Made by a program: the position numbers and the translations under genes | The notes under the pieces: generated by a model | Database searches by the model: none | Seen by the model: only the letters and a program-made list of their open reading frames with translations | What the model was told of the DNA's origin: nothing | Assembly (NCBI GenBank): GCA_024697825.1 | Contig: JAILEP010000009.1 | Location: forward strand, 1-52,739 | DNA: 52,739 nucleotides | Source of the DNA: Acholeplasmatales bacterium | GTDB lineage: Bacteria > Bacillota_I > Bacilli_A > Acholeplasmatales > Anaeroplasmataceae | Direction of reading: 5' to 3' | Shown: positions 1 through 52,739 of the stretch, one piece after another | Numbering within the stretch: position 1 is the first letter of the stretch | Layout of the letters: every line of letters begins with the position of its first letter

Positions 1-37
1 TAAAAAACAATAGTAGGATTAAATAATCCAAATAAAA

Positions 38-77
38 AATAGGTTCAAATCTAGACTAATCTAGAAATGAACCTATT
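38..77 (-). terminator. Terminator of the M18 aminopeptidase gene
   Basis: Inverted repeat with arms 38-55 and 60-77: 16 of 18 positions pair, with a two-base A/A mismatch, around a 4-nt loop. An A-run at 34-39 reads as a U-tract on the minus strand. The gene stop lies 15 nt away, so this is the natural end of that transcript. Bases 1-37 hold no gene that I can see. Confidence 0.8.
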
Positions 78-91
78 TTCATTTTATATAA

Positions 92-1465
92 TTATTTTAT
101 ATCTTTAATAAATGCAATGTAGCCCTTGTATGCTTCATATACATCAGCCTTTGAAACTACTTCAAATGGTGCATGCATTGAAAGAACTGGAATACCTGCA
201 TCAATTACATTCATATTTAGGTTTGCAAGGATATAGGCAATTGTGCCTCCTCCACCTTGGTCTACTCTACCAAGCTCAGCTGTTTGATATGAAATCTTAT
301 TAGAATCCATAACATTTCTAATCATTGCCATAAATTCTGGCATTGCGTCATTACAGCCTGACTTACCACGAGCACCTGTGTATTTGTTGAATGTTAATCC
401 CTTACCTAAATAAGAAGAATTTTTCTTTTCAAATACACCTGGGTATAATGGGTCAAAGCCTGCAGATACATCGCTTGATAGCATATAAGAATTAGTTAAT
501 GTATTTCTTAGCATTAAATCATTATAGCCATCCTTTGATTTAGAAATTAATTCTGCGATTACATTTTCAAACCATCTAGACTGTGCACCTGTTGCACCAA
601 CAGAGCCGATTTCCTCCTTGTCTACTAAAACAGCACAAGAAGTTCTTTCTGTTTCCTTTGTATCAAGAACTGCTCTAAGTGATGTATAAGCACAAACCTT
701 ATCATCATGACCATAGCCTAAAACCATAGAAGAATCTAAGCCCATTGATCTAGCCTTGCCCTGAGGTAAGATTTCAAGCTCACTTGATAAGAAATCCTCT
801 TCCTCAATATTGTATTTTTCCTTGAGGATATTTAGGATTAGCTTTTTAACTGGTTCCTTTTCTTCATCCTTTAAAGGCATAGAACCAACTGTGATATCTA
901 AATCCTCTCCCTCAATAACCTTTGTACCAGGCTTTGTGTTTTTGTCCTGTGCTAGATGTGGAAGTAAATCTGTAATACAAATTACTGGGTCATTATCATC
1001 CTCACCAATAACTACGTTGATAACAGTTCCATCCTTTTTAACAACTACACCATGAATTGCAAGAGGTCTAGCAACCCACTGATACTTAACGATTCCACCA
1101 TAGTAGTGAGTATCTAGTAGTGCAAAATCAGAGCTTTCATATAATGGATTTTGCTTTAAATCTAGTCTTGGTGAATCAATATGTGCACCTAAGATATTTA
1201 ATCCCTTTTCAATATCTTCCTTACCTACAATAAATGCAGCTACATTTTTTCCGCGGTTTACAGCGTAAACCTTATCTCCTGCCTTAACAGACGTTAAAGT
1301 CTTAAGGTCTTTAAAACCATTTTCCTCTAATACCTTAACAGAATAAGAAGTGATTTCTCTTTCTGTTTTGTTGTTTGATAGGAACTCGATATATTCGTCA
1401 TTAAATTTGAATAAATCCTTTAATTCCTTATCAGTGTACTTTTTCCATGCGTTTTCTGAATACAT
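92..1465 (-). CDS. M18 family zinc aminopeptidase (aminopeptidase I)
   Basis: Cytoplasmic dinuclear-zinc exopeptidase of family M18, predicted to release N-terminal residues from peptides. The 457-residue protein is of normal family length. It shows the expected metal and catalytic blocks: GAHIDSPRLD (first His/Asp ligand pair), LVDKEEIGSVGATG (the Glu-Glu pair holding catalytic base and ligand), SSDVSAGFDP, and the C-terminal LSMHAPFEVVSKAD with the last His ligand. I chose the ATG at 1463-1465 because AGGAGG lies about 7 nt upstream on the minus strand; the frame is open farther upstream to 1498 but has no ribosome site there. No signal peptide. It is transcribed alone, divergently from the pseudouridine synthase gene, and ends at a hairpin terminator. 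Substrate preference cannot be read from sequence. Confidence 0.93.
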   Translation of the reverse strand: MYSENAWKKYTDKELKDLFKFNDEYIEFLSNNKTEREITSYSVKVLEENGFKDLKTLTSVKAGDKVYAVNRGKNVAAFIVGKEDIEKGLNILGAHIDSPRLDLKQNPLYESSDFALLDTHYYGGIVKYQWVARPLAIHGVVVKKDGTVINVVIGEDDNDPVICITDLLPHLAQDKNTKPGTKVIEGEDLDITVGSMPLKDEEKEPVKKLILNILKEKYNIEEEDFLSSELEILPQGKARSMGLDSSMVLGYGHDDKVCAYTSLRAVLDTKETERTSCAVLVDKEEIGSVGATGAQSRWFENVIAELISKSKDGYNDLMLRNTLTNSYMLSSDVSAGFDPLYPGVFEKKNSSYLGKGLTFNKYTGARGKSGCNDAMPEFMAMIRNVMDSNKISYQTAELGRVDQGGGGTIAYILANLNMNVIDAGIPVLSMHAPFEVVSKADVYEAYKGYIAFIKDIK

Positions 1466-1532
1466 ATTAATAACCTCCTGTATCATTATATTATACACTA
1501 GTTTGATATTTTTGGAATATAAAATTTTTTTC

Positions 1533-1561
1533 TTTAGATTTATATCTAAATATGGTATACT
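1533..1561 (+). promoter_or_regulatory. Promoter with an overlapping inverted repeat, before the pseudouridine synthase gene
   Basis: An extended -10 (TG-G-TATACT, -10 hexamer at 1556-1561) with a weak -35 TTTAGA at 1533-1538, spacing 17. The -35 lies in the left arm of a perfect inverted repeat, TTTAGAT-N4-ATCTAAA (1533-1550), which could be an operator. The regulator is unknown. Confidence 0.5.
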
Positions 1562-1596
1562 ACGAAGTGAGTTTTACTAGAATGAAGGTGATTGTC

Positions 1597-2325
1597 GTGG
1601 ATGATAATAGGGAAAGACTTCAGAAGGTTCTGGCAGCATGTGGTGTAGCCTCAAGAAGAAAGTGTGAGGAATATATTACAGCTGGAAGAGTTAAGGTTAA
1701 TGGAGAAACCGTAACTGAGCTAGGAACTAAGGTTTCAAAGAAGGATTTAATCCAGGTTGATGGTAAGTATTTACAGCGTGAGGAGCTTGTTTATTATGTA
1801 ATGAATAAGCCTACTGGCTATTTAACTACTGTCAGCGACCCTAAGGGCCGTAGAACTGTAATGGATCTGCTTGAGCCTGAAACAAAGAAAAAGAGAATAT
1901 TCCCAATTGGTAGATTAGATTATGATACATCAGGAGTTTTATTATTAACAAATGATGGTGATTTATCTTATAGACTTACAAGAAGTAATAAGGAAATCGA
2001 AAAAACTTACCAGGTAAGAGTTGAGGGTATCATTAACCAGACTGCTGTAACAAACCTTATTAAGGGTGTTATGATTGATGGTGTAATGACTAAGCGTGCT
2101 AAGATTGAAATTTTAGGCTTAGATAGAGTCAATAATTCGACTTTACTTACTATCACAATTACAGAAGGACGTAATCGTCAGGTAAGAAAGATGTGCGAAA
2201 CAGTAGGCTTCCCAGTTAAGAAGCTTAAGAGAATTGAGTTTGGCACTATTACCTTAGAGGGCTTATCAGTTGGAAGCTATAGACCTCTTAAGCCACATGA
2301 GATCAAGAAATTATATAGTTTGTAA
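1597..2325 (+). CDS. RsuA/RluB-type rRNA pseudouridine synthase
   Basis: Converts a specific rRNA uridine to pseudouridine. About 242 residues. An N-terminal S4 RNA-binding domain starts with RLQKVLAACGVASRRKCEE, followed by the catalytic domain with the RsuA-family motif GRLDYDTSGVLLLTNDG, whose Asp is the nucleophile, and the EGRNRQVRKM motif near the C-terminus. The start is taken as GTG at 1597 because AAGGTGAT lies 5 nt upstream. The ATG at 1582 is in frame but has no ribosome site. The gene ends just before cmk, whose -35 box overlaps this stop codon. In Firmicutes the RluB-type enzyme acts on 23S rRNA near position 2605, but the exact target here is inference. Confidence 0.9.
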   Translation: MDDNRERLQKVLAACGVASRRKCEEYITAGRVKVNGETVTELGTKVSKKDLIQVDGKYLQREELVYYVMNKPTGYLTTVSDPKGRRTVMDLLEPETKKKRIFPIGRLDYDTSGVLLLTNDGDLSYRLTRSNKEIEKTYQVRVEGIINQTAVTNLIKGVMIDGVMTKRAKIEILGLDRVNNSTLLTITITEGRNRQVRKMCETVGFPVKKLKRIEFGTITLEGLSVGSYRPLKPHEIKKLYSL

Positions 2326-2348
2326 AAAACTATTATTTGTGGTAAAAT
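2320..2348 (+). promoter_or_regulatory. Promoter of cmk and the downstream operon
   Basis: TTGTAA (2320-2325), 17-bp spacer, TAAAAT (2343-2348), with TGG before the -10 making an extended -10. The -35 overlaps the stop codon of the preceding gene. A start point near 2355 would give a short leader to cmk. Confidence 0.65.
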
Positions 2349-2370
2349 ATTAATGTTAGGATTGAGTTGT

Positions 2371-3024
2371 ATGGAGAAATTCGTTGTGGCCATTGATGGT
2401 CCAGCAGGTTCAGGTAAATCATCAATCTCTAAGATCGTTGCAGACACCTTAAATTTTACAAGAATTAATACTGGTGCAATGTATCGTGCTATCGCTTTAG
2501 AGGCACAAAAGAGAAATATTGATTTAACTGATGAAAGTAAATATGATTTTTTAGATGATATCACAGTTGTCTATGATAACGGGGTTACTAAGGTAAATGG
2601 AGAACCCGTTGATAATGAGGCTCTTAAGGGTGCTTCAAAGGCAGCATCTGAATGCTCTAAGCTTAAAAGAGTTAGAGATAGGATGCTAACATTCCAAAGA
2701 AATTCTGCGATAGGCAAGGTTTTAATGGATGGTAGAGATATCGGAACAGTCGTATTTCCTGATGCTGACGTAAAAATCTATCTTGATGCAAGCGCTGAAG
2801 AACGTGCAAAGCGTAGATATTTAGAGATTAAGGGTACTCCTATTGAAAAGCCTTATGATGAAATTCTAAAGGAGATTAACGACCGTGACTATGAAGATAA
2901 GCACAGACCGATTGCTCCATTAAAGCAGGCAGACGATGCTATATTAATAGACACTACATCACTTACAATTGATGAGGTTGTTAATAAAATAATTAGTCTA
3001 ATAAATGAAAAGTTGAGAGGATAA
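2371..3024 (+). CDS. cmk: Cytidylate kinase
   Basis: Phosphorylates CMP and dCMP to the diphosphates, using ATP, in the cytoplasm. The 217-residue protein has the P-loop AIDGPAGSGKSSISK near the N-terminus, the CMP-binding region TGAMYRAIALEA, and the DGRDIGTVVFPDADVKIYLDAS block typical of Cmk, followed by the RRYLE lid segment. I chose ATG 2371 because AGGA lies 9 nt upstream; the in-frame ATG at 2353 sits within the predicted promoter/start region. It is first in the classic Firmicutes order cmk, S1-like gene, der, gpsA, and only 6 nt separate it from the S1-like gene. Confidence 0.96.
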   Translation: MEKFVVAIDGPAGSGKSSISKIVADTLNFTRINTGAMYRAIALEAQKRNIDLTDESKYDFLDDITVVYDNGVTKVNGEPVDNEALKGASKAASECSKLKRVRDRMLTFQRNSAIGKVLMDGRDIGTVVFPDADVKIYLDASAEERAKRRYLEIKGTPIEKPYDEILKEINDRDYEDKHRPIAPLKQADDAILIDTTSLTIDEVVNKIISLINEKLRG

Positions 3025-3030
3025 TAGATT

Positions 3031-4428
3031 ATGGAAAATATGTCAATGGAAGAATTATTAAAGAGCTATGATGAAGATCAGGTTAAGCGTGGTGAGGTAC
3101 TTGAGGGTACAATCATTTCTATGCCTGATGATAAGACAGTAGTCGTAGCAATCAAGAACACAGAAGGTACACTTCATCTTGATCACTATACAAAGGACAA
3201 GAATGTTACATCATTCAAGGAGGTTGTTAAGGTTGGCGACACTATTAAGGTTAAGGTTGCAACTATTACAACAAGAGAAACTAAGAATGAAGAGCATACA
3301 AAGATTTTATTATCATGCTTAGATATCGTTGATGAAAAGGTTATTGAGGAATTAAAGTCTTTAACAGAGGCTGGTACTCCTGTAACAGTTTTAGTTGATA
3401 GAGCAGCAGATAATAAGGGCTATGTAGCAACTTATAAGGGTGTTTCATTATTCATCCCAAGAAGTATGTCTACAGCAGCTGTAGTTCCTGGTAAGGAAGT
3501 AGAGGTAAAGCTTGTTACTGTTGAAGAAAATGAAGGCAGAACAAAGATTATTGCTTCTCGTAGAGAAATTGAAAATGCTGAATACAATGAAGGCAGAGAA
3601 AAGGAATTAGAAGGAATTAATGAGGGTGACGTATTAACTGGTAAGGTTATCAAGATTGAAAAGTACGGCGCAATCGTTAAGTTCAATTATGTAACTGGCT
3701 TATTATTAGCTGGTCAGGTTTCTCATCAGTTTGTTGATATCACTAAGGAATTAACAGTTGGTCAGGATATCGAGGTTAAGGTAATTAAGAAGGAAAATGG
3801 TAAATTAAATCTTTCTCGCAAGGCTTTAATTGATTCACCATTTACTACATTCGTTAAGGCAAACAAGGTTTCTGATACAGTTAAGGGTAAGGTTACAAAT
3901 AAGTTACCTTATGGCTTATTAATCGAGCTTGCAGAAGGTGTTAAGGGATTATTACATGTAAATGAATATTCTTATAACCCTAATGATAATTTCGCTGCAT
4001 CTGTAAAGATTGGTGATGAGATTGAGGTTTCAATCATCAATATTGCAGAGGATAAGGAAAGAATTTCATTATCTCGTAAGCCATTATTAGATAATCCTTG
4101 GGCAAATGTAACTGCTAAGGCAGGCGATACAACAACTGCTAAGGTTACTGATGTAAACGAAAAGGGCTTAAAGGTTGATGCATTCGGTGTTGAAGGCTTC
4201 GTACCTGCAAGTGAAGCAACAAAGGAAAAGGGAAATTTAGCAGACTTCTTCGCAGTAGGCGATGAGGTTGAGGTTATCGTTTTAGATGTTAAGCCAAGAG
4301 AGTGGAAGCTAAAGCTTTCTATTAACAAGCTAAAGGATGCTAAGGAAAGAAAGGAATTTGAAAAGCATTTAACTACTGAGGAAAGTCCAGTAACTATTGG
4401 TGATGCTTTAAATTCTGAAGACAAGTAA
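3031..4428 (+). CDS. S1 RNA-binding domain protein (ribosomal protein S1-like)
   Basis: 465 residues made almost entirely of S1-type OB-fold repeats. I count five, beginning near residues 20, 115, 195, 280 and 365. The third and fourth have the best RNA-binding signatures (for example GKVIKIEKYGAIVKF and GKVTNKLPYGLLIEL). This size and location match the Firmicutes S1 homologue between cmk and der, which resembles E. coli S1 but is shorter. A role in binding mRNA or the ribosome is known for the family; whether it is an essential translation factor in this organism is unknown. GAGAGG lies 10 nt before the ATG. The C-terminal tail is acidic and charged. Confidence 0.88.
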   Translation: MENMSMEELLKSYDEDQVKRGEVLEGTIISMPDDKTVVVAIKNTEGTLHLDHYTKDKNVTSFKEVVKVGDTIKVKVATITTRETKNEEHTKILLSCLDIVDEKVIEELKSLTEAGTPVTVLVDRAADNKGYVATYKGVSLFIPRSMSTAAVVPGKEVEVKLVTVEENEGRTKIIASRREIENAEYNEGREKELEGINEGDVLTGKVIKIEKYGAIVKFNYVTGLLLAGQVSHQFVDITKELTVGQDIEVKVIKKENGKLNLSRKALIDSPFTTFVKANKVSDTVKGKVTNKLPYGLLIELAEGVKGLLHVNEYSYNPNDNFAASVKIGDEIEVSIINIAEDKERISLSRKPLLDNPWANVTAKAGDTTTAKVTDVNEKGLKVDAFGVEGFVPASEATKEKGNLADFFAVGDEVEVIVLDVKPREWKLKLSINKLKDAKERKEFEKHLTTEESPVTIGDALNSEDK

Positions 4429-4456
4429 AAAAATATAAAAACTGGTGGTGATAACT

Positions 4457-5761
4457 ATGTTACCAAAGGTAGCAATCGTAGGTAGACCAAATGTTGGTAA
4501 ATCTACCCTATTTAACCGTATTATTGGTGAAAGGTTATCCATTACTGATGATCAACCAGGCGTAACAAGAGATAGAATATACTCAAAGGCGTCTTGGCTT
4601 TCAAAGGAATTTTTCTTGATTGATACAGGGGGCATAGAGCTAGGTGATGCTCCCTTTTTAACAGAAATAAAGGCTCAGGCAGAAATTGCCATGGATGAGG
4701 CTGATGTTATTGTATTTGTGGTTGATTGCCGTAGTGGCGTAACAGAAGACGATAATTATATCGCAAAATTATTATATAAAACTAACAAGCCTGTTATACT
4801 TGCAGTCAACAAGGTGGATGATCAGAAGTTTAAGGAGAATGTTTATGAATTCTATTCTTTAGGCTTCGGTGATCCTGTTGCAATATCTTCAGGCCATGGT
4901 ATCGGTGTAGGTAATCTACTTGATACTATTATTAATGAATTCCCAGCTAAGCAGCAGGAGGAGAATGATGATGCAATTAAGTTTGCAATCATTGGTCGTC
5001 CTAATGTAGGTAAGTCATCTTTAACAAATGCTTTATTAAATGAGAATAGAGATATTGTTTCACCTATCGCAGGTACAACAAGAGATTCTATTGACTCACG
5101 CTTTAGAGCATATGATAAGGAATATGTAGTAATTGATACTGCAGGCTTAAAAAAGCGTGGTAAGATTTATGAGAATATTGACAAATATTCTTCTATAAGA
5201 AGTATTGACTCAATTGGTCGTGCTGATGTAGTATTATTAGTGCTTGATGCAGGTACTGGTATTCAGGAGCAGGACACACATGTTGGTCAGTATATCGAGG
5301 AATTTAACAGACCTTGTATCATTGTTGTTAATAAGTGGGATCTAGTTGAAAAGGATTCTAAGACAATGCAGAAATGGATTAATGATGTTAGAGCAGTCTA
5401 TAAATATTTAGATTACGCTCCAATTGTATTCCTTTCAGCTAAGGAGAATAAGAGAGTTCAAACTCTATTCCCAGAAATTGATCGTGCTTATGAAGCATAT
5501 TATAAGAGAGTATCTACATCTGTATTTAATGATGTAGTGAGTGAGGCTGTATTAATGTTCCCACCATCAGAATTTAATGGTGGTACATTAAAGGTATATT
5601 ATGGCTCTCAGGTTGGTGTTGAGCCTCCTACATTTGCAATTTTTGTAAATGAGCCAAAATATTTACATTTCTCTTATAAGAGATATCTTGAAAATCAGAT
5701 TAGAAAGAATTTCGACTTTTATGCAACACCTATTAAGTTAGAATTCAGAAAGAGGGACTAA
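4457..5761 (+). CDS. der: Ribosome-assembly GTPase Der (EngA)
   Basis: Tandem-domain GTPase needed for 50S subunit maturation. The 434-residue protein has two complete G domains. The first has G1 GRPNVGKST, G3 DTGG and G4 NKVD; the second has G1 GRPNVGKSS, G3 DTAG and G4 NKWD. A C-terminal KH-like domain follows from about residue 350. I chose ATG 4457 (protein begins MLPKVAIVGRP) because GGTGGTGAT sits just upstream. It lies in the cmk/S1/der/gpsA order with only short gaps, so it is probably co-transcribed. Confidence 0.97.
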   Translation: MLPKVAIVGRPNVGKSTLFNRIIGERLSITDDQPGVTRDRIYSKASWLSKEFFLIDTGGIELGDAPFLTEIKAQAEIAMDEADVIVFVVDCRSGVTEDDNYIAKLLYKTNKPVILAVNKVDDQKFKENVYEFYSLGFGDPVAISSGHGIGVGNLLDTIINEFPAKQQEENDDAIKFAIIGRPNVGKSSLTNALLNENRDIVSPIAGTTRDSIDSRFRAYDKEYVVIDTAGLKKRGKIYENIDKYSSIRSIDSIGRADVVLLVLDAGTGIQEQDTHVGQYIEEFNRPCIIVVNKWDLVEKDSKTMQKWINDVRAVYKYLDYAPIVFLSAKENKRVQTLFPEIDRAYEAYYKRVSTSVFNDVVSEAVLMFPPSEFNGGTLKVYYGSQVGVEPPTFAIFVNEPKYLHFSYKRYLENQIRKNFDFYATPIKLEFRKRD

Positions 5762-5765
5762 TTTT

Positions 5766-6767
5766 ATGAACGTTTCGGTTATTGGTGGAGGAGCGTGGGG
5801 TACTACTTTAGCGCAGGCTCTAGCTGATAATGAACATCAGGTTTTAATTAGAGATATTAACCCTGAGTTTGTCAAAAAAATCAATGAGAAGCATTTACAT
5901 CCATTTTTTGATAAGGTTATACCTTCAAGCATTAAGGCAACCCTTGATTTAGATGAGACAATTGCCTTCTCAGACGTGCTTGTTCTTTGTGTTCCTACAA
6001 AGGCAATGCGCTCAGTATTAACTGAGATTGGTGCAAAAATAACTGCAAAGAAGTTATTTATTAATGTAAGTAAGGGTATTGAGCCTAATACTTCAAAGAG
6101 AGTTTCTGAAATTGTAAAGGAAGTAATTAAACCTGAATTCTTAAGAGGCTATGTAGCCTTATCAGGTCCATCTCACGCAGAAGAGATGATTGATAGAAAG
6201 ATTACTTCACTTGTTGCAAGCTCTACTGATGAGTCTTTAGCAAAAGAAGTTCAGCAGCTATTCGCAAATGAAAAATATTTAAGAGTTTATACAACTAACG
6301 ATGTTGTTGGTGTAGAAACTGGTGGTGCCATGAAGAATGCAATCGCAATTGTTTCTGGTATTGCCTTTGGTATGGGCTTAGGCGAAAATGCTAGAGCTAT
6401 GCTTATAACTCGTGGTATTAAGGAAATTGTATCTATTGTCACTGTACTTGGTGGTTCAATGGAAACTGCATATGGCTTATCTGGAATTGGTGACTTAATT
6501 GTTACAGCTTCAAGTTTTAATTCAAGAAATTTCCAGTGTGGTAAGAGAATTGGTGAAGGACAGTCTGTTGAGGACTCAGTTGGTTCATCAGCTCAAACAG
6601 TAGAAGGAATTCGTGCTATTATTGCTGGTCACGAAATTGGCGTTAAATATGGAATTGAACTTCCAATTATTGATACTGCATTCGAATTAGTAAACGGCAA
6701 ATTAAATGCCAATGAGGCCTTAAGCAAGCTTATGTCTAGAAGCCTAAAGCAGGAGAGATATTGGTAG
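5766..6767 (+). CDS. gpsA: NAD(P)H-dependent glycerol-3-phosphate dehydrogenase
   Basis: Reduces dihydroxyacetone phosphate to sn-glycerol 3-phosphate for phospholipid synthesis. 333 residues, normal length. The N-terminal Rossmann motif is GGGAWGTTLA. The conserved NVSKGIEP and ALSGPSHAEE segments follow, and the catalytic Lys is in GGAMKNAIAI. The C-terminal domain carries the GLSGIGDLIVT motif. It begins 4 nt after der with AGAGGGA upstream and is followed after 13 nt by degV, so der-gpsA-degV looks like one transcript. Confidence 0.97.
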   Translation: MNVSVIGGGAWGTTLAQALADNEHQVLIRDINPEFVKKINEKHLHPFFDKVIPSSIKATLDLDETIAFSDVLVLCVPTKAMRSVLTEIGAKITAKKLFINVSKGIEPNTSKRVSEIVKEVIKPEFLRGYVALSGPSHAEEMIDRKITSLVASSTDESLAKEVQQLFANEKYLRVYTTNDVVGVETGGAMKNAIAIVSGIAFGMGLGENARAMLITRGIKEIVSIVTVLGGSMETAYGLSGIGDLIVTASSFNSRNFQCGKRIGEGQSVEDSVGSSAQTVEGIRAIIAGHEIGVKYGIELPIIDTAFELVNGKLNANEALSKLMSRSLKQERYW

Positions 6768-6780
6768 GAGGTTTTGACCT

Positions 6781-7707
6781 ATGGTTAAATTTAAGGTAAT
6801 TACAGATTCATCAGCTGGCTTTTCTAAGGAAGACGCAGAAAAGTACAATGTAATAGTATTACCATTAACCTTATCATATGATAATAAGGATTATCGTGAT
6901 GGTATTGATATCACTACTGATGAATTTTATAATATGTTCTTTGAAAACCAGGAAAAGAAGGGATTAGCTAAGCTTGATGTCTTCGGTCTATTTAAAAAGG
7001 ATGACAAGGGCTTCCCTAAAACTTCAATGGTTACACCTGCTGTTTTTGAGGACACATTTAAAGAGGTGCTAAAGGATGGCTATGTTCCTGTAGTGCTTCC
7101 TATTTCTAAGGTATTATCTGGTACATTCCAGTCTGCAAATATTGCAAAGGATGAATTTGAGGATGATATTATTGTTGTTGAGGATTCAGCAACTGCCTTA
7201 GGCTCTGTTAAGGTATTTATTAAGGCCTTATGTAGCAAGGAATATGAAACTATAGATGATTTACGTGCTGAAATTGATTATTTAAGAAAGCATATTAATT
7301 TCTATGCAGTTCCTGAAACATTAGCTTATTTATCTAAGGGTGGTAGACTTGGTAAGTTCTCAGCAACTGTTGGTAATTTATTACATTTCAAGCCAATCAT
7401 TCAGCTAGATACTGAGGGTAAGCTTATTCCTATTGAAAAGCCAAGAGGATTAAAGCAGGCCTATAGAAGAGTTAATGAATATTTAGATATTAATCCAATT
7501 GACTGGTCAAGACCAGTAGAATTTGGTTATTCAACAAAGCCAGAAAATGTTGAACAGCTAATTGAAGCTTGCAAGCCTCATTTAACTGGTGAATATACAT
7601 GTGCACAGATTTCTCCAGTTGTAGGTGCTCATGTTGGACCTGGCGCTACAGCCTTTTTCTATGTCGCAACTAACGAGGTAGATAAAGACTTGGAGAAGAA
7701 AAAGTAA
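6781..7707 (+). CDS. DegV family fatty-acid-binding protein
   Basis: DegV/FakB-like protein of 308 residues. The N-terminal segment FKVITDSSAGFSKEDAEKY is the DegV signature. The ligand-binding elements TSMVTPAVFEDTF and PISKVLSGTFQSA are in place, as is SKGGRLGKFSATVGNLLHFKP in the second domain. FakB-type members bind a fatty acid that the kinase FakA phosphorylates. No fakA gene is in this window, so that partner is only inferred. AGGAGG lies about 10 nt before the ATG. It is last in the run from cmk, and I see no convincing hairpin terminator before the lysine riboswitch promoter. Confidence 0.9.
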   Translation: MVKFKVITDSSAGFSKEDAEKYNVIVLPLTLSYDNKDYRDGIDITTDEFYNMFFENQEKKGLAKLDVFGLFKKDDKGFPKTSMVTPAVFEDTFKEVLKDGYVPVVLPISKVLSGTFQSANIAKDEFEDDIIVVEDSATALGSVKVFIKALCSKEYETIDDLRAEIDYLRKHINFYAVPETLAYLSKGGRLGKFSATVGNLLHFKPIIQLDTEGKLIPIEKPRGLKQAYRRVNEYLDINPIDWSRPVEFGYSTKPENVEQLIEACKPHLTGEYTCAQISPVVGAHVGPGATAFFYVATNEVDKDLEKKK

Positions 7708-7714
7708 TAAACTA

Positions 7715-7743
7715 TTTACACATTTAACATTTTGTGTTAATAT
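7715..7743 (+). promoter_or_regulatory. Promoter of the lysA-dapFAB operon
   Basis: TTTACA (7715-7720), a 17-bp spacer, then TAATAT (7738-7743) preceded by TG-T, an extended -10. The predicted start near 7750 is just before the lysine riboswitch. Confidence 0.75.
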
Positions 7744-7754
7744 TGCAAGTGTAA

Positions 7755-7926
7755 AAATATTAGAGGTAGCAATGCAAATGAGTAATGTATAGAGAAGGCA
7801 TTCGATGAAATACATGAAAGGTAACCATTGCCGAATAGTAAATAGAGGCATTTATTTATTATGGGGATATAGGAAAGACTTATATCACTCCTACAATGTT
7901 GTAGAGGGGCTAAATTATTTATTCTT
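7755..7926 (+). promoter_or_regulatory. Lysine riboswitch (L box)
   Basis: Metabolite-sensing aptamer of the lysine class. The conserved segments appear in the right order: AGAGGTAGC at 7762-7770, GAGTAATG near 7780, AGAAGGCA at 7793-7800, GAAAGGTAACC at 7816-7826, TTGCCGAA at 7828-7835, the long P5-like arm, then GTAGAGGGGCTAAA closing P1 near 7911-7925. The downstream genes are lysA, dapF, dapA and dapB, the usual targets. An intrinsic terminator at 7944-7976 points to transcription attenuation, with lysine binding favouring termination. The 281-nt gap between degV and lysA is fully explained by promoter, aptamer and terminator. Confidence 0.93.
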
Positions 7927-7943
7927 TTTGACGAGATATTATT

Positions 7944-7976
7944 TATGAGAGCTCCAAAGGCTCTCATATTTTTTTT
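7944..7976 (+). terminator. Regulated terminator of the lysine riboswitch
   Basis: Arms ATGAGAGC (7945-7952) and GCTCTCAT (7960-7967), loop of 7 nt, then a U-rich tract to 7976. It sits between the aptamer and the lysA ribosome site, so it is the expression platform. Confidence 0.9.
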
Positions 7977-7988
7977 GAGGAGGTATTT

Positions 7989-9224
7989 ATGAAAATTGCA
8001 GGCGTCGACGTTAAGGATTTAAAAAATGAGTATGGTACACCACTTTATATTTATGATGTGGAGCATCTAAAGAGAAATATGGAAGGTTACCTAAATTATT
8101 TCAAGTCTAACGAATTTGAAACTGAGGTATTATATGCATCTAAGGCATTTAATGTTAAGGAAATGGTAAGACTTGTTAAGAGTGAGGGAATGAGCCTTGA
8201 CTGTGTTTCTGAAGGAGAAATCTATACAGCTTTAGCAGTTGGATTTGATCCTGCAAAGATTTACTTCCATGGTAATAATAAGTCATATGCTGAATTAGAA
8301 TATGCTATTTCAAACAATATTGGTACAATCGTTGCTGATAATGTTATGGAGCTTGAGGTAATTGAAGAGATTGCTGCAAAGCTTAATAAGCATGTCAATG
8401 TTATGTTTAGAATGAATGTAGGTGTTGATGCACATACTCATAAATTCATTGTAACTGCACATGTTGATTCAAAGTTCGGTGTATTATATGGCAGTGATGA
8501 TTATAAGAAGATTTTAGAAATCTTTAAGAAGTCAAAGAATATGACATTCTTAGGATTCCATTCTCACATTGGCTCTCAGATTTTTGATCTAAATGCCTTC
8601 CAGGCAGCAGCTGAAAAGGTAATCGGCTATTGTAAGGATTTTGATTACCCTCTAGTAATCAATTTAGGTGGAGGCTACGCAGTACATTATACTGATGCTG
8701 ATGCACCTATCCCATTTGATAAGGTATCAAAGACATTAATTGATACAGTAGAAAAGGAATTAAAGAAGCAGAATGTAAAGATTAAAAAGCTTGCTATTGA
8801 ACCAGGTAGAAGTATTGTAGCTGAAGCTGGTTATACATTATATACAGTAGGCTTTACTAAAAAGACACCTAATAAGGAATATTATTTCATTGATGGTGGT
8901 ATGACAGATAATATCCGTCCTGCATTATATCAGGCTAAGTATGAGGCTGATATCGTTGGTAAGGAAAACGATAAGAAGGATCATATTGTAACAGTAGCTG
9001 GTAAGTGCTGTGAATCAGGAGATTTAATTATCGAAGGCTGTGCTCTTCCTAAGGCAGTTCCTGGTGATTTATTAATCACTTATACAACTGGTGCTTATGG
9101 ATATTCAATGGGCAGCAATTATAACAAGGCATTAACTCCAGCAGTTGTCTTTGTTGAAAATGGTAAGTCTAAGCTTGCTGTTAGACGTATGACATTTGAG
9201 GAGCTAATCGAAAGAGAGGTATAA
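7989..9224 (+). CDS. lysA: Diaminopimelate decarboxylase
   Basis: PLP enzyme that decarboxylates meso-diaminopimelate to L-lysine. 411 residues, family length. The PLP lysine is in VLYASKAFNV, the glycine-rich phosphate-binding turn is NLGGGYAV, the dimer-interface Cys is in GKCCESGD, and the C-terminal tyrosine loop is TTGAYGYSMGSNYN. The ribosome site GAGGAGG sits directly after the riboswitch terminator. It is first in a four-gene operon; dapF begins 3 nt downstream. Control by lysine through the upstream riboswitch is strongly implied. Confidence 0.97.
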   Translation: MKIAGVDVKDLKNEYGTPLYIYDVEHLKRNMEGYLNYFKSNEFETEVLYASKAFNVKEMVRLVKSEGMSLDCVSEGEIYTALAVGFDPAKIYFHGNNKSYAELEYAISNNIGTIVADNVMELEVIEEIAAKLNKHVNVMFRMNVGVDAHTHKFIVTAHVDSKFGVLYGSDDYKKILEIFKKSKNMTFLGFHSHIGSQIFDLNAFQAAAEKVIGYCKDFDYPLVINLGGGYAVHYTDADAPIPFDKVSKTLIDTVEKELKKQNVKIKKLAIEPGRSIVAEAGYTLYTVGFTKKTPNKEYYFIDGGMTDNIRPALYQAKYEADIVGKENDKKDHIVTVAGKCCESGDLIIEGCALPKAVPGDLLITYTTGAYGYSMGSNYNKALTPAVVFVENGKSKLAVRRMTFEELIEREV

Positions 9225-9227
9225 TTA

Positions 9228-10040
9228 GTGGAAGTTACTAAGATGCATTGCTCAGGCAATGACTTCTGTGTAATACCTTTCAAAGAAAAAACAGACAATA
9301 AAAGCTTAGCAGCAAAGCTTTGTAATAGAAAACTTGGTGTTGGGGCTGATGGTATGATAGTTGTTAAAACTGAACCAAGACCTGAAATGTTTTTCTATAA
9401 TGCTGATGGTACTCAAGCTTCAGTTTCTGGAAATGGCTTAATATGTTTTACAAGATATTGCTATGAGCATGGTCTTGTAAAGCATGGCAAGCTCGATATA
9501 TTAACTGGTACTGGTCCTGTTAGTGTAGAAATAGTAAATGGCGAATCGTTTGAATGTAAGGTTACAATTGGGAAACCTCTTTTTGCCAATTCTATGATTT
9601 ATGCAACAGACCCGGTTGATTGCTTTGGGAGAATGATTGATATTGATGGGGTAAAGGTAAATATTTATTCATTCTTTATGGGTACTATTCACACAGTAAT
9701 CTTTGTTGATAGCTTAGATGATGAGGTATTATCAATCGCAGAGAAGATTCATTCCTATAAGCTTTTTGCAAAGAAAACAAATGTCGACTTTGTTAAAATA
9801 AGAAAGAAGACAGAAATGGATGTTAAGACCTATGAACGCGGTGTCGGTTGGACATATGCAAGTGGTACTGGCTGTTGTGCAGCAGTAGTTGCAGCAAATA
9901 AGCTTGGTCTTGGCAGCACTAAGGTAAGATGTAACCTTGAGTTAGGTCATCTTGATATTGATATTAATAAGAAGGGTATTGTTTCAATGACAGGCCCTGC
10001 TGTTAAATTATTTACATGTAATTATGAGGAGGAAATGTAA
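9228..10040 (+). CDS. dapF: DapF-family protein lacking the canonical catalytic residues
   Basis: By position and overall sequence this is the diaminopimelate epimerase homologue (270 residues, GTG start with AGAGAGG upstream). It keeps the family landmarks: MHCSGNDF near the start, NADGTQASVSGNG, the YERG motif, and MTGPAV at the end. The known catalytic residues are not kept. The first cysteine (Cys73 in the Haemophilus enzyme, usually in MCGNG) is Ser67. The second (Cys217, usually in ACGTG) is Ser212. The glutamate of the GAGET motif is Trp208. The GNPH motif reads MGTIHT. A normal two-cysteine racemisation mechanism is therefore not possible as known. It may be inactive, use another mechanism, or act on another substrate. 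The operon context still argues for a role in lysine or DAP metabolism. Confidence 0.75.
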   Translation: MEVTKMHCSGNDFCVIPFKEKTDNKSLAAKLCNRKLGVGADGMIVVKTEPRPEMFFYNADGTQASVSGNGLICFTRYCYEHGLVKHGKLDILTGTGPVSVEIVNGESFECKVTIGKPLFANSMIYATDPVDCFGRMIDIDGVKVNIYSFFMGTIHTVIFVDSLDDEVLSIAEKIHSYKLFAKKTNVDFVKIRKKTEMDVKTYERGVGWTYASGTGCCAAVVAANKLGLGSTKVRCNLELGHLDIDINKKGIVSMTGPAVKLFTCNYEEEM

Positions 10041-10042
10041 TT

Positions 10043-10924
10043 ATGTTAAGAGGTAGTATTGTAGCATTAGTAACCCCATTTAACGCAGATGGAAGTGTTA
10101 ATTTCGAAGAGCTAGGCAAGTTATTAGATTATCATTGTGAGAACAATACAGGTGGTATTGTTATCCTTGGTACAACAGGTGAGGCTTCAACCTTATCATT
10201 TGAAGAGGAGGCTGAGGTTGTAAAGTTCTCTATTGAACGTGTGAACCATAGAGTTCCAGTTATCGTAGGTTCTGGTTCTAATGAAACAGCTAAGGCTGTA
10301 ACATATTCAAAGAAGTATTCTGAAATGGGGGCTGATTATGTTTTAGTAATCACTCCATATTATAATAAGACTAATGAGACTGGTCTTATTAAGCATTTTG
10401 AGGCAGTTGCAAATACATCAAAGTGTCCAGTAATTATGTATAATGTTCCAGGTAGAACTGGTATGAGCATTTCTATTACAGCTATGGAAAAGCTTGCAAA
10501 GCACCCTAATATTTATGGTATTAAGGAAGCATCTGGTAATATGAGCTATACTGCAAAGGTAGCAAGACTTTTAGGTCCTGATTTCCATATGTTCTCTGGT
10601 AATGATGATATTATCGTACCTATGATGTCTGTAGGTGCTGAGGGTGTTATTTCAGTATTAGCTAACGTTGCACCTAAGCAGACTGCAAAGATGTGTGAGC
10701 TATGCTTTGATGGTAAGTATACAGAGGCTATTAAGCTTCAGAATGACCTATTACCTTTAACTAATGATTTATTCTTAGAGGTAAACCCTATTCCAGTTAA
10801 GGAAGCTATGAATTACATGGGCTTCAATGTTGGTGGCTATAGAGCTCCACTTGATACAATGGATAAGGCAAAGGCAGAAATCCTTCACAAGGAAATTGAT
10901 AAGAATAAGGAGATTATTTTCTAA
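10043..10924 (+). CDS. dapA: 4-hydroxy-tetrahydrodipicolinate synthase
   Basis: Condenses pyruvate with aspartate semialdehyde, the committed step to DAP and lysine. 293 residues, standard TIM-barrel length. Schiff-base lysine is Lys161 in GIKEASG; the catalytic Tyr is in MYNVPGRTG; the threonine pair is in LGTTGEAS. AGGAGG precedes the ATG by 10 nt within the tail of the dapF homologue. The stop overlaps the dapB start (TAATG), which implies translational coupling. Confidence 0.97.
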   Translation: MLRGSIVALVTPFNADGSVNFEELGKLLDYHCENNTGGIVILGTTGEASTLSFEEEAEVVKFSIERVNHRVPVIVGSGSNETAKAVTYSKKYSEMGADYVLVITPYYNKTNETGLIKHFEAVANTSKCPVIMYNVPGRTGMSISITAMEKLAKHPNIYGIKEASGNMSYTAKVARLLGPDFHMFSGNDDIIVPMMSVGAEGVISVLANVAPKQTAKMCELCFDGKYTEAIKLQNDLLPLTNDLFLEVNPIPVKEAMNYMGFNVGGYRAPLDTMDKAKAEILHKEIDKNKEIIF

Positions 10925-11634
10925 TGAAAGCAGCAGTAGTTGGTTATGGAGCAATGGGTAAGATTCTATCAGAAATGCTAGGAGATGACCTATTCTTAAA
11001 TGTGGCTCCTGAATGTGAGCACAAGAATTTTGATAAGGTAGAAAAGCCAGAGGTTATTATTGACTTTTCAAATCCTGCAAACCTTGATATGATTTATGAT
11101 TATGTTAAGGCAACTAAGACTCCAGTTGTATTTGCAACAACAGGCTATACACCTGAACAGTTAGCTAAGATTGATGAATTATCAAAGGTAGCTCCAGTAT
11201 TAAGAAGTGCTAACTTTTCACTTGGTGTGATTGTACTAAATAGATTAGTAAAGGAAGTAACACCTTTACTTGAGGGCTATGATATTGAAATCGTAGAGGC
11301 TCATCATAATAAGAAGGTAGATGCACCTTCTGGTACAGCTAAGATGCTATTAAAGAGCGCTCAGGATGCAACAGGCTATGATGCTAAGCCAGGAAGAGAT
11401 GGCTACTGCCCACGTGCTAAGAACGAAATTGGTGTTCACGCAGTTAGAGGTGGTACAATCGTTGGTGAGCATGAGGTAATGTATTGTGGTACTGATGAGG
11501 TTATCACATTAAAGCATTCAGCTCAGTCAAAGAAGATTTTCGCTAATGGCGCAATCAAGGCTGCAAAGTGGTTAAAGGATCAAAAACCAGGCTTCTATGA
11601 CATGGAAGATGTCCTATTTGGAGCTAATAAGTAG
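10924..11634 (+). CDS. dapB: 4-hydroxy-tetrahydrodipicolinate reductase
   Basis: NAD(P)H-dependent reductase that follows DapA. 236 residues, the shorter form common in Firmicutes rather than the roughly 270 of E. coli. N-terminal nucleotide fold AVVGYGAMGK; catalytic block IVEAHHNKKVDAPSGTA with the His pair and Lys; RGGTIVGEHEV near the C-terminus. The ATG overlaps the dapA stop by one base. Later DAP steps such as dapD/dapH, an aminotransferase or a deacylase are not in the window, so the route to DAP in this organism is unresolved. Confidence 0.95.
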   Translation: MKAAVVGYGAMGKILSEMLGDDLFLNVAPECEHKNFDKVEKPEVIIDFSNPANLDMIYDYVKATKTPVVFATTGYTPEQLAKIDELSKVAPVLRSANFSLGVIVLNRLVKEVTPLLEGYDIEIVEAHHNKKVDAPSGTAKMLLKSAQDATGYDAKPGRDGYCPRAKNEIGVHAVRGGTIVGEHEVMYCGTDEVITLKHSAQSKKIFANGAIKAAKWLKDQKPGFYDMEDVLFGANK

Positions 11635-11689
11635 TCATTAAAAGGCATTAGTATTTAAAAATAATATAAAAATGCTATAAAACTAGTAT

Positions 11690-11759
11690 AAAATCAACAT
11701 TTTGTTCGCGTAGAAAAAACATTTGTAATTTTACCGCGAAAAAATTGTTGATTTTTTTT
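11690..11759 (+). terminator. Terminator of the lysA-dapFAB operon
   Basis: Long hairpin with arms 11690-11710 and 11735-11755 (19 of 21 pairs, extendable inward by GTA/TAC) followed by a run of U to 11759. Its right arm overlaps the -35 box of the asd promoter. Confidence 0.85.
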
Positions 11760-11776
11760 ATGGTTGGTAGTACAAT
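11748..11776 (+). promoter_or_regulatory. Promoter of asd-lysC
   Basis: TTGATT (11748-11753), 17-bp spacer, TACAAT (11771-11776). The -35 lies in the right arm of the dap operon terminator, so the pair is transcribed independently of the lysine riboswitch. Confidence 0.65.
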
Positions 11777-11814
11777 GGAAACATATATTTTTAATAAAAT
11801 GAGGAGTAATTACT

Positions 11815-12825
11815 ATGAAGACATACAACGTAGGTATTTTAGGCGCAACTGGTGCAGTTGGCCAGGAGATGTTAAAGGTTTTAGGTGAAAGAAATTTCCC
11901 TATTAATGAATTAAGATTATTAGCTTCACCAAGAAGTGTTGGTAAGAAGGTTACGTTCCAAGGTAAGGAATATACAATCCAGCTTGCAGCACATGACGCA
12001 TTTGAAGGCTTAGACATCGTTTTAGGTGCAGCATCTAATGCAGTAGCTAAGGAATATAAGGATGACATCGTAAAGGCAGGAGCTGTATTTATTGATAACT
12101 CTAGTGCATTCAGAATGGACCCAGAAATTCCTCTAGTTGTTCCAGAGATTAATCCTGAAGATATATTTAAGAACAAGGGTGTTATTGCTAACCCTAACTG
12201 TTCTACAATCATCACAGTAGTTGCAGTTAATGCAATTAATAAGCTTTCTAAGATTACAGCTTTGAACGCTGCAACTTACCAGGCTACATCAGGAGCTGGT
12301 GCTGCAGGTCCAGTTGAATTACGTGAAGAAGAGGAAGCATTACTTCATGGTGGTGCTATTGAACCAAAGGTATTCCAGTATCAGATTGCTGAAAATGTAA
12401 TTCCTCATATTGGTTCATTCAATGAGGATGGATATACTACAGAAGAAATGAAGATGCAGAATGAAGGTCGTAAGATCATGCATTTACCTGATTTAAAGGT
12501 AACTTGTACTTGTGTTCGTGTACCAGTAGTTCGTTCTCATTCTATTTGTGTAACTGTTTATACAGAAAAGCCTGTTGAGCTAGATGATGTTAGAAAGGTT
12601 ATTTCTGAAGCTAAGGGTACAGTATTATATGATGTACCAGCTGAAAAGAAGTATCCAATGCCTATCGTTACAAGTGATCAGGATTTAGTATACGTTGGTC
12701 GTATCCGTAAGGATTTAATCCATGAAAATGGTACTACACTTTGGTGTGCAGGCGATCAGGTAAGAAAGGGTGCAGCTACTAACGCAGTTCAGATTGCATT
12801 AGTTTTAGTTGGTTTAGAGGCATAA
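11815..12825 (+). CDS. asd: Aspartate-semialdehyde dehydrogenase
   Basis: Reduces beta-aspartyl phosphate to aspartate semialdehyde with NADPH. 336 residues. NADP-binding GATGAVGQEM at the N-terminus; the nucleophile is Cys129 in NPNCSTI; the later active-site region contains RVPVVRSHS with the catalytic His. ATGAGGAG lies upstream of the ATG. The product feeds dapA and could also feed the carboxyspermidine pathway encoded near 36.3 kb. It is coupled to lysC, which starts 1 nt after the stop. Confidence 0.97.
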   Translation: MKTYNVGILGATGAVGQEMLKVLGERNFPINELRLLASPRSVGKKVTFQGKEYTIQLAAHDAFEGLDIVLGAASNAVAKEYKDDIVKAGAVFIDNSSAFRMDPEIPLVVPEINPEDIFKNKGVIANPNCSTIITVVAVNAINKLSKITALNAATYQATSGAGAAGPVELREEEEALLHGGAIEPKVFQYQIAENVIPHIGSFNEDGYTTEEMKMQNEGRKIMHLPDLKVTCTCVRVPVVRSHSICVTVYTEKPVELDDVRKVISEAKGTVLYDVPAEKKYPMPIVTSDQDLVYVGRIRKDLIHENGTTLWCAGDQVRKGAATNAVQIALVLVGLEA

Positions 12826-12826
12826 T

Positions 12827-14131
12827 ATGTTAAAGGTTGTAAAGTTTGGTGGTAGCTCACTATCTTGTGCTACACAGTTCGAAAAAGTAAAGAATATTGT
12901 TTTAGGCGATTCAACAAGACAGATTGTTGTATGCTCTGCATTAGGTAAGAGAGAAAAGACAGACACTAAAATTACTGACTTATTATTTATCCTACATGCA
13001 CATTTAAAGTATTCAGTTCCTTATGAAGAAATTTGGAATATGATATATGACAGATTCCTAGGCGTACAGGCTGATTTAAATATTTCTTATGACATCAAGA
13101 ATGATCTTGATGCTTTAAAGGGCGAATTAAACAAGAACATTAGCCAGGATTACCTAGTAAGCCGTGGTGAGTTCTTAACATCTAAGCTTATGGCTGCTTA
13201 TTTAGGCTATACATTCGTAGATTCTAAGGATTTATTAAGATATAACTACGATGGTAAGCTAGATGAGGAATTAACAGAAAAGAATGTTAAGCTTGCCTTC
13301 TCTAAGTATGGCAAGATTGTAGTACCAGGTTTCTATGGTGCTTATCCTAATGGTTCTGTAAAGCTTTTATCTAGAGGTGGATCAGATGTTACTGGTTCAA
13401 TCCTAGCTAAGTGCTTAAATGTTTCAGTTTATGAAAACTGGACAGACGTTTCTGGTGTACTTGCATGTGATCCAAGAATCGTTAAGAACCCTCGTGCAAT
13501 TAAGGAAATTACTTACGCTGAATTAAGAGAATTATCTTACATGGGTGCATCAGTACTTCATGAAGAAACTGTATTCCCTGTTCAGGGCTTAAATATTCCT
13601 ATCAATATCAGAAATACAAACGAGCCTGAAAATCCAGGTACAATGATTTTAAATGAATGTACAGATGAAACAAATGTAGTAACTGGTCTTGCGGGTAAGA
13701 AGGATTTCGTTGCCTTCAATATTTATAAGGACCACATGGCTGATAAGGTTGGCTTCCTAAAGTCTGCTTTAGAGGTATTTGAAAAGTATGAAGTATCTGT
13801 TGAACATGTTCCAACTGGTATCGATTCATTCTCAGTTATCGTTTCTGGTGATCAGGTTGACAAGTGCAAGTATGAGCTTGTAACAGAAATCAAGAAGCAG
13901 TTAGACTGTGATGTTGAGGTTGAAACTAACATTGCCTTAGTTGCAATCGTTGGTAGAAATATGGCTAAGAGAAGTGGTGTATGTGGTAAGATCTTCGCTG
14001 CATTAGGTGAGGAAAATATCAATGTTAGACTTCTTGCTCAGGGTCCAAATGAATTAAATATCATTATCGGTGTAAGCCAGAATGATTTCGAAAAGACTCT
14101 TCAGGCATTATACGAAAGCTTAGTTAGATAA
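12827..14131 (+). CDS. lysC: Aspartate kinase
   Basis: Phosphorylates L-aspartate, the first step of the aspartate family. 434 residues. The N-terminal KFGGSSL motif and the SRGGSDVTGS segment are kinase signatures. The C-terminal part contains two ACT domains (for example KVGFLKSALEVFEKYEVSVE and VGRNMAKRSGVCGKIFAALG), the usual feedback site. Which amino acid inhibits it cannot be read from sequence. AGAGG lies 8 nt before the ATG, within the end of asd. Confidence 0.95.
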   Translation: MLKVVKFGGSSLSCATQFEKVKNIVLGDSTRQIVVCSALGKREKTDTKITDLLFILHAHLKYSVPYEEIWNMIYDRFLGVQADLNISYDIKNDLDALKGELNKNISQDYLVSRGEFLTSKLMAAYLGYTFVDSKDLLRYNYDGKLDEELTEKNVKLAFSKYGKIVVPGFYGAYPNGSVKLLSRGGSDVTGSILAKCLNVSVYENWTDVSGVLACDPRIVKNPRAIKEITYAELRELSYMGASVLHEETVFPVQGLNIPINIRNTNEPENPGTMILNECTDETNVVTGLAGKKDFVAFNIYKDHMADKVGFLKSALEVFEKYEVSVEHVPTGIDSFSVIVSGDQVDKCKYELVTEIKKQLDCDVEVETNIALVAIVGRNMAKRSGVCGKIFAALGEENINVRLLAQGPNELNIIIGVSQNDFEKTLQALYESLVR

Positions 14132-14141
14132 TACATTTTAT

Positions 14142-14248
14142 TTGTGTTAAGCCGAAGACTCTTGTAAATAAATATAAGTCTTTTACTCATTTAATTCCCA
14201 TGCAAAAGCCGCTTATATTTATAATTATTACAGGAGTCAAGGCCACAA
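14142..14248 (+). ncRNA. Candidate structured RNA or leader before the zinc-ribbon gene
   Basis: A single long interrupted hairpin fills most of the 144-nt gap after lysC. Pairs are TTGTG/CACAA (14142-14146 with 14244-14248), GCC/GGC (14151-14153 with 14241-14243), an 11-bp stem (14157-14167 with 14228-14238, one G-U), and a perfect 11-bp stem (14168-14178 with 14212-14222). The 33-nt apical region can form CTTTT/AAAAG. No U-tract follows, so it is not a simple terminator. The start might lie near 14139, downstream of GATAAT (14127-14132). I recognise no known RNA family; it is an own-promoter leader or small RNA by inference. Confidence 0.5.
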
Positions 14249-14275
14249 CTATAATTTTAAAGGGAGAATATGCTT

Positions 14276-14644
14276 ATGATTTATTGCGAATACTGTGGTT
14301 CACAGTTAGATGACAATACAAAATTTTGTCCACATTGTGGTGCAAAGGTTACTTCTAGACCAACACCTAATAAACCTACATATGAGCCAAAGAATAATTC
14401 CACAACTACAGCTACAGTAGCCCCAAAGCAGCCAGCAATTAAAGGATTTGGTTTAGGATTCTTAATTGTAGTACTTGCAAGCTTTTTTGGCGCAGGTATT
14501 ATTGGTATTGTAGCATTTGTATTAGTATTAGTGGTGGGTGATTCAGGTGCTAAGAAGGGCGCCTTAGTTGGATTCCTTTTACCATTACTACTTGTTGTTT
14601 TCTTCTTTATATTTGTAATTTCTTTAGGCTTATTAGCTTTATAA
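14276..14644 (+). CDS. Zinc-ribbon membrane protein of unknown function
   Basis: About 122 residues. An N-terminal zinc ribbon has two CxxC knuckles (CEYCG and CPHCG), a Pro/Thr/Lys-rich linker follows, and then two strongly hydrophobic segments (around residues 50-80 and 95-120) predict a membrane anchor. The start is chosen at ATG 14276 because AGGGAG lies 9 nt upstream; the ATG at 14270 is only 3 nt from it. This architecture is common among small Firmicutes proteins of unknown role. It is preceded by a long structured leader and followed by a strong terminator, so it forms its own unit. Confidence 0.75.
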   Translation: MIYCEYCGSQLDDNTKFCPHCGAKVTSRPTPNKPTYEPKNNSTTTATVAPKQPAIKGFGLGFLIVVLASFFGAGIIGIVAFVLVLVVGDSGAKKGALVGFLLPLLLVVFFFIFVISLGLLAL

Positions 14645-14652
14645 AAATAATT

Positions 14653-14684
14653 AAGTACTCTATTAGATTAGAGTACTTTTTTAG
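14653..14684 (+). terminator. Terminator of the zinc-ribbon gene
   Basis: Perfect 10-bp arms AAGTACTCTA (14653-14662) and TAGAGTACTT (14669-14678), 6-nt loop, then a U-tract. Confidence 0.9.
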
Positions 14685-14690
14685 CGCTCA

Positions 14691-14716
14691 AAAAAAGGCT
14701 GATTAATCAGCCTTTT
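14691..14716 (-). terminator. Terminator of the ATP-grasp gene, containing its stop codon
   Basis: A 24-bp perfect palindrome (14693-14716) whose arms are AAAAGGCTGATT and its complement. The minus-strand stop codon (14703-14705) is inside the stem, and A-runs at 14691-14696 provide the U-tract for minus-strand transcripts. Confidence 0.85.
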
Positions 14717-15896
14717 CATGAACCATGTCTCTAAATTTTTCTAAATCCTCAATGAATTCAAATCTTGCAATAAAGAATTCATTACCCATTGCCCCAGATA
14801 GAACATCACTCATTCTACCATGCATCTGAATATAAGGGTATAGCTTATGAATATCATCATAGGTATATTTATATTTGATTCTATCACGTCTACCACAGTA
14901 GATACAGTAATACTTAGGTAGGGTTAAATCTACATTTACAATCTTATTATATGCCATTACATCCGCATAAATCTGATATGTATCTACAGACTGACCAAAG
15001 TTGATCATATCTGGAGTGAATCCTCCAGGTGGACGCATGTTAACCTCTAGGGCTACAATATCACCAATTTTACCAAGACCCTTCTTAGCCTTAGTTAGAC
15101 GGAAGAACTCTAAATGGAAATATCTAGATTTAATATTGAATGCCTTTAATACCTTTTGACCAATTTCTCTAATGTCATCAGGTACTTCCTTATTAATATA
15201 ATATGAGAATTCAAGATTTTCATTTACAATATCCATAATTGAAGGTGGGAATACCTCGTTATCACAGAATACTACATTTGAATCTGCATCACAGATTCCA
15301 TCAAATGAAGTAATCTTACCAGTGATAAATTCCTCCATAATATATGGAACCTGGAATCCACTTTCATGGAATTTCTTTAAATCAGTTTTATTAGTGATTT
15401 TATAAGTTGCAGAAGCGCCAACTCCTACATTAGGCTTAACAACTACTGGGAAGCCAACCTCTTCCTCAATAAATTTTAAGTCCTCTTCATAATTAGTAAC
15501 GAATTTATATCTAGCTACTGGTACACCAGCCTTGATATAGAAATCCTTCATATCACTCTTTGATGTAAATGATATAACATCACTTGTCTTAGCTCCTGTA
15601 ATATTGAAATCAGTTCTAAGTCTAGCATCCTGTCTTAGCCAGTATTCATTGTTTGATTCTAAGAAATCAATCTTACCATATTTGAAGGCAAAGAAGGCAA
15701 CTGCTCGATATACCTCATCATAGCTTTCAAGTGAATTAACCTTATAATATTCAGTTAAGGAATCCTTAACCTCCTTATCAAGCTCATTGTATGGTGTATC
15801 ACCAATACCTAGAACATTGAATTTATTCTTTTTTAATCTGCTGCAAAAATTGTAATAATTTTTTGGGAAAGCAGGAGATATGAATACAAAGTTCAT
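14703..15896 (-). CDS. Orphan ATP-grasp domain enzyme
   Basis: 397 residues. The N-terminal pre-ATP-grasp fold begins with a FISPAFPKNYYNFCSRLKK segment. The central ATP-grasp domain has FPVVVKPNVGVGASATYKI (ATP-binding lysine and glycine loop), PYIMEEFITG, and the metal-binding LEVNMRPPGGFTPD. Such enzymes ligate a carboxylate to an amine or thiol through an acyl phosphate. General resemblance is to the carbamoyl-phosphate synthase and biotin carboxylase superfamily, but it lacks their other domains and the substrate is unknown. The start at 15896 is supported by AGAGGTGAT on the minus strand. Single gene with a TATAAT-like -10 at 15918-15923 (minus strand). No biosynthetic partner is adjacent. 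Confidence 0.8.
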   Translation of the reverse strand: MNFVFISPAFPKNYYNFCSRLKKNKFNVLGIGDTPYNELDKEVKDSLTEYYKVNSLESYDEVYRAVAFFAFKYGKIDFLESNNEYWLRQDARLRTDFNITGAKTSDVISFTSKSDMKDFYIKAGVPVARYKFVTNYEEDLKFIEEEVGFPVVVKPNVGVGASATYKITNKTDLKKFHESGFQVPYIMEEFITGKITSFDGICDADSNVVFCDNEVFPPSIMDIVNENLEFSYYINKEVPDDIREIGQKVLKAFNIKSRYFHLEFFRLTKAKKGLGKIGDIVALEVNMRPPGGFTPDMINFGQSVDTYQIYADVMAYNKIVNVDLTLPKYYCIYCGRRDRIKYKYTYDDIHKLYPYIQMHGRMSDVLSGAMGNEFFIARFEFIEDLEKFRDMVHEKAD

Positions 15897-15978
15897 ATAA
15901 ATCACCTCTTTAGTTGAATTATATCACAAAGAAGGTTTTTGTTATAGTTATTATCTTTAAATAAATGGCTTTTTCAAG

Positions 15979-15984
15979 TATAAT
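15979..15984 (+). promoter_or_regulatory. -10 element before the membrane protein gene
   Basis: TATAAT at 15979-15984, with only a poor TTTAAA -35 at 15956-15961. It is 33 nt before the start codon. Confidence 0.45.
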
Positions 15985-16016
15985 ATTAGTAGTATTTACG
16001 GATAGAAGGTGAGAAT

Positions 16017-17036
16017 ATGGCTAAAAAGAAGAAGGTCGAAGAGACAATGGTTGATGAAAATGAATTATTAGATGACACTGTTGATGCGACTGATGAAGCT
16101 GTTGCACTTCCAGATCCTATAGAAAAGAAGTCTAAGGAAGATAAGAAGAGACTTGAAAAGGAAGAAAAGGCCAAGAAAAAGGCAGAGGAAAAAGCAGCAA
16201 AGGAAGCTTATAAAAAGGAGCATGGCGTTGTCGCAACGTTTAATATGTATAAGTTTATTATTAAGATTATTGTATTTGCAATCTTAGTAGTATTCGGTAT
16301 TTTATTATTAGTATTTAAGGCAGAATTTATTGGTGTTATATTTATGTTTACAGGTATTGTGTTTGCATTATCTGCATTAATTAGAATAATACCATTATTT
16401 AAAACTTTAGAAACTAAGGAAGGTAAGCTTGTCATGGGTATTGAGCTTGCAATCCATTTTGTGTTAGGTGCTTATTTAATTATTGCGGCTATTTATCATT
16501 TTGGAAAGCTTGATGATATTGATGCAGCTATTGCAGCAAATAAGATTGATAAGAATGCTGATATTTTAGAGCAGCTTGAAGGAATTGATGGTGGAAAGTT
16601 TGCATTATTTAATATAAGTGCATATCCATATTTATTAGTTGGATTCTTCTATACACTTGCAATTCCTTATTATATTAATACTGTTTTATATAAGGAAAAG
16701 ACTAGAAAAACATTATTTGTTTTAATGACTATTTCAATTACACTTGCAGTAATAATTGGAATCTTTGCAGATAGATTACCATTAAATACTTTAATTGTAA
16801 CTTTAGCTGCTATTGCATTCCTATGTGCAGTTGTTATTGGTGGTGAGGCTGCTGGTGGCTTCTTCAATTATAGAAAGAAGATTGCAGCAAGCGAAAAGAA
16901 GGAAGAAGAAAAAGAGGAAGAAGCAGCTGATGGAATTGAAACTCCCGCAGCTGATACAGATACTGTGATTGAGGATATCAATCCTAGTGCTATTCCAGTT
17001 GAAGAGCCTACAAATGATACTGATCAGGTAAGCTAA
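16017..17036 (+). CDS. Membrane protein with charged tails, unknown function
   Basis: 339 residues. The N-terminal region of about 75 residues is acidic, then rich in Lys and Glu (likely coiled coil). Residues about 78-280 hold several hydrophobic segments, roughly six membrane helices. The C-terminal 55 residues are acidic and Glu/Ala-rich. AAGGTGAG lies upstream of the ATG. No enzymatic motif is visible. The general plan of hydrophobic core plus acidic tail recalls the protein at 23873-26437, but I see no sequence match. It is followed by its own terminator. Confidence 0.7.
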   Translation: MAKKKKVEETMVDENELLDDTVDATDEAVALPDPIEKKSKEDKKRLEKEEKAKKKAEEKAAKEAYKKEHGVVATFNMYKFIIKIIVFAILVVFGILLLVFKAEFIGVIFMFTGIVFALSALIRIIPLFKTLETKEGKLVMGIELAIHFVLGAYLIIAAIYHFGKLDDIDAAIAANKIDKNADILEQLEGIDGGKFALFNISAYPYLLVGFFYTLAIPYYINTVLYKEKTRKTLFVLMTISITLAVIIGIFADRLPLNTLIVTLAAIAFLCAVVIGGEAAGGFFNYRKKIAASEKKEEEKEEEAADGIETPAADTDTVIEDINPSAIPVEEPTNDTDQVS

Positions 17037-17053
17037 TATTTATACGAATAAAT

Positions 17054-17092
17054 AGCTATGGTACATTAACTAATTGTGCCATAGCTTTTTTT
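17054..17092 (+). terminator. Terminator of the membrane protein gene
   Basis: Arms AGCTATGG-ACA (17054-17065) and TGT-CCATAGCT (17075-17086), then seven T. Confidence 0.88.
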
Positions 17093-17113
17093 GTTGCATA
17101 ATTGAGTTTTTCA

Positions 17114-17141
17114 TTTACTAATTTTTAAATTGTGGTATAAT
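17114..17141 (+). promoter_or_regulatory. Promoter of tig
   Basis: TTTACT (17114-17119), 16-bp spacer, TATAAT (17136-17141) preceded by TGG, an extended -10. Confidence 0.65.
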
Positions 17142-17204
17142 TTAATAGATTTCGATATAAAATGGAATTTTAAGAGATATTTTAATATATAAATATATAT
17201 TTTG

Positions 17205-17246
17205 AGGAGGAACAGACTATTCCACATATCTCGGTCTGTGAGGATT
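17205..17246 (+). promoter_or_regulatory. tig leader: two ribosome sites flanking a small hairpin
   Basis: A perfect AGGAGG at 17205-17210 lies 40 nt before the ATG with no start codon at normal distance. It is followed by a hairpin with 6-bp arms ACAGAC (17212-17217) and GTCTGT (17234-17239), then the working site GTGAGGAT (17238-17245), 5 nt before ATG 17251. The second site touches the hairpin, so folding could affect initiation. Confidence 0.45.
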
Positions 17247-17250
17247 AATT

Positions 17251-18507
17251 ATGGTAGTTGAAAAGTTAGAACATAGTCAGACAAAGTTAACATTTGATGT
17301 TACACCTGAAGAATTCAAGGCTGCAGTAGATAAGGCTTTTGCTGAAGAGAATGCAAAGGTTACAATTAAGGGTTTCAGAAAGGGTAAGGCTCCTAGATCA
17401 GCTTTCGAGAAGTTCTATGGTGTTGAATCTTTATACCCAACTGCAATGGATTATGTATTAAATGATAAGATTGCTGAAGCTGTTAAGGATGAAAACCTAG
17501 TTAAGGATTTCATTGGACAGTTTGAGCCAGTATTCGATGAAAAGATTGATGCTGAAAAGGGCTTCAAGGTTTCTTTAGTAATCGATAATTATCCAGAAGT
17601 TACTTTACCTGAATACAAGGGTATTGAGGTTGCTAAGAAGAACTTAGAAGTAACTGATGAGGAAGTTTTAAATGCAGTAAATGCATTAGCTAAGAAGGAT
17701 GCTACAATGGAAGCTAAGGCTGAGCAGGTTGTTGCTAAGGGCGACTATGCAGTATTCGATTTCGAAGGTAAGGTTGATGGCGTTGCTTTCGAGGGTGGTA
17801 AGGCTGACAATTATGAATTACAGATTGGTTCTGGTCAGTTCATCCCTGGCTTCGAGGATCAGATGATCGGTATGAAGGCAGAAGAAACTAAGGACTTAAA
17901 TGTTAAGTTCCCTGAAAATTATGGTGCTGATAACCTAGCTGGTAAGGATGCAGTATTCACAGTAACTGTTCATGAAATCAAGACTGAAAAGTTACCTGAA
18001 TTCACTGATGAATATGTAAAGAGCTTAAATGTTAAGGACGCAAATACATTAGATGAATTAAAGGCTGTTAAGAAGGCTGAATTAGAAGCTACTAAGGCAA
18101 CTTCTGAAAAGGATAGACAGACTAATGAAGTTATCAATAAGATTTTAGATGCTGCAAAGGTTGATATGCCTAAGACATTAATTAACCAGAGATACAATGC
18201 ATTCAAGTCTCAGTATGAGCAGCAGGCTAAGATGTACAATATTCCATTTGAGACATTCATTCAGATTATGGGTGCTACAAAGGAACAGTTCGAAGACCAG
18301 GCTAAGAAGCAGGCTGAACGTCAGGCATTATTCGATGTAGTTGCTGGTGCAATCATCGAAGCTGAAAAGCTTGTTCCTTCAAAGGAAGAAATCGATGCTA
18401 AGGTTGCTGAAGCTAAGGGCGCAGCTGCAGATAGCGCTAGAATCGCTAATGAATTAGCTTACCAGGCATTAATTAACTTCTTATTAGATAACGCTAAGGA
18501 AATCTAA
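17251..18507 (+). CDS. tig: Trigger factor (ribosome-associated chaperone)
   Basis: Peptidyl-prolyl isomerase and chaperone at the ribosome exit tunnel. 418 residues, family length. The N-terminal ribosome-binding domain contains the signature GFRKGKAPR (residues about 50-58). The FKBP-type domain spans about 150-240 (GDYAVFDFEGKVDG and FIPGFEDQMIGMK). The C-terminal helical domain runs to the end. It is a single-gene transcript with its own promoter and terminator, directly upstream of lon. Confidence 0.97.
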   Translation: MVVEKLEHSQTKLTFDVTPEEFKAAVDKAFAEENAKVTIKGFRKGKAPRSAFEKFYGVESLYPTAMDYVLNDKIAEAVKDENLVKDFIGQFEPVFDEKIDAEKGFKVSLVIDNYPEVTLPEYKGIEVAKKNLEVTDEEVLNAVNALAKKDATMEAKAEQVVAKGDYAVFDFEGKVDGVAFEGGKADNYELQIGSGQFIPGFEDQMIGMKAEETKDLNVKFPENYGADNLAGKDAVFTVTVHEIKTEKLPEFTDEYVKSLNVKDANTLDELKAVKKAELEATKATSEKDRQTNEVINKILDAAKVDMPKTLINQRYNAFKSQYEQQAKMYNIPFETFIQIMGATKEQFEDQAKKQAERQALFDVVAGAIIEAEKLVPSKEEIDAKVAEAKGAAADSARIANELAYQALINFLLDNAKEI

Positions 18508-18523
18508 TCAAAAAACGACTATA

Positions 18524-18552
18524 AAATCAGGGCCAGCAGCCCTGATTTTTTT
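18524..18552 (+). terminator. Terminator of tig
   Basis: Arms AAATCAGGGC (18524-18533) and GCCCTGATTT (18539-18548), 5-nt loop, U-tract to 18552. Confidence 0.92.
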
Positions 18553-18588
18553 ATAAAAATGTAATAATATGTTAATTTTTTGTTAAAA

Positions 18589-18615
18589 TTAGCAAACTAC
18601 TTGCAATAGTGCTAA
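18589..18615 (+). promoter_or_regulatory. CIRCE element (HrcA operator) of lon
   Basis: TTAGCAAAC (18589-18597), exactly nine bases, then TAGTGCTAA (18607-18615). The CIRCE consensus is TTAGCACTC-N9-GAGTGCTAA, so this matches at 15 of 18 arm positions with the correct spacing. The -35 box of the lon promoter falls within the spacer, so HrcA binding would block polymerase. No hrcA gene is in the window. Confidence 0.82.
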
Positions 18616-18629
18616 AAATAGTGTATTAT
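18601..18629 (+). promoter_or_regulatory. Promoter of lon
   Basis: TTGCAA (18601-18606), 17-bp spacer, TATTAT (18624-18629). The -35 lies inside the CIRCE spacer. Confidence 0.7.
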
Positions 18630-18671
18630 TATATTGCCGGTTGATAAAACTGGAGATTTGGAGGTAGTAGA

Positions 18672-20990
18672 ATGGAAGAAAATACTAAGATTGTCTTACC
18701 TGCAATTGCCGTTCGTGGAATCGTTCCGCTTCCTGGTAATGAGTTCAAAATTGAGGTTGGACGTGCTAATTCAGTTCAGGCTTTAGATGCTGCTGAAAAA
18801 ATGTATGGTGGAAATATCGTTCTATTAGTTCAGAAGGATGTAAACACAAAGGATGTTTCACCTGATGATATTGAGGAGATTGGTGTTTTAGCAAAGGTTA
18901 CATTAAAATTAAAGCTTCCTAGTAACAATTATAGAGTAAAATTCAAGATTACTAACCGTGTTAAGGTTAATGAATATACATCTACAGATCCATATTTCGT
19001 AGTTGATTATGAAAAGATCTACAGTATTTTACAAAATGATGATATTGAAAGAGCATTAATTAAGAATGTTGAAGCTGAGGTTTCAAAGAACGCTCAGAAT
19101 CTATTAACTAATGCAGAAGATATCGCAAGATTAATTTCTGCTGGTACAAACGCTGACGTTTTAACAGACGTTATTGCATATCAGCTAAGACTTAATACAA
19201 ATCAGTCTAAGTATAGATATTTAGCTGAATTAAATGTATCTAAGAGATTAGAAATGATTCTTGAGGATATCGAGCATGAAAAGCAGATTGTAGAAATCGA
19301 AAATAAGATTAACAGTGATGTTAAGAAGTCTATTGATGAATCACAAAAGGAATATTACCTACGTGAAAAGATGAAGGCTATTCAGAATGAGCTTGGTGAT
19401 AAGGCTAGAACTGAAGAGGATATCGAAAATTTACGTAAGAGATTAACTGAATGTGATTTACCAGAAGGTATTAAAAAGAAAGCATTTGATGAATTACAGA
19501 AGTATGCTCAGATGTCTTCACAAATGGGTGAATCTGGTATTATCAGAAGCTATCTAGATTTAATTTGTTCACTTCCTTGGCATAAGGCAAGTGAGGATAA
19601 TAATGATTTAAAGGATGTTGAGGCTAAGCTTAACCAAACTCACTTTGGTTTAACTAAGGTTAAGGATAGAATCATTGAATACCTAGCAGTAAAGATGATG
19701 ACAGGCCGTAATCCGTCAACAATCCTATGCTTCGCAGGACCTCCAGGAGTAGGTAAAACATCTTTAGCTAAGTCTATCGCTGATGCACTTGGTAGAAAGT
19801 TTGTTAAGCAGTCACTTGGTGGTGTTCGTGATGAATCTGAAATCAGAGGTCATAGAAGAACATATATTGGTGCACTTCCTGGTCGTATCATTAAGGGTAT
19901 GAAGGATGCTGGTACAGTTAACCCTGTATTCCTATTAGATGAAATTGATAAGATGACATCTGATTATAGAGGAGACCCAGCAGCAGCAATGCTAGAGGTA
20001 TTAGACCCAGAACAGAACAAGTTCTTCTCTGATAATTATCTAGAAGAGCCATATGATTTATCTCAGGTAATGTTCATTACAACTGCTAATGATTTATCAA
20101 GTATTCCTGCGCCACTTCGTGACCGTATGGAAATCATTGAATTATCAAGCTATACTGAAATTGAAAAGTTCAATATCGGTAAGGATTATTTATATGATAG
20201 AAATTTAGCTGAGCATGGTTTAAAGAAGGAACAGCTTAATATTACTGATGATGCTTATTATGAGACAATCAGAAAGTATACTAGAGAATCTGGTGTACGT
20301 GAGCTTAACCGTATGATTGCAACTATGTGTCGTAAGACAGTAAGAAAAATCTTAGTTGATAAGATTGAATCTGCAACTGTTAATAAGGATAATATTACTG
20401 ATTTCTTAGGAAAGGTAAGATTCCCTGATACAGAAAGCAGAAATAAGGATCAAGTCGGTGTTGTTACAGGCTTAGCTTGGACAGCATTCGGTGGAGATAC
20501 TCTTGATATTGAAGTTACAACTTATCCTGGTAAGGGTGGCTTAATCCTAACTGGTAAGCTAGGAGATGTTATGAAGGAATCAGCTCAGGCTGCATTCTCA
20601 TATGTTAAGTCACACGCTAAGGAATATGATATTGACGAAAAGATTTTCGCTGAAAATGATATTCATATTCATGTACCAGAGGGCGCAACTCCTAAGGATG
20701 GTCCATCAGCAGGTGTTACATTAACAACTGCATTAGTATCTGCATTATCTGGCAAGCCAGTATCATGTGCTATTGGTATGACAGGTGAAATCACATTACG
20801 TGGACAGGTATTACCTATCGGTGGTTTAAGAGAGAAGTCTATTGCTGCATCAAGAAATGGTTTAAAGAAGATCTTTATTCCAAAGGAAAACGAAAGAGAT
20901 ATCGAAGATATCCCTGAAGAAGTACAGAAGGTTCTTGAGATTCAGCCAGTTTCTCATATTTCTGAAATCCTTGGTTCATTATTTAAATAA
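18672..20990 (+). CDS. lon: ATP-dependent protease Lon
   Basis: Degrades damaged and regulatory proteins in the cytoplasm. 772 residues. N-terminal LON domain (LPAIAVRGIVPLPGNE), AAA module with Walker A GPPGVGKTS, Walker B FLLDEIDKM, and the C-terminal protease domain. The catalytic dyad is Ser679 in PKDGPSAGV and Lys722 in GLREKSIAA, the same numbers as in E. coli Lon. GGAGG precedes the ATG by about 8 nt. The CIRCE element over its promoter indicates heat-shock control by HrcA, as described for Mollicutes lon genes. Confidence 0.98.
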   Translation: MEENTKIVLPAIAVRGIVPLPGNEFKIEVGRANSVQALDAAEKMYGGNIVLLVQKDVNTKDVSPDDIEEIGVLAKVTLKLKLPSNNYRVKFKITNRVKVNEYTSTDPYFVVDYEKIYSILQNDDIERALIKNVEAEVSKNAQNLLTNAEDIARLISAGTNADVLTDVIAYQLRLNTNQSKYRYLAELNVSKRLEMILEDIEHEKQIVEIENKINSDVKKSIDESQKEYYLREKMKAIQNELGDKARTEEDIENLRKRLTECDLPEGIKKKAFDELQKYAQMSSQMGESGIIRSYLDLICSLPWHKASEDNNDLKDVEAKLNQTHFGLTKVKDRIIEYLAVKMMTGRNPSTILCFAGPPGVGKTSLAKSIADALGRKFVKQSLGGVRDESEIRGHRRTYIGALPGRIIKGMKDAGTVNPVFLLDEIDKMTSDYRGDPAAAMLEVLDPEQNKFFSDNYLEEPYDLSQVMFITTANDLSSIPAPLRDRMEIIELSSYTEIEKFNIGKDYLYDRNLAEHGLKKEQLNITDDAYYETIRKYTRESGVRELNRMIATMCRKTVRKILVDKIESATVNKDNITDFLGKVRFPDTESRNKDQVGVVTGLAWTAFGGDTLDIEVTTYPGKGGLILTGKLGDVMKESAQAAFSYVKSHAKEYDIDEKIFAENDIHIHVPEGATPKDGPSAGVTLTTALVSALSGKPVSCAIGMTGEITLRGQVLPIGGLREKSIAASRNGLKKIFIPKENERDIEDIPEEVQKVLEIQPVSHISEILGSLFK

Positions 20991-20999
20991 AACAAAATT

Positions 21000-21026
21000 C
21001 CCTTAGATGTAAGTCTAAGGGTTTTT
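21000..21026 (+). terminator. Terminator of lon
   Basis: Arms CCCTTAGA (21000-21007) and TCTAAGGG (21014-21021) followed by five T. Confidence 0.9.
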
Positions 21027-21039
21027 CTTTTCTAGTACC

Positions 21040-21068
21040 TTGATATTTATAAAAAATATTTATATAAT
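21040..21068 (+). promoter_or_regulatory. Promoter of the lysR-rluA-phoH unit
   Basis: TTGATA (21040-21045), 17-bp spacer, TATAAT (21063-21068). Confidence 0.75.
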
Positions 21069-21111
21069 ATAAGTAACATATAGATTTAATTTATAAGTGG
21101 AGATGATAATT

Positions 21112-21987
21112 ATGATGGATTCAAAGCTTGATACTTTAATAACTCTTCTCGAAGAGAAGAATTATACAAATACTGCTAAAAAGCTTTTTATTACACAGCC
21201 AGCAGTAACACATCACATTAAAGCGATTGAGAAGGAATACGATATTACATTATTCTCTAACCCAAAGACATTTGAGCTAACTAAGCAGGGACAAATCCTA
21301 CTTGAATACGCTAAGGCATCAAAGCTATCTTATAAGCTATTACTTAATACCTTAGCTAAGCAGGCTTCATTAACTGCATCAATTGGTATTACCCCAATGG
21401 CTGTACAATGTGCTAGACAGAGAGTAATTCAAAATCTTAATGTTGGTAAGGTTTCATTCAATTTATATTGTTATGATTATGAAACTATTTTAAGAATGCT
21501 ATCTAGTGGCGAACTAGACTTCGCAATTATTGATAATACATTTGATAGCTCAAAGTATGAGAGTAAGTTCTTATTTGCAGAAAGAATTATTCTTGTTGCA
21601 AATCCTGATGGAAAATATAAGGGTAATAGTAAGCTTACTAGAGAGCAGCTTGCTAGCGCAACTATTATTTTACCTAATGAGGAATCTGGATTATATAATC
21701 AGGTTAAGACTACTATGAAGCTTAAGAATATTAGAATTAAGAATAATTTTATGCTTACTGCTAATAATCTTGATTTAACAAGAGCTTTAATTTCTCAGAA
21801 TGACGCTGTTGCATTTGTATATGAGAATTCTGTAGATAGCTTAATTGAAGAGGGCAAGCTTAAGAAGCTTGATATCGTTAATTTTGCACCTACACAGAAT
21901 TTCTACCTTTTATATAATAGATTATTATCATTTGATGATAGATTCTTACAGTTCTTAGAATTACTTAAGGAATCAGGTATTCAGTAA
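21112..21987 (+). CDS. LysR-family transcriptional regulator
   Basis: 291 residues. The N-terminal winged helix reads LDTLITLLEEKNYTNTAKKL with TQPAVTHHIKAIEKEY as recognition helix, typical of LysR. The C-terminal part is a periplasmic-binding-like effector domain. ATG 21112 is preferred because GGAG lies 9 nt upstream; a second ATG follows immediately. LysR proteins often act on a divergent gene, but here the upstream neighbour is the convergent-ending lon, and the downstream genes are co-directional RNA-related genes, so the target is unclear. Its stop overlaps the start of the RluA gene by one base. Confidence 0.9.
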   Translation: MMDSKLDTLITLLEEKNYTNTAKKLFITQPAVTHHIKAIEKEYDITLFSNPKTFELTKQGQILLEYAKASKLSYKLLLNTLAKQASLTASIGITPMAVQCARQRVIQNLNVGKVSFNLYCYDYETILRMLSSGELDFAIIDNTFDSSKYESKFLFAERIILVANPDGKYKGNSKLTREQLASATIILPNEESGLYNQVKTTMKLKNIRIKNNFMLTANNLDLTRALISQNDAVAFVYENSVDSLIEEGKLKKLDIVNFAPTQNFYLLYNRLLSFDDRFLQFLELLKESGIQ

Positions 21988-22625
21988 TGGAAATATTATA
22001 TGAGGATAATCATATTATAGTTGCAGTTAAGCCTAGAGGTGTTATGAGTCAGGGTGATGGAAGTGATAAGCCTGATATGCTTACTATCCTTAAGGATTAT
22101 ATTAAGGAGAAATATAATAAGCCAGGAAATGTATTTTTAGGACTTGTCCATAGACTAGACACTAACACTAAAGGAGTAATGGTATTTGCTAGGACTAGTA
22201 AAGCAGCTTCACGATTATCTGAGGCGATTAGAAAGCGTGAATTTAAAAAGAGATACCTTGCAACTGTAGAGGGTGTAATTGATAATACTGATTATGTACT
22301 ATTAGAAAATTATATAAAGAAGGATGAAAAGCAAAAGAGGTCCTTTGTTCAAAATGGTGGTGATTTAGCATCACTAGAATATAAGGCCTTAAGGTCTTAT
22401 AAAATAGGTGGTACTACAGTTACAGATGTAGATATTTTATTACATACTGGTAGATTCCATCAAATTAGATGCCAAATGGCAAATCTTGGACATCCATTAT
22501 ATGGAGATGCCAAATATGGTAGTAGGAATAAGATTGATCAGGAGGAATTTCCTTTAGTAGCATATTCTTTAGAATTTGCACATCCTACTACAAAGGAAAT
22601 AATGAAGTTTGAAATAAGGGGATAG
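21987..22625 (+). CDS. RluA-family pseudouridine synthase
   Basis: 212 residues, a short RluA-type enzyme without an S4 domain. The catalytic Asp is in HRLDTNTKGVMVFA, the family signature. KRYLATVEG and HTGRFHQIRCQMANLGHPLYGD complete the conserved blocks. The RNA target (rRNA or tRNA) cannot be assigned. The ATG overlaps the lysR stop (TAATG), so translation is probably coupled, and phoH begins 3 nt downstream. Confidence 0.92.
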   Translation: MEILYEDNHIIVAVKPRGVMSQGDGSDKPDMLTILKDYIKEKYNKPGNVFLGLVHRLDTNTKGVMVFARTSKAASRLSEAIRKREFKKRYLATVEGVIDNTDYVLLENYIKKDEKQKRSFVQNGGDLASLEYKALRSYKIGGTTVTDVDILLHTGRFHQIRCQMANLGHPLYGDAKYGSRNKIDQEEFPLVAYSLEFAHPTTKEIMKFEIRG

Positions 22626-22628
22626 TCT

Positions 22629-23585
22629 ATGAAGCTAGATGTTATTATTGATAGTCAGAATGACTGTAGAAATATTGCTGGTAGCAATAATATAAATCTT
22701 AAAACATTAGAACAAATCTTTGAGTGCTCTGTTGATTTACATGGTGATAGCGTCCTTACTAATTTAGAGGATGAAGAAAAAATCGATAGAATGGAAAGAA
22801 TTATTAGACTTCTTATTGAAATGAGCAATAAGGACTTTAATATTACTCCACGTGATGTTATGTATATCAATAGTATTATAGGAGAAGGTAAGGAAGACTT
22901 ATATGTAGAATTCCTTAATCATAGAAAGCCTGTATGCCATTCATTCCATAATAAGCCGGTCTTTGCCAAGACATTAAAGCAGGATGAATATATTAAGGCA
23001 TTAAAATTTAAGGATTTAATCTTTTCAATTGGTGCAGCAGGTACTGGTAAAACATATTTAGCTGTATGCTATGCTGTAAGTGAGCTTAAAAAAGGCAATA
23101 TTGAAAAAATCATCCTTACAAGACCAGCAGTAGAAGCTGGTGAGTCACTAGGTTTCCTACCTGGTGATTTAAAGGAAAAGGTTGATCCATATTTAAGACC
23201 TTTATATGATGCACTTCATGATATGCTAGGTGTTGAACAAACACAGGCATTAATTGATAAGGGTATAATTGAAATTGCACCACTTGCATATATGAGAGGT
23301 AGAACGTTAGAAAATGCCTTTATTATTCTAGATGAGGCTCAGAATGCAACTATTGATCAGCTAAAGATGTTCTTAACACGAATGGGCTTTAACTCAAAGA
23401 TGGTAGTTACAGGTGATATATCTCAGATTGATTTACCTAATAGTAAGAAGTCTGGACTTAAGGTTTCTGCAATTTTATTAAAGGATTTACCAGAGGTTGA
23501 TGTCATTGTATTTGAGAAATTTGATGTTGTAAGACATCCACTTGTTGGTAAGATTATTGAAAAATTTGAGAGTTTACAAAATTAA
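22629..23585 (+). CDS. PhoH-like ATPase
   Basis: 318 residues. The P-loop GAAGTGKTYLA lies in the second half; ILTRPAVEAGESLGFLPGDL and the Walker B segment FIILDEAQNAT identify the PhoH/YbeZ family. The N-terminal part is a family-specific extension. In most bacteria the gene is followed by ybeY, the rRNA-processing endoribonuclease gene; here a terminator follows and ybeY is absent from the window. AGGGGAT lies before the ATG. Probable role in RNA metabolism, by family knowledge. Confidence 0.93.
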   Translation: MKLDVIIDSQNDCRNIAGSNNINLKTLEQIFECSVDLHGDSVLTNLEDEEKIDRMERIIRLLIEMSNKDFNITPRDVMYINSIIGEGKEDLYVEFLNHRKPVCHSFHNKPVFAKTLKQDEYIKALKFKDLIFSIGAAGTGKTYLAVCYAVSELKKGNIEKIILTRPAVEAGESLGFLPGDLKEKVDPYLRPLYDALHDMLGVEQTQALIDKGIIEIAPLAYMRGRTLENAFIILDEAQNATIDQLKMFLTRMGFNSKMVVTGDISQIDLPNSKKSGLKVSAILLKDLPEVDVIVFEKFDVVRHPLVGKIIEKFESLQN

Positions 23586-23595
23586 GTTAAAAATT

Positions 23596-23627
23596 ACACT
23601 AGGGTTTTAAATCCTGGTGTTTTTTTA
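23596..23627 (+). terminator. Terminator of the lysR-rluA-phoH unit
   Basis: Arms ACACTAGG (23596-23603) and CCTGGTGT (23613-23620), one G-U pair, followed by seven T. Confidence 0.85.
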
Positions 23628-23638
23628 TCGTTTTGGTC

Positions 23639-23732
23639 ATTAGTCCCACTTTTTCTAGGGTTTTGAGGATATTTTCAAAAATTTGTCATTTGGTCAACCA
23701 AAAAGGTAAAACCGCACAAAACTGGGACTAAT
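23639..23732. repeat. Intergenic inverted repeat with three-way-junction potential
   Basis: A perfect 10-bp inverted repeat, ATTAGTCCCA (23639-23648) and TGGGACTAAT (23723-23732), brackets two smaller hairpins: TTTTGA/TCAAAA (23661-23666 with 23675-23680) and TTTGGT/ACCAAA (23689-23694 with 23697-23702). An 18-nt segment at 23642-23659 recurs at 23764-23781 with two mismatches (AGTCCCAC... versus AGTGCCAC...). The element lies between the phoH terminator and the promoter of the next gene and does not look like a terminator. It may be an RNA or a mobile-type intergenic repeat; I do not recognise it. Confidence 0.5.
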
Positions 23733-23798
23733 TTTTCAAAAAAATGAAAAATTTTTAGAAAAAAGTGCCACTTTTTGTAGGAAATTTGTAGTTTTTCC

Positions 23799-23835
23799 TT
23801 GAAAAGCCCTAAATTTAATACTAAAATGATAGTAT
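23799..23835 (+). promoter_or_regulatory. Promoter and possible operator of the 854-residue membrane protein
   Basis: TTGAAA (23799-23804), 17-bp spacer, TAAAAT (23822-23827). A 6-bp inverted repeat ATACTA-N6-TAGTAT (23818-23835) covers the -10 and could be an operator. Confidence 0.65.
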
Positions 23836-23872
23836 ATATTGGATAATTCCATAAAAAGAAAAGGAGAAAAAT

Positions 23873-26437
23873 ATGAGAGAGAACTATCTAAAGAGTTTCT
23901 TTAAGTCTTTCGGTATTATTCCACTAGTAATCGCAGTCTTAGCATTAGTTATGGGTGCGTATGTGGCAATGTATTCTAACGTGGTTACAGAATCACTTAG
24001 TCAGATTGTTACAGGTGCAGTACTAGCAGTAGTTGCTGGTTTTGCAGTAGTGGGTCTATCAGGACTTAAGAAGGAAAAGGTCGGCATTATCGATTTTATC
24101 CGCATTACTGGCTTAATTGCTGGTGCAATCATTGCTGTTATCGTTTTAGTTAAGGGTGGAGATCACACATTATTCTTAATTTTCGGTATCGCAGCTGCAG
24201 TTTTATGTTTAGTTGAAGTTTGTATCCGTTTTGCTAAATGTCAGGGTGGCGATGAATCTACATTCAAGAACTACTTTGGTTCATTAGCTGGTACATTCAA
24301 CCCACTTCTTATTTTAATTGTTGGTGTAGTTTTAGCTATTCTAATTGGCGTATTTGCAAAGGTAAATATCACAGAATCAGTTAGTATCCTTAAGAACTTC
24401 AGCCAGTATAAGTATGCATTCGTTGGTATTGTTATCGCAGTTGTACTTGTATTAGTATTAGTAGGTACTGATAAGGAAACAGAAGTATCAATTCTAGATT
24501 TCTTATTAGCTGTTGGCTTTGTTGCTTCAGCAGTTGCAACTATCGCTACAATTCCTGCTGGTTTAGTTGCTAGCCAGGTTTCATTCATGGTATTAATTGT
24601 TTTAATCGTTTGTTCAGGATGCTTATTATTAAGAGCTATCTTCTATAATAAGGATAAGGCTTATTCAAATCCTGCTCATAAGGTTAGAACTTATTTCAAG
24701 GGTGTTTATGAAACATATGATGTTACATTAGCATTCTGTGCAGCATTACTTACTATTTTCTTAGCAATCTTTGCTTTAGCTGGTCAGTTTGGTGATTCAA
24801 GCTATATTATTAATAGAGTATTTAAGCCATCTGCAGATTCTGCTATGGCACTTGCAATTGTTGCTGTAGTTATCGGTGTTGCTGGTGTTATCTTAACTTT
24901 CGTATTCAGAAAGTTCAAGGATCAGAATCCAGTTAAGACTGACTTAGTATTAGTTGGTTTATTATTCGCATCTGCAGTAGTAGTATTAGGATGTTTATCA
25001 GTAATTCTATTCAGTGAAGCTGATTTCTTCGCTGAAACTGCAAATATTATCTTATTAGCTGTATTTGGTGTAATTTTAGTTTATGCTATCGCACTTCAGG
25101 TTATCAGATTAAAGAACTTCGAGCCAATCAACGCTGTTATCACTGCTGCTCCTAAGAAGGAAGAGCCAGTTGAAGAGCCTGTTGTTGAAGAAGAGCCAGC
25201 TGAAGAGCCTGTTGAGGAAGAAAAGGAAGAAAATAATGATCCATTCGCTTTAACTGAAGAGGATGAAGCATTATTCAATGAATACTATGGTACTCCTGAG
25301 GAAGAGGAAAAGCCTGAAGAGGAAGAAGCTCCTGCTGAAGAGGAAGTAGTTGAAGAAGAAGTTGTAGAAGAAGAACAGCCTGAAGAAGAGGTTGAATATG
25401 TTGAAGAAGTTGCTGAAGAGCCAGCTGCTGAAGAAGTAGTTGAGGAAGCTCCAGTAGAGGAAGCTCCTGCTGAAGAGGCTGAAGAAGAGGCTGAAGAGGA
25501 AGAAGCTGAAGAAGAGGAAGACGAGGATGAAGCTGATGAATTCGCTGAAGAAGGCGAAGAAGACGAACCAGCTGAGCCAGTTGAAGCTCACAAGGAACAG
25601 AACATCGTTGTTCAGGACTTCCAGGTTATTGATGAAAATGGTGAACCTAGAAAGATTAAGAGAAAATTCATCACTAAGATGATGTTCGCTCCTTATGAAA
25701 CTAAGGAATACTATAATGAAATCAAGAATTATTTAACTATGTACCGTGCAAAGGGCCGTCAGTCTGCTAGATGTGAGTCTTTCAGATACAAGGGCTTAGT
25801 TGCTAAGGTTGCTTTAGGTGGAAAGGCTGTTAAGGTATTCTTAGCTATCGATCCATCATTCATTGAAGAAAATCCTAAGTATCATTTAAAGGATGTATCA
25901 GAGAAGAAGCAGTATGCTGAAGTACCAGTAATGATTAAGGTTAGATCTCAGCGTGCATTAAAGTACTTCAAGGAATTAGTTGACTATATGTTTGCTAACC
26001 GTGGTGTAAAGCCAAAGAGAAACTTTGAGCCATCTGATTATTTACCAGGATTAATTCCAAATGGTGAAGCTATTCTTGCTACATTAGGTATGTCTACTTA
26101 CTACCTACAGGATACAATGAACGTTAAGGGTATTCCTGATGAAATGCCTGATAATCTTGAAACTTACTTACCTATGATTCCAGGTGAAGAACTTGAGGAA
26201 GAAGAAGTTGAAGCTGTAGTTTACTTAGATACATTATGTAACCATTTCAATGATGGTGATGAAGTAACAATTGATGTATTAAAGTCATTACATGTTGTAA
26301 CTCGTGGTAACGTATTACGTATCAAGGCTCGTGGTACATTAGATCGTAAGCTTATCGTTTACGCTGAGTACTTCGATGAAGACGCATTAAAGATGTTAAT
26401 GTGCACAAATTGTACAGCTGTTAAGGTTGTTAGATAG
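23873..26437 (+). CDS. Large membrane protein with acidic linker and C-terminal L15-like domain
   Basis: 854 residues in three parts. Residues about 15-415 are a run of hydrophobic segments, about twelve membrane helices. Residues about 425-575 are almost only Glu, Pro, Val and Ala, a low-complexity acidic linker. The C-terminal soluble part starts with a domain seen in many gut Firmicutes proteins (around YYNEIKNYLTMYRAKGRQS and VPVMIKVRSQRALKYFKEL). It ends in about 60 residues (ITIDVLKSLHVV-like start, then RIKARGTLDRKLIVYAEYF) that resemble the C-terminal half of ribosomal protein uL15. A ribosomal role is not implied by this. AAAGGAG lies before the ATG. It is a single gene between its own promoter and terminator. 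Function unknown. Confidence 0.7.
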   Translation: MRENYLKSFFKSFGIIPLVIAVLALVMGAYVAMYSNVVTESLSQIVTGAVLAVVAGFAVVGLSGLKKEKVGIIDFIRITGLIAGAIIAVIVLVKGGDHTLFLIFGIAAAVLCLVEVCIRFAKCQGGDESTFKNYFGSLAGTFNPLLILIVGVVLAILIGVFAKVNITESVSILKNFSQYKYAFVGIVIAVVLVLVLVGTDKETEVSILDFLLAVGFVASAVATIATIPAGLVASQVSFMVLIVLIVCSGCLLLRAIFYNKDKAYSNPAHKVRTYFKGVYETYDVTLAFCAALLTIFLAIFALAGQFGDSSYIINRVFKPSADSAMALAIVAVVIGVAGVILTFVFRKFKDQNPVKTDLVLVGLLFASAVVVLGCLSVILFSEADFFAETANIILLAVFGVILVYAIALQVIRLKNFEPINAVITAAPKKEEPVEEPVVEEEPAEEPVEEEKEENNDPFALTEEDEALFNEYYGTPEEEEKPEEEEAPAEEEVVEEEVVEEEQPEEEVEYVEEVAEEPAAEEVVEEAPVEEAPAEEAEEEAEEEEAEEEEDEDEADEFAEEGEEDEPAEPVEAHKEQNIVVQDFQVIDENGEPRKIKRKFITKMMFAPYETKEYYNEIKNYLTMYRAKGRQSARCESFRYKGLVAKVALGGKAVKVFLAIDPSFIEENPKYHLKDVSEKKQYAEVPVMIKVRSQRALKYFKELVDYMFANRGVKPKRNFEPSDYLPGLIPNGEAILATLGMSTYYLQDTMNVKGIPDEMPDNLETYLPMIPGEELEEEEVEAVVYLDTLCNHFNDGDEVTIDVLKSLHVVTRGNVLRIKARGTLDRKLIVYAEYFDEDALKMLMCTNCTAVKVVR

Positions 26438-26451
26438 TTCCAAAAAATATA

Positions 26452-26484
26452 AAGGTCTAAGCGCAAGCTTAGGCCTTATTTTTT
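26452..26484 (+). terminator. Terminator of the 854-residue protein gene
   Basis: Arms AAGGTCTAAGC (26452-26462) and GCTTAGGCCTT (26467-26477), one G-U pair, GCAA tetraloop, then a U-tract. Confidence 0.92.
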
Positions 26485-26520
26485 CGTTTTTAATAAGTAC
26501 AGGTATTTTATCAAGGCAAA

Positions 26521-26542
26521 ATAAAAGACCGCATGAGCGGTC
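26521..26542 (-). terminator. Terminator of the fumA-fumB-malic enzyme operon
   Basis: Arms GACCGC (26527-26532) and GCGGTC (26537-26542), 4-nt loop. A-runs at 26521-26526 give the U-tract on the minus strand; T-runs on the other side make it partly bidirectional. Confidence 0.82.
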
Positions 26543-26552
26543 AATTTTTCTA

Positions 26553-27743
26553 TTACTTAGTGATTTTTGCAACACCAGTTCTAATTGCAGCCTCTGCAAC
26601 TGCTTTACTAACTGCAGGTACAACTCTCTTATCGAATGCACCTGGTACGATGTTATCCTTAGATAATTCCTCATCAGTTACAACATTAGCTAATGCTTCA
26701 GCAGCAGCAATCTTCATTTCTTCATTAATCTTAGATGCTCTTACTGATAAAGCACCCTTGAATAAGCCTGGGAATGCTAATACGTTATTAATCTGGTTAG
26801 GATAATCAGATCTACCAGAACCAACGATATAAGCACCAGCCTCCTTAGCATCATCGTAAGATATTTCAGGTACTGGGTTTGCCATAGCAAATACGATAGC
26901 ACCATCATTCATTGACTTAACCATTTCCTTAGAAACTAGGTTTGGAGCAGATACACCAATGAAGGCATCAGCACCCTTTAAAATAGATGCAAGTGTACCA
27001 TCATGGTTAGCTGGAGTAGAATAAGTACCCTCATCTAATAATTCCTTAATTAGGAAATTATAAGAATCATACTTCTTTATATCGATAACACCTGTGATAT
27101 CAGATGCATAAATAGTACCAATACCAATCTTCTTAAGCATCTTAGCAATCATAGAACCAGCTGCGCCTGTACCAGACATAACAACTGTCATATCAGAAAG
27201 CTTTCTACCAGTAAGTCTTGCGACATTCATAAATGCAGCAGCTACAATAATAGAAGTACCATGCTGATCATCATGGAATACAGGAATGTTCATTTCCTTA
27301 ATTAAACGTCTTTCAATTTCAACACATCTTGGAGCTGAAATATCTTCTAGGTTAATAGCACCTAAAGTTGGCTCAAGAATCTTACAAGTCTTAATAATTT
27401 CTTCAACATCCTGAGTTGCTAAACATAGAGGAATAGAATCAACACCTGCTAATTCCTTCATAAGAATTGACTTACCTTCCATTACTGGAATTGCACCATA
27501 AGGTCCAATATTACCTAAGCCTAATACTGCAGAACCATCAGAGATAACTGCAACCATATTTGACTTTGATGTATATTCATAAGCCTTTTCAGGGTCTGCC
27601 TGAATTTCCTTACAAACATAGGCAACACCTGGAGTATATGCAAGTGATAAATCCTGCTGGTTTTCAACCTTAACCTTAGATCTTACCTCTAGCTTACCAT
27701 TCTTTTCTCTATGCATCTTTAGAGAAGCTTCTTTTAAATCCAT
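26553..27743 (-). CDS. NAD(P)-dependent malic enzyme (oxaloacetate-decarboxylating type)
   Basis: Oxidatively decarboxylates L-malate to pyruvate and CO2. 396 residues, the short bacterial form. The N-terminal malic domain contains [15 protein letters not shown], and the metal site is [14 protein letters not shown]. The NAD-binding domain has [24 protein letters not shown] lies upstream of the ATG at 27743. It follows fumB with a 1-nt gap on the same strand, so fumarate could be converted through malate to pyruvate by products of one operon. Cofactor choice is not certain from sequence. Confidence 0.94.
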
Positions 27744-27744
27744 T

Positions 27745-28275
27745 TTACTTATTCTCCTTATTAAATATATTATTTCCGTAATAATCGATTGCACAGATCA
27801 TTTTGAATCCGTCAACCTCTAATCTCTTAATTGATTCTGGTCCTAAATCGAAGAAGGCAATTTCCTTAGCTGCCTTAACTGATTTAGCAAGAAGTGCACC
27901 ACAGCCTCCTGTAGTAATGAAATATAGGATACCATCCTCAATATATTTCTTAGTACATTCCTCGCTTCTTGGACCCTTACCGATTGTTGCAGTGACACCC
28001 ATACCCTTCATCATGTATGCGAATTTATCCATTCTTGATGAGGTAGTAGGTCCAATTGAACCAACTACATGGCCAGGCTTTGTTGGAGTAGGACCTGCAT
28101 AATAAATAAATGCACCATTAAAATCAACAGGTAGGTCCTCGCCATTTTTAAGCATTTGCTCCATTCTTAAATGAGCAGCATCTCTTGATGTATAAATAAC
28201 ACCAGTTAATTCAACCACATCACCTGCATGAAGAGTTTTAAGCTTTTCAATATCCTTAGGTAGCTCTATTCTCAT
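27745..28275 (-). CDS. Class I fumarate hydratase, beta subunit
   Basis: C-terminal half of a two-subunit class I fumarase/L(+)-tartrate dehydratase family enzyme. 176 residues. Conserved blocks are YAGPTPTKPGHVVGSIGPTTS, the IGKGPRSEEC region and TGGCGALLAKSVK. With the alpha subunit it interconverts fumarate and malate using a [4Fe-4S] cluster. The ATG overlaps the TGA of the alpha subunit (ATGA), so the subunits are translationally coupled, and AAGGTGGTGAT precedes it. L-tartrate dehydratase is the main alternative; the following malic enzyme favours fumarase. Confidence 0.9.
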   Translation of the reverse strand: MRIELPKDIEKLKTLHAGDVVELTGVIYTSRDAAHLRMEQMLKNGEDLPVDFNGAFIYYAGPTPTKPGHVVGSIGPTTSSRMDKFAYMMKGMGVTATIGKGPRSEECTKKYIEDGILYFITTGGCGALLAKSVKAAKEIAFFDLGPESIKRLEVDGFKMICAIDYYGNNIFNKENK

Positions 28276-29108
28276 AGGATCACCACCTTATGACGTGATG
28301 CGTGACACTGAATGTTTACAGCAACAGGAAGTGATGCAATGTGGCATGGATATAGATTAACCTTAACTGCAAGTGCAGTAGTCTTTCCGCCAAGACCCAT
28401 AGGACCAACTCCTGATTTGTTTAGCATCTCATATAATTCCTTTTCAAGCTTGTTAGCATCTGGATCGTCTGATTCATCGTCAATAGGACGAAGAAGAGAT
28501 TCCTTGGCAATTAAAGCGGCCTTTTCAGTATCTCCACCGATACCAACACCTACAACAAGTGGTGGACAAGGACGACCTCCTGCCTCAGTGACAGTTTCAA
28601 GAACAAATTTCTTGATACCATCGATTCCATCTGCTGGGACAAGCATTTTAACTTTAGACATATTCTCAGAGCCTGCACCCTTTGGACAGATTGTAATTTT
28701 TAAATTATCACCCTTAACAAATTTAACATGGATAATACCTGGAGTGTTATCCTTAGTATTTACTCTATTTAAAGGAGATTTAACAACACTCTTTCTTAAA
28801 TATCCTTCAGTATAGCCTTTTGAAATACCCTTGTTAATGGCATCATATAAATCACCGTTGATATGAACATCATATCCAATTTCTACGAAGACAACAGTAA
28901 TACCAGTATCCTGACACATTGGAACATGCTCTCTTGTGGCAAGCTCATCATTTTCAATAATTTGCTGCATTATTTCCTTTGATAAGCCTTCCTCGCGTTC
29001 CATTGCACGTCTAAGACATGATAAAACATCATTTTCGATATATGTAGCTGCTTCAATACATAGTCTAGCTACATTTTCGGTGATTACACTTGGTTCTATA
29101 TTTTTCAT
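28272..29108 (-). CDS. Class I fumarate hydratase, alpha subunit
   Basis: N-terminal, cluster-bearing half of the class I fumarase family, 278 residues. Candidate Fe-S cysteines are in VPMCQDTG, ICPKGAGSEN and the PMGLGGKTTAL region and downstream. These enzymes are oxygen-sensitive, which fits an anaerobic host. CCGAGGTG lies before the ATG. It ends in TGA that overlaps the start of the beta subunit, and this also shows TGA is a stop codon here. A -10 TATAAT on the minus strand (29134 to 29129) sits about 20 nt upstream. Confidence 0.9.
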   Translation of the reverse strand: MKNIEPSVITENVARLCIEAATYIENDVLSCLRRAMEREEGLSKEIMQQIIENDELATREHVPMCQDTGITVVFVEIGYDVHINGDLYDAINKGISKGYTEGYLRKSVVKSPLNRVNTKDNTPGIIHVKFVKGDNLKITICPKGAGSENMSKVKMLVPADGIDGIKKFVLETVTEAGGRPCPPLVVGVGIGGDTEKAALIAKESLLRPIDDESDDPDANKLEKELYEMLNKSGVGPMGLGGKTTALAVKVNLYPCHIASLPVAVNIQCHASRHKVVIL

Positions 29109-29198
29109 ACCCCAAACACCTCGGTGATATTATACTATTAAAAATATTATTTTTAAATAAGAAAAAACCTTTATATTTCATTTTGCTGGTAAAAGCGA

Positions 29199-29204
29199 TA
29201 TAAT
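29199..29204 (+). promoter_or_regulatory. -10 element before cysE
   Basis: TATAAT at 29199-29204 with a modest TTTCAT -35 at 29176-29181, spacing 17. Divergent from the fum operon promoter. Confidence 0.5.
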
Positions 29205-29235
29205 TATGTCATAATAAAAGTATAGAGGTGGCAGT

Positions 29236-30060
29236 ATGGCAACGTATAATGAATGGTTAAATGGTAAGAAGAAGGAATGTGCTACATGCAGTGATAGTAT
29301 TGATATGCTAAATTTAAAGAAGTTTATGCTAAACATCAAGGGCTTATTCTTCCCTGGATATGTAGAAAACTTCTCTAATTTAGAGGACTATCTTGATGAA
29401 AAGAGCACAGCAGTAAAATTAAATTTAAAGGAATTATTGGGTGGAATTGAAAAGCTTACAGGTGAAAAATTAGATAAGAATGGCATCTGCAAGAGCTTCT
29501 TTGAATCATTACCAGAGGTAGATAGACTTATTCAAACTGATATCCAGGCAATGTTTGATGGAGACCCAGCAGCTAAGTCAACAGTAGAAATTATTCTATG
29601 CTACCCAGGCTTTACTGCAATATTCACATATAGAATTGCACATGTATTATATGAATTAAAGGTACCAGTATTACCTAGATTATTAACAGAAAATGCTCAT
29701 AGTAAAACAGGAGTAGATATTAATCCAGGTGCTAAGATTGATGAATATTTCTTCATCGACCATGGTACAGGTATCGTAATTGGTGAAACAACTGAAATTG
29801 GTAAGCATGTGAAATTATATCAGGGAGTAACTCTTGGTGCGTTATCATTATCTAAGGGACATGATTTAATTGATGTTAAGCGTCACCCTACAATTAGAGA
29901 TAATGTAACAATCTATAGTGGTGCATCTATTTTTGGTGGTAATACAGTTATTGGGGAAAATACTACTATTGGATCATCAACATTTATCACAGAGAGTGTT
30001 CCTGCAAATTCAGTAGTAACATTAGCAGGTATCACTCCTAAGAAGCAAAGGGGCGAGTAA
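29236..30060 (+). CDS. cysE: Serine O-acetyltransferase
   Basis: Transfers acetyl from acetyl-CoA to L-serine, the first step of cysteine synthesis. 274 residues: a helical N-terminal domain followed by a left-handed beta-helix of hexapeptide repeats. Catalytic and substrate residues are visible in IDEYFFIDHGTGIVIGETT and in DVKRHPTIRDNV. Bacterial SATs of this EpsC/CysE type have the same order. No cysteine synthase is adjacent; instead an esterase-fold gene starts 1 nt after the stop. AGAGGTGG lies upstream of the ATG. Confidence 0.92.
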   Translation: MATYNEWLNGKKKECATCSDSIDMLNLKKFMLNIKGLFFPGYVENFSNLEDYLDEKSTAVKLNLKELLGGIEKLTGEKLDKNGICKSFFESLPEVDRLIQTDIQAMFDGDPAAKSTVEIILCYPGFTAIFTYRIAHVLYELKVPVLPRLLTENAHSKTGVDINPGAKIDEYFFIDHGTGIVIGETTEIGKHVKLYQGVTLGALSLSKGHDLIDVKRHPTIRDNVTIYSGASIFGGNTVIGENTTIGSSTFITESVPANSVVTLAGITPKKQRGE

Positions 30061-30061
30061 T

Positions 30062-30820
30062 ATGAAGGTAGAATATTACAAGGAATGGAGTAATGTTTAT
30101 CAAAGAGAAATGGAGTACAAGGTTTATGGTCATGCCGGAAAGCCATGTATTGCATTCCCAAGCCAGGATGGTAGATTCTTTGATTATGAGGATAGAGGAA
30201 TCATTGATGCCATGAGCTGGTATATTGAGCAGGGTAGAATTCAGGTATTTTGTGTAGAATCAATGGATAAGGAATCTTATAGTGCTGAATGGAAATTCCA
30301 GGGCGATAGAATTAAGGCTCAGGAGGCTTATTATAATTATATTATTCAGGACGTAGTTCCAAGAGTATATGAAATCAATACCTATGGTAATGGTGGAGGT
30401 GTAGCAACAGGTGTAATGACATTTGGTGTTTCACTTGGTGCCTTCCATGCAGTAAATTTCTTTACTAGAAGACCAGATATCTTTGATACAGTATTAGCTT
30501 TATCAGGTGTTTATAGCTCATATTTCTTTATTAAGGATTATAATGATGAGCTAATGTTCTTAAATTCACCTATTGAATCACTTCAGCATATGAATTATAA
30601 GCATCCTTATGTAGAACTATATAAACGTTCTAGAATTGCTATTTGTGTAGGCCAGGGTAACTGGGAAGAGGAGTGTTATCATTCTACTGAGGAAATGGAT
30701 GTTCAGTTCCATAGATTAGGCATTCCAGCATGGTGTGATTATTGGGGTTATGACAAGCCTCATGACTGGCCAAGCTGGCTTGAACAGGTGCCATATTTTC
30801 TATATCACATCCTTGACTAA
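30062..30820 (+). CDS. Esterase-like alpha/beta hydrolase
   Basis: 252 residues. The nucleophile elbow is FGVSLGAFHA, with Ser124 in GxSxG. An N-terminal family signature is AFPSQDGRFFDYEDRG, and a likely catalytic His lies in DKPHDWPSW near the C-terminus. It resembles the esterase D/COG4947-type family, whose substrates are mostly unknown. The gene begins 1 nt after cysE and uses an AGGGGCGAG site inside its end, so the pair is coupled. A link to O-acetylserine or another acylated amino acid is possible but is inference only. No signal peptide. Confidence 0.82.
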   Translation: MKVEYYKEWSNVYQREMEYKVYGHAGKPCIAFPSQDGRFFDYEDRGIIDAMSWYIEQGRIQVFCVESMDKESYSAEWKFQGDRIKAQEAYYNYIIQDVVPRVYEINTYGNGGGVATGVMTFGVSLGAFHAVNFFTRRPDIFDTVLALSGVYSSYFFIKDYNDELMFLNSPIESLQHMNYKHPYVELYKRSRIAICVGQGNWEEECYHSTEEMDVQFHRLGIPAWCDYWGYDKPHDWPSWLEQVPYFLYHILD

Positions 30821-30842
30821 AGGACTAAATTGAATAAAATTC

Positions 30843-30874
30843 GAGAGGGAATGTAGAATTCTCTCTTTTTATTT
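30843..30874 (+). terminator. Terminator of cysE-esterase
   Basis: GAGAG-GG-AAT (30843-30852) pairs with ATTCTCTC (30858-30865), two-base bulge, then a U-tract. Confidence 0.75.
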
Positions 30875-30881
30875 CGTTTAT

Positions 30882-30897
30882 TTGAAAACGTTTCGAA
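30882..30897 (+). promoter_or_regulatory. cre-like site upstream of potA
   Basis: TTGAAAACGTTTCGAA matches the catabolite-responsive element consensus WTGAAARCGYTTWCWN at about 14 of 16 positions and is near palindromic. It lies about 85-90 nt upstream of the predicted potA start point, a location where CcpA often activates. A LacI-family regulator other than CcpA is the alternative. Confidence 0.55.
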
Positions 30898-30939
30898 TAA
30901 TATTTTAAATAAATAATTTTAAAAAAATTAAATTTTTTA

Positions 30940-30967
30940 TTGTATTTTCGCACAAAAAGTATATAAT
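30940..30967 (+). promoter_or_regulatory. Promoter of potABCD
   Basis: TTGTAT (30940-30945), 16-bp spacer, TATAAT (30962-30967). It gives a leader of about 118 nt. Confidence 0.65.
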
Positions 30968-31000
30968 TTAATCATCAAGTAAAATTGATACAAAATTTGG

Positions 31001-31091
31001 GCGTTAGGAATAACGTGTTACAAGCAAGAAAAATTTTTTGGAAAGGAAAAAATAGAAAAGATATAAGATTTGTCTTTTCGTTCGGTAACGA
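31001..31091 (+). promoter_or_regulatory. Structured potA leader
   Basis: Hairpin CGTTA-GGAA-TAACG (31002-31015) with a GNRA tetraloop; a purine-rich GGAAAGGA at 31040-31047; then a 9-bp hairpin (31055-31063 with 31071-31079, one G-U). A second TAACG at 31086-31090 lies directly before the GTG start and could compete for the same CGTTA. No ribosome site is at normal distance from the start. This suggests control of initiation, but no known RNA class is recognised. Confidence 0.45.
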
Positions 31092-32744
31092 GTGGTGGAA
31101 GAAAGAAAGCCAATTATCGAATTACACAATATCGTTAAGTATTACGGCGATAATTGTGTCGTAGATGATCTAGACCTAGACATTTACGAAAATGAGTTTG
31201 TAACTCTTTTAGGTCCTTCTGGATGTGGTAAGACTACTACATTAAGAATGATTGGAGGATTTGAGTATCCTACAAGTGGTGAAATTATTGTAAATGGAAA
31301 GATTATTAATTCGCTTCCTGCATATGCAAGACCTATTAATACAGTTTTCCAAAGATATGCATTATTCCCACATCTTAACGTTTTTGACAACGTTGCCTTT
31401 GGTTTAGTAAACCGTGGAAGAAAGTTTATGATTAACTTTTATGGAGGAAAACTTCAAGTACACTATGATGCTATTGAATATAACGTCAAGATTGGAAAAA
31501 AGGATTCATCTATATTAAAGGCTGCTAAAGCATCTTTTGAAGCTTTAAAAGAAATTGAAAAGAAGCAAGTAGCATTGGAAATTGAATTAGCTGAAATTAA
31601 GTCTGAAAAGAAATCAAGTATTGAAAAAATCAACAATGAACTTAAGGACTTAAATGCAGAAGCAAAGGCAGCTAAAGATTCTTCTGAAAAAATTAAAATT
31701 GAAAAGAAGCAAGAAGCATTGAAGACTGAATTAGCTGAAATTAAGTCTGAAAAGAAATCAAGCATTGAAAAAATCAACAATGAACTTAAGAACTTAAATG
31801 CAGAAGCAAAGGCTAATAAGATGCCTACTCTAACTTATTTTGATATTAATAAATATCTAGAGGAAAGAGTTAAGGAATCTGTTACATCAGCTTTAAAACT
31901 TGTAAATCTTTCAGGATATGAGGATAGAAAAATTGATAAGATTTCTGGTGGCCAGATGCAGCGTGTTGCAATTGCTCGTGCAATTATTTTAAAACCAAAG
32001 ATTTTGTTATTAGATGAACCACTTTCTGCACTTGATCATAAACTACGTGTTAACATGCAGTATGAATTAAAGGAAATGCAGAAGAATCTAGGTATCACTT
32101 TTATTTTCGTTACACATGATCAGGAAGAAGCTATGGTTATGAGTGATCGTATCATTATTATGAAGGACGGTATCATTCAGCAGCAGGGCTCTCCTAAGGA
32201 TATTTATAATGAGCCTAATAACAGATATGTCGCTAACTTCATCGGTGAATCTGATATCGTTACAGGTGTTTACTTACATAAGAATTTAGTTAAGTTCTTA
32301 GGTCAGGAATTCCCTGTAGTTGGTTATGAATTCGAAGATGGTGAAAATGTTGATGTTGTTATTAGACCAGAGGACTGGGATATCGTTCCTAGAGAAAGCG
32401 CAAAGCTTGTTGGTAAGGTAACATCATCAATTTTCAAGGGTGTTCACTATGAGCTTTTAGTTGATATTGAAGGTAATGAATTCGTAGTTCATACATATGA
32501 AGATGTACAGGTTGATGAAATCATTGGCTTAAACGTAGACCCATATGAAATCTGTTTAATGAAGGCAGATGGCTCTCCAAAGAAGCTAGTTCCATTAACT
32601 AATGCAGAAGTTAGAAAGCAGACTACATTATTTGATATGACTAGTGCATATGAAATTGATAATGCATTCTATGGTCAGGAGGAAGCTCACGAGGAACCAG
32701 CTGTAGAAGAGGGTTCTGAAGCTCCAGCTGCAAAGGAGGAATAA
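31092..32744 (+). CDS. potA: Spermidine/putrescine ABC transporter ATPase with a long insertion
   Basis: ATPase of the PotABCD polyamine importer. 550 residues against the usual 350-380. Walker A GPSGCGKTT (41-49), Q-loop FQRYALFPH, signature ISGGQ (284-288), Walker B ILLLDEPLSALD, H-loop VTHDQEE, then a TOBE-type regulatory domain and an acidic tail. The extra length is an insertion of about 140 residues (about 114-255) between Q-loop and signature. It is mostly coiled coil and contains a near-exact tandem repeat of 48 residues. Mycoplasma PotA proteins are similarly long. The start is GTG 31092 or 31095 because a stop lies just upstream in frame; no ribosome site is evident. Confidence 0.93.
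   Translation: MVEERKPIIELHNIVKYYGDNCVVDDLDLDIYENEFVTLLGPSGCGKTTTLRMIGGFEYPTSGEIIVNGKIINSLPAYARPINTVFQRYALFPHLNVFDNVAFGLVNRGRKFMINFYGGKLQVHYDAIEYNVKIGKKDSSILKAAKASFEALKEIEKKQVALEIELAEIKSEKKSSIEKINNELKDLNAEAKAAKDSSEKIKIEKKQEALKTELAEIKSEKKSSIEKINNELKNLNAEAKANKMPTLTYFDINKYLEERVKESVTSALKLVNLSGYEDRKIDKISGGQMQRVAIARAIILKPKILLLDEPLSALDHKLRVNMQYELKEMQKNLGITFIFVTHDQEEAMVMSDRIIIMKDGIIQQQGSPKDIYNEPNNRYVANFIGESDIVTGVYLHKNLVKFLGQEFPVVGYEFEDGENVDVVIRPEDWDIVPRESAKLVGKVTSSIFKGVHYELLVDIEGNEFVVHTYEDVQVDEIIGLNVDPYEICLMKADGSPKKLVPLTNAEVRKQTTLFDMTSAYEIDNAFYGQEEAHEEPAVEEGSEAPAAKEE
31552..31813 (+). repeat. 144-bp in-frame tandem duplication inside potA
   Basis: Copy one at 31552-31669 and copy two at 31696-31813 are nearly identical at DNA level, with a period of 144 bp (48 codons). 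They include AEIKSEKKSSIEKINNEL in both copies. A handful of substitutions suggests a recent duplication. The reading frame is kept. Confidence 0.9.
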
Positions 32745-32748
32745 GCCT

Positions 32749-33624
32749 ATGCAGAAGACAGTCAAGTTAGATAAAAGAGCTCAGGCTGCAGTTCACAATG
32801 CTCATAATCTTCATAGATGGTCAATTCCATATTTTGTTTGGTTAGGAGTATTTGCTGTATTACCTGCAATTGTAATGCTCGTTATCATGTTCTGGGATAC
32901 AGAAGGTATTTCATTTAAGGGCATGGAATGGACAATTACAAATTTTACAATTTTAACAGAAAAATCAACAATTATTGCATTCTTTAATTCATTAAAATAC
33001 AGTGTTGTTACAACAGTAGTTTGTATTTTCTTTGGATTCTTAGTTGCATATGAGCTATACAAGTCTAAAATCAAGAATAAGTATATGATTTTATTACTTT
33101 TAGTATTACCTATGTGGACTAATATCCTACTTAGAATTAACGGATTAGCATCATTCTTTAAGGCTAACAATATCATCACTGATATTTTTGGAATCAATGG
33201 TTATGGTTTAGATATCATTGGTACTGATTTTGCAATTTATTTAGGTATGATATTCACATATTTACCATTTATGGTAATGCCTATTTATACATCACTTGAA
33301 AAGATTGATCCATTACTTCATGAGGCTGCCCTAGATTTAGGTGTAACTGAAACAAAGAAGTTCTGGAAGGTAATTGTTCCACTAGCATCTAAGGGTATTG
33401 TATCTGGTTCAATTATGGTTTTATTACCATGTCTATCAGGATTCGCAATTCCTAAGATTTTAGGTGATGGTAATGTAACTTTAATCGGTAACATCATTGA
33501 ACAGAGCTTCACAAATATGAGCTACAATCAGGGTGCCGTATTAGCGATAGTCCTATTGATTTTCATCTTAGGCTCTATCCTTATTGTAAACAAGGTTGAT
33601 AAGGAAGGAGAAACATTGCTATAA
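32749..33624 (+). CDS. potB: Polyamine ABC transporter permease PotB
   Basis: Inner-membrane permease, 291 residues with about six membrane helices. The EAA loop that contacts the ATPase is EAALDLGVTETKKFWKVIVPL. The N-terminus is basic before the first helix. AAGGAGG lies before the ATG, 4 nt after the potA stop. It overlaps potC by one base. Confidence 0.94.
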   Translation: MQKTVKLDKRAQAAVHNAHNLHRWSIPYFVWLGVFAVLPAIVMLVIMFWDTEGISFKGMEWTITNFTILTEKSTIIAFFNSLKYSVVTTVVCIFFGFLVAYELYKSKIKNKYMILLLLVLPMWTNILLRINGLASFFKANNIITDIFGINGYGLDIIGTDFAIYLGMIFTYLPFMVMPIYTSLEKIDPLLHEAALDLGVTETKKFWKVIVPLASKGIVSGSIMVLLPCLSGFAIPKILGDGNVTLIGNIIEQSFTNMSYNQGAVLAIVLLIFILGSILIVNKVDKEGETLL

Positions 33625-34529
33625 TGGAAACTTCAGTTAAAAAGCCATATAATCCAGCAGATTACGAGTATGCAAGAGTAGAAGATTATGGATATAGACA
33701 GTATAAGCCTTTAAAAATCCTATGGAAGATTCTTTCTAAGGCTTTATTAGTATTTGCCATCTTCATGCTTTATTTCTCAGTAATTCTTATTGCTGTACAG
33801 TCATTTAATTCAAGTGACTCAACTACAGAATTCGCATCATTCACATTTGCTAATTATGCAAATATGTTTGGTAAGAGTTCATTAAATCAGTCTATTTTAA
33901 ATACTTTCAAGACAAGTATTATTGCAACATTAATCGCTACAGTACTTGGTACTTTAATTGCTATTGGTATTTATTTCTTACCAAAGAAGGCAAAGTCAAC
34001 AATTTCATTATTAAATAATATTCCATTATTAAATGCTGATATTGTTACTGGTGTATCTTTAATGATCATCTTTGGCTTCGTTAAGCAGCTATTTGGTATC
34101 ACTTACCTATTCGGTTTCTGGACAATTTTAATAGCACATATTTACTTCATCTTACCTTATATTATCTTATCAGTATTACCTAAGATGAAGGAAATCGACC
34201 CTAACATGCTTGAGGCATCACTAGATTTAGGTGTTAAGCCTTTCAAGTCATTAATAAAGGTATTAATTCCAGCTGTAAAGGGTGGTATCTTTGCAGGTAT
34301 GATTTTAGCCTTCACTATTTCATTTGAGGACTTCGTTGTAGGCTACTTCACTACAGGTAATGGTTATAATACATTATCTATCTGGATTTATTCATCAATT
34401 GGTAGAAAGAGCTTATTCCCTGGTGTATATGCATTCTCTACTGCCTTAACTATTTTAATGATTATTGCTGTAATTTTATACAGTGTTCTAATGAAAGGTC
34501 GTGGTTCTCGTGCGAAGAAGAGCAATTAA
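33624..34529 (+). CDS. potC: Polyamine ABC transporter permease PotC
   Basis: Second permease, 301 residues with about six membrane helices. EAA loop EASLDLGVKPFKSLIKVLIP is present. The start overlaps the potB stop (TAATG). The last 20 nt overlap the start of potD, so the four subunits are tightly coupled. Confidence 0.94.
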   Translation: METSVKKPYNPADYEYARVEDYGYRQYKPLKILWKILSKALLVFAIFMLYFSVILIAVQSFNSSDSTTEFASFTFANYANMFGKSSLNQSILNTFKTSIIATLIATVLGTLIAIGIYFLPKKAKSTISLLNNIPLLNADIVTGVSLMIIFGFVKQLFGITYLFGFWTILIAHIYFILPYIILSVLPKMKEIDPNMLEASLDLGVKPFKSLIKVLIPAVKGGIFAGMILAFTISFEDFVVGYFTTGNGYNTLSIWIYSSIGRKSLFPGVYAFSTALTILMIIAVILYSVLMKGRGSRAKKSN

Positions 34530-35913
34530 TTTATTATTCATGGGAGCTGCAGCCTTAGCAGCAACATCACTTACTTCATGTTCAGGTGGAGATACATTAT
34601 TATTCCTAAACTGGGGTGAATATGTTGATGAAACATTATTAGATGCTTTCGAGGAAAAGTACAACTGTACTGTACAGATGGACTTAGGCGAAAGTAATGA
34701 AATTTTCTATTCTAAGGTTAAGGGTGGTACAACAGTTTATGATGTTGTATGTCCATCTGACTACATGGTAGAAAAGCTTTATGCAAATGACCTATTAGAG
34801 GAATTAGATTGGAGCTTACTTCCAAATGTACAAAAGGATGATTTACGTGATTACGTAAAGCAGATTTATACAGATATGGATACTAACCTAATTCAGAATT
34901 TAGGTGATGATTATACTACTGGAACTATTTATAATTACTTTGTTCCATATTTAAGTGGTACATGGGGTATCATGTATACTACTGAAAAGGATGGAATTGA
35001 AGAGGCAGTTACAAATAATAGCGTAAATCAGTGGGGCTCATTATTTGATAGAAGCACATTACCTGCAAGAACAAAGGTTGCAATGTATGATTCTGCAAAC
35101 CATGTTTATAATGCAGTATGTAAGTTCATTTCTAAAACTGATGTAGCAAACGCAGCTGATTTCGATTGTACTAAGGAATTATCTCAGTCTAATCTTGATT
35201 ACATTGAATCTGTAATTAAGAAGATGGATTATAATGCTTGGGGTACAGATACAATTAAGAAGGATATCGTAGCTGGAAACATTGATCTTGGATTTATGTG
35301 GACAGGTGACTTCCTATATTATTATGCAGAAAATGCAGCAAATATCTGCATGGATGCATATTTAGAGGGCGATATCGAAATTGGTGATGTTAAGAATTTC
35401 TTAGATGTAGTAACATCTGATACAAGAGATTACACAGTAGGAAAGAATACATATTCAATTGGCTTTGATTTCTATATTCCTGATGATACAGTTGCTTTCT
35501 GTGATAACCTAGTTATCCCTAAGGAATCAGCTCATAAGGATTTAGCTTATAAGTTTATTGATTTTATGTCATCTGATTCAGCATTAATTGATGAAGATGA
35601 TGCAGAATCAGAGGTTACTCCAGCATTCTCTAATACTTATTATGTAGATTATGATGCTCCATATAATTATTTATATGATGAGCTAGTTGATTTAACTTCA
35701 ACAGAATTTACTGATGAAGTAGCAGCTGAATTTGATCCTGATGATGGAGACCCATATGATTCAGATTTATATTGGTTATTCTATGATTATGTAATTGGTG
35801 TATCTTTTGATAAGTACTATCCAAAGAATGAAATTAAGGGTTCAATCCTTGCGATGTTCGATAGAAAGTACGTTAATAAGATCAATACTACATTAAATAA
35901 CGCAAGAGTATAA
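34510..35913 (+). CDS. potD: Polyamine-binding lipoprotein PotD
   Basis: Extracellular substrate-binding lipoprotein of the importer. About 467 residues, longer than the roughly 350 of E. coli PotD; the second half is Asp/Glu-rich. A basic N-terminus (RRRAINLLF) and hydrophobic stretch lead to the lipobox LTSC with Cys24, then the family start LLFLNWGEYVDETLLDAFEE. I prefer GTG 34510, with AAAGG about 11 nt upstream; GTG 34501 is only 2-3 nt from it. The gene begins inside the end of potC. Putrescine versus spermidine preference cannot be called. Confidence 0.9.
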   Translation: MRRRAINLLFMGAAALAATSLTSCSGGDTLLFLNWGEYVDETLLDAFEEKYNCTVQMDLGESNEIFYSKVKGGTTVYDVVCPSDYMVEKLYANDLLEELDWSLLPNVQKDDLRDYVKQIYTDMDTNLIQNLGDDYTTGTIYNYFVPYLSGTWGIMYTTEKDGIEEAVTNNSVNQWGSLFDRSTLPARTKVAMYDSANHVYNAVCKFISKTDVANAADFDCTKELSQSNLDYIESVIKKMDYNAWGTDTIKKDIVAGNIDLGFMWTGDFLYYYAENAANICMDAYLEGDIEIGDVKNFLDVVTSDTRDYTVGKNTYSIGFDFYIPDDTVAFCDNLVIPKESAHKDLAYKFIDFMSSDSALIDEDDAESEVTPAFSNTYYVDYDAPYNYLYDELVDLTSTEFTDEVAAEFDPDDGDPYDSDLYWLFYDYVIGVSFDKYYPKNEIKGSILAMFDRKYVNKINTTLNNARV

Positions 35914-35918
35914 TTATT

Positions 35919-35956
35919 AGACAGTTATGTTGTGTTTCAGCATAACTGTCTTTTTT
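35919..35956 (+). terminator. Terminator of potABCD
   Basis: Arms AGACAGTTATG (35919-35929) and CATAACTGTC(T) (35941-35951), then a run of T. Confidence 0.92.
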
Positions 35957-35961
35957 CTTAT

Positions 35962-35989
35962 TTGACTTTTATGTCAAAAATGATATAAT
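35962..35989 (+). promoter_or_regulatory. Promoter of the carboxyspermidine operon
   Basis: TTGACT (35962-35967), 16-bp spacer, TATAAT (35984-35989) preceded by TG-A, an extended -10. The predicted start is near 35996. Confidence 0.8.
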
Positions 35990-35995
35990 TGATAT

Positions 35996-36250
35996 TGCTA
36001 ATATATAGAAAAACTCAAATAGAGTCGTAGCAAAGTGACGGAAGTCACATTATTGATTGAGTTAAAAGCTCAAATTTTATAAGCTGGTTACTTTAACAAC
36101 CATTAAATGCACAATCGTGTGCCACTTGTGAAACGGTCAATAAGAGTAGTAAAAGTAATGTTTACTATATAGACTCTAAATGAAAACTTTTTTCTTAAAC
36201 CATTTTGTTTATTTCACAGTCGCATACAACTGCGGCTGTTTTATTTTTTT
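35996..36250 (+). promoter_or_regulatory. Candidate riboswitch/attenuator leader of the carboxyspermidine genes
   Basis: About 250 nt between a strong promoter and the gene, ending in an intrinsic terminator. Visible helices: AACTCAA/TTGAGTT (36012-36018 with 36057-36063) enclosing GTGAC-GGAA-GTCAC (36035-36048); GCACA/TGTGC (36109-36122); TAGTAAA/TTTACTA (36147-36167). TAGAGTC (36020-36026), inside the first stem, is complementary to GACTCTA (36172-36178), a possible pseudoknot. TTGAG can pair instead with CTCAA at 36069-36073. TGTGAAA (36127-36133) is complementary to TTTCACA (36212-36218), which includes the first bases of the terminator arm, so it may be an antiterminator. No T-box, SAM, cobalamin or other class consensus that I know is present. 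Confidence 0.6.
36216..36250 (+). terminator. Terminator immediately before the carboxyspermidine dehydrogenase gene
   Basis: Arms ACAGTCGCA (36216-36224) and TGCGGCTGT (36231-36239), one G-U pair, 6-nt loop, then a U-rich tract to 36250. Its position in a 5' leader, 19 nt before the start codon, indicates regulated attenuation. Confidence 0.85.
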
Positions 36251-36268
36251 ATGGAGTGTGGTAGAAAT

Positions 36269-37528
36269 ATGAGTAGAGTAATTGTTATCGGATGTGGAGG
36301 AGTTGCAACTGTTGCAATAAATAAGTGCTGTCAGCATAGTGATGTTTTTGAGGAGCTTTGTATTGCGTCAAGAACAGTTTCTAAATGTGATGCTTTAGCT
36401 GCTAAGCTTCAGCCTACAACTAAAACTAAGCTTTCAACAAAGCAGATTGATGCTAATAATCTCACTCAGCTTATTCAGCTTTTTGATGAATTCAAGCCTG
36501 ATTTATGTATGAATTTAGGTATGCCATACCAAAATCTAATCATTATGGACGCTTGCTTAATTTGTCATGTAAATTATTTAGATACAGCTGCCTATGAGCC
36601 AGAGGATACTGATGATCCAGTATGGAGAGCTAGATATGAAAAGAGAGTCAAGGAAAAGGGATTCTCTGCTTATTTTGATTATAGCTATCAGTGGGAATAT
36701 AGAGAAAAATTTGAAAAGGCAGGCTTAATTGCCTTACTTGGATGTGGCTTTGACCCAGGTGTAACTCAGGCTTATGTTGCTTATGCGAAGAAGCATGAAT
36801 TTGACCGTATTGATTCACTTGATATCCTAGATTGTAATGGTGGAGACCATGGCTATCCTTTCGCAACTAATTTCAATCCTGAAATTAATTTAAGAGAGGT
36901 ATCAGCTGAGGCTGCATATTATGAAAATGGTAAGTGGGTTAGAGTTCCTGCTATGAGTATTAAGAGAGAATATAATTTCGATGGTGTAGGACAGAAGAAT
37001 ATGTATTTATTACACCATGAGGAAATTGAATCTATTTCTACAATTTATCCTGAAATTAAGAGAATTAGATTCTATATGACATTTGGTGATTCATATATTA
37101 CTCATATGAATTGTTTACAAAATGTAGGCTTATTATCAACTACTCCAGTAATGTATGAGGGTAGAGAAATTACACCTATTCAGTTCTTAAAATTCTTACT
37201 TCCAGACCCTGCATCATTAGGCCCTAGAACAAAGGGTAAGACTAATATCGGCTGTATTTTTACAGGCGTTAAGGACGGTAAGGAAAAGAAGTATTATATT
37301 TATAATGTATGTGATCATGAGGAAGCCTATAAGGAGACTGCATCTCAGGCTGTAAGCTACACTACAGGTGTTCCTGCAATGTGTGGTGCGATGATGATTT
37401 TAAAGGGCATTTGGACTACTCCAGGTGCGAGAACTGTTGAGGAATATGATCCAGATCCATTTATTGAGGCACTTGATAAATATGGCTTACCTAAGAGAGA
37501 ATCATATGATCCAGTGATGGTGGACTAA
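36269..37528 (+). CDS. Carboxyspermidine/carboxynorspermidine dehydrogenase (saccharopine dehydrogenase family)
   Basis: Reductively condenses aspartate semialdehyde with putrescine (or diaminopropane) to carboxyspermidine (carboxynorspermidine). About 419 residues. The N-terminal Rossmann motif is VIVIGCGGVATVAINKC. The family segments VNYLDTAAYEPEDTDDP, GCGFDPGVTQAY and GDHGYPFATNFNPEINLREV identify the CANSDH branch rather than lysine-forming saccharopine dehydrogenase. ATG 36269 is chosen over 36251, which directly abuts the terminator. The neighbouring decarboxylase confirms the pathway. The aspartate semialdehyde could come from asd at 11.8 kb. Confidence 0.9.
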   Translation: MSRVIVIGCGGVATVAINKCCQHSDVFEELCIASRTVSKCDALAAKLQPTTKTKLSTKQIDANNLTQLIQLFDEFKPDLCMNLGMPYQNLIIMDACLICHVNYLDTAAYEPEDTDDPVWRARYEKRVKEKGFSAYFDYSYQWEYREKFEKAGLIALLGCGFDPGVTQAYVAYAKKHEFDRIDSLDILDCNGGDHGYPFATNFNPEINLREVSAEAAYYENGKWVRVPAMSIKREYNFDGVGQKNMYLLHHEEIESISTIYPEIKRIRFYMTFGDSYITHMNCLQNVGLLSTTPVMYEGREITPIQFLKFLLPDPASLGPRTKGKTNIGCIFTGVKDGKEKKYYIYNVCDHEEAYKETASQAVSYTTGVPAMCGAMMILKGIWTTPGARTVEEYDPDPFIEALDKYGLPKRESYDPVMVD

Positions 37529-38733
37529 TGATAAAGGATTTAAGACCACCATTCGTTAGATTAAATGATTTTAATCCAGACGAATTATTTAAAGATTTAA
37601 AAACTCCTTGTTATGTAATTGATGAGAAGGGGTTAATATATGATGGTGAAATATTAAAAAGAGTAAGTGAGGAAAGTGGTGCGAGAATTCTTCTTGCCCA
37701 AAAGGCCTTTTCTAATTTTAATCTTTATAATGTTATTGAACCATATATTTATGGTACAGAGGCATCAGGACTATATGAGGCAAGGCTTGGAAGAGAGGAA
37801 ATGCCAAATAAGGAGGTTCATGTTTTCTGTGCAGCCTATAGGGATGATGAAATTGATGAGGTTATAAGCTACGCTGACCATATCATTTTTAATTCGATTA
37901 ACCAGCTAAAGAAATTTGGTTCTAGGGTAAAAGAGGCTGGTAAAGAGGTTGGTGTTAGAATCAATCCTGAATATTCAACTCAGCCAGGTCATGAAATTTA
38001 TGATCCATGCTCAAGTGGGTCAAGGCTTGGTATTACTATCGCTGATTTTAAGGATAATATGACTCCTGAGCTTTTAGGACTATTAGATGGAATTCATTTC
38101 CATACCCTATGCCAACAGAATTCAGATGATTTAGAGGCTACATTAAATGTTGTAATTGAGAAATTTGGTTCTTATTTTAAGGACCTAAAATGGATTAATT
38201 TTGGTGGTGGACACCATATTACAAGATTTGATTATGATATTGATAGATTAATTAGATGTATTAAGCTAGTTAAGGATAAATATAATGTTGAGGTTTATTT
38301 AGAACCAGGAGAGGCAGTTGTTTTAAATGCCGGCTTCTTATTAACTAGAGTGTTAGATACATTTAATAAGAATGGTCAAAAATTTGCCATAGTAGATACA
38401 TCTGCAGCTTGTCATTTCCCAGATGTAATTGAAATGCCATTTTTACCACCATTATATAAGGCAGATTTAGAAAGTAATAATATCGATTATAGAATTGGTT
38501 GTCCTACATGCCTTACAGGTGATGTAATTGGTAATTACAAATTTGATTCTGATTTAAAGGAAAATGAAATGCTAATATTTGGAGATATGGCACTTTATAC
38601 AACTTGTAAGAACAATACCTTTAATGGTATGCCACTTCCAGATATTTATGTTCTACATAATGATAATTCAATTGAAAAGCTTACAAGCTTTGGATATAAT
38701 GATTTTAAATATCGTTTAGGAAAGATGAATTAA
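37528..38733 (+). CDS. nspC: Carboxynorspermidine/carboxyspermidine decarboxylase
   Basis: PLP-dependent decarboxylase of the alanine-racemase-fold group, giving spermidine or norspermidine. 401 residues. PLP lysine in ILLAQKAFSNFN; HFHTLCQQ, NFGGGHHITR and the EPGEAVV block bind the cofactor; CPTCLTGDVIG carries the conserved Cys/Asp region and DMALYTTCKNNTFNG ends the active site. The start overlaps the dehydrogenase stop (TAATG), so the two are coupled. A terminator follows at the stop codon. Confidence 0.94.
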   Translation: MIKDLRPPFVRLNDFNPDELFKDLKTPCYVIDEKGLIYDGEILKRVSEESGARILLAQKAFSNFNLYNVIEPYIYGTEASGLYEARLGREEMPNKEVHVFCAAYRDDEIDEVISYADHIIFNSINQLKKFGSRVKEAGKEVGVRINPEYSTQPGHEIYDPCSSGSRLGITIADFKDNMTPELLGLLDGIHFHTLCQQNSDDLEATLNVVIEKFGSYFKDLKWINFGGGHHITRFDYDIDRLIRCIKLVKDKYNVEVYLEPGEAVVLNAGFLLTRVLDTFNKNGQKFAIVDTSAACHFPDVIEMPFLPPLYKADLESNNIDYRIGCPTCLTGDVIGNYKFDSDLKENEMLIFGDMALYTTCKNNTFNGMPLPDIYVLHNDNSIEKLTSFGYNDFKYRLGKMN

Positions 38734-38754
38734 CACCCATACAGGGTGTTTTTT
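38732..38754 (+). terminator. Terminator of the carboxyspermidine operon
   Basis: Arms AACACCC (38732-38738) and GGGTGTT (38744-38750), 5-nt loop, T-run. The stop codon overlaps the stem. Confidence 0.88.
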
Positions 38755-38755
38755 C

Positions 38756-38784
38756 TTACAATTATGGACATATTATGGTAAAAT
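38756..38784 (+). promoter_or_regulatory. Promoter of the pectinesterase gene
   Basis: TTACAA (38756-38761), 17-bp spacer, TAAAAT (38779-38784) with TGG in front (extended -10). Confidence 0.65.
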
Positions 38785-38805
38785 AGTATTAAGGTGGTAT
38801 TTACT

Positions 38806-39663
38806 ATGATTATCGATTTAAAAAAAGATGATATGAGCTTAGCTGAGGCTATTTATATAGCTAAGCCTCATGATGAAATATTATTAGCTAATAAGGTTTA
38901 TAATGAGAAGGTTATAGTAGATAAGCCTTATTTAACATTTAAGGGTATGGATAATACTAAAATTACATTTGATGCCTATGCAGAAAAAATAAATCCATTA
39001 ACAGGTAAGAATTATGGTACAACAGGCTCAACTACCTTTAGAGTTTTAGATAATGCTCATCATACAACTATTGAAAATATCGTCATTGAAAATGGTCATA
39101 TTAAGGATGGAACGGATAAGGGTCAGCAGGCAGTTGCCTTTAAGAGTGAGGCATCATTTACAGTAATAAAAAATTGTAAATTCTTATCATATCAGGATAC
39201 ATTTTATATTGATAATGGTACTGATAATTATGTAAAGGATTCTGTAATAGAAGGAGATATTGATTTTATTTTTGGCTCTGCAAATTGTGTATTTGATAAT
39301 TGTCATATTTCATCAAAATCCTTTTATAAAATTGGCTATTTTATAGCACCTAATACTTATGCTATGAATAGATATGGTTTAGTATTTAAAGACTGTAAAT
39401 TTGATCAATTAACACCTATGCATACAGCCCTTGGAAGAGGCTGGTATCCAAATGGAGCAATCTCTCCAGTATTACCTAGAGCGTCATTTATTGATTCAAG
39501 CTTTGATGGTGATATTGAAATGGATATTATTAGAATGCATGATGGTGATCCAGATTTAGATATATTTGGCATTAAAAATTGCACATTTAATGGTAATAAA
39601 TTTAATGATATTGGTGAGGTATCATTAGAATATGCTAATAAAATAATAAAGAAATATAATTAG
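38806..39663 (+). CDS. Pectinesterase (CE8 family) without a signal peptide
   Basis: Predicted to remove methyl esters from pectic homogalacturonan. About 285 residues in a right-handed parallel beta-helix. Catalytic residues are visible: Asp in FLSYQDTFYID, Asp in GDIDFIFGSA, and Arg in GRGWYP. The Gln that stabilises the transition state may be in KGQQAVAF. AAGGTGGT lies before ATG 38806. There is no signal peptide or membrane segment, so the enzyme should act in the cytoplasm on imported oligosaccharides, which is unusual. No other pectin genes are in the window. Confidence 0.9.
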   Translation: MIIDLKKDDMSLAEAIYIAKPHDEILLANKVYNEKVIVDKPYLTFKGMDNTKITFDAYAEKINPLTGKNYGTTGSTTFRVLDNAHHTTIENIVIENGHIKDGTDKGQQAVAFKSEASFTVIKNCKFLSYQDTFYIDNGTDNYVKDSVIEGDIDFIFGSANCVFDNCHISSKSFYKIGYFIAPNTYAMNRYGLVFKDCKFDQLTPMHTALGRGWYPNGAISPVLPRASFIDSSFDGDIEMDIIRMHDGDPDLDIFGIKNCTFNGNKFNDIGEVSLEYANKIIKKYN

Positions 39664-39680
39664 AAAATGAGGTGAAGCTT

Positions 39681-40568
39681 ATGATTAATTTCCATAAATA
39701 CAGCTTTTTAGACTGTAAAAGATTAAGAACATATTTAAAGGATTCTCATTCATTTTTAACTGAATATAATCCAATGTGGCTATTTATTTGGAGTGATATT
39801 TATAAGCCTGAGATTTCATTTACTAATGAATATATTTTTATTAGATACATTGTCCCAGAAATTGGTAAGGTTTATTACCCTCCACTTCCAGTTCAGGGTG
39901 GTAATTTACAAATGACATTACTTGAAATGGAGGATGACGCCAAGGAACGTAATATTCCATTTTATTTAGGTCCGTTATTAGATAATGATTTAAGCACATA
40001 TAAGGCTTTAAGTATTAATCTAAAGGAAGTAGAAAAGAAGAATACTTGGATATTATCAAGTGATAATTTAGCAAATTTAGATAAATCAAGAGGCTTTAAG
40101 AATGAAATTAAAAGCTTTAATAAGGAGCATAAGAACTGTTTCTTAAAAAAGACTGTTAAGGAGGATTTCCCTGCCTTAATTGAATTCTTAAGTGTTTATA
40201 GAGAAACAGCTAAAATTGACAAGGATGATTTCAATTTTTTCCCTAAGCTAAATGCATTAAAGAAATGTATGGAGCATCTCTATGAGCTTGATTTAATTGG
40301 TGTTACACTTCAGGATGAAAATGAGGTTTATGGCTTTGCTATAGGTAGTATTATGGATAATGCATTCTATATCCATTTAACATTTGCAAGAGAGGATGTA
40401 CCAGGGGCTAAGGCTACACTTATTTCAGGTATTACAAAATATGCTGGTGCGGTCACTAGATTTGTTTCAATTCCAGCACCTAGTGATGATTTTACTAGGG
40501 ATTTTTATGAGAAGGCAGGCGTCCAAAGAATGGAAAAATATAACGCTACCTTTCAAATAAAAGAATAA
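39681..40568 (+). CDS. DUF2156-type (GNAT-like) protein
   Basis: About 295 residues. An N-terminal part contains NPMWLFIWSDIYKPEI, and a C-terminal acetyltransferase-like half contains EVYGFAIGSIMDN, YIHLTFAREDVPGAK and a final FYEKAG-type segment. The pattern fits the DUF2156/phosphatidylglycerol lysyltransferase C-terminal domain family (COG4866). There are no membrane helices, so it lacks the flippase part of MprF and its substrate is unknown. ATG 39681 has AGGTGA 5 nt upstream. It follows the pectinesterase gene by 17 nt and is probably co-transcribed. Confidence 0.75.
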   Translation: MINFHKYSFLDCKRLRTYLKDSHSFLTEYNPMWLFIWSDIYKPEISFTNEYIFIRYIVPEIGKVYYPPLPVQGGNLQMTLLEMEDDAKERNIPFYLGPLLDNDLSTYKALSINLKEVEKKNTWILSSDNLANLDKSRGFKNEIKSFNKEHKNCFLKKTVKEDFPALIEFLSVYRETAKIDKDDFNFFPKLNALKKCMEHLYELDLIGVTLQDENEVYGFAIGSIMDNAFYIHLTFAREDVPGAKATLISGITKYAGAVTRFVSIPAPSDDFTRDFYEKAGVQRMEKYNATFQIKE

Positions 40569-40604
40569 ATTAGAATAATTTATGGTTTTATACTGATTTT
40601 TTGG

Positions 40605-40610
40605 TATAAT
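40605..40610 (+). promoter_or_regulatory. Extended -10 promoter of the unknown gene at 40664
   Basis: TG-G-TATAAT (hexamer 40605-40610); no good -35 seen. Confidence 0.5.
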
Positions 40611-40663
40611 AGAAAAGTAGAATTAAAAGGCGATATGCCTTAAAGATAGAGGAGTTATTAAAA

Positions 40664-41257
40664 ATGGAAAATAATAAGAAACCATTAACTGAAGAGCAGT
40701 TAGCAACAATTCATGCACAAAATGAAAGATTAGATGCACAAAATGAAAAGATTTTAGCTGAATTACAGAAGGCTGAGGCTGAAGGTAAGAAGGTGCCTGA
40801 AAGTGTATGGGCTGATGGTATTCCTGAAAATCTTAGTGATAATGACAAGATTAAGGGTGATGAGCTTTTATCTATGGCTGTAGATTATATCATGAAGAAT
40901 GTCATTATTAAGAAGGGCTTCAAGATTGAACCAGGCTTCCCTAGACCACAGTTTCCTAATATTGTATGTAAGAGAGATGGAGCTAAATATTCAATTATTA
41001 TTGCCCCAAGTGTTTACCCAGGATTTACTGCAATTGATGATAAGTCAAGAAAGACTTATGTTGAGGCTACAGTTAAGCAGGGCTTAATTCCTTTATTCGC
41101 ATCTGTTGGCTATAGATCAATTGATGGTGAGCGTGCTAAGGCTGGCTTATTATTAAAGGGCGATGTTTATGTTACAACATTCCCAGGCTTCTATATTTTA
41201 AATGATGAGGATAGCTATACATTTGATGTAAATAAGGCATCAATGTTTAGACCATAA
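40664..41257 (+). CDS. Protein of unknown function
   Basis: 197 residues, soluble. The first 45 residues are Glu/Ala/Lys-rich and probably helical or coiled coil. The rest is a compact domain around NIVCKRDGAKYSIIIAPSVY and GLLLKGDVYVTTFPGFYIL. I do not recognise the family. GAGGAG lies about 10 nt before the ATG. Own promoter and terminator. Confidence 0.65.
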   Translation: MENNKKPLTEEQLATIHAQNERLDAQNEKILAELQKAEAEGKKVPESVWADGIPENLSDNDKIKGDELLSMAVDYIMKNVIIKKGFKIEPGFPRPQFPNIVCKRDGAKYSIIIAPSVYPGFTAIDDKSRKTYVEATVKQGLIPLFASVGYRSIDGERAKAGLLLKGDVYVTTFPGFYILNDEDSYTFDVNKASMFRP

Positions 41258-41263
41258 TATTAC

Positions 41264-41286
41264 AGGCTTCTACGTGAAGCCTTTTT
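41264..41286 (+). terminator. Terminator of the unknown gene
   Basis: Arms AGGCTTC (41264-41270) and GAAGCCT (41276-41282), then five T. Confidence 0.85.
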
Positions 41287-41463
41287 GTTTTACACTTTTT
41301 TAAATTGTGTAATATCTGGACAATATTGGATTTTTTACAACTTTTGGTTATATATTCTAAATCTTAATTATGTTATAATTAACCCAAGATAGAACGATTA
41401 CATTTTTAACAAATAATGGATTAGCTATTGGCTTTTCTATTATCTAAAGAGGGGTTGGTATTT

Positions 41464-44400
41464 ATGAAAAGACTCGAAATTCAAGAAAAAGATAGAGTTG
41501 TTTTAGAAAATTCAAATATCCCTTTCTGTATTTACCGTTATGATACAGGAAGAATTTTTGCAATATTGGCTTCTAAGGGCTTTTGTAATTATTTCAATTT
41601 GTCTCATAAGGATACATTGTATTTTCTAAATAATGATAGATATAAATATTATGACCCTAAGTATAAGAAGGAAGGCGCTGAAGCCTTCTATCGCTTCAGG
41701 CTTGATGGTGGTATTTATAATCATGATTTTAGATTTAGAAGAGGCGTAGATAAGGAATATGAGAATATATTTTCGCGAGGCTTCCATATTTATACTAATG
41801 ATGGTACAAGATTATTATTAGTTTATTATTCTGCCGATCAAAAAGAGATCGAAAGAATGAAGGGCGAGGATTTAAATAAGGTTTATTTAGAAAAGCTTAT
41901 TGCAAGAATTAGCCGTAAATATTTATCATTCGCTAAAACAAGAGATGAAAAAACTGGTCTTTTAAGTATGTCTTATTTTTATGAGCTAGGTAAAAGATTT
42001 ATAGATAATAAGATTGATAGTGGTAAAAACCCTGTTTTCTTAGCATTTGATTTTATTAATATGAGATTATTTAATTCAACATATGGCTTTGAAGAGGGTA
42101 ATCATATCATTGAAAAATTCGGTAATATTTTAAGAAGTGAATTTGGTGATTATGAATGTACTCATATTTCAGCTGACCATTTCTGTGCTTATGCAGATGA
42201 GGAGGATGTTGAAAAGAGGCTTATTAGGGTTTTTGAGAATCTAAAGAAGGAAAATGATGGAAAGACTATTTCGGTTAGAACAGGTATTTATATTAATAGA
42301 AGTGGTAAAAAGATTGAGTCAACTACAGCTTATGAAAGAGCGAAGATTGCTTGTGATAGTATTAGGAATAGCATAGAATCAACCTATATATTCTTTGATG
42401 ATGCAATGCTTGAATCACTTGAGAATGAAGCATATGTTATCAATAATTTTGATAGAGCAATGGAAGAGCGCTGGATTAAGGTTTATTACCAGCCAATTGT
42501 TAGAGGTATTATCAATAAAATATCTGACGCTGAGGCTTTAGCTCGTTGGATTGATCCTATTAAGGGTATGCTTGTACCTAGTGAATTTATACCTGTATTA
42601 GAAAATGCAAGATTATTATATAAGCTTGATTTATATATTCTAGATCGTATTTTAGATGAATTTAAAATAAGAGAGGAAAATGATATTCCTTTAGTTCCTG
42701 TATCTATTAATCTATCTAGATATGATTTTGAAGCCTGTGATATGGTTTATGAAATAACTAAGCGTATTAAGGATAGTGGCTATTCAACTAATTTGATTAC
42801 AGTTGAAATAACTGAATCTGTTGTAGGTAGTGACCCTGAATATTTGAAGGAACAAATCGAAAGATTCCATCAAGCTGGAATTAAGGTTTGGATGGATGAT
42901 TTTGGCTCTGGCTATTCAACATTAAATATATTAAGTGATTTCGATTTTGATTTAATTAAGCTTGATATGAAGTTCATAAGAAGCTATAAGAAAAATCCTA
43001 AGGTTGCAATCACAATTGCTAATTTAATATATATGGCTGAGGATTTAGGCGTTGATGTCTTATGTGAGGGTGTTGAAACTAAGGATGAGGCAGAATTCCT
43101 TATTAAAACTGGCTGTGATAAGCTTCAAGGCTATTATTATAGTAAGCCTAGTCCGATGGAGGTAGTTCTTAAAAGAGAGCTAAATTATCAATTTGAATTA
43201 ATGGGTGAGGCTTCATATTATGAAAATATTTCAATGAGGTCATTATATAACGTTGAAGCAAATACAGATGATATTTATGTATCTAATCAGCTAGGTCATA
43301 ATGTTGGTATTTTAGAATATAATGAAGGAAGATATTATTTCCTAAGAGGTACTGATTCATATATTAAGTTCTTAAATAATTTTAAAGGTCTTATGAATAA
43401 TCATGATAACGAGCTTAATATGGAATCTAATATAGAGCTATATTCTATATTTAATCATGGCTCAGTTTGTGCAATCCAATCAGGAAATTGGGAGCATATA
43501 AACTATGAATCAGATGATGGCTTTGTCATTGATTTTAGTATTAAATGCATCGGCCATAATGAGGTTACAAATTGTTATGCCTTAATGATTATTGCCTTAC
43601 CTTCTCATACAAGAAATAAGAAGATAAAGGAAAAATATGACCCTGAATTTAATGTGCCTTATGCAATATTTAAGGTTATATTAAATGAAGATGAAAATGA
43701 GGTTATCGATACAGAATTTGTTTATGCAAATGATGTATATTGTAAATCTATTAATAAGAAGCTTACAGATATTGTTGGTAAGAGCTTCCTTAAGAATACT
43801 CCAGGCGCATCTGATATTTGGTTCCCATATTGCTATAAGGCAGCGGTATTAGGTGAGACTGTTAGAAGTACACTTTATTCAACTGAAACTAAGCAGTGGC
43901 TAGGATTTGTAGTATCACCTACAAAGGAGCCTTTATGCTGCAGCTTTGTATTTATGAATTTTGATAAGGAAAACGAGGAACAACAATTCTTACGTAATAA
44001 GAGTGATACTGAAGAGGCTGTAATTAATATTACTAATACATTAACATTTGAAAAGGATAACAATAAGGCATTCACAAATGTTGTTAAGGATATTAAAAAG
44101 CTTTGTATGTCTGAATTTGTATTCCTAATTCAGGATAATTCTAAGAATAAGGATATTATTATTGAAACTACAGGTATTGATTCTGTTGAAAATTTAGAAT
44201 TAGTTAGAAATGAATTCCTAAGACTTATTAAATCAGTTTCAAATTTAACAGATAATGATGGTTTAATATCTGTATCAGATGATTTAGGACATCAATTTTT
44301 CTATGGTACATCTAAGATAAATGCTTATAATTTATTAGCTGTTTCAATTTATGATATTGATAAGAGTGTAATTGGATATGTAGGCTTATTAAATTATAAG

Positions 44401-45408
44401 GATGATATTGCAATAAATATGGCTGAGGTATTAAAGCATATTTCATTATATTTAGCGTCAAGAATTGTTCAGGGCTTAATGGTTGAAAGATTACAATATC
44501 AAAGCTATTATGATGCGTTAACAGATGTTTTAAATCGAAAGGGCTTTAATAAATGTGCTGATGAATATTTTACAAATAATTATGATAAACCAGCCGTTTA
44601 TATGATTATGGATATTGATGATTTTAAATTCATTAATGATTTACATGGCCATTATGTAGGTGATGAAACGTTAAAGCATTTTGCTCAATTCATTAAGAGT
44701 TATTTTACCGAAAATGCAATTATAGGTCGAAGTGGTGGAGATGAATTCCAGATTCTTTTAACTAATACAACACTTGAGCAGGCTATACCTTTAATTGATA
44801 AATTCTCATATTTAGAGAAAAAGGTTATAGTAGATGGCAAGGAGATTGTTTATGAGGTATCTATTGGATATGCAGAATATCCTAATCAGGCTGATGATGC
44901 GGTTAAGCTTTTAACAATGGCTGATGCGGCATTATATTATTCAAAGACTAATCAGGGTACCTGTGCAAATAACTATAGAAATGAAATGAATATGACTAGA
45001 AGAAGTCAGCTAGGCTTTGGTCTTAAGGATATTGCTGGTAATATGCCAGCTGCAATGCTAATATATGAGGCAACTGATGAGGAAAACATTCTATATGTAA
45101 ATGATGAATTAGTTAGAATGTTTGATTGTGAGGATACTGAGGATTTCCTTGAATATGTTCATGGTTCATTCTTAGGTATGGTTCATCCAGATGATTTAGA
45201 TAGTGTTGAGGAATCAATTTGGAGACAGGTTAATGATGTAAGCAATGTTCAGGATAATGATTTCGTAGATTATAGAATTATTACTAAGAAGGGTGTTACA
45301 AAGCGTATTATTGATAATGGACGTTTAGTAGATTCTAAATTCTATGGTAAGGTATTCTATGTAATTCTAATTGAAGAAGAACCTCACGCATCATTAAATG
45401 ACAAATAA
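41464..45408 (+). CDS. Multidomain c-di-GMP protein: degenerate GGDEF, EAL, GGDEF, PAS
   Basis: 1314 residues, no membrane segment. The first GGDEF-fold domain starts near residue 160 (DEKTGLL), but its motif reads SADHF (236-240), so it should not make c-di-GMP. The EAL domain follows with EALARW (357-362), ITESVVGSD, MDDFGSGYS, KLDMKF and CEGVET all intact, so phosphodiesterase activity is plausible. Residues about 610-1000 look like sensory domains, PAS- or GAF-like, not firmly assignable. A canonical GGDEF domain has DALTDVLNRKG (from 1017) and SGGDEF (1091-1095) but no obvious RxxD inhibitory site. A C-terminal PAS-like domain covers about 1180-1310. The start at 41464 has AGAGGGG upstream. 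It may degrade and make c-di-GMP. Confidence 0.88.
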   Translation: MKRLEIQEKDRVVLENSNIPFCIYRYDTGRIFAILASKGFCNYFNLSHKDTLYFLNNDRYKYYDPKYKKEGAEAFYRFRLDGGIYNHDFRFRRGVDKEYENIFSRGFHIYTNDGTRLLLVYYSADQKEIERMKGEDLNKVYLEKLIARISRKYLSFAKTRDEKTGLLSMSYFYELGKRFIDNKIDSGKNPVFLAFDFINMRLFNSTYGFEEGNHIIEKFGNILRSEFGDYECTHISADHFCAYADEEDVEKRLIRVFENLKKENDGKTISVRTGIYINRSGKKIESTTAYERAKIACDSIRNSIESTYIFFDDAMLESLENEAYVINNFDRAMEERWIKVYYQPIVRGIINKISDAEALARWIDPIKGMLVPSEFIPVLENARLLYKLDLYILDRILDEFKIREENDIPLVPVSINLSRYDFEACDMVYEITKRIKDSGYSTNLITVEITESVVGSDPEYLKEQIERFHQAGIKVWMDDFGSGYSTLNILSDFDFDLIKLDMKFIRSYKKNPKVAITIANLIYMAEDLGVDVLCEGVETKDEAEFLIKTGCDKLQGYYYSKPSPMEVVLKRELNYQFELMGEASYYENISMRSLYNVEANTDDIYVSNQLGHNVGILEYNEGRYYFLRGTDSYIKFLNNFKGLMNNHDNELNMESNIELYSIFNHGSVCAIQSGNWEHINYESDDGFVIDFSIKCIGHNEVTNCYALMIIALPSHTRNKKIKEKYDPEFNVPYAIFKVILNEDENEVIDTEFVYANDVYCKSINKKLTDIVGKSFLKNTPGASDIWFPYCYKAAVLGETVRSTLYSTETKQWLGFVVSPTKEPLCCSFVFMNFDKENEEQQFLRNKSDTEEAVINITNTLTFEKDNNKAFTNVVKDIKKLCMSEFVFLIQDNSKNKDIIIETTGIDSVENLELVRNEFLRLIKSVSNLTDNDGLISVSDDLGHQFFYGTSKINAYNLLAVSIYDIDKSVIGYVGLLNYKDDIAINMAEVLKHISLYLASRIVQGLMVERLQYQSYYDALTDVLNRKGFNKCADEYFTNNYDKPAVYMIMDIDDFKFINDLHGHYVGDETLKHFAQFIKSYFTENAIIGRSGGDEFQILLTNTTLEQAIPLIDKFSYLEKKVIVDGKEIVYEVSIGYAEYPNQADDAVKLLTMADAALYYSKTNQGTCANNYRNEMNMTRRSQLGFGLKDIAGNMPAAMLIYEATDEENILYVNDELVRMFDCEDTEDFLEYVHGSFLGMVHPDDLDSVEESIWRQVNDVSNVQDNDFVDYRIITKKGVTKRIIDNGRLVDSKFYGKVFYVILIEEEPHASLNDK

Positions 45409-45417
45409 TAAATTTAG

Positions 45418-45450
45418 GGAGCTAGCCAGGGTGGTTAGCTCCTTTGTTTT
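45418..45450 (+). terminator. Terminator of the GGDEF/EAL gene
   Basis: Arms GGAGCTAGCC (45418-45427) and GGTTAGCTCC (45433-45442), one G-U pair, then a T-rich tract. Confidence 0.88.
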
Positions 45451-45522
45451 TGGACAAATTATAGTCTTTGGACGATTAAAACTAGAATTAATTACTAAAA
45501 TTATAAAAATTTTATTTCGTTG

Positions 45523-45551
45523 TTGACTTTAAAAGTATAATCAAATATAAT
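45523..45551 (+). promoter_or_regulatory. Promoter of the rplU operon
   Basis: TTGACT (45523-45528), 17-bp spacer, TATAAT (45546-45551). Confidence 0.8.
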
Positions 45552-45561
45552 TATTATGTTG

Positions 45562-45630
45562 TAACATGCACCGCTTAGAACGGGTCTCAAATGGATTGAA
45601 TCCTACCCTAATAGTGTGTCTTAGAAATTA
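45562..45630 (+). promoter_or_regulatory. Candidate L21 leader (rplU autoregulatory RNA)
   Basis: A two-level stem: ATGCAC/GTGTGT (45566-45571 with 45614-45619), internal loops, GGGT/ACCC (45582-45585 with 45605-45608), and apical GGAT/ATCC (45593-45596 with 45600-45603). It lies between the promoter and the rplU ribosome site, where Firmicutes carry the L21 leader. I cannot align it to that family from memory, so the call rests on position and structure. Confidence 0.55.
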
Positions 45631-45647
45631 TAAAGGAGGTATACGAC

Positions 45648-45965
45648 ATGTACGCAATAGTTGAAACAGGTGGAAAGCAGGTTAAGGTTGAAGTTGGCGA
45701 GGCTATCTTCGTTGAGAAGTTAGAGGTTGCTGAGGGTGAATCTTATACTTTCGAAAATGTTTTATTAGTATCTGCAGATGGCGATAAGGCTGCAAAGGTT
45801 GGTGCTCCATACGTTAAGGGCGCTACAGTAACAGCTAAGGTTGAAAAGCACGGAAAGGGCGAGAAGATCACAATCTTCAAGTACCGTCCAAAGAAGCATT
45901 CAGCATCTAAGAAGGGTCATCGTCAGCCATATACTAAGTTAGTAGTTGAAGCAATCAATGCTTAA
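45648..45965 (+). CDS. rplU: Ribosomal protein bL21
   Basis: 50S ribosomal protein, 105 residues. The start is [15 protein letters not shown] and the rRNA-binding loop is [21 protein letters not shown], both diagnostic. AAAGGAGG lies 8 nt before the ATG. It leads the classic Firmicutes order rplU, prp, rpmA. Confidence 0.98.
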
Positions 45966-45967
45966 TT

Positions 45968-46273
45968 ATGATTACTTATAGTATTAGAAAAGAAAAAGAA
46001 GATTTAGTCGTAGAGATATCTGGTCACTCAGGATATGATGACTCAGGTCGTGATATCGTTTGTGCAACAGTATCTGCTATGTCAATTACAATAGTAAACG
46101 CAATAGATAATCTTGGTTACAACGTTAGAGATTTAGAAAAGCGTGATGGATATCTTTATTTTAGAGTTAATTCTGAGCCTGTAGTTAATAAGCTAATTAT
46201 TACACTTGCTGAGCAGATGGATTCACTTGAAAAGACTTATCCAGATTTTGTTACAAGAACAGGAGGAAAATAA
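45968..46273 (+). CDS. prp: Ribosomal-processing cysteine protease Prp
   Basis: Removes the N-terminal extension of L27 in Firmicutes, Tenericutes and some relatives. 101 residues. The catalytic pair is His20 in ISGHSGYD and Cys32 in [10 protein letters not shown]. The gene lies between rplU and rpmA, its usual place, and rpmA begins 1 nt after its stop. The target sequence is present on L27 next door. Confidence 0.95.
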
Positions 46274-46274
46274 C

Positions 46275-46562
46275 ATGTTATTAAATTTAGATTTACAGTT
46301 ATTCGCATCTAAGAAGGGTGTAAGTTCTACAAAGAACGGCCGTGATTCAGAAGCTAAGCGTCTTGGTGCTAAGGCATCTGATGGTGAAGTAGTAACAGCA
46401 GGTTCAATTTTATATCGTCAGAGAGGTACTAAGGTATTCCCAGGCACTAACGTTGGACGTGGTGGTGACGACACTTTATTTGCTAAGGTAACTGGTACAG
46501 TAAAGTTCGAGCGTAAGGGTAAGGACAAGAAGCAGGTTTCTGTTTATCCTTTAGAAGCTTAA
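46275..46562 (+). CDS. rpmA: Ribosomal protein bL27 with a Prp-cleaved N-terminal extension
   Basis: 50S ribosomal protein, 95 residues. The protein starts [11 protein letters not shown] then [14 protein letters not shown]; the first 11 residues are the Firmicutes extension that Prp cuts before SKKG. The mature protein starts at the peptidyl-transfer-related N-terminus. AGGAGG lies 7-8 nt upstream of ATG 46275. Confidence 0.98.
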
Positions 46563-46581
46563 TTATTTTATTAGATATTAT

Positions 46582-46611
46582 GCCCGAAGTTAGATTCGGG
46601 CTTTTATTTTA
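46582..46611 (+). terminator. Terminator of rplU-prp-rpmA
   Basis: Arms GCCCGAA (46582-46588) and TTCGGGC (46595-46601), then TTTTATTTT. Confidence 0.88.
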
Positions 46612-46637
46612 AATTTTTGAAAGAGGAGGTGCTGTTA

Positions 46638-47912
46638 ATGTTCATTGATCAGGCCAAAATTGAAGTTGAAGCAGGTAAGGGTGGCGATGGTATCGTTGCC
46701 TATAGAAGAGAGCTTAAGGTTGAAAAGGGTGGACCTTTCGGCGGTAACGGCGGTAACGGTGGTTCTGTTATCTTTGTTGGAGACGAAGGCTTATCTACAC
46801 TTTTAGATTTAAGATATAACCCAAAGATTAAGGGCGAACCAGGTGAAAAGGGACGTAATAAGGGTCAGTATGGCGCAAATGCTAAGAATACCTATGTACG
46901 TGTTCCAGTTGGTACAACATTATTCGATGATACTACTGGTAAGGTTATCGGTGATATTACTGAGCATAACCAGGAGGTTATCGTAGCTAAGGCCGGCCGT
47001 GGTGGTCGTGGTAATTTAGCACTTAAGAGTGGTACATATAAATGCCCTGATTTCTGTGAAAAGGGTGAACCAGGTGAGAAAAAAACCGTAAGATGTGAGC
47101 TTCGTGTGCTTGCAGACTGTGGACTTGTCGGCTTCCCATCAGTTGGAAAGTCAACATTAATAGCAGCTGTATCTAGCGCAAGACCAAAGATTGCTGCATA
47201 TCATTTCACTACATTAGTACCTAATTTAGGTATGGTTAGACTTGATGACGGAAGAGATTTCGTTATGGCTGACCTTCCAGGTATTATTGAGGGTGCAAGT
47301 ACAGGTGCAGGCTTAGGTCTTACATTCTTACGTCATATTGAAAGATGCCGTGTTATCGTTCATGTCATTGATATGGGTGCGGTAGACGGTAGAGATCCAT
47401 ACCAGGATTATTTAATAATCAATAATGAATTAAAGGAATATAAGATGAATTTATCTAAGCGTCCAATGATTATTGTCGCTAATAAGATGGACGTACCAGG
47501 TGCTAAGGAGAATTTAGCAGAATTCAAGAAGAAGGTTTCAGACCCTATTATTGAAATTTCTGCAATGGCTCATGAAAACCTAGATGAATTATTATATAAG
47601 ATTGCTGACACATTAGAAAATACTGAAACATTCAGCTTATTTGAAGAGGATGAAATGGATGTCGTTGAATATACATTCAAGGAAGAGGAAAAGCCATTTA
47701 CTATCACTAAGCAGGATGATGGTGTTTATAATGTTGAGGGTGGTAAGATTGAAAAGATCTTCCAGATGACAGATTTTGATTCTGACATCGCTCGTGCAAG
47801 ATTTGCACGTCAGCTAAGAAGCTTTGGTGTTGATGAGGCACTTAGAAAGCTTGGAGTTAAGGACGGAGATTTAGTTCGTATCCTTGATTTCGAATTTGAA
47901 TTTATTGACTAG
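46638..47912 (+). CDS. obgE: GTPase Obg
   Basis: Essential GTPase in 50S assembly and stress signalling. 424 residues: the glycine-rich Obg fold (FGGNGGNGGSVIFVGDEGL), the G domain (G1 GFPSVGKST, G3 DLPG, G4 NKMD) and the C-terminal OCT domain ending in VRILDFEFEF. ATG 46638 has GAGGAGGTG 6 nt upstream. Confidence 0.97.
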   Translation: MFIDQAKIEVEAGKGGDGIVAYRRELKVEKGGPFGGNGGNGGSVIFVGDEGLSTLLDLRYNPKIKGEPGEKGRNKGQYGANAKNTYVRVPVGTTLFDDTTGKVIGDITEHNQEVIVAKAGRGGRGNLALKSGTYKCPDFCEKGEPGEKKTVRCELRVLADCGLVGFPSVGKSTLIAAVSSARPKIAAYHFTTLVPNLGMVRLDDGRDFVMADLPGIIEGASTGAGLGLTFLRHIERCRVIVHVIDMGAVDGRDPYQDYLIINNELKEYKMNLSKRPMIIVANKMDVPGAKENLAEFKKKVSDPIIEISAMAHENLDELLYKIADTLENTETFSLFEEDEMDVVEYTFKEEEKPFTITKQDDGVYNVEGGKIEKIFQMTDFDSDIARARFARQLRSFGVDEALRKLGVKDGDLVRILDFEFEFID

Positions 47913-47920
47913 TAAAAGCA

Positions 47921-47947
47921 AAGGTGCGGATTATTCCGCACCTTTTT
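47921..47947. terminator. Bidirectional terminator between obgE and the ParB-like gene
   Basis: Perfect arms AAGGTGCGG (47921-47929) and CCGCACCTT (47936-47944), T-run to 47947 on the plus strand; A-rich sequence on the other side serves the minus-strand gene. Confidence 0.88.
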
Positions 47948-48548
47948 AATAATTAAATTGAGCCTCAAGCTGAGACATAATTTGATTGTATTCATCAGCC
48001 TTTAAAACCTGCATGGATTTAACATTATGAATGTTATTTTCCTTTGCCATATATACCATATCGTCAGTAGCCTGTGTTACATAAGGGGACATATAGACAT
48101 TAACCATCTTACAGTCCTCATTTATTTTGGCCATTATTCTTGTATGACCATCTAAGGCTACATATTCATCATTGATGATTGCAACTGGAATATAAACCTC
48201 TTTGTTTTCTAAAATAGAAGAGATTTTTTCTAATCTTTCTTCATTGATGAAGAATTTTGAAGGCTGAATAACAGAGATTGGTAGCTTAAATGTAAATACC
48301 TCATCAAATGCTTTATAGAAGGACCTATCCTTGTTATAAAAAACATTGACATATCCTGAATATTTTCTGAATTCTTGAATAACGTCATTTATAAGTGATA
48401 GCTTATCACATTTAAATTCGGCTTCCATGCCTTTGACATAGAATTCAAAAAAATATTTAGAATTACCATCAATAACTGTAAAGCAGTTACCAAGAGCTCT
48501 ATTAAATTCATCATAAACGGGACTTTCAAAGTCTCTAATAATTTTCAT
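47946..48548 (-). CDS. ParB/Srx-like domain protein, unknown function
   Basis: 200 residues. The C-terminal half has IPVAIINDEYVALDGHTR, like the ParB N-terminal (ParBc/Srx) nucleotide-binding fold with its DGxxR signature. There is no ParB helix-turn-helix, so it is not a chromosome-partition ParB. The N-terminal 90 residues are unassigned. Ribosome site CGGTGAT lies on the minus strand. It is a single gene divergent from the ABC exporter. Confidence 0.65.
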   Translation of the reverse strand: MKIIRDFESPVYDEFNRALGNCFTVIDGNSKYFFEFYVKGMEAEFKCDKLSLINDVIQEFRKYSGYVNVFYNKDRSFYKAFDEVFTFKLPISVIQPSKFFINEERLEKISSILENKEVYIPVAIINDEYVALDGHTRIMAKINEDCKMVNVYMSPYVTQATDDMVYMAKENNIHNVKSMQVLKADEYNQIMSQLEAQFNY

Positions 48549-48595
48549 AAAATCACCGAAAATATTATAACAATTTTTAGGTGCTAATTCAATGC

Positions 48596-48644
48596 TGTAC
48601 TATAGTACAACATTGTTGACAATAGTTATAGACTAGAATACAAT
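48596..48644 (+). promoter_or_regulatory. Promoter and palindromic operators of the ABC exporter operon
   Basis: TTGACA (48616-48621), exactly 17 bp, TACAAT (48639-48644). A perfect 14-bp palindrome TGTACTATAGTACA (48596-48609) lies just upstream of the -35, and a second palindrome ATTGTTGACAAT (48612-48623) covers it. These suggest a drug- or ligand-responsive regulator, which is not encoded next to it. Confidence 0.65.
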
Positions 48645-48682
48645 AGTAGAGAATATCATGTATTCAGGGGGAGGAACATAAA

Positions 48683-50479
48683 ATGCTATTTGAAAAACAT
48701 ATGCGAAAGTATTATAAAAAATACTTTTTATTATATTTAATAGGTATTGCTGCACTAGTTGCAGTAGATGTTGCGCAATTATTTATTCCTGAATTTTTAG
48801 GTGATATCGTTAATATCATAAAGGATAAGCCAGCTGATGCAGAAAAGCAGGTTACTACAATCGCAATTTATGTAATTGGAATCGCAATTATTATGTTTGC
48901 AGGTAGAATGATCTGGAGATTTGCATTATTTAATGCCTCTGGTAGAATTGAGGCAGGTCTTAGACATGATATGTTTAAGAAGAGCGAGCGCTTATCACAA
49001 AAGTATTACCACGAAAACAAGGTTGGTTCAATCATGTCATGGTTTACAACAGATCTTGAGCAGATTGAGGAATATGCCGGATTTGGTACAGTAACAATCG
49101 TTGATGCATTTTTCTTAGGTATTCTTGTAATTGTTAGAATGATTATGCTAGATTGGGTTTTAGCAATCATTGCCTTTATTCCAATGATTTTAATCATTGT
49201 TTGGGGTTTCTTAATTGAAAAATATATGTCAATTAAGTGGGCACAAAGACAGGAAAACTTTGATAGCTTATATGATTTTACACAGGAAACATTTACTGGT
49301 ATTAGAGTAATTAAAGCCTTTGTAAAAGAAACTGCAGAGCTTCATAAATTTGCTAAAATTGCAAAGAAAAATCAGGATACTAACGTTTCATTCGCAAGAA
49401 TTTCAGTTATTTTTGATGTGCTAATTGAATTAATAATCGCAGCCATTATGGCTATGATTTTAGGTGTTGGTGGTTATGTAGTTTACCAATATGCAATTAA
49501 TGACGCTGTTATTATTTGGGGACATACAATTGATTTAGATGCTGGTGGACTTGTAACATTTACAACATATTTTGATACTTTAATTTGGCCTTTAATTGCA
49601 ATGGGTTCAATTGTTGCAATGAGAAGCCGTGCTAGAACAAGCTTAAAGAGAGTTGCTAAATTCTTAGATGCAGAAGAGGATATTAAAAACCCAGAAAATG
49701 CAGTAATGCTTAATGAGGTTCAGGGAAGAATTACATTCAATAATTTCTCATTCTCATATCCAGACGCACCAGAAATACCTTCACTTAAGAATGTTTCATT
49801 TGAAATTGAACCAGGTGAAACTGTAGGTATTGTTGGTAAAATCGGCTGTGGTAAGACTACCTTAGTTAATTCATTATTAAGACTTTATAATGTAGAAAAG
49901 AATTCTATTTTAATTGATGGACATGATATTATGGATTGTAATGTTCAATCAGTACGTGATGTAATTGCCTATGTTCCGCAGGATAATTTCTTATTCAGTG
50001 ATAAGATTGAAAATAATATTGCCTTCTATAATAGAAAGGCTTCAAAGAGCTCAGTTCAGGAGGCTGCCGCATTCGCTGCAGTCCATGATAATATTGCAGG
50101 CTTTAAGCAGGGCTATGATACTATCTCTGGTGAGCGTGGTGTTACCCTATCAGGTGGACAGAAGCAAAGAATTTCTATTGCAAGAGCCTATATTAAAAAC
50201 GCTCCTATTATGATTATGGATGATTCTGTTTCAGCAGTTGATGTAAAAACTGAGGAAACTATATTGAAAAATATTCATGAAAAGCGCGCAGGTAAGACAA
50301 CAATTGTTATTGCCTCACGTGTTTCTACAGTGTCTCATTTAAATAAGATTTTAGTTCTAAATGAGGGCGCTGTTGAAGCATATGGAACACCAAGTGAGCT
50401 ACTAAAAACATCTCCTACATATCAGAAGATGGTTTACCTTCAGGAGCTTGAAAAGGAAGTTGAAGGAGGTGCTGAATAA
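48683..50479 (+). CDS. ABC exporter half-transporter with degenerate catalytic site
   Basis: 598 residues: six membrane helices (about 15-325) and a C-terminal nucleotide-binding domain. Walker A is GIVGKIGCGKTTL, signature LSGGQKQR, and Walker B ends IMIMDDSVSAVD. The catalytic Glu after Walker B is Asp here, typical of the degenerate-site partner in heterodimeric exporters (LmrC/TM287-like). GGGGGAGG lies before the ATG. It overlaps the partner gene by one base. Confidence 0.93.
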   Translation: MLFEKHMRKYYKKYFLLYLIGIAALVAVDVAQLFIPEFLGDIVNIIKDKPADAEKQVTTIAIYVIGIAIIMFAGRMIWRFALFNASGRIEAGLRHDMFKKSERLSQKYYHENKVGSIMSWFTTDLEQIEEYAGFGTVTIVDAFFLGILVIVRMIMLDWVLAIIAFIPMILIIVWGFLIEKYMSIKWAQRQENFDSLYDFTQETFTGIRVIKAFVKETAELHKFAKIAKKNQDTNVSFARISVIFDVLIELIIAAIMAMILGVGGYVVYQYAINDAVIIWGHTIDLDAGGLVTFTTYFDTLIWPLIAMGSIVAMRSRARTSLKRVAKFLDAEEDIKNPENAVMLNEVQGRITFNNFSFSYPDAPEIPSLKNVSFEIEPGETVGIVGKIGCGKTTLVNSLLRLYNVEKNSILIDGHDIMDCNVQSVRDVIAYVPQDNFLFSDKIENNIAFYNRKASKSSVQEAAAFAAVHDNIAGFKQGYDTISGERGVTLSGGQKQRISIARAYIKNAPIMIMDDSVSAVDVKTEETILKNIHEKRAGKTTIVIASRVSTVSHLNKILVLNEGAVEAYGTPSELLKTSPTYQKMVYLQELEKEVEGGAE

Positions 50480-52254
50480 TGGAAGAAGAATTAGAAAAGC
50501 TTAAAGGCGATAAGAAGATTCCAACAGGTATATTATTAAGACGTACTATGAAGTATGTTAAGCCTGAGCTTCCATCATTTATCATTGCCTTTATATTATT
50601 AGTATTTAATGTTGTTTTAACAATTTACCTACCTTTATTAGTAAGAGATATTACAGATATCGTAGCTCAAGATAGCTTTGGAGCTAGTGATTTAGACGCT
50701 GTTATTATTAGAGCAGTTATGTATTTTGTATTATCTTTTGTAGGCTTTGGTTTACTTTATATTGAATCAATGCTATTACAAAAGGCAGGACAAAGAATTA
50801 TTTACACACTTCGTATGGATGTTTTCACCCATATCGAAAATATGAGTCAGCACCAGTTCGATGAAATGCCTGTTGGCTCACTTGTTACAAGAGTTGCATC
50901 ATATACACAGTCAATGAGTGATTTATTCACTAACGTATTAGTTAATGTAATAAAGAACTTCCTAATTGTTGTTGGTGTATATGTATTTATGTTCACTCTT
51001 AACTGGAAGCTATCTTTAATTATGGCAGGTCCAGTTGTTATTGTTGCAGTATCTTCGTTTATCTTCTCTAGAATTGTTAATAAAACATTCAGAAAGGAAA
51101 GAAGATGCATTTCTGATTTAAATACATATCTAAATGAAAACCTATCTGGTATGAAAATCACTCAGATTTTCAATCAGGAAGGCTATAAGGATAGTGAATT
51201 CATTGAAAAGAATGAAGCCTTAAGAAAGGCTAGATTTAAAGTAATATTATGCTTTGGTATCTATAGACCATTTATTACTTTAATCTATATTCTATCAGTT
51301 GCATTATGCTTATATTTAGGCTTTAAGCTTGGTATGTCATCAGGTTCAGTTATTGCCTTCTATATGTATATTTCAAATTTCTTTAACCCAATTCAGAATT
51401 TAGCTGACCAGCTAAATGCTATTCAAAAGGCACTTACTGCATCAGAAAGATTATTTAATCTAATGGATGTAGCACCTGAGGTTAGAGATAAGGAAGATGC
51501 AATCGATATTGAAAAATTCAAGGGTAAAATTGAATTTAGAAATGTATGGTTTGCATATAAGGGTGATGATTGGATTTTAAGAGATGTATCATTTGTTATT
51601 AATCCAAAGGAAACCTGTGCATTCGTTGGTGCAACAGGCGCAGGTAAGACTACTATTTTAGGTCTTATCGTTAGAAATTATGAGATCCAGAAGGGTCAAA
51701 TTCTAATTGATGATATTGATATTACAAATATTAAGCTTAAGTCATTAAGAAGAGCGATTGGCCAGATGCTACAGGATGTATTCCTATTTAGTGGTTCTAT
51801 TAGAGATAATATTACATTACATGATACATCTTATACAGATGAAGAGATTCTAAAGACATGCCAGTATGTTAATGCCGATTCATTTATCAATAAGCTTCCT
51901 GAAGGATTAGATTACCAAATTATTGAACGTGGTGAGAATTTCTCTCAGGGTCAGCGTCAGCTATTATCATTCGCAAGAACAGTATTATCTGAGCCTCAGG
52001 TATTAATCCTAGATGAAGCAACAGCTAATATTGATACAGAGACAGAGGTATTAATCCAGGAATCACTAGAGAAAATTAAAAATATTGGTACAATGCTAGT
52101 TGTAGCTCATAGACTTTCAACAATCCAGCATGCAGATCAAATTATAGTTCTTCAGAAGGGTGAAATTATTGAAAAGGGTAATCACCAGGAGCTACTTGCC
52201 CAGCATGGTCATTATTATAAGCTTTATAAATTACAATTCGAGGAAAGAAACTAA
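50479..52254 (+). CDS. ABC exporter half-transporter with canonical catalytic site
   Basis: 591 residues: six membrane helices (about 35-320) and the NBD. Walker A GATGAGKTT; signature FSQGQRQL, non-canonical as is usual for this partner; Walker B LILDEATANID with the catalytic Glu. Together with the previous protein this forms one consensus and one degenerate ATP site, as in LmrCD/TM287-288. Substrate (drug, lipid or peptide) is unknown. The start overlaps the previous stop. Confidence 0.93.
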   Translation: MEEELEKLKGDKKIPTGILLRRTMKYVKPELPSFIIAFILLVFNVVLTIYLPLLVRDITDIVAQDSFGASDLDAVIIRAVMYFVLSFVGFGLLYIESMLLQKAGQRIIYTLRMDVFTHIENMSQHQFDEMPVGSLVTRVASYTQSMSDLFTNVLVNVIKNFLIVVGVYVFMFTLNWKLSLIMAGPVVIVAVSSFIFSRIVNKTFRKERRCISDLNTYLNENLSGMKITQIFNQEGYKDSEFIEKNEALRKARFKVILCFGIYRPFITLIYILSVALCLYLGFKLGMSSGSVIAFYMYISNFFNPIQNLADQLNAIQKALTASERLFNLMDVAPEVRDKEDAIDIEKFKGKIEFRNVWFAYKGDDWILRDVSFVINPKETCAFVGATGAGKTTILGLIVRNYEIQKGQILIDDIDITNIKLKSLRRAIGQMLQDVFLFSGSIRDNITLHDTSYTDEEILKTCQYVNADSFINKLPEGLDYQIIERGENFSQGQRQLLSFARTVLSEPQVLILDEATANIDTETEVLIQESLEKIKNIGTMLVVAHRLSTIQHADQIIVLQKGEIIEKGNHQELLAQHGHYYKLYKLQFEERN

Positions 52255-52601
52255 TGCTAATTAAGAAACTTGTTTTAAATGATAGATGTGACATCAAGTC
52301 AATTGTTAAAAAGGAAATTGAAATTGTTCTTGCAGGTGAAAATAAGAAGTATTATTACAAAGGAATTAAAGCCTCAGGTACAAAGGCTACACATTTATTC
52401 ATCTATGAGGAATATTATCTAAGAACTAATTCTGATTTGACTGTAACAGTAGTTGCAGAAACTGATAATGATAAGACAGTAGTAGAGCTTATTGCATCAG
52501 GTGGTGGAGTTGGCTTTATTAGCTCAAACTTTGGTACTGAAAAGAGCTCTCTAAAATCATTAGATTCTAAGCTTACGGAATTAGGATTTGAGGAAGTATA
52601 A
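52254..52601 (+). CDS. Small protein of a DUF family (possibly DUF6054)
   Basis: 115 residues, soluble. It ends with a GFISSNFGTEKSSLKSLDSKL segment and contains alternating beta-like stretches. I tentatively recall DUF6054 for this pattern; there is no known function. The ATG overlaps the stop of the ABC exporter gene (TAATG), so it is coupled to the transporter and may be an accessory to it. Confidence 0.6.
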   Translation: MLIKKLVLNDRCDIKSIVKKEIEIVLAGENKKYYYKGIKASGTKATHLFIYEEYYLRTNSDLTVTVVAETDNDKTVVELIASGGGVGFISSNFGTEKSSLKSLDSKLTELGFEEV

Positions 52602-52650
52602 TTCATTCAGTAATTATCTATTAAATGTAAATAGAATTAAAACGGAAATT

Positions 52651-52690
52651 GGTGAGATACTACTTTAGTAGTAAATCACCTTTTCTTTTT
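52651..52690 (+). terminator. Terminator of the ABC exporter operon
   Basis: GGTGA-GA-TACTACT (52651-52664) pairs with AGTAGTA-AA-TCACC (52667-52680), then TTTTCTTTTT. Bases 52691-52739 hold nothing I can assign. Confidence 0.85.
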
Positions 52691-52739
52691 GTTCTTTTTA
52701 ATTTATCCTAAGGTATCGCTTATTGAATTATACTTCCTC

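Follow-up and report, generated by a model that had tools for sequence, protein, structure and literature searches.

The window, as we call the whole stretch of 52,739 nucleotides analysed here, contains a lysine-synthesis operon in which profile searches placed a lysine riboswitch before lysA-dapF-dapA-dapB, followed by asd-lysC (Table 1). The second gene had drawn attention in a sequence-only reading as an intact frame within a lysine-riboswitch operon, and on both counts that description was borne out by the uninterrupted open reading frame, the RF00168 match and the gene order. Its product, here DapF1, starts with a GTG codon 3 nt after lysA and its stop lies 2 nt before dapA.

DapF1 passes both the NCBIfam equivalog model TIGR00652 (191.6 bits, cut-off 114.65) and the Pfam model DAP_epimerase (PF01678; 135.8 bits, cut-off 34.7). 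A Pfam scan allowing E values up to 10 returned DAP_epimerase alone, with no match of DapF1 to the PhzF family. The AF2 model, with a pLDDT of 94.5, shows the two-domain DapF fold, and its best Foldseek matches were DapF structures; the comparison with 9mro gave an E value of 5e-30 and a TM score of 0.91. Full-length homology, fold, placement in a lysine operon and the retained equivalents of Glu208-Arg209 and His159 thus liken the window copy to DapF, whereas the absence of both catalytic cysteines, and the loss of binding residues as well in its relatives, sets it apart.

Among the neighbours, DapB is 236 aa long and its match to TIGR00036 begins at model position 62. Adjoining the operon, on the minus strand at 14703-15905, is an ATP-grasp ligase-like protein that matches no assigned family.

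Table 1. Features of the lysine operon and residues of DapF1 within the window
Feature	Position	Strand	Basis or remark
Lysine riboswitch (RF00168)	7753..7920	+	Upstream of lysA; cmscan 79.2 bits, gathering 30; match to the full-length model
lysA, meso-DAP decarboxylase	7989..9224	+	TIGR01048, 442.8 bits, cut-off 297.9
DapF1, Cys-less DapF homologue, predicted pseudoenzyme, 270 aa	9228..10040	+	TIGR00652; AF2; Cys pair lost
Ser67 codon TCT, Cys73 position	9426..9428	+	Codon reading and alignment
Phe133-Gly134-Arg135 of DapF1	9624..9632	+	Invariant in 15/15 Cys-less congeners; outside the active-site motifs
Glu203-Arg204 (= Glu208-Arg209)	9834..9839	+	Kept in the window copy; alignment
Trp208 (E. 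coli DapF position 213)	9849..9851	+	Natural variant, also in Cys/Cys relatives
Ser212 codon AGT, Cys217 position	9861..9863	+	Codon reading and alignment
dapA	10043..10924	+	TIGR00674, 328.3 bits
dapB, short form	10924..11634	+	Profile match and operon comparison
asd	11815..12825	+	NF011456, 430.7 bits
lysC, aspartate kinase	12827..14131	+	NF006540, 493.4 bits, cut-off 434

Active-site residues in DapF1 and its relatives

Alignment to E. coli DapF (5ygu) confirmed that Cys73 and Cys217 are replaced by Ser67 and Ser212, whose codons are each 1 base away from a Cys codon. The accompanying claim that the catalytic glutamate is lost proved wrong. The catalytic residue is Glu208, the E of YERG, and corresponds to the intact Glu203 beside Arg204; the GAGET Glu is a distinct residue, 213 in E. 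coli numbering. Relatives that have both cysteines vary freely at position 213 (W, P, I, L, A, E and others), so that Trp208 is no defect, and GTIH, also mistaken for damage, is the usual motif in Cys/Cys members of the subfamily. As both are present in Cys/Cys relatives, we rejected them as marks of inactivation. The Thr at the N157 position is likewise shared between the window copy and its Cys/Cys relatives. Asn11, Asn58, His155, Asn185, Glu203 and Arg204 are retained (E. coli Asn11, Asn64, His159, Asn190, Glu208 and Arg209), making the window copy the mildest case, in which the two cysteines alone are gone among the key residues. Since the other catalytic and binding residues are in place, DapF1 of the window may have weak residual activity. 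Substrate binding would also be possible in this species, though not across the Cys-less group.

We compared relatives from Anaeroplasmataceae and Acholeplasmatales MAGs, Candidatus Avacholeplasma among them, and found one or both cysteines missing in 14 further congeneric species and in 1 species of another genus. The loss is therefore neither chance nor a sequencing error at the two codons. In the 15 Cys-less congeners, the first site holds Ser in 5, Asn in 6 and Asp in 4, and the second Ser in 10, Asn in 2 and Thr in 2, with one gapped; Ser/Ser/Trp is thus not conserved in close relatives. The more diverged Cys-less copies have also suffered erosion of substrate-binding residues. The representative of the other genus (G149, L233:2024-2812) carries C73S, N64D and R209K, keeps Cys217 and has already lost dapH; judged from its sequence, it is an early-stage case, and it is the sole genome seen in this second genus with a damaged DapF. 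A natural half-replaced DapF also occurs beyond the bacterial family studied, in a Methanophagales archaeon (L140:6001-6807), where Ser replaces the first cysteine (MSGNG) and the second is kept (SCGTG).

Loss of dapH and other routes to meso-DAP

The dapH gene belongs to the acetylase branch, which yields LL-DAP, the substrate of DapF. It was present in 17/17 genomes with a Cys/Cys operonic DapF, and above the model cut-off in 0/16 genomes whose operonic DapF had lost one or both cysteines. Within the genus (27 genomes), dapH exceeded the cut-off in G005, G007, G014 and G021 only, which are exactly the four congeners with a Cys/Cys operonic DapF. In Cys/Cys genomes the gene lies directly 3' of dapB, with the exception of G152, where it directly follows dapF, and the ancestral operon is shown to have been lysA-dapF-dapA-dapB-dapH-asd-lysC. 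No dapH above the cut-off was found in the genome of the window, and none follows dapB there. We predicted in advance that G149 would be without dapH and that its Cys/Cys congeners would have it, and both predictions held. Parsimony on a species tree rooted on another genus requires at least four independent losses, and all three independent contrasts on well-supported branches agree, none being against. As three contrasts are too few for a significant sign test, the argument leans on an association without exceptions, on the prediction that was borne out and on the logic of the pathway.

Two other drivers were considered and set aside. MurE is missing, at the model cut-off, in the genome of the window, where its absence fits a wall-less cell, and in most Cys-less species, and a published survey found peptidoglycan genes in only 40-60% of Anaeroplasmataceae genomes (PMC10868615). 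However, G016 and G020 have MurE and yet a Cys-less DapF, and loss of dapH fits better than loss of the cell wall. The presence of Ddh alone does not explain the pattern either, as Cys/Cys species have Ddh too; Ddh is for this reason permissive of cysteine loss, not its cause.

The suggestion that the cell reaches meso-DAP by another route, such as DAP dehydrogenase, is well supported. A genome search for a second dapF, ddh and dapL found all three: Ddh (G000:C12; 439.9 bits, cut-off 180.6), a second DapF, DapF2 (G000:C32:17403-18227; TIGR00652 284.5 bits), with both cysteines in CGN and ACGTG, and directly after it DapL (481 bits, cut-off 364.7). Given Ddh, and DapL with a canonical DapF2, DapF1 is unnecessary for epimerisation. 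DapL might still supply LL-DAP, and it is accompanied by a DapF2 of its own. The two DapF proteins belong to the same family but are just 30% identical, DapF2 being the canonical Cys/Cys form linked to DapL. A partnership of DapF1 with DapF2 is unlikely as a general rule, G018, G016 and G019 being among the species with the Cys-less copy alone, and several DapL species without DapF2 have no DapF at all.

Selection on the Cys-less proteins

We estimated omega for pairs of close relatives in which both members are Cys-less, with 95% limits from bootstrapping. The values were 0.193 (G015-G004), 0.214 (G003-G040), 0.188 (G040-G042) and 0.209 (G000-G008), and the limits lay within 0.12-0.31. Neutral simulations matched for third-position divergence predicted 19-33% identity and 14-18 stops, whereas the Cys-less pairs show 61-77% identity and 0 stops; together with omega, this rejects neutral decay. 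The close Cys-less pairs also have intact frames and nearly no indels, and across deep divergence the Cys-less proteins keep lengths of 265-271 aa.

Relative to lysA, dapA and dapB, amino-acid change amounts to 2.68x in Cys-less dapF and 1.14x in Cys/Cys dapF, and in lineages that lost dapH the rate of the operonic DapF rises about 2.5-fold. Of the 11 active-site columns that are fixed in Cys/Cys proteins, 1 remained at least 80% conserved, versus 22 of the 52 fixed columns elsewhere, a contrast that is marginal (Fisher p = 0.04). Phe133-Gly134-Arg135 is also found in many Cys/Cys family members and is hence a retained motif, not a new one. In 5 congeners the gene has been cleanly deleted, lysA running straight into dapA, so the genus as a whole does not depend on it, and DapF1 is, as far as these genomes tell, dispensable in some backgrounds.

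Explanations for a maintained DapF1

Essential catalytic residues are gone and purifying selection has continued after their loss, which together characterise a pseudoenzyme. We consider it likely that the operonic DapF1 is dead as a DAP epimerase, was freed by a change in the pathway and is being maintained; catalysis of that reaction is very probably gone. Of the possibilities raised by the sequence-only reading, which spoke of a changed function or a structural remnant, the loss of catalysis is well supported, while "remnant" is too weak a word for a protein under purifying selection. Loss of the dapH branch, and with it of the acetylase route to LL-DAP, would have released the operonic DapF from catalytic constraint, after which one or both cysteines would be lost and the active site would loosen. 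In the genome of the window, meso-DAP can come from Ddh directly and from DapL with the separate, canonical DapF2. Purifying selection continued beyond the loss of catalysis and preserved the fold along with a number of residues outside the active site, DapF1 presumably being kept for a non-catalytic job. As DapF1 is kept between lysA and dapA, that job is most likely tied to lysine synthesis.

The closest parallel is from E. coli, where the DapF(C73&217A) mutant is inactive as an epimerase yet binds and stimulates RppH (PMC4227774), and where RppH binding likewise survives in the dimer-breaking Y268A/R36A form (PMC7144940). Removal of both cysteines can thus leave a DapF with a protein-binding, non-catalytic role, although the E. 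coli case concerns moonlighting by an active enzyme and an engineered mutant, whereas in DapF1 the loss is natural. By this analogy, DapF1 might be a subunit that binds or regulates neighbouring enzymes of the lysine pathway, or a ligand-binding sensor, an assignment that we make tentatively and at somewhat less than even chance. It is about equally conceivable, and again falls a little short of even, that an ancestral bifunctional DapF had a second role that outlived catalysis once the LL-DAP branch was lost, leaving the lysine operon with a protein devoted to non-catalytic work as a subunit, scaffold or ligand sensor. Other relatives have diverged differently: HisR, CntK and O-ureidoserine racemase are cofactor-independent and share the DapF fold, 7vdy matching DapF1 in both sequence and fold, but they kept the cysteines and changed the substrate, whereas DapF1 lost the cysteines. 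Among the papers searched, none describes a naturally occurring DapF pseudoenzyme; PMC11528492 mentions both DapF and a pseudoenzyme and was rejected as a precedent, the pseudoenzyme there being a TrpC-TrpF fusion.

DapF1 could instead be a functionless passenger in slow decay that persists because its place between lysA and dapA makes the frame and translational coupling important. The short gaps on either side in the window (3 and 2 nt), the gradual erosion of the active site, the clean deletions in 5 genomes and an evolution about 2.5x faster than in Cys/Cys DapF relative to the neighbours would all suit this. We nonetheless consider it unlikely, as a mere spacer would preserve frame and not sequence, and an omega of about 0.2 between close Cys-less pairs, with a bootstrap upper bound of 0.31, and the near absence of indels, 0 stops and stable length over deep divergence speak against it; some of the purifying selection could, however, reflect avoidance of misfolding and not function. 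We give still less credence to an enzyme of another kind built on the DapF fold with other residues. PhzF works on this fold by a Cys-independent mechanism and does match DapF1 in fold, so such enzymes are hosted by it, but no new invariant charged residue has arisen in the former active site of the Cys-less set, where the pocket columns are variable.

Only marginally less remote is altered chemistry in which the two serines still provide acid-base catalysis, perhaps slowly or with a substrate that is more acidic. The remainder of the active site is retained in the window copy, the Methanophagales DapF shows that C73S occurs naturally beside a kept second Cys, and single Cys-to-Ser mutants of HisR have a greatly reduced turnover that is not stated to be zero (PMC11602996). 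A conserved Ser/Ser catalyst is nevertheless rejected by the variable replacements, Asn and Asp standing in for serine in sister species that have lost binding residues as well, and an unknown Ser/Ser/Trp mechanism, as had been proposed, is unsupported for the same reasons. Moreover, the LL-DAP branch through dapH is gone wherever cysteines are lost, and DapF1 is not needed for LL-DAP, since several DapL species without DapF2 have no DapF. A sequencing or binning artefact has a negligible probability: the genome of the window is assembled in 142 contigs and its contamination is estimated at 2.96%, but the independent losses at the same operon position in 14 congeneric genomes and 1 of another genus refute it.

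Under the reading of a maintained pseudoenzyme, a core amino-acid enzyme would have become a pseudoenzyme at least four times within one bacterial family, and a correct prediction came from a simple cause in the pathway, the loss of dapH in cells that also have Ddh or DapL to draw on. Among the genomes compared, many related gut bacteria without a cell wall retain a Cys-less DapF in their lysine operon. Curated models label these proteins DAP epimerase, the window copy passing TIGR00652 by a wide margin, and automated pathway reconstruction would therefore misassign LL-DAP epimerisation to them. The group also makes a general question testable, namely whether a non-catalytic DapF role, such as that with RppH in E. 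coli, has been selected after the chemistry was lost.

The survey of DapL loci brought up a further pattern. DapL-carrying genomes of the genus have either DapF2 (10) or a second LysA-like protein (7), never both, and the locus of either is one of nitrogen assimilation (gltB, gltD, glnA and pyrG). The second LysA-like proteins score 277-288 bits to TIGR01048, slightly below the cut-off; examples are L278:16659-17915 (G018) and L279:17230-18489 (G019), and L210:9389-10237 and L282:8826-9671 are examples of DapF2. The second LysA-like protein is a candidate for a decarboxylase using LL-DAP directly, an activity that, if true, would be new. The window itself encodes a further LysA-related PLP decarboxylase at 37564-38664, with 77 bits to TIGR01048, possibly for polyamine synthesis.

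Follow-up and report, generated by a model that had tools for sequence, protein, structure and literature searches.

The carboxyspermidine dehydrogenase (CASDH) and nspC genes of this Acholeplasmatales genome are preceded by a long leader that ends in an intrinsic terminator, which raises the question of what decides between termination and read-through, and whether the RNA belongs to a known regulatory class. Polyamine riboswitches have long been sought. The sole validated class is a rare variant of the four-stem SAM-I riboswitch, with 13 examples; in Firmicutes, it exerts transcription-terminating OFF control on ldcC, speE, speB, and related genes (Salvail et al. 2023, PMC10853860). The explanation favored here, to which a probability of about two in three is attached, is that the leader is a cis-acting, terminating RNA that works as a riboswitch for an end product of polyamine synthesis, with spermidine as first candidate and putrescine as second, and switches the spermidine operon OFF. 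Two criteria for such an RNA can be judged from sequence: a conserved, covarying aptamer-type domain in the 5' leader, and an expression platform that is mutually exclusive with the aptamer fold. A third, direct and selective binding of a gene-related ligand, is here only inferred.

The locus lies in a stretch of 52,739 nt (hereafter, the window). Transcription is inferred to start near 35996, and about 220 nt separate the promoter from the terminator, with a structured core at 36020-36178 and the terminator hairpin at 36216-36239 (Table 1). The CASDH reading frame is open from an ATG at 36251; homologues begin at the ATG at 36269, the probable start. An ABC transporter operon reading as potABCD is found just upstream of the leader. 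In a PotA-like ATPase (31092-32744), an insertion of more than 100 residues lies between the Walker A and signature motifs; it is rich in Lys and Glu, internally repeated, and coiled-coil-like.

The leader folds with a z-score of -3.3, and none of 200 dinucleotide shuffles is equally stable. In the core, P1 encloses P2, P3, and P8, while P4 and P5 lie within P3, and P6 and P7 are borne on P5. The initial annotation had pointed to an extended -10 promoter, a GGAA hairpin, a 7-nt complement, a terminator, and an alternative pair, all of which are present at the places given. Two of its structural interpretations need correction. The complement between TAGAGTC (36020-36026) and GACTCTA (36172-36178) is real, but the pseudoknot proposed for it is rejected, since the pairing is nested and encloses the element, and is thus an ordinary closing helix (P1). 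This helix is supported by changes of its outer pair from U-A to C-G, and by an A-U to C-G change in one relative (L115). Likewise, both CTCAA partners suggested for TTGAG (36057-36061) exist, but the one at 36014-36018 is limited to the closest relatives, and the conserved partner is that of the local hairpin P4. P2 and P7 vary in length and their stems differ widely among members; for P2, about 25 distinct outer 4-nt arm pairs are found, without conservation of the GNRA loop.

Table 1. Features of the leader and its surroundings (window coordinates, unless a locus is named).
Feature	Position	Strand	Remarks
Promoter, TTGACT-16-TATAAT with extended -10	35962-35989	+	11/12 consensus matches, TG before the -10
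P1, 5' strand UAGAGUC	36020-36026	+	AGAGUC/GACUCU retained in relatives
P2 hairpin GUGAC-GGAA-GUCAC	36035-36048	+	hairpin at this position in 57/61 members
P3, 5' strand UUAUUGAU	36050-36057	+	pairs with 36136-36143; 98% of cells paired, mostly invariant
P4 hairpin GAGUUAAAAGCUC	36059-36071	+	both-side compensatory changes in 5/5 pairs
P5, 5' strand UUUUAUAAG	36075-36083	+	pairs with 36125-36133; 98.5-100% paired, sequence nearly invariant
P6 hairpin GGUU...AACC	36086-36101	+	4/4 pairs covary (GGUU/AACC to GAUU/AAUC, others)
P7 hairpin GCAC...GUGC	36109-36122	+	present in 47/52 members, 16 distinct stem starts
P5, 3' strand CUUGUGAAA	36125-36133	+	its UGUGAAA (36127-36133) doubles as putative antiterminator 5' half
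P3, 3' strand GUCAAUAA	36136-36143	+	pairs with 36050-36057
P8 hairpin GUAGUAA...UUUACUAU	36146-36168	+	contains the most conserved block, AGAGUAGUAAAAGUA
P1, 3' strand GACUCUA	36172-36178	+	pairs with 36020-36026; retained in relatives
Putative antiterminator 3' half UUUCACA	36212-36218	+	3-nt overlap with terminator 5' arm; extended pairing reaches further
Intrinsic terminator	36216-36250	+	9-bp stem 36216-36224/36231-36239, U-rich tract to 36250, ends 18 nt before ATG 36269
Carboxyspermidine (carboxynorspermidine) dehydrogenase, CASDH	36269-37528	+	Sacchrp_dh domains; NF043000 E 5e-117, under its cut-off
Carboxynorspermidine/carboxyspermidine decarboxylase, nspC	37528-38733	+	TIGR01047 420.7 bits, cut-off 409
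XRE-cupin gene in place of the RNA	L005:2450-2992		also L004, L006-L011, L076

Homologous leaders can be collected through the downstream protein. A CASDH search gave 80 loci, nine of which, besides the window, carry a near-identical core directly before CASDH. At four further loci (L061, L072, L078, L079), the core stands about 2.5 kb upstream of CASDH, before speA, in an operon that reads speA-speE-CASDH-nspC-aguA (the downstream genes of L079 were not separately listed). The first alignment, of 13 sequences, contains about 60 invariant columns in a core of about 140 nt, and a covariance model (R1) built from these 13 sequences detects one copy in the organism's own genome. It also has matches in 8 of 392 genomes of a phylum sample and in 48 of 391 from the class to which Ruminococcus sp. 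zg-924 belongs; of two families, one has matches in 16 of 43 genomes and the other in 12 of 116. Most of these genomes hold a single copy; three hold two (G466, G467, G818). Two side observations concern such pairs: in G818 (contig C99), the copies are arranged in tandem (37494-37709 and 37776-37944), possibly as a tandem riboswitch, and in G466, one copy precedes speA and the other nspC alone (L119 and L128).

The core sequence is almost unchanged throughout Bacilli and Clostridia. Among 61 members, the proposed partners pair in 97.5% of cells, compared with at most 45% when partners are slid, and changes on both sides are seen at 14 of 33 pairs (47 cells versus 4.5 in shuffles, 0/500). This alignment was fitted to the covariance model; an alignment of 27 members made with MAFFT, blind to structure, goes in the same direction (10 cells versus 1.7, 0/500 shuffles). 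As P3 and P5 are almost invariant, covariation says little about them, and both rest on pairing frequency only. By comparative sequence analysis, the leader thus contains a conserved, covarying aptamer-type domain, which fulfills the first criterion.

The second criterion concerns the terminator, which follows the core in nearly all full-type members. The pairing of TGTGAAA (36127-36133) with TTTCACA (36212-36218), announced by the initial annotation as overlapping the terminator 5' arm, consists of seven perfect pairs, and it is not peculiar to the window: complementarity between the P5 3' strand (CACUUGUGAAAC) and the 5' arm with its flank recurs across 60 leaders with a terminator. The energy of this duplex has a median rank of 0.086 among core windows (KS p = 4e-20, a value inflated by the relatedness of the sequences) and a mean z of -1.84 against shuffled arms. 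The values are noisy for L117, where the automatic choice took the wrong hairpin, and for L131, L120, and L124, where the terminator is uncertain. In the window, the duplex of the P5 3' strand with the terminator region reaches -11.0 kcal/mol, which none of 200 shuffles equals and which lies in the top 1% of core windows. The arms also covary with the strand: CUUGUAAAA members go with UACAAG or UUUUACG (L117 by eye, L137, L143, L157), CUUGUGA members with CGCAAG, CACAAG, or UUUCAC, and CACCUU members with AGGUG (L129, L089).

The minimum-energy state of the full-length leader is core plus terminator (-59.8 kcal/mol), versus -51.1 kcal/mol with the antiterminator forced, so both states are predicted to be foldable. 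Since P5 and the antiterminator cannot coexist, a stabilized core would favor termination. As judged from these complementarities and modeled energies, the expression platform is mutually exclusive with the aptamer fold, and the description of the leader as a riboswitch-like transcription attenuator is supported by the covariation of the leader among homologues, by the terminator that follows the core, and by a class-wide exclusive pairing. In the proposed mechanism, when polyamine is plentiful, the core (P1 enclosing P2, P3 with P4/P5/P6/P7, and P8) would fold and lock CUUGUGAAA in P5, whereupon the terminator would form and the operon would be off. When the core is not stabilized, the same strand would pair with UUUCACA before and inside the terminator 5' arm, block the terminator, and allow CASDH-nspC to be transcribed. 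The OFF polarity is an inference, drawn because the core excludes the antiterminator and because core plus terminator is the minimum-energy state; no termination data exist.

What stabilizes the core is a separate matter. Nine close relatives that lack the RNA have an XRE-cupin regulator gene at its position before CASDH, and gene and RNA are found together in none of the 80 loci. This exchange supports a regulatory role for the RNA, but no ligand identity follows from it, and it indicates that protein control of the operon exists. An attenuator whose core or antiterminator is stabilized by an RNA-binding regulator, with no small molecule involved, is excluded by no computation. It is nevertheless unlikely: the XRE-cupin proteins look DNA-binding and never co-occur with the RNA, no regulator gene accompanies the RNA, and a core of this length, with so many invariant columns among the 13 sequences and a distribution over Bacilli and Clostridia, goes far beyond a typical protein site.

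For the polyamine riboswitch, the ligand has to be deduced from the genes downstream. The first downstream gene at 70 loci is speD (23), speA (19), CASDH (10), potA (6), nspC (1), or potD (1), so that a polyamine biosynthesis or uptake gene follows the RNA in 60 of the 70, and the link to polyamines that the initial annotation had inferred gains support. The pairs speD-speE and CASDH-nspC constitute alternative spermidine routes, with putrescine as common substrate and spermidine as common product. As two routes and an importer stand under one RNA and have putrescine and spermidine in common, one of these two is expected as the ligand, in preference to an intermediate of a single route; direct binding and ligand identity are inferred only, with no binding or probing data. 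The remaining ten loci, where a shortened core precedes genes for a C39-like lipoprotein (7), an M28 lipoprotein (2), or a C26 hydrolase with a weak gamma-glutamyl-GABA hydrolase match (1), indicate that the class is not purely polyamine-linked.

Such short forms deserve a description of their own. At L087, L088, L101, L104, L120, L125, L126, and L161, a shortened RNA precedes a lipoprotein gene with a C39-like peptidase domain; several of these RNAs lack P6-P7 and a clear terminator, and they may represent a sub-class with a different expression platform or ligand. Another form, without the P8 block (L089, L121, L127, L129), precedes M28 lipoprotein, potD, potA, and C26 hydrolase genes.

The lipoprotein loci remain unexplained, and together with the frequency of speA (an arginine/ornithine/lysine decarboxylase) as first gene and the presence of aguA in the L061 operon, they leave some room for a metabolite riboswitch with another ligand, such as arginine, agmatine, cadaverine, decarboxylated SAM, aspartate semialdehyde, or norspermidine. 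This is a little less probable than control by a protein. Against it, operons that begin with CASDH only, speD, potA, or potD have only putrescine and spermidine in common.

Whether the RNA is already known was addressed by a cmscan of the window. The leader has no Rfam 15 match at gathering scores; relaxing the limit to E = 10 adds only BjrC1505 and GcvB, far under their gathering scores and attributable to chance. The scan does recover a lysine riboswitch (RF00168, 79.2 bits) at 7753-7920, which serves as a positive control for the search; it precedes a diaminopimelate-decarboxylase-like gene (7989-9224) and dapF/dapA-like genes. This is the only RF00168 match in the window, away from the leader, which does not qualify as a member. 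For RF00162 (SAM-I), the window gives no match, even when E values up to 10 are allowed. While the leader resembles the SAM-I-variant spermidine riboswitch in outline, through its inferred terminating OFF control, it differs from it in fold and sequence and is not a member. The speF motif, described as alphaproteobacterial (PMC11477304), the odc1 motif, alphaproteobacterial and translational, and the potE motif, from Veillonella with weak covariation (both PMC8632094), are likewise candidate cis elements of polyamine genes, but their structures differ from that of the leader.

The statement that no known riboswitch class applies therefore holds at the window, where neither finding that would have refuted the annotation, a significant Rfam match or an absence of covariation, was obtained. 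Among relatives, an extra 5' subdomain is known to Rfam as RF02440 (SpF59_sRNA, ldcC RNA), so that the class is not wholly unrecorded. The RF02440 model covers 54 nt (a GACC...UACGGACAGCCGGGUC...UGCCGA fold, gathering score 37.2 bits, typed as sRNA), without the P3-P8 core and the terminator that are both present in the window leader. Its signature is found in 46 of 71 core loci (about two thirds), with scores above gathering in L061, L084, L087, and L089; L117, from Butyricicoccus pullicaecorum, is another member with the module. As the subdomain sits between the P1 5' strand and P2, it is an optional module inside P1. Conversely, an RF02440 search of the sampled genomes gave four loci: the R1-scored core adjoins in three (L090, L091, L092), and in the fourth (L161), a degenerate core can be recognized by eye. 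The module is missing from the window and from its Acholeplasmatales relatives, and this is why Rfam is silent here; no RF02440 match (the 54-nt fold at 37.2 bits or more) was found in the window or in its own genome. Judged by sequence comparison, the leader is thus not a member of RF02440 as modeled, but it shares the P3-P8 core and the position before polyamine genes with RF02440-bearing leaders, which is the test applied for membership in their common class.

The sRNA label of RF02440 suggests a further possibility, namely a trans-acting small RNA of which the terminated leader would be the product. Discrete Streptococcus pneumoniae transcripts are known: both F59 (82 nt; PMC3395615) and SN20 (869478-869791, with a predicted promoter and terminator; PMC2887815, PMC7531197) map upstream of SP_0916, which encodes an arginine decarboxylase. 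This position also fits a terminated leader, which would resemble an sRNA in such data (the S. pneumoniae sequence was not checked for the core). Given the cis tie to polyamine genes at 60 of 70 loci, and a conserved pairing that targets the RNA's own terminator, a purely trans-acting RNA is very improbable, though an additional trans role is not excluded. Attenuation by a leader peptide or a T-box can practically be set aside, as the window's 21-codon ATG frame at 36108 is a chance one, the 61 members share no start codon that opens a frame of conserved length (the most frequent aligned ATG is found in 17), and cmscan gave no T-box match, either in the window with E values up to 10 or in ten relatives at gathering scores.

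The polyamine riboswitch thus remains the preferred reading. Whether it constitutes a second spermidine/putrescine class, independent in structure of the first and much more widespread, is evenly balanced; such a class would have a large P3-P8 core that Rfam lacks and an optional 54-nt module listed there as a pneumococcal sRNA, and the window would be a reduced subtype without the module. Rfam holds only the 54-nt side piece. In the literature searched, which left out Weinberg et al. 2017, no paper describes the ldcC motif or RF02440, and neither an ldcC nor a lysine decarboxylase motif is mentioned in the 26-genome and 50-genome surveys; the extent of the core in the original ldcC description is not established, and priority is not claimed.

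Overall, the leader is a real, conserved, covarying attenuator and very probably a candidate polyamine riboswitch; its fold, its expression platform, and its association with polyamine genes rest on comparative evidence, while ligand binding and polarity are inferred. If this is true, gut and rumen Firmicutes would possess a common, well-conserved polyamine riboswitch candidate with a specified switching strand, and the pneumococcal small RNA F59/SN20, whose role is unassigned, would prove to belong to a cis-acting regulator of arginine decarboxylase. Comparing the subtype that has the 54-nt module with the one that lacks it would then amount to a natural experiment on the function of this module.
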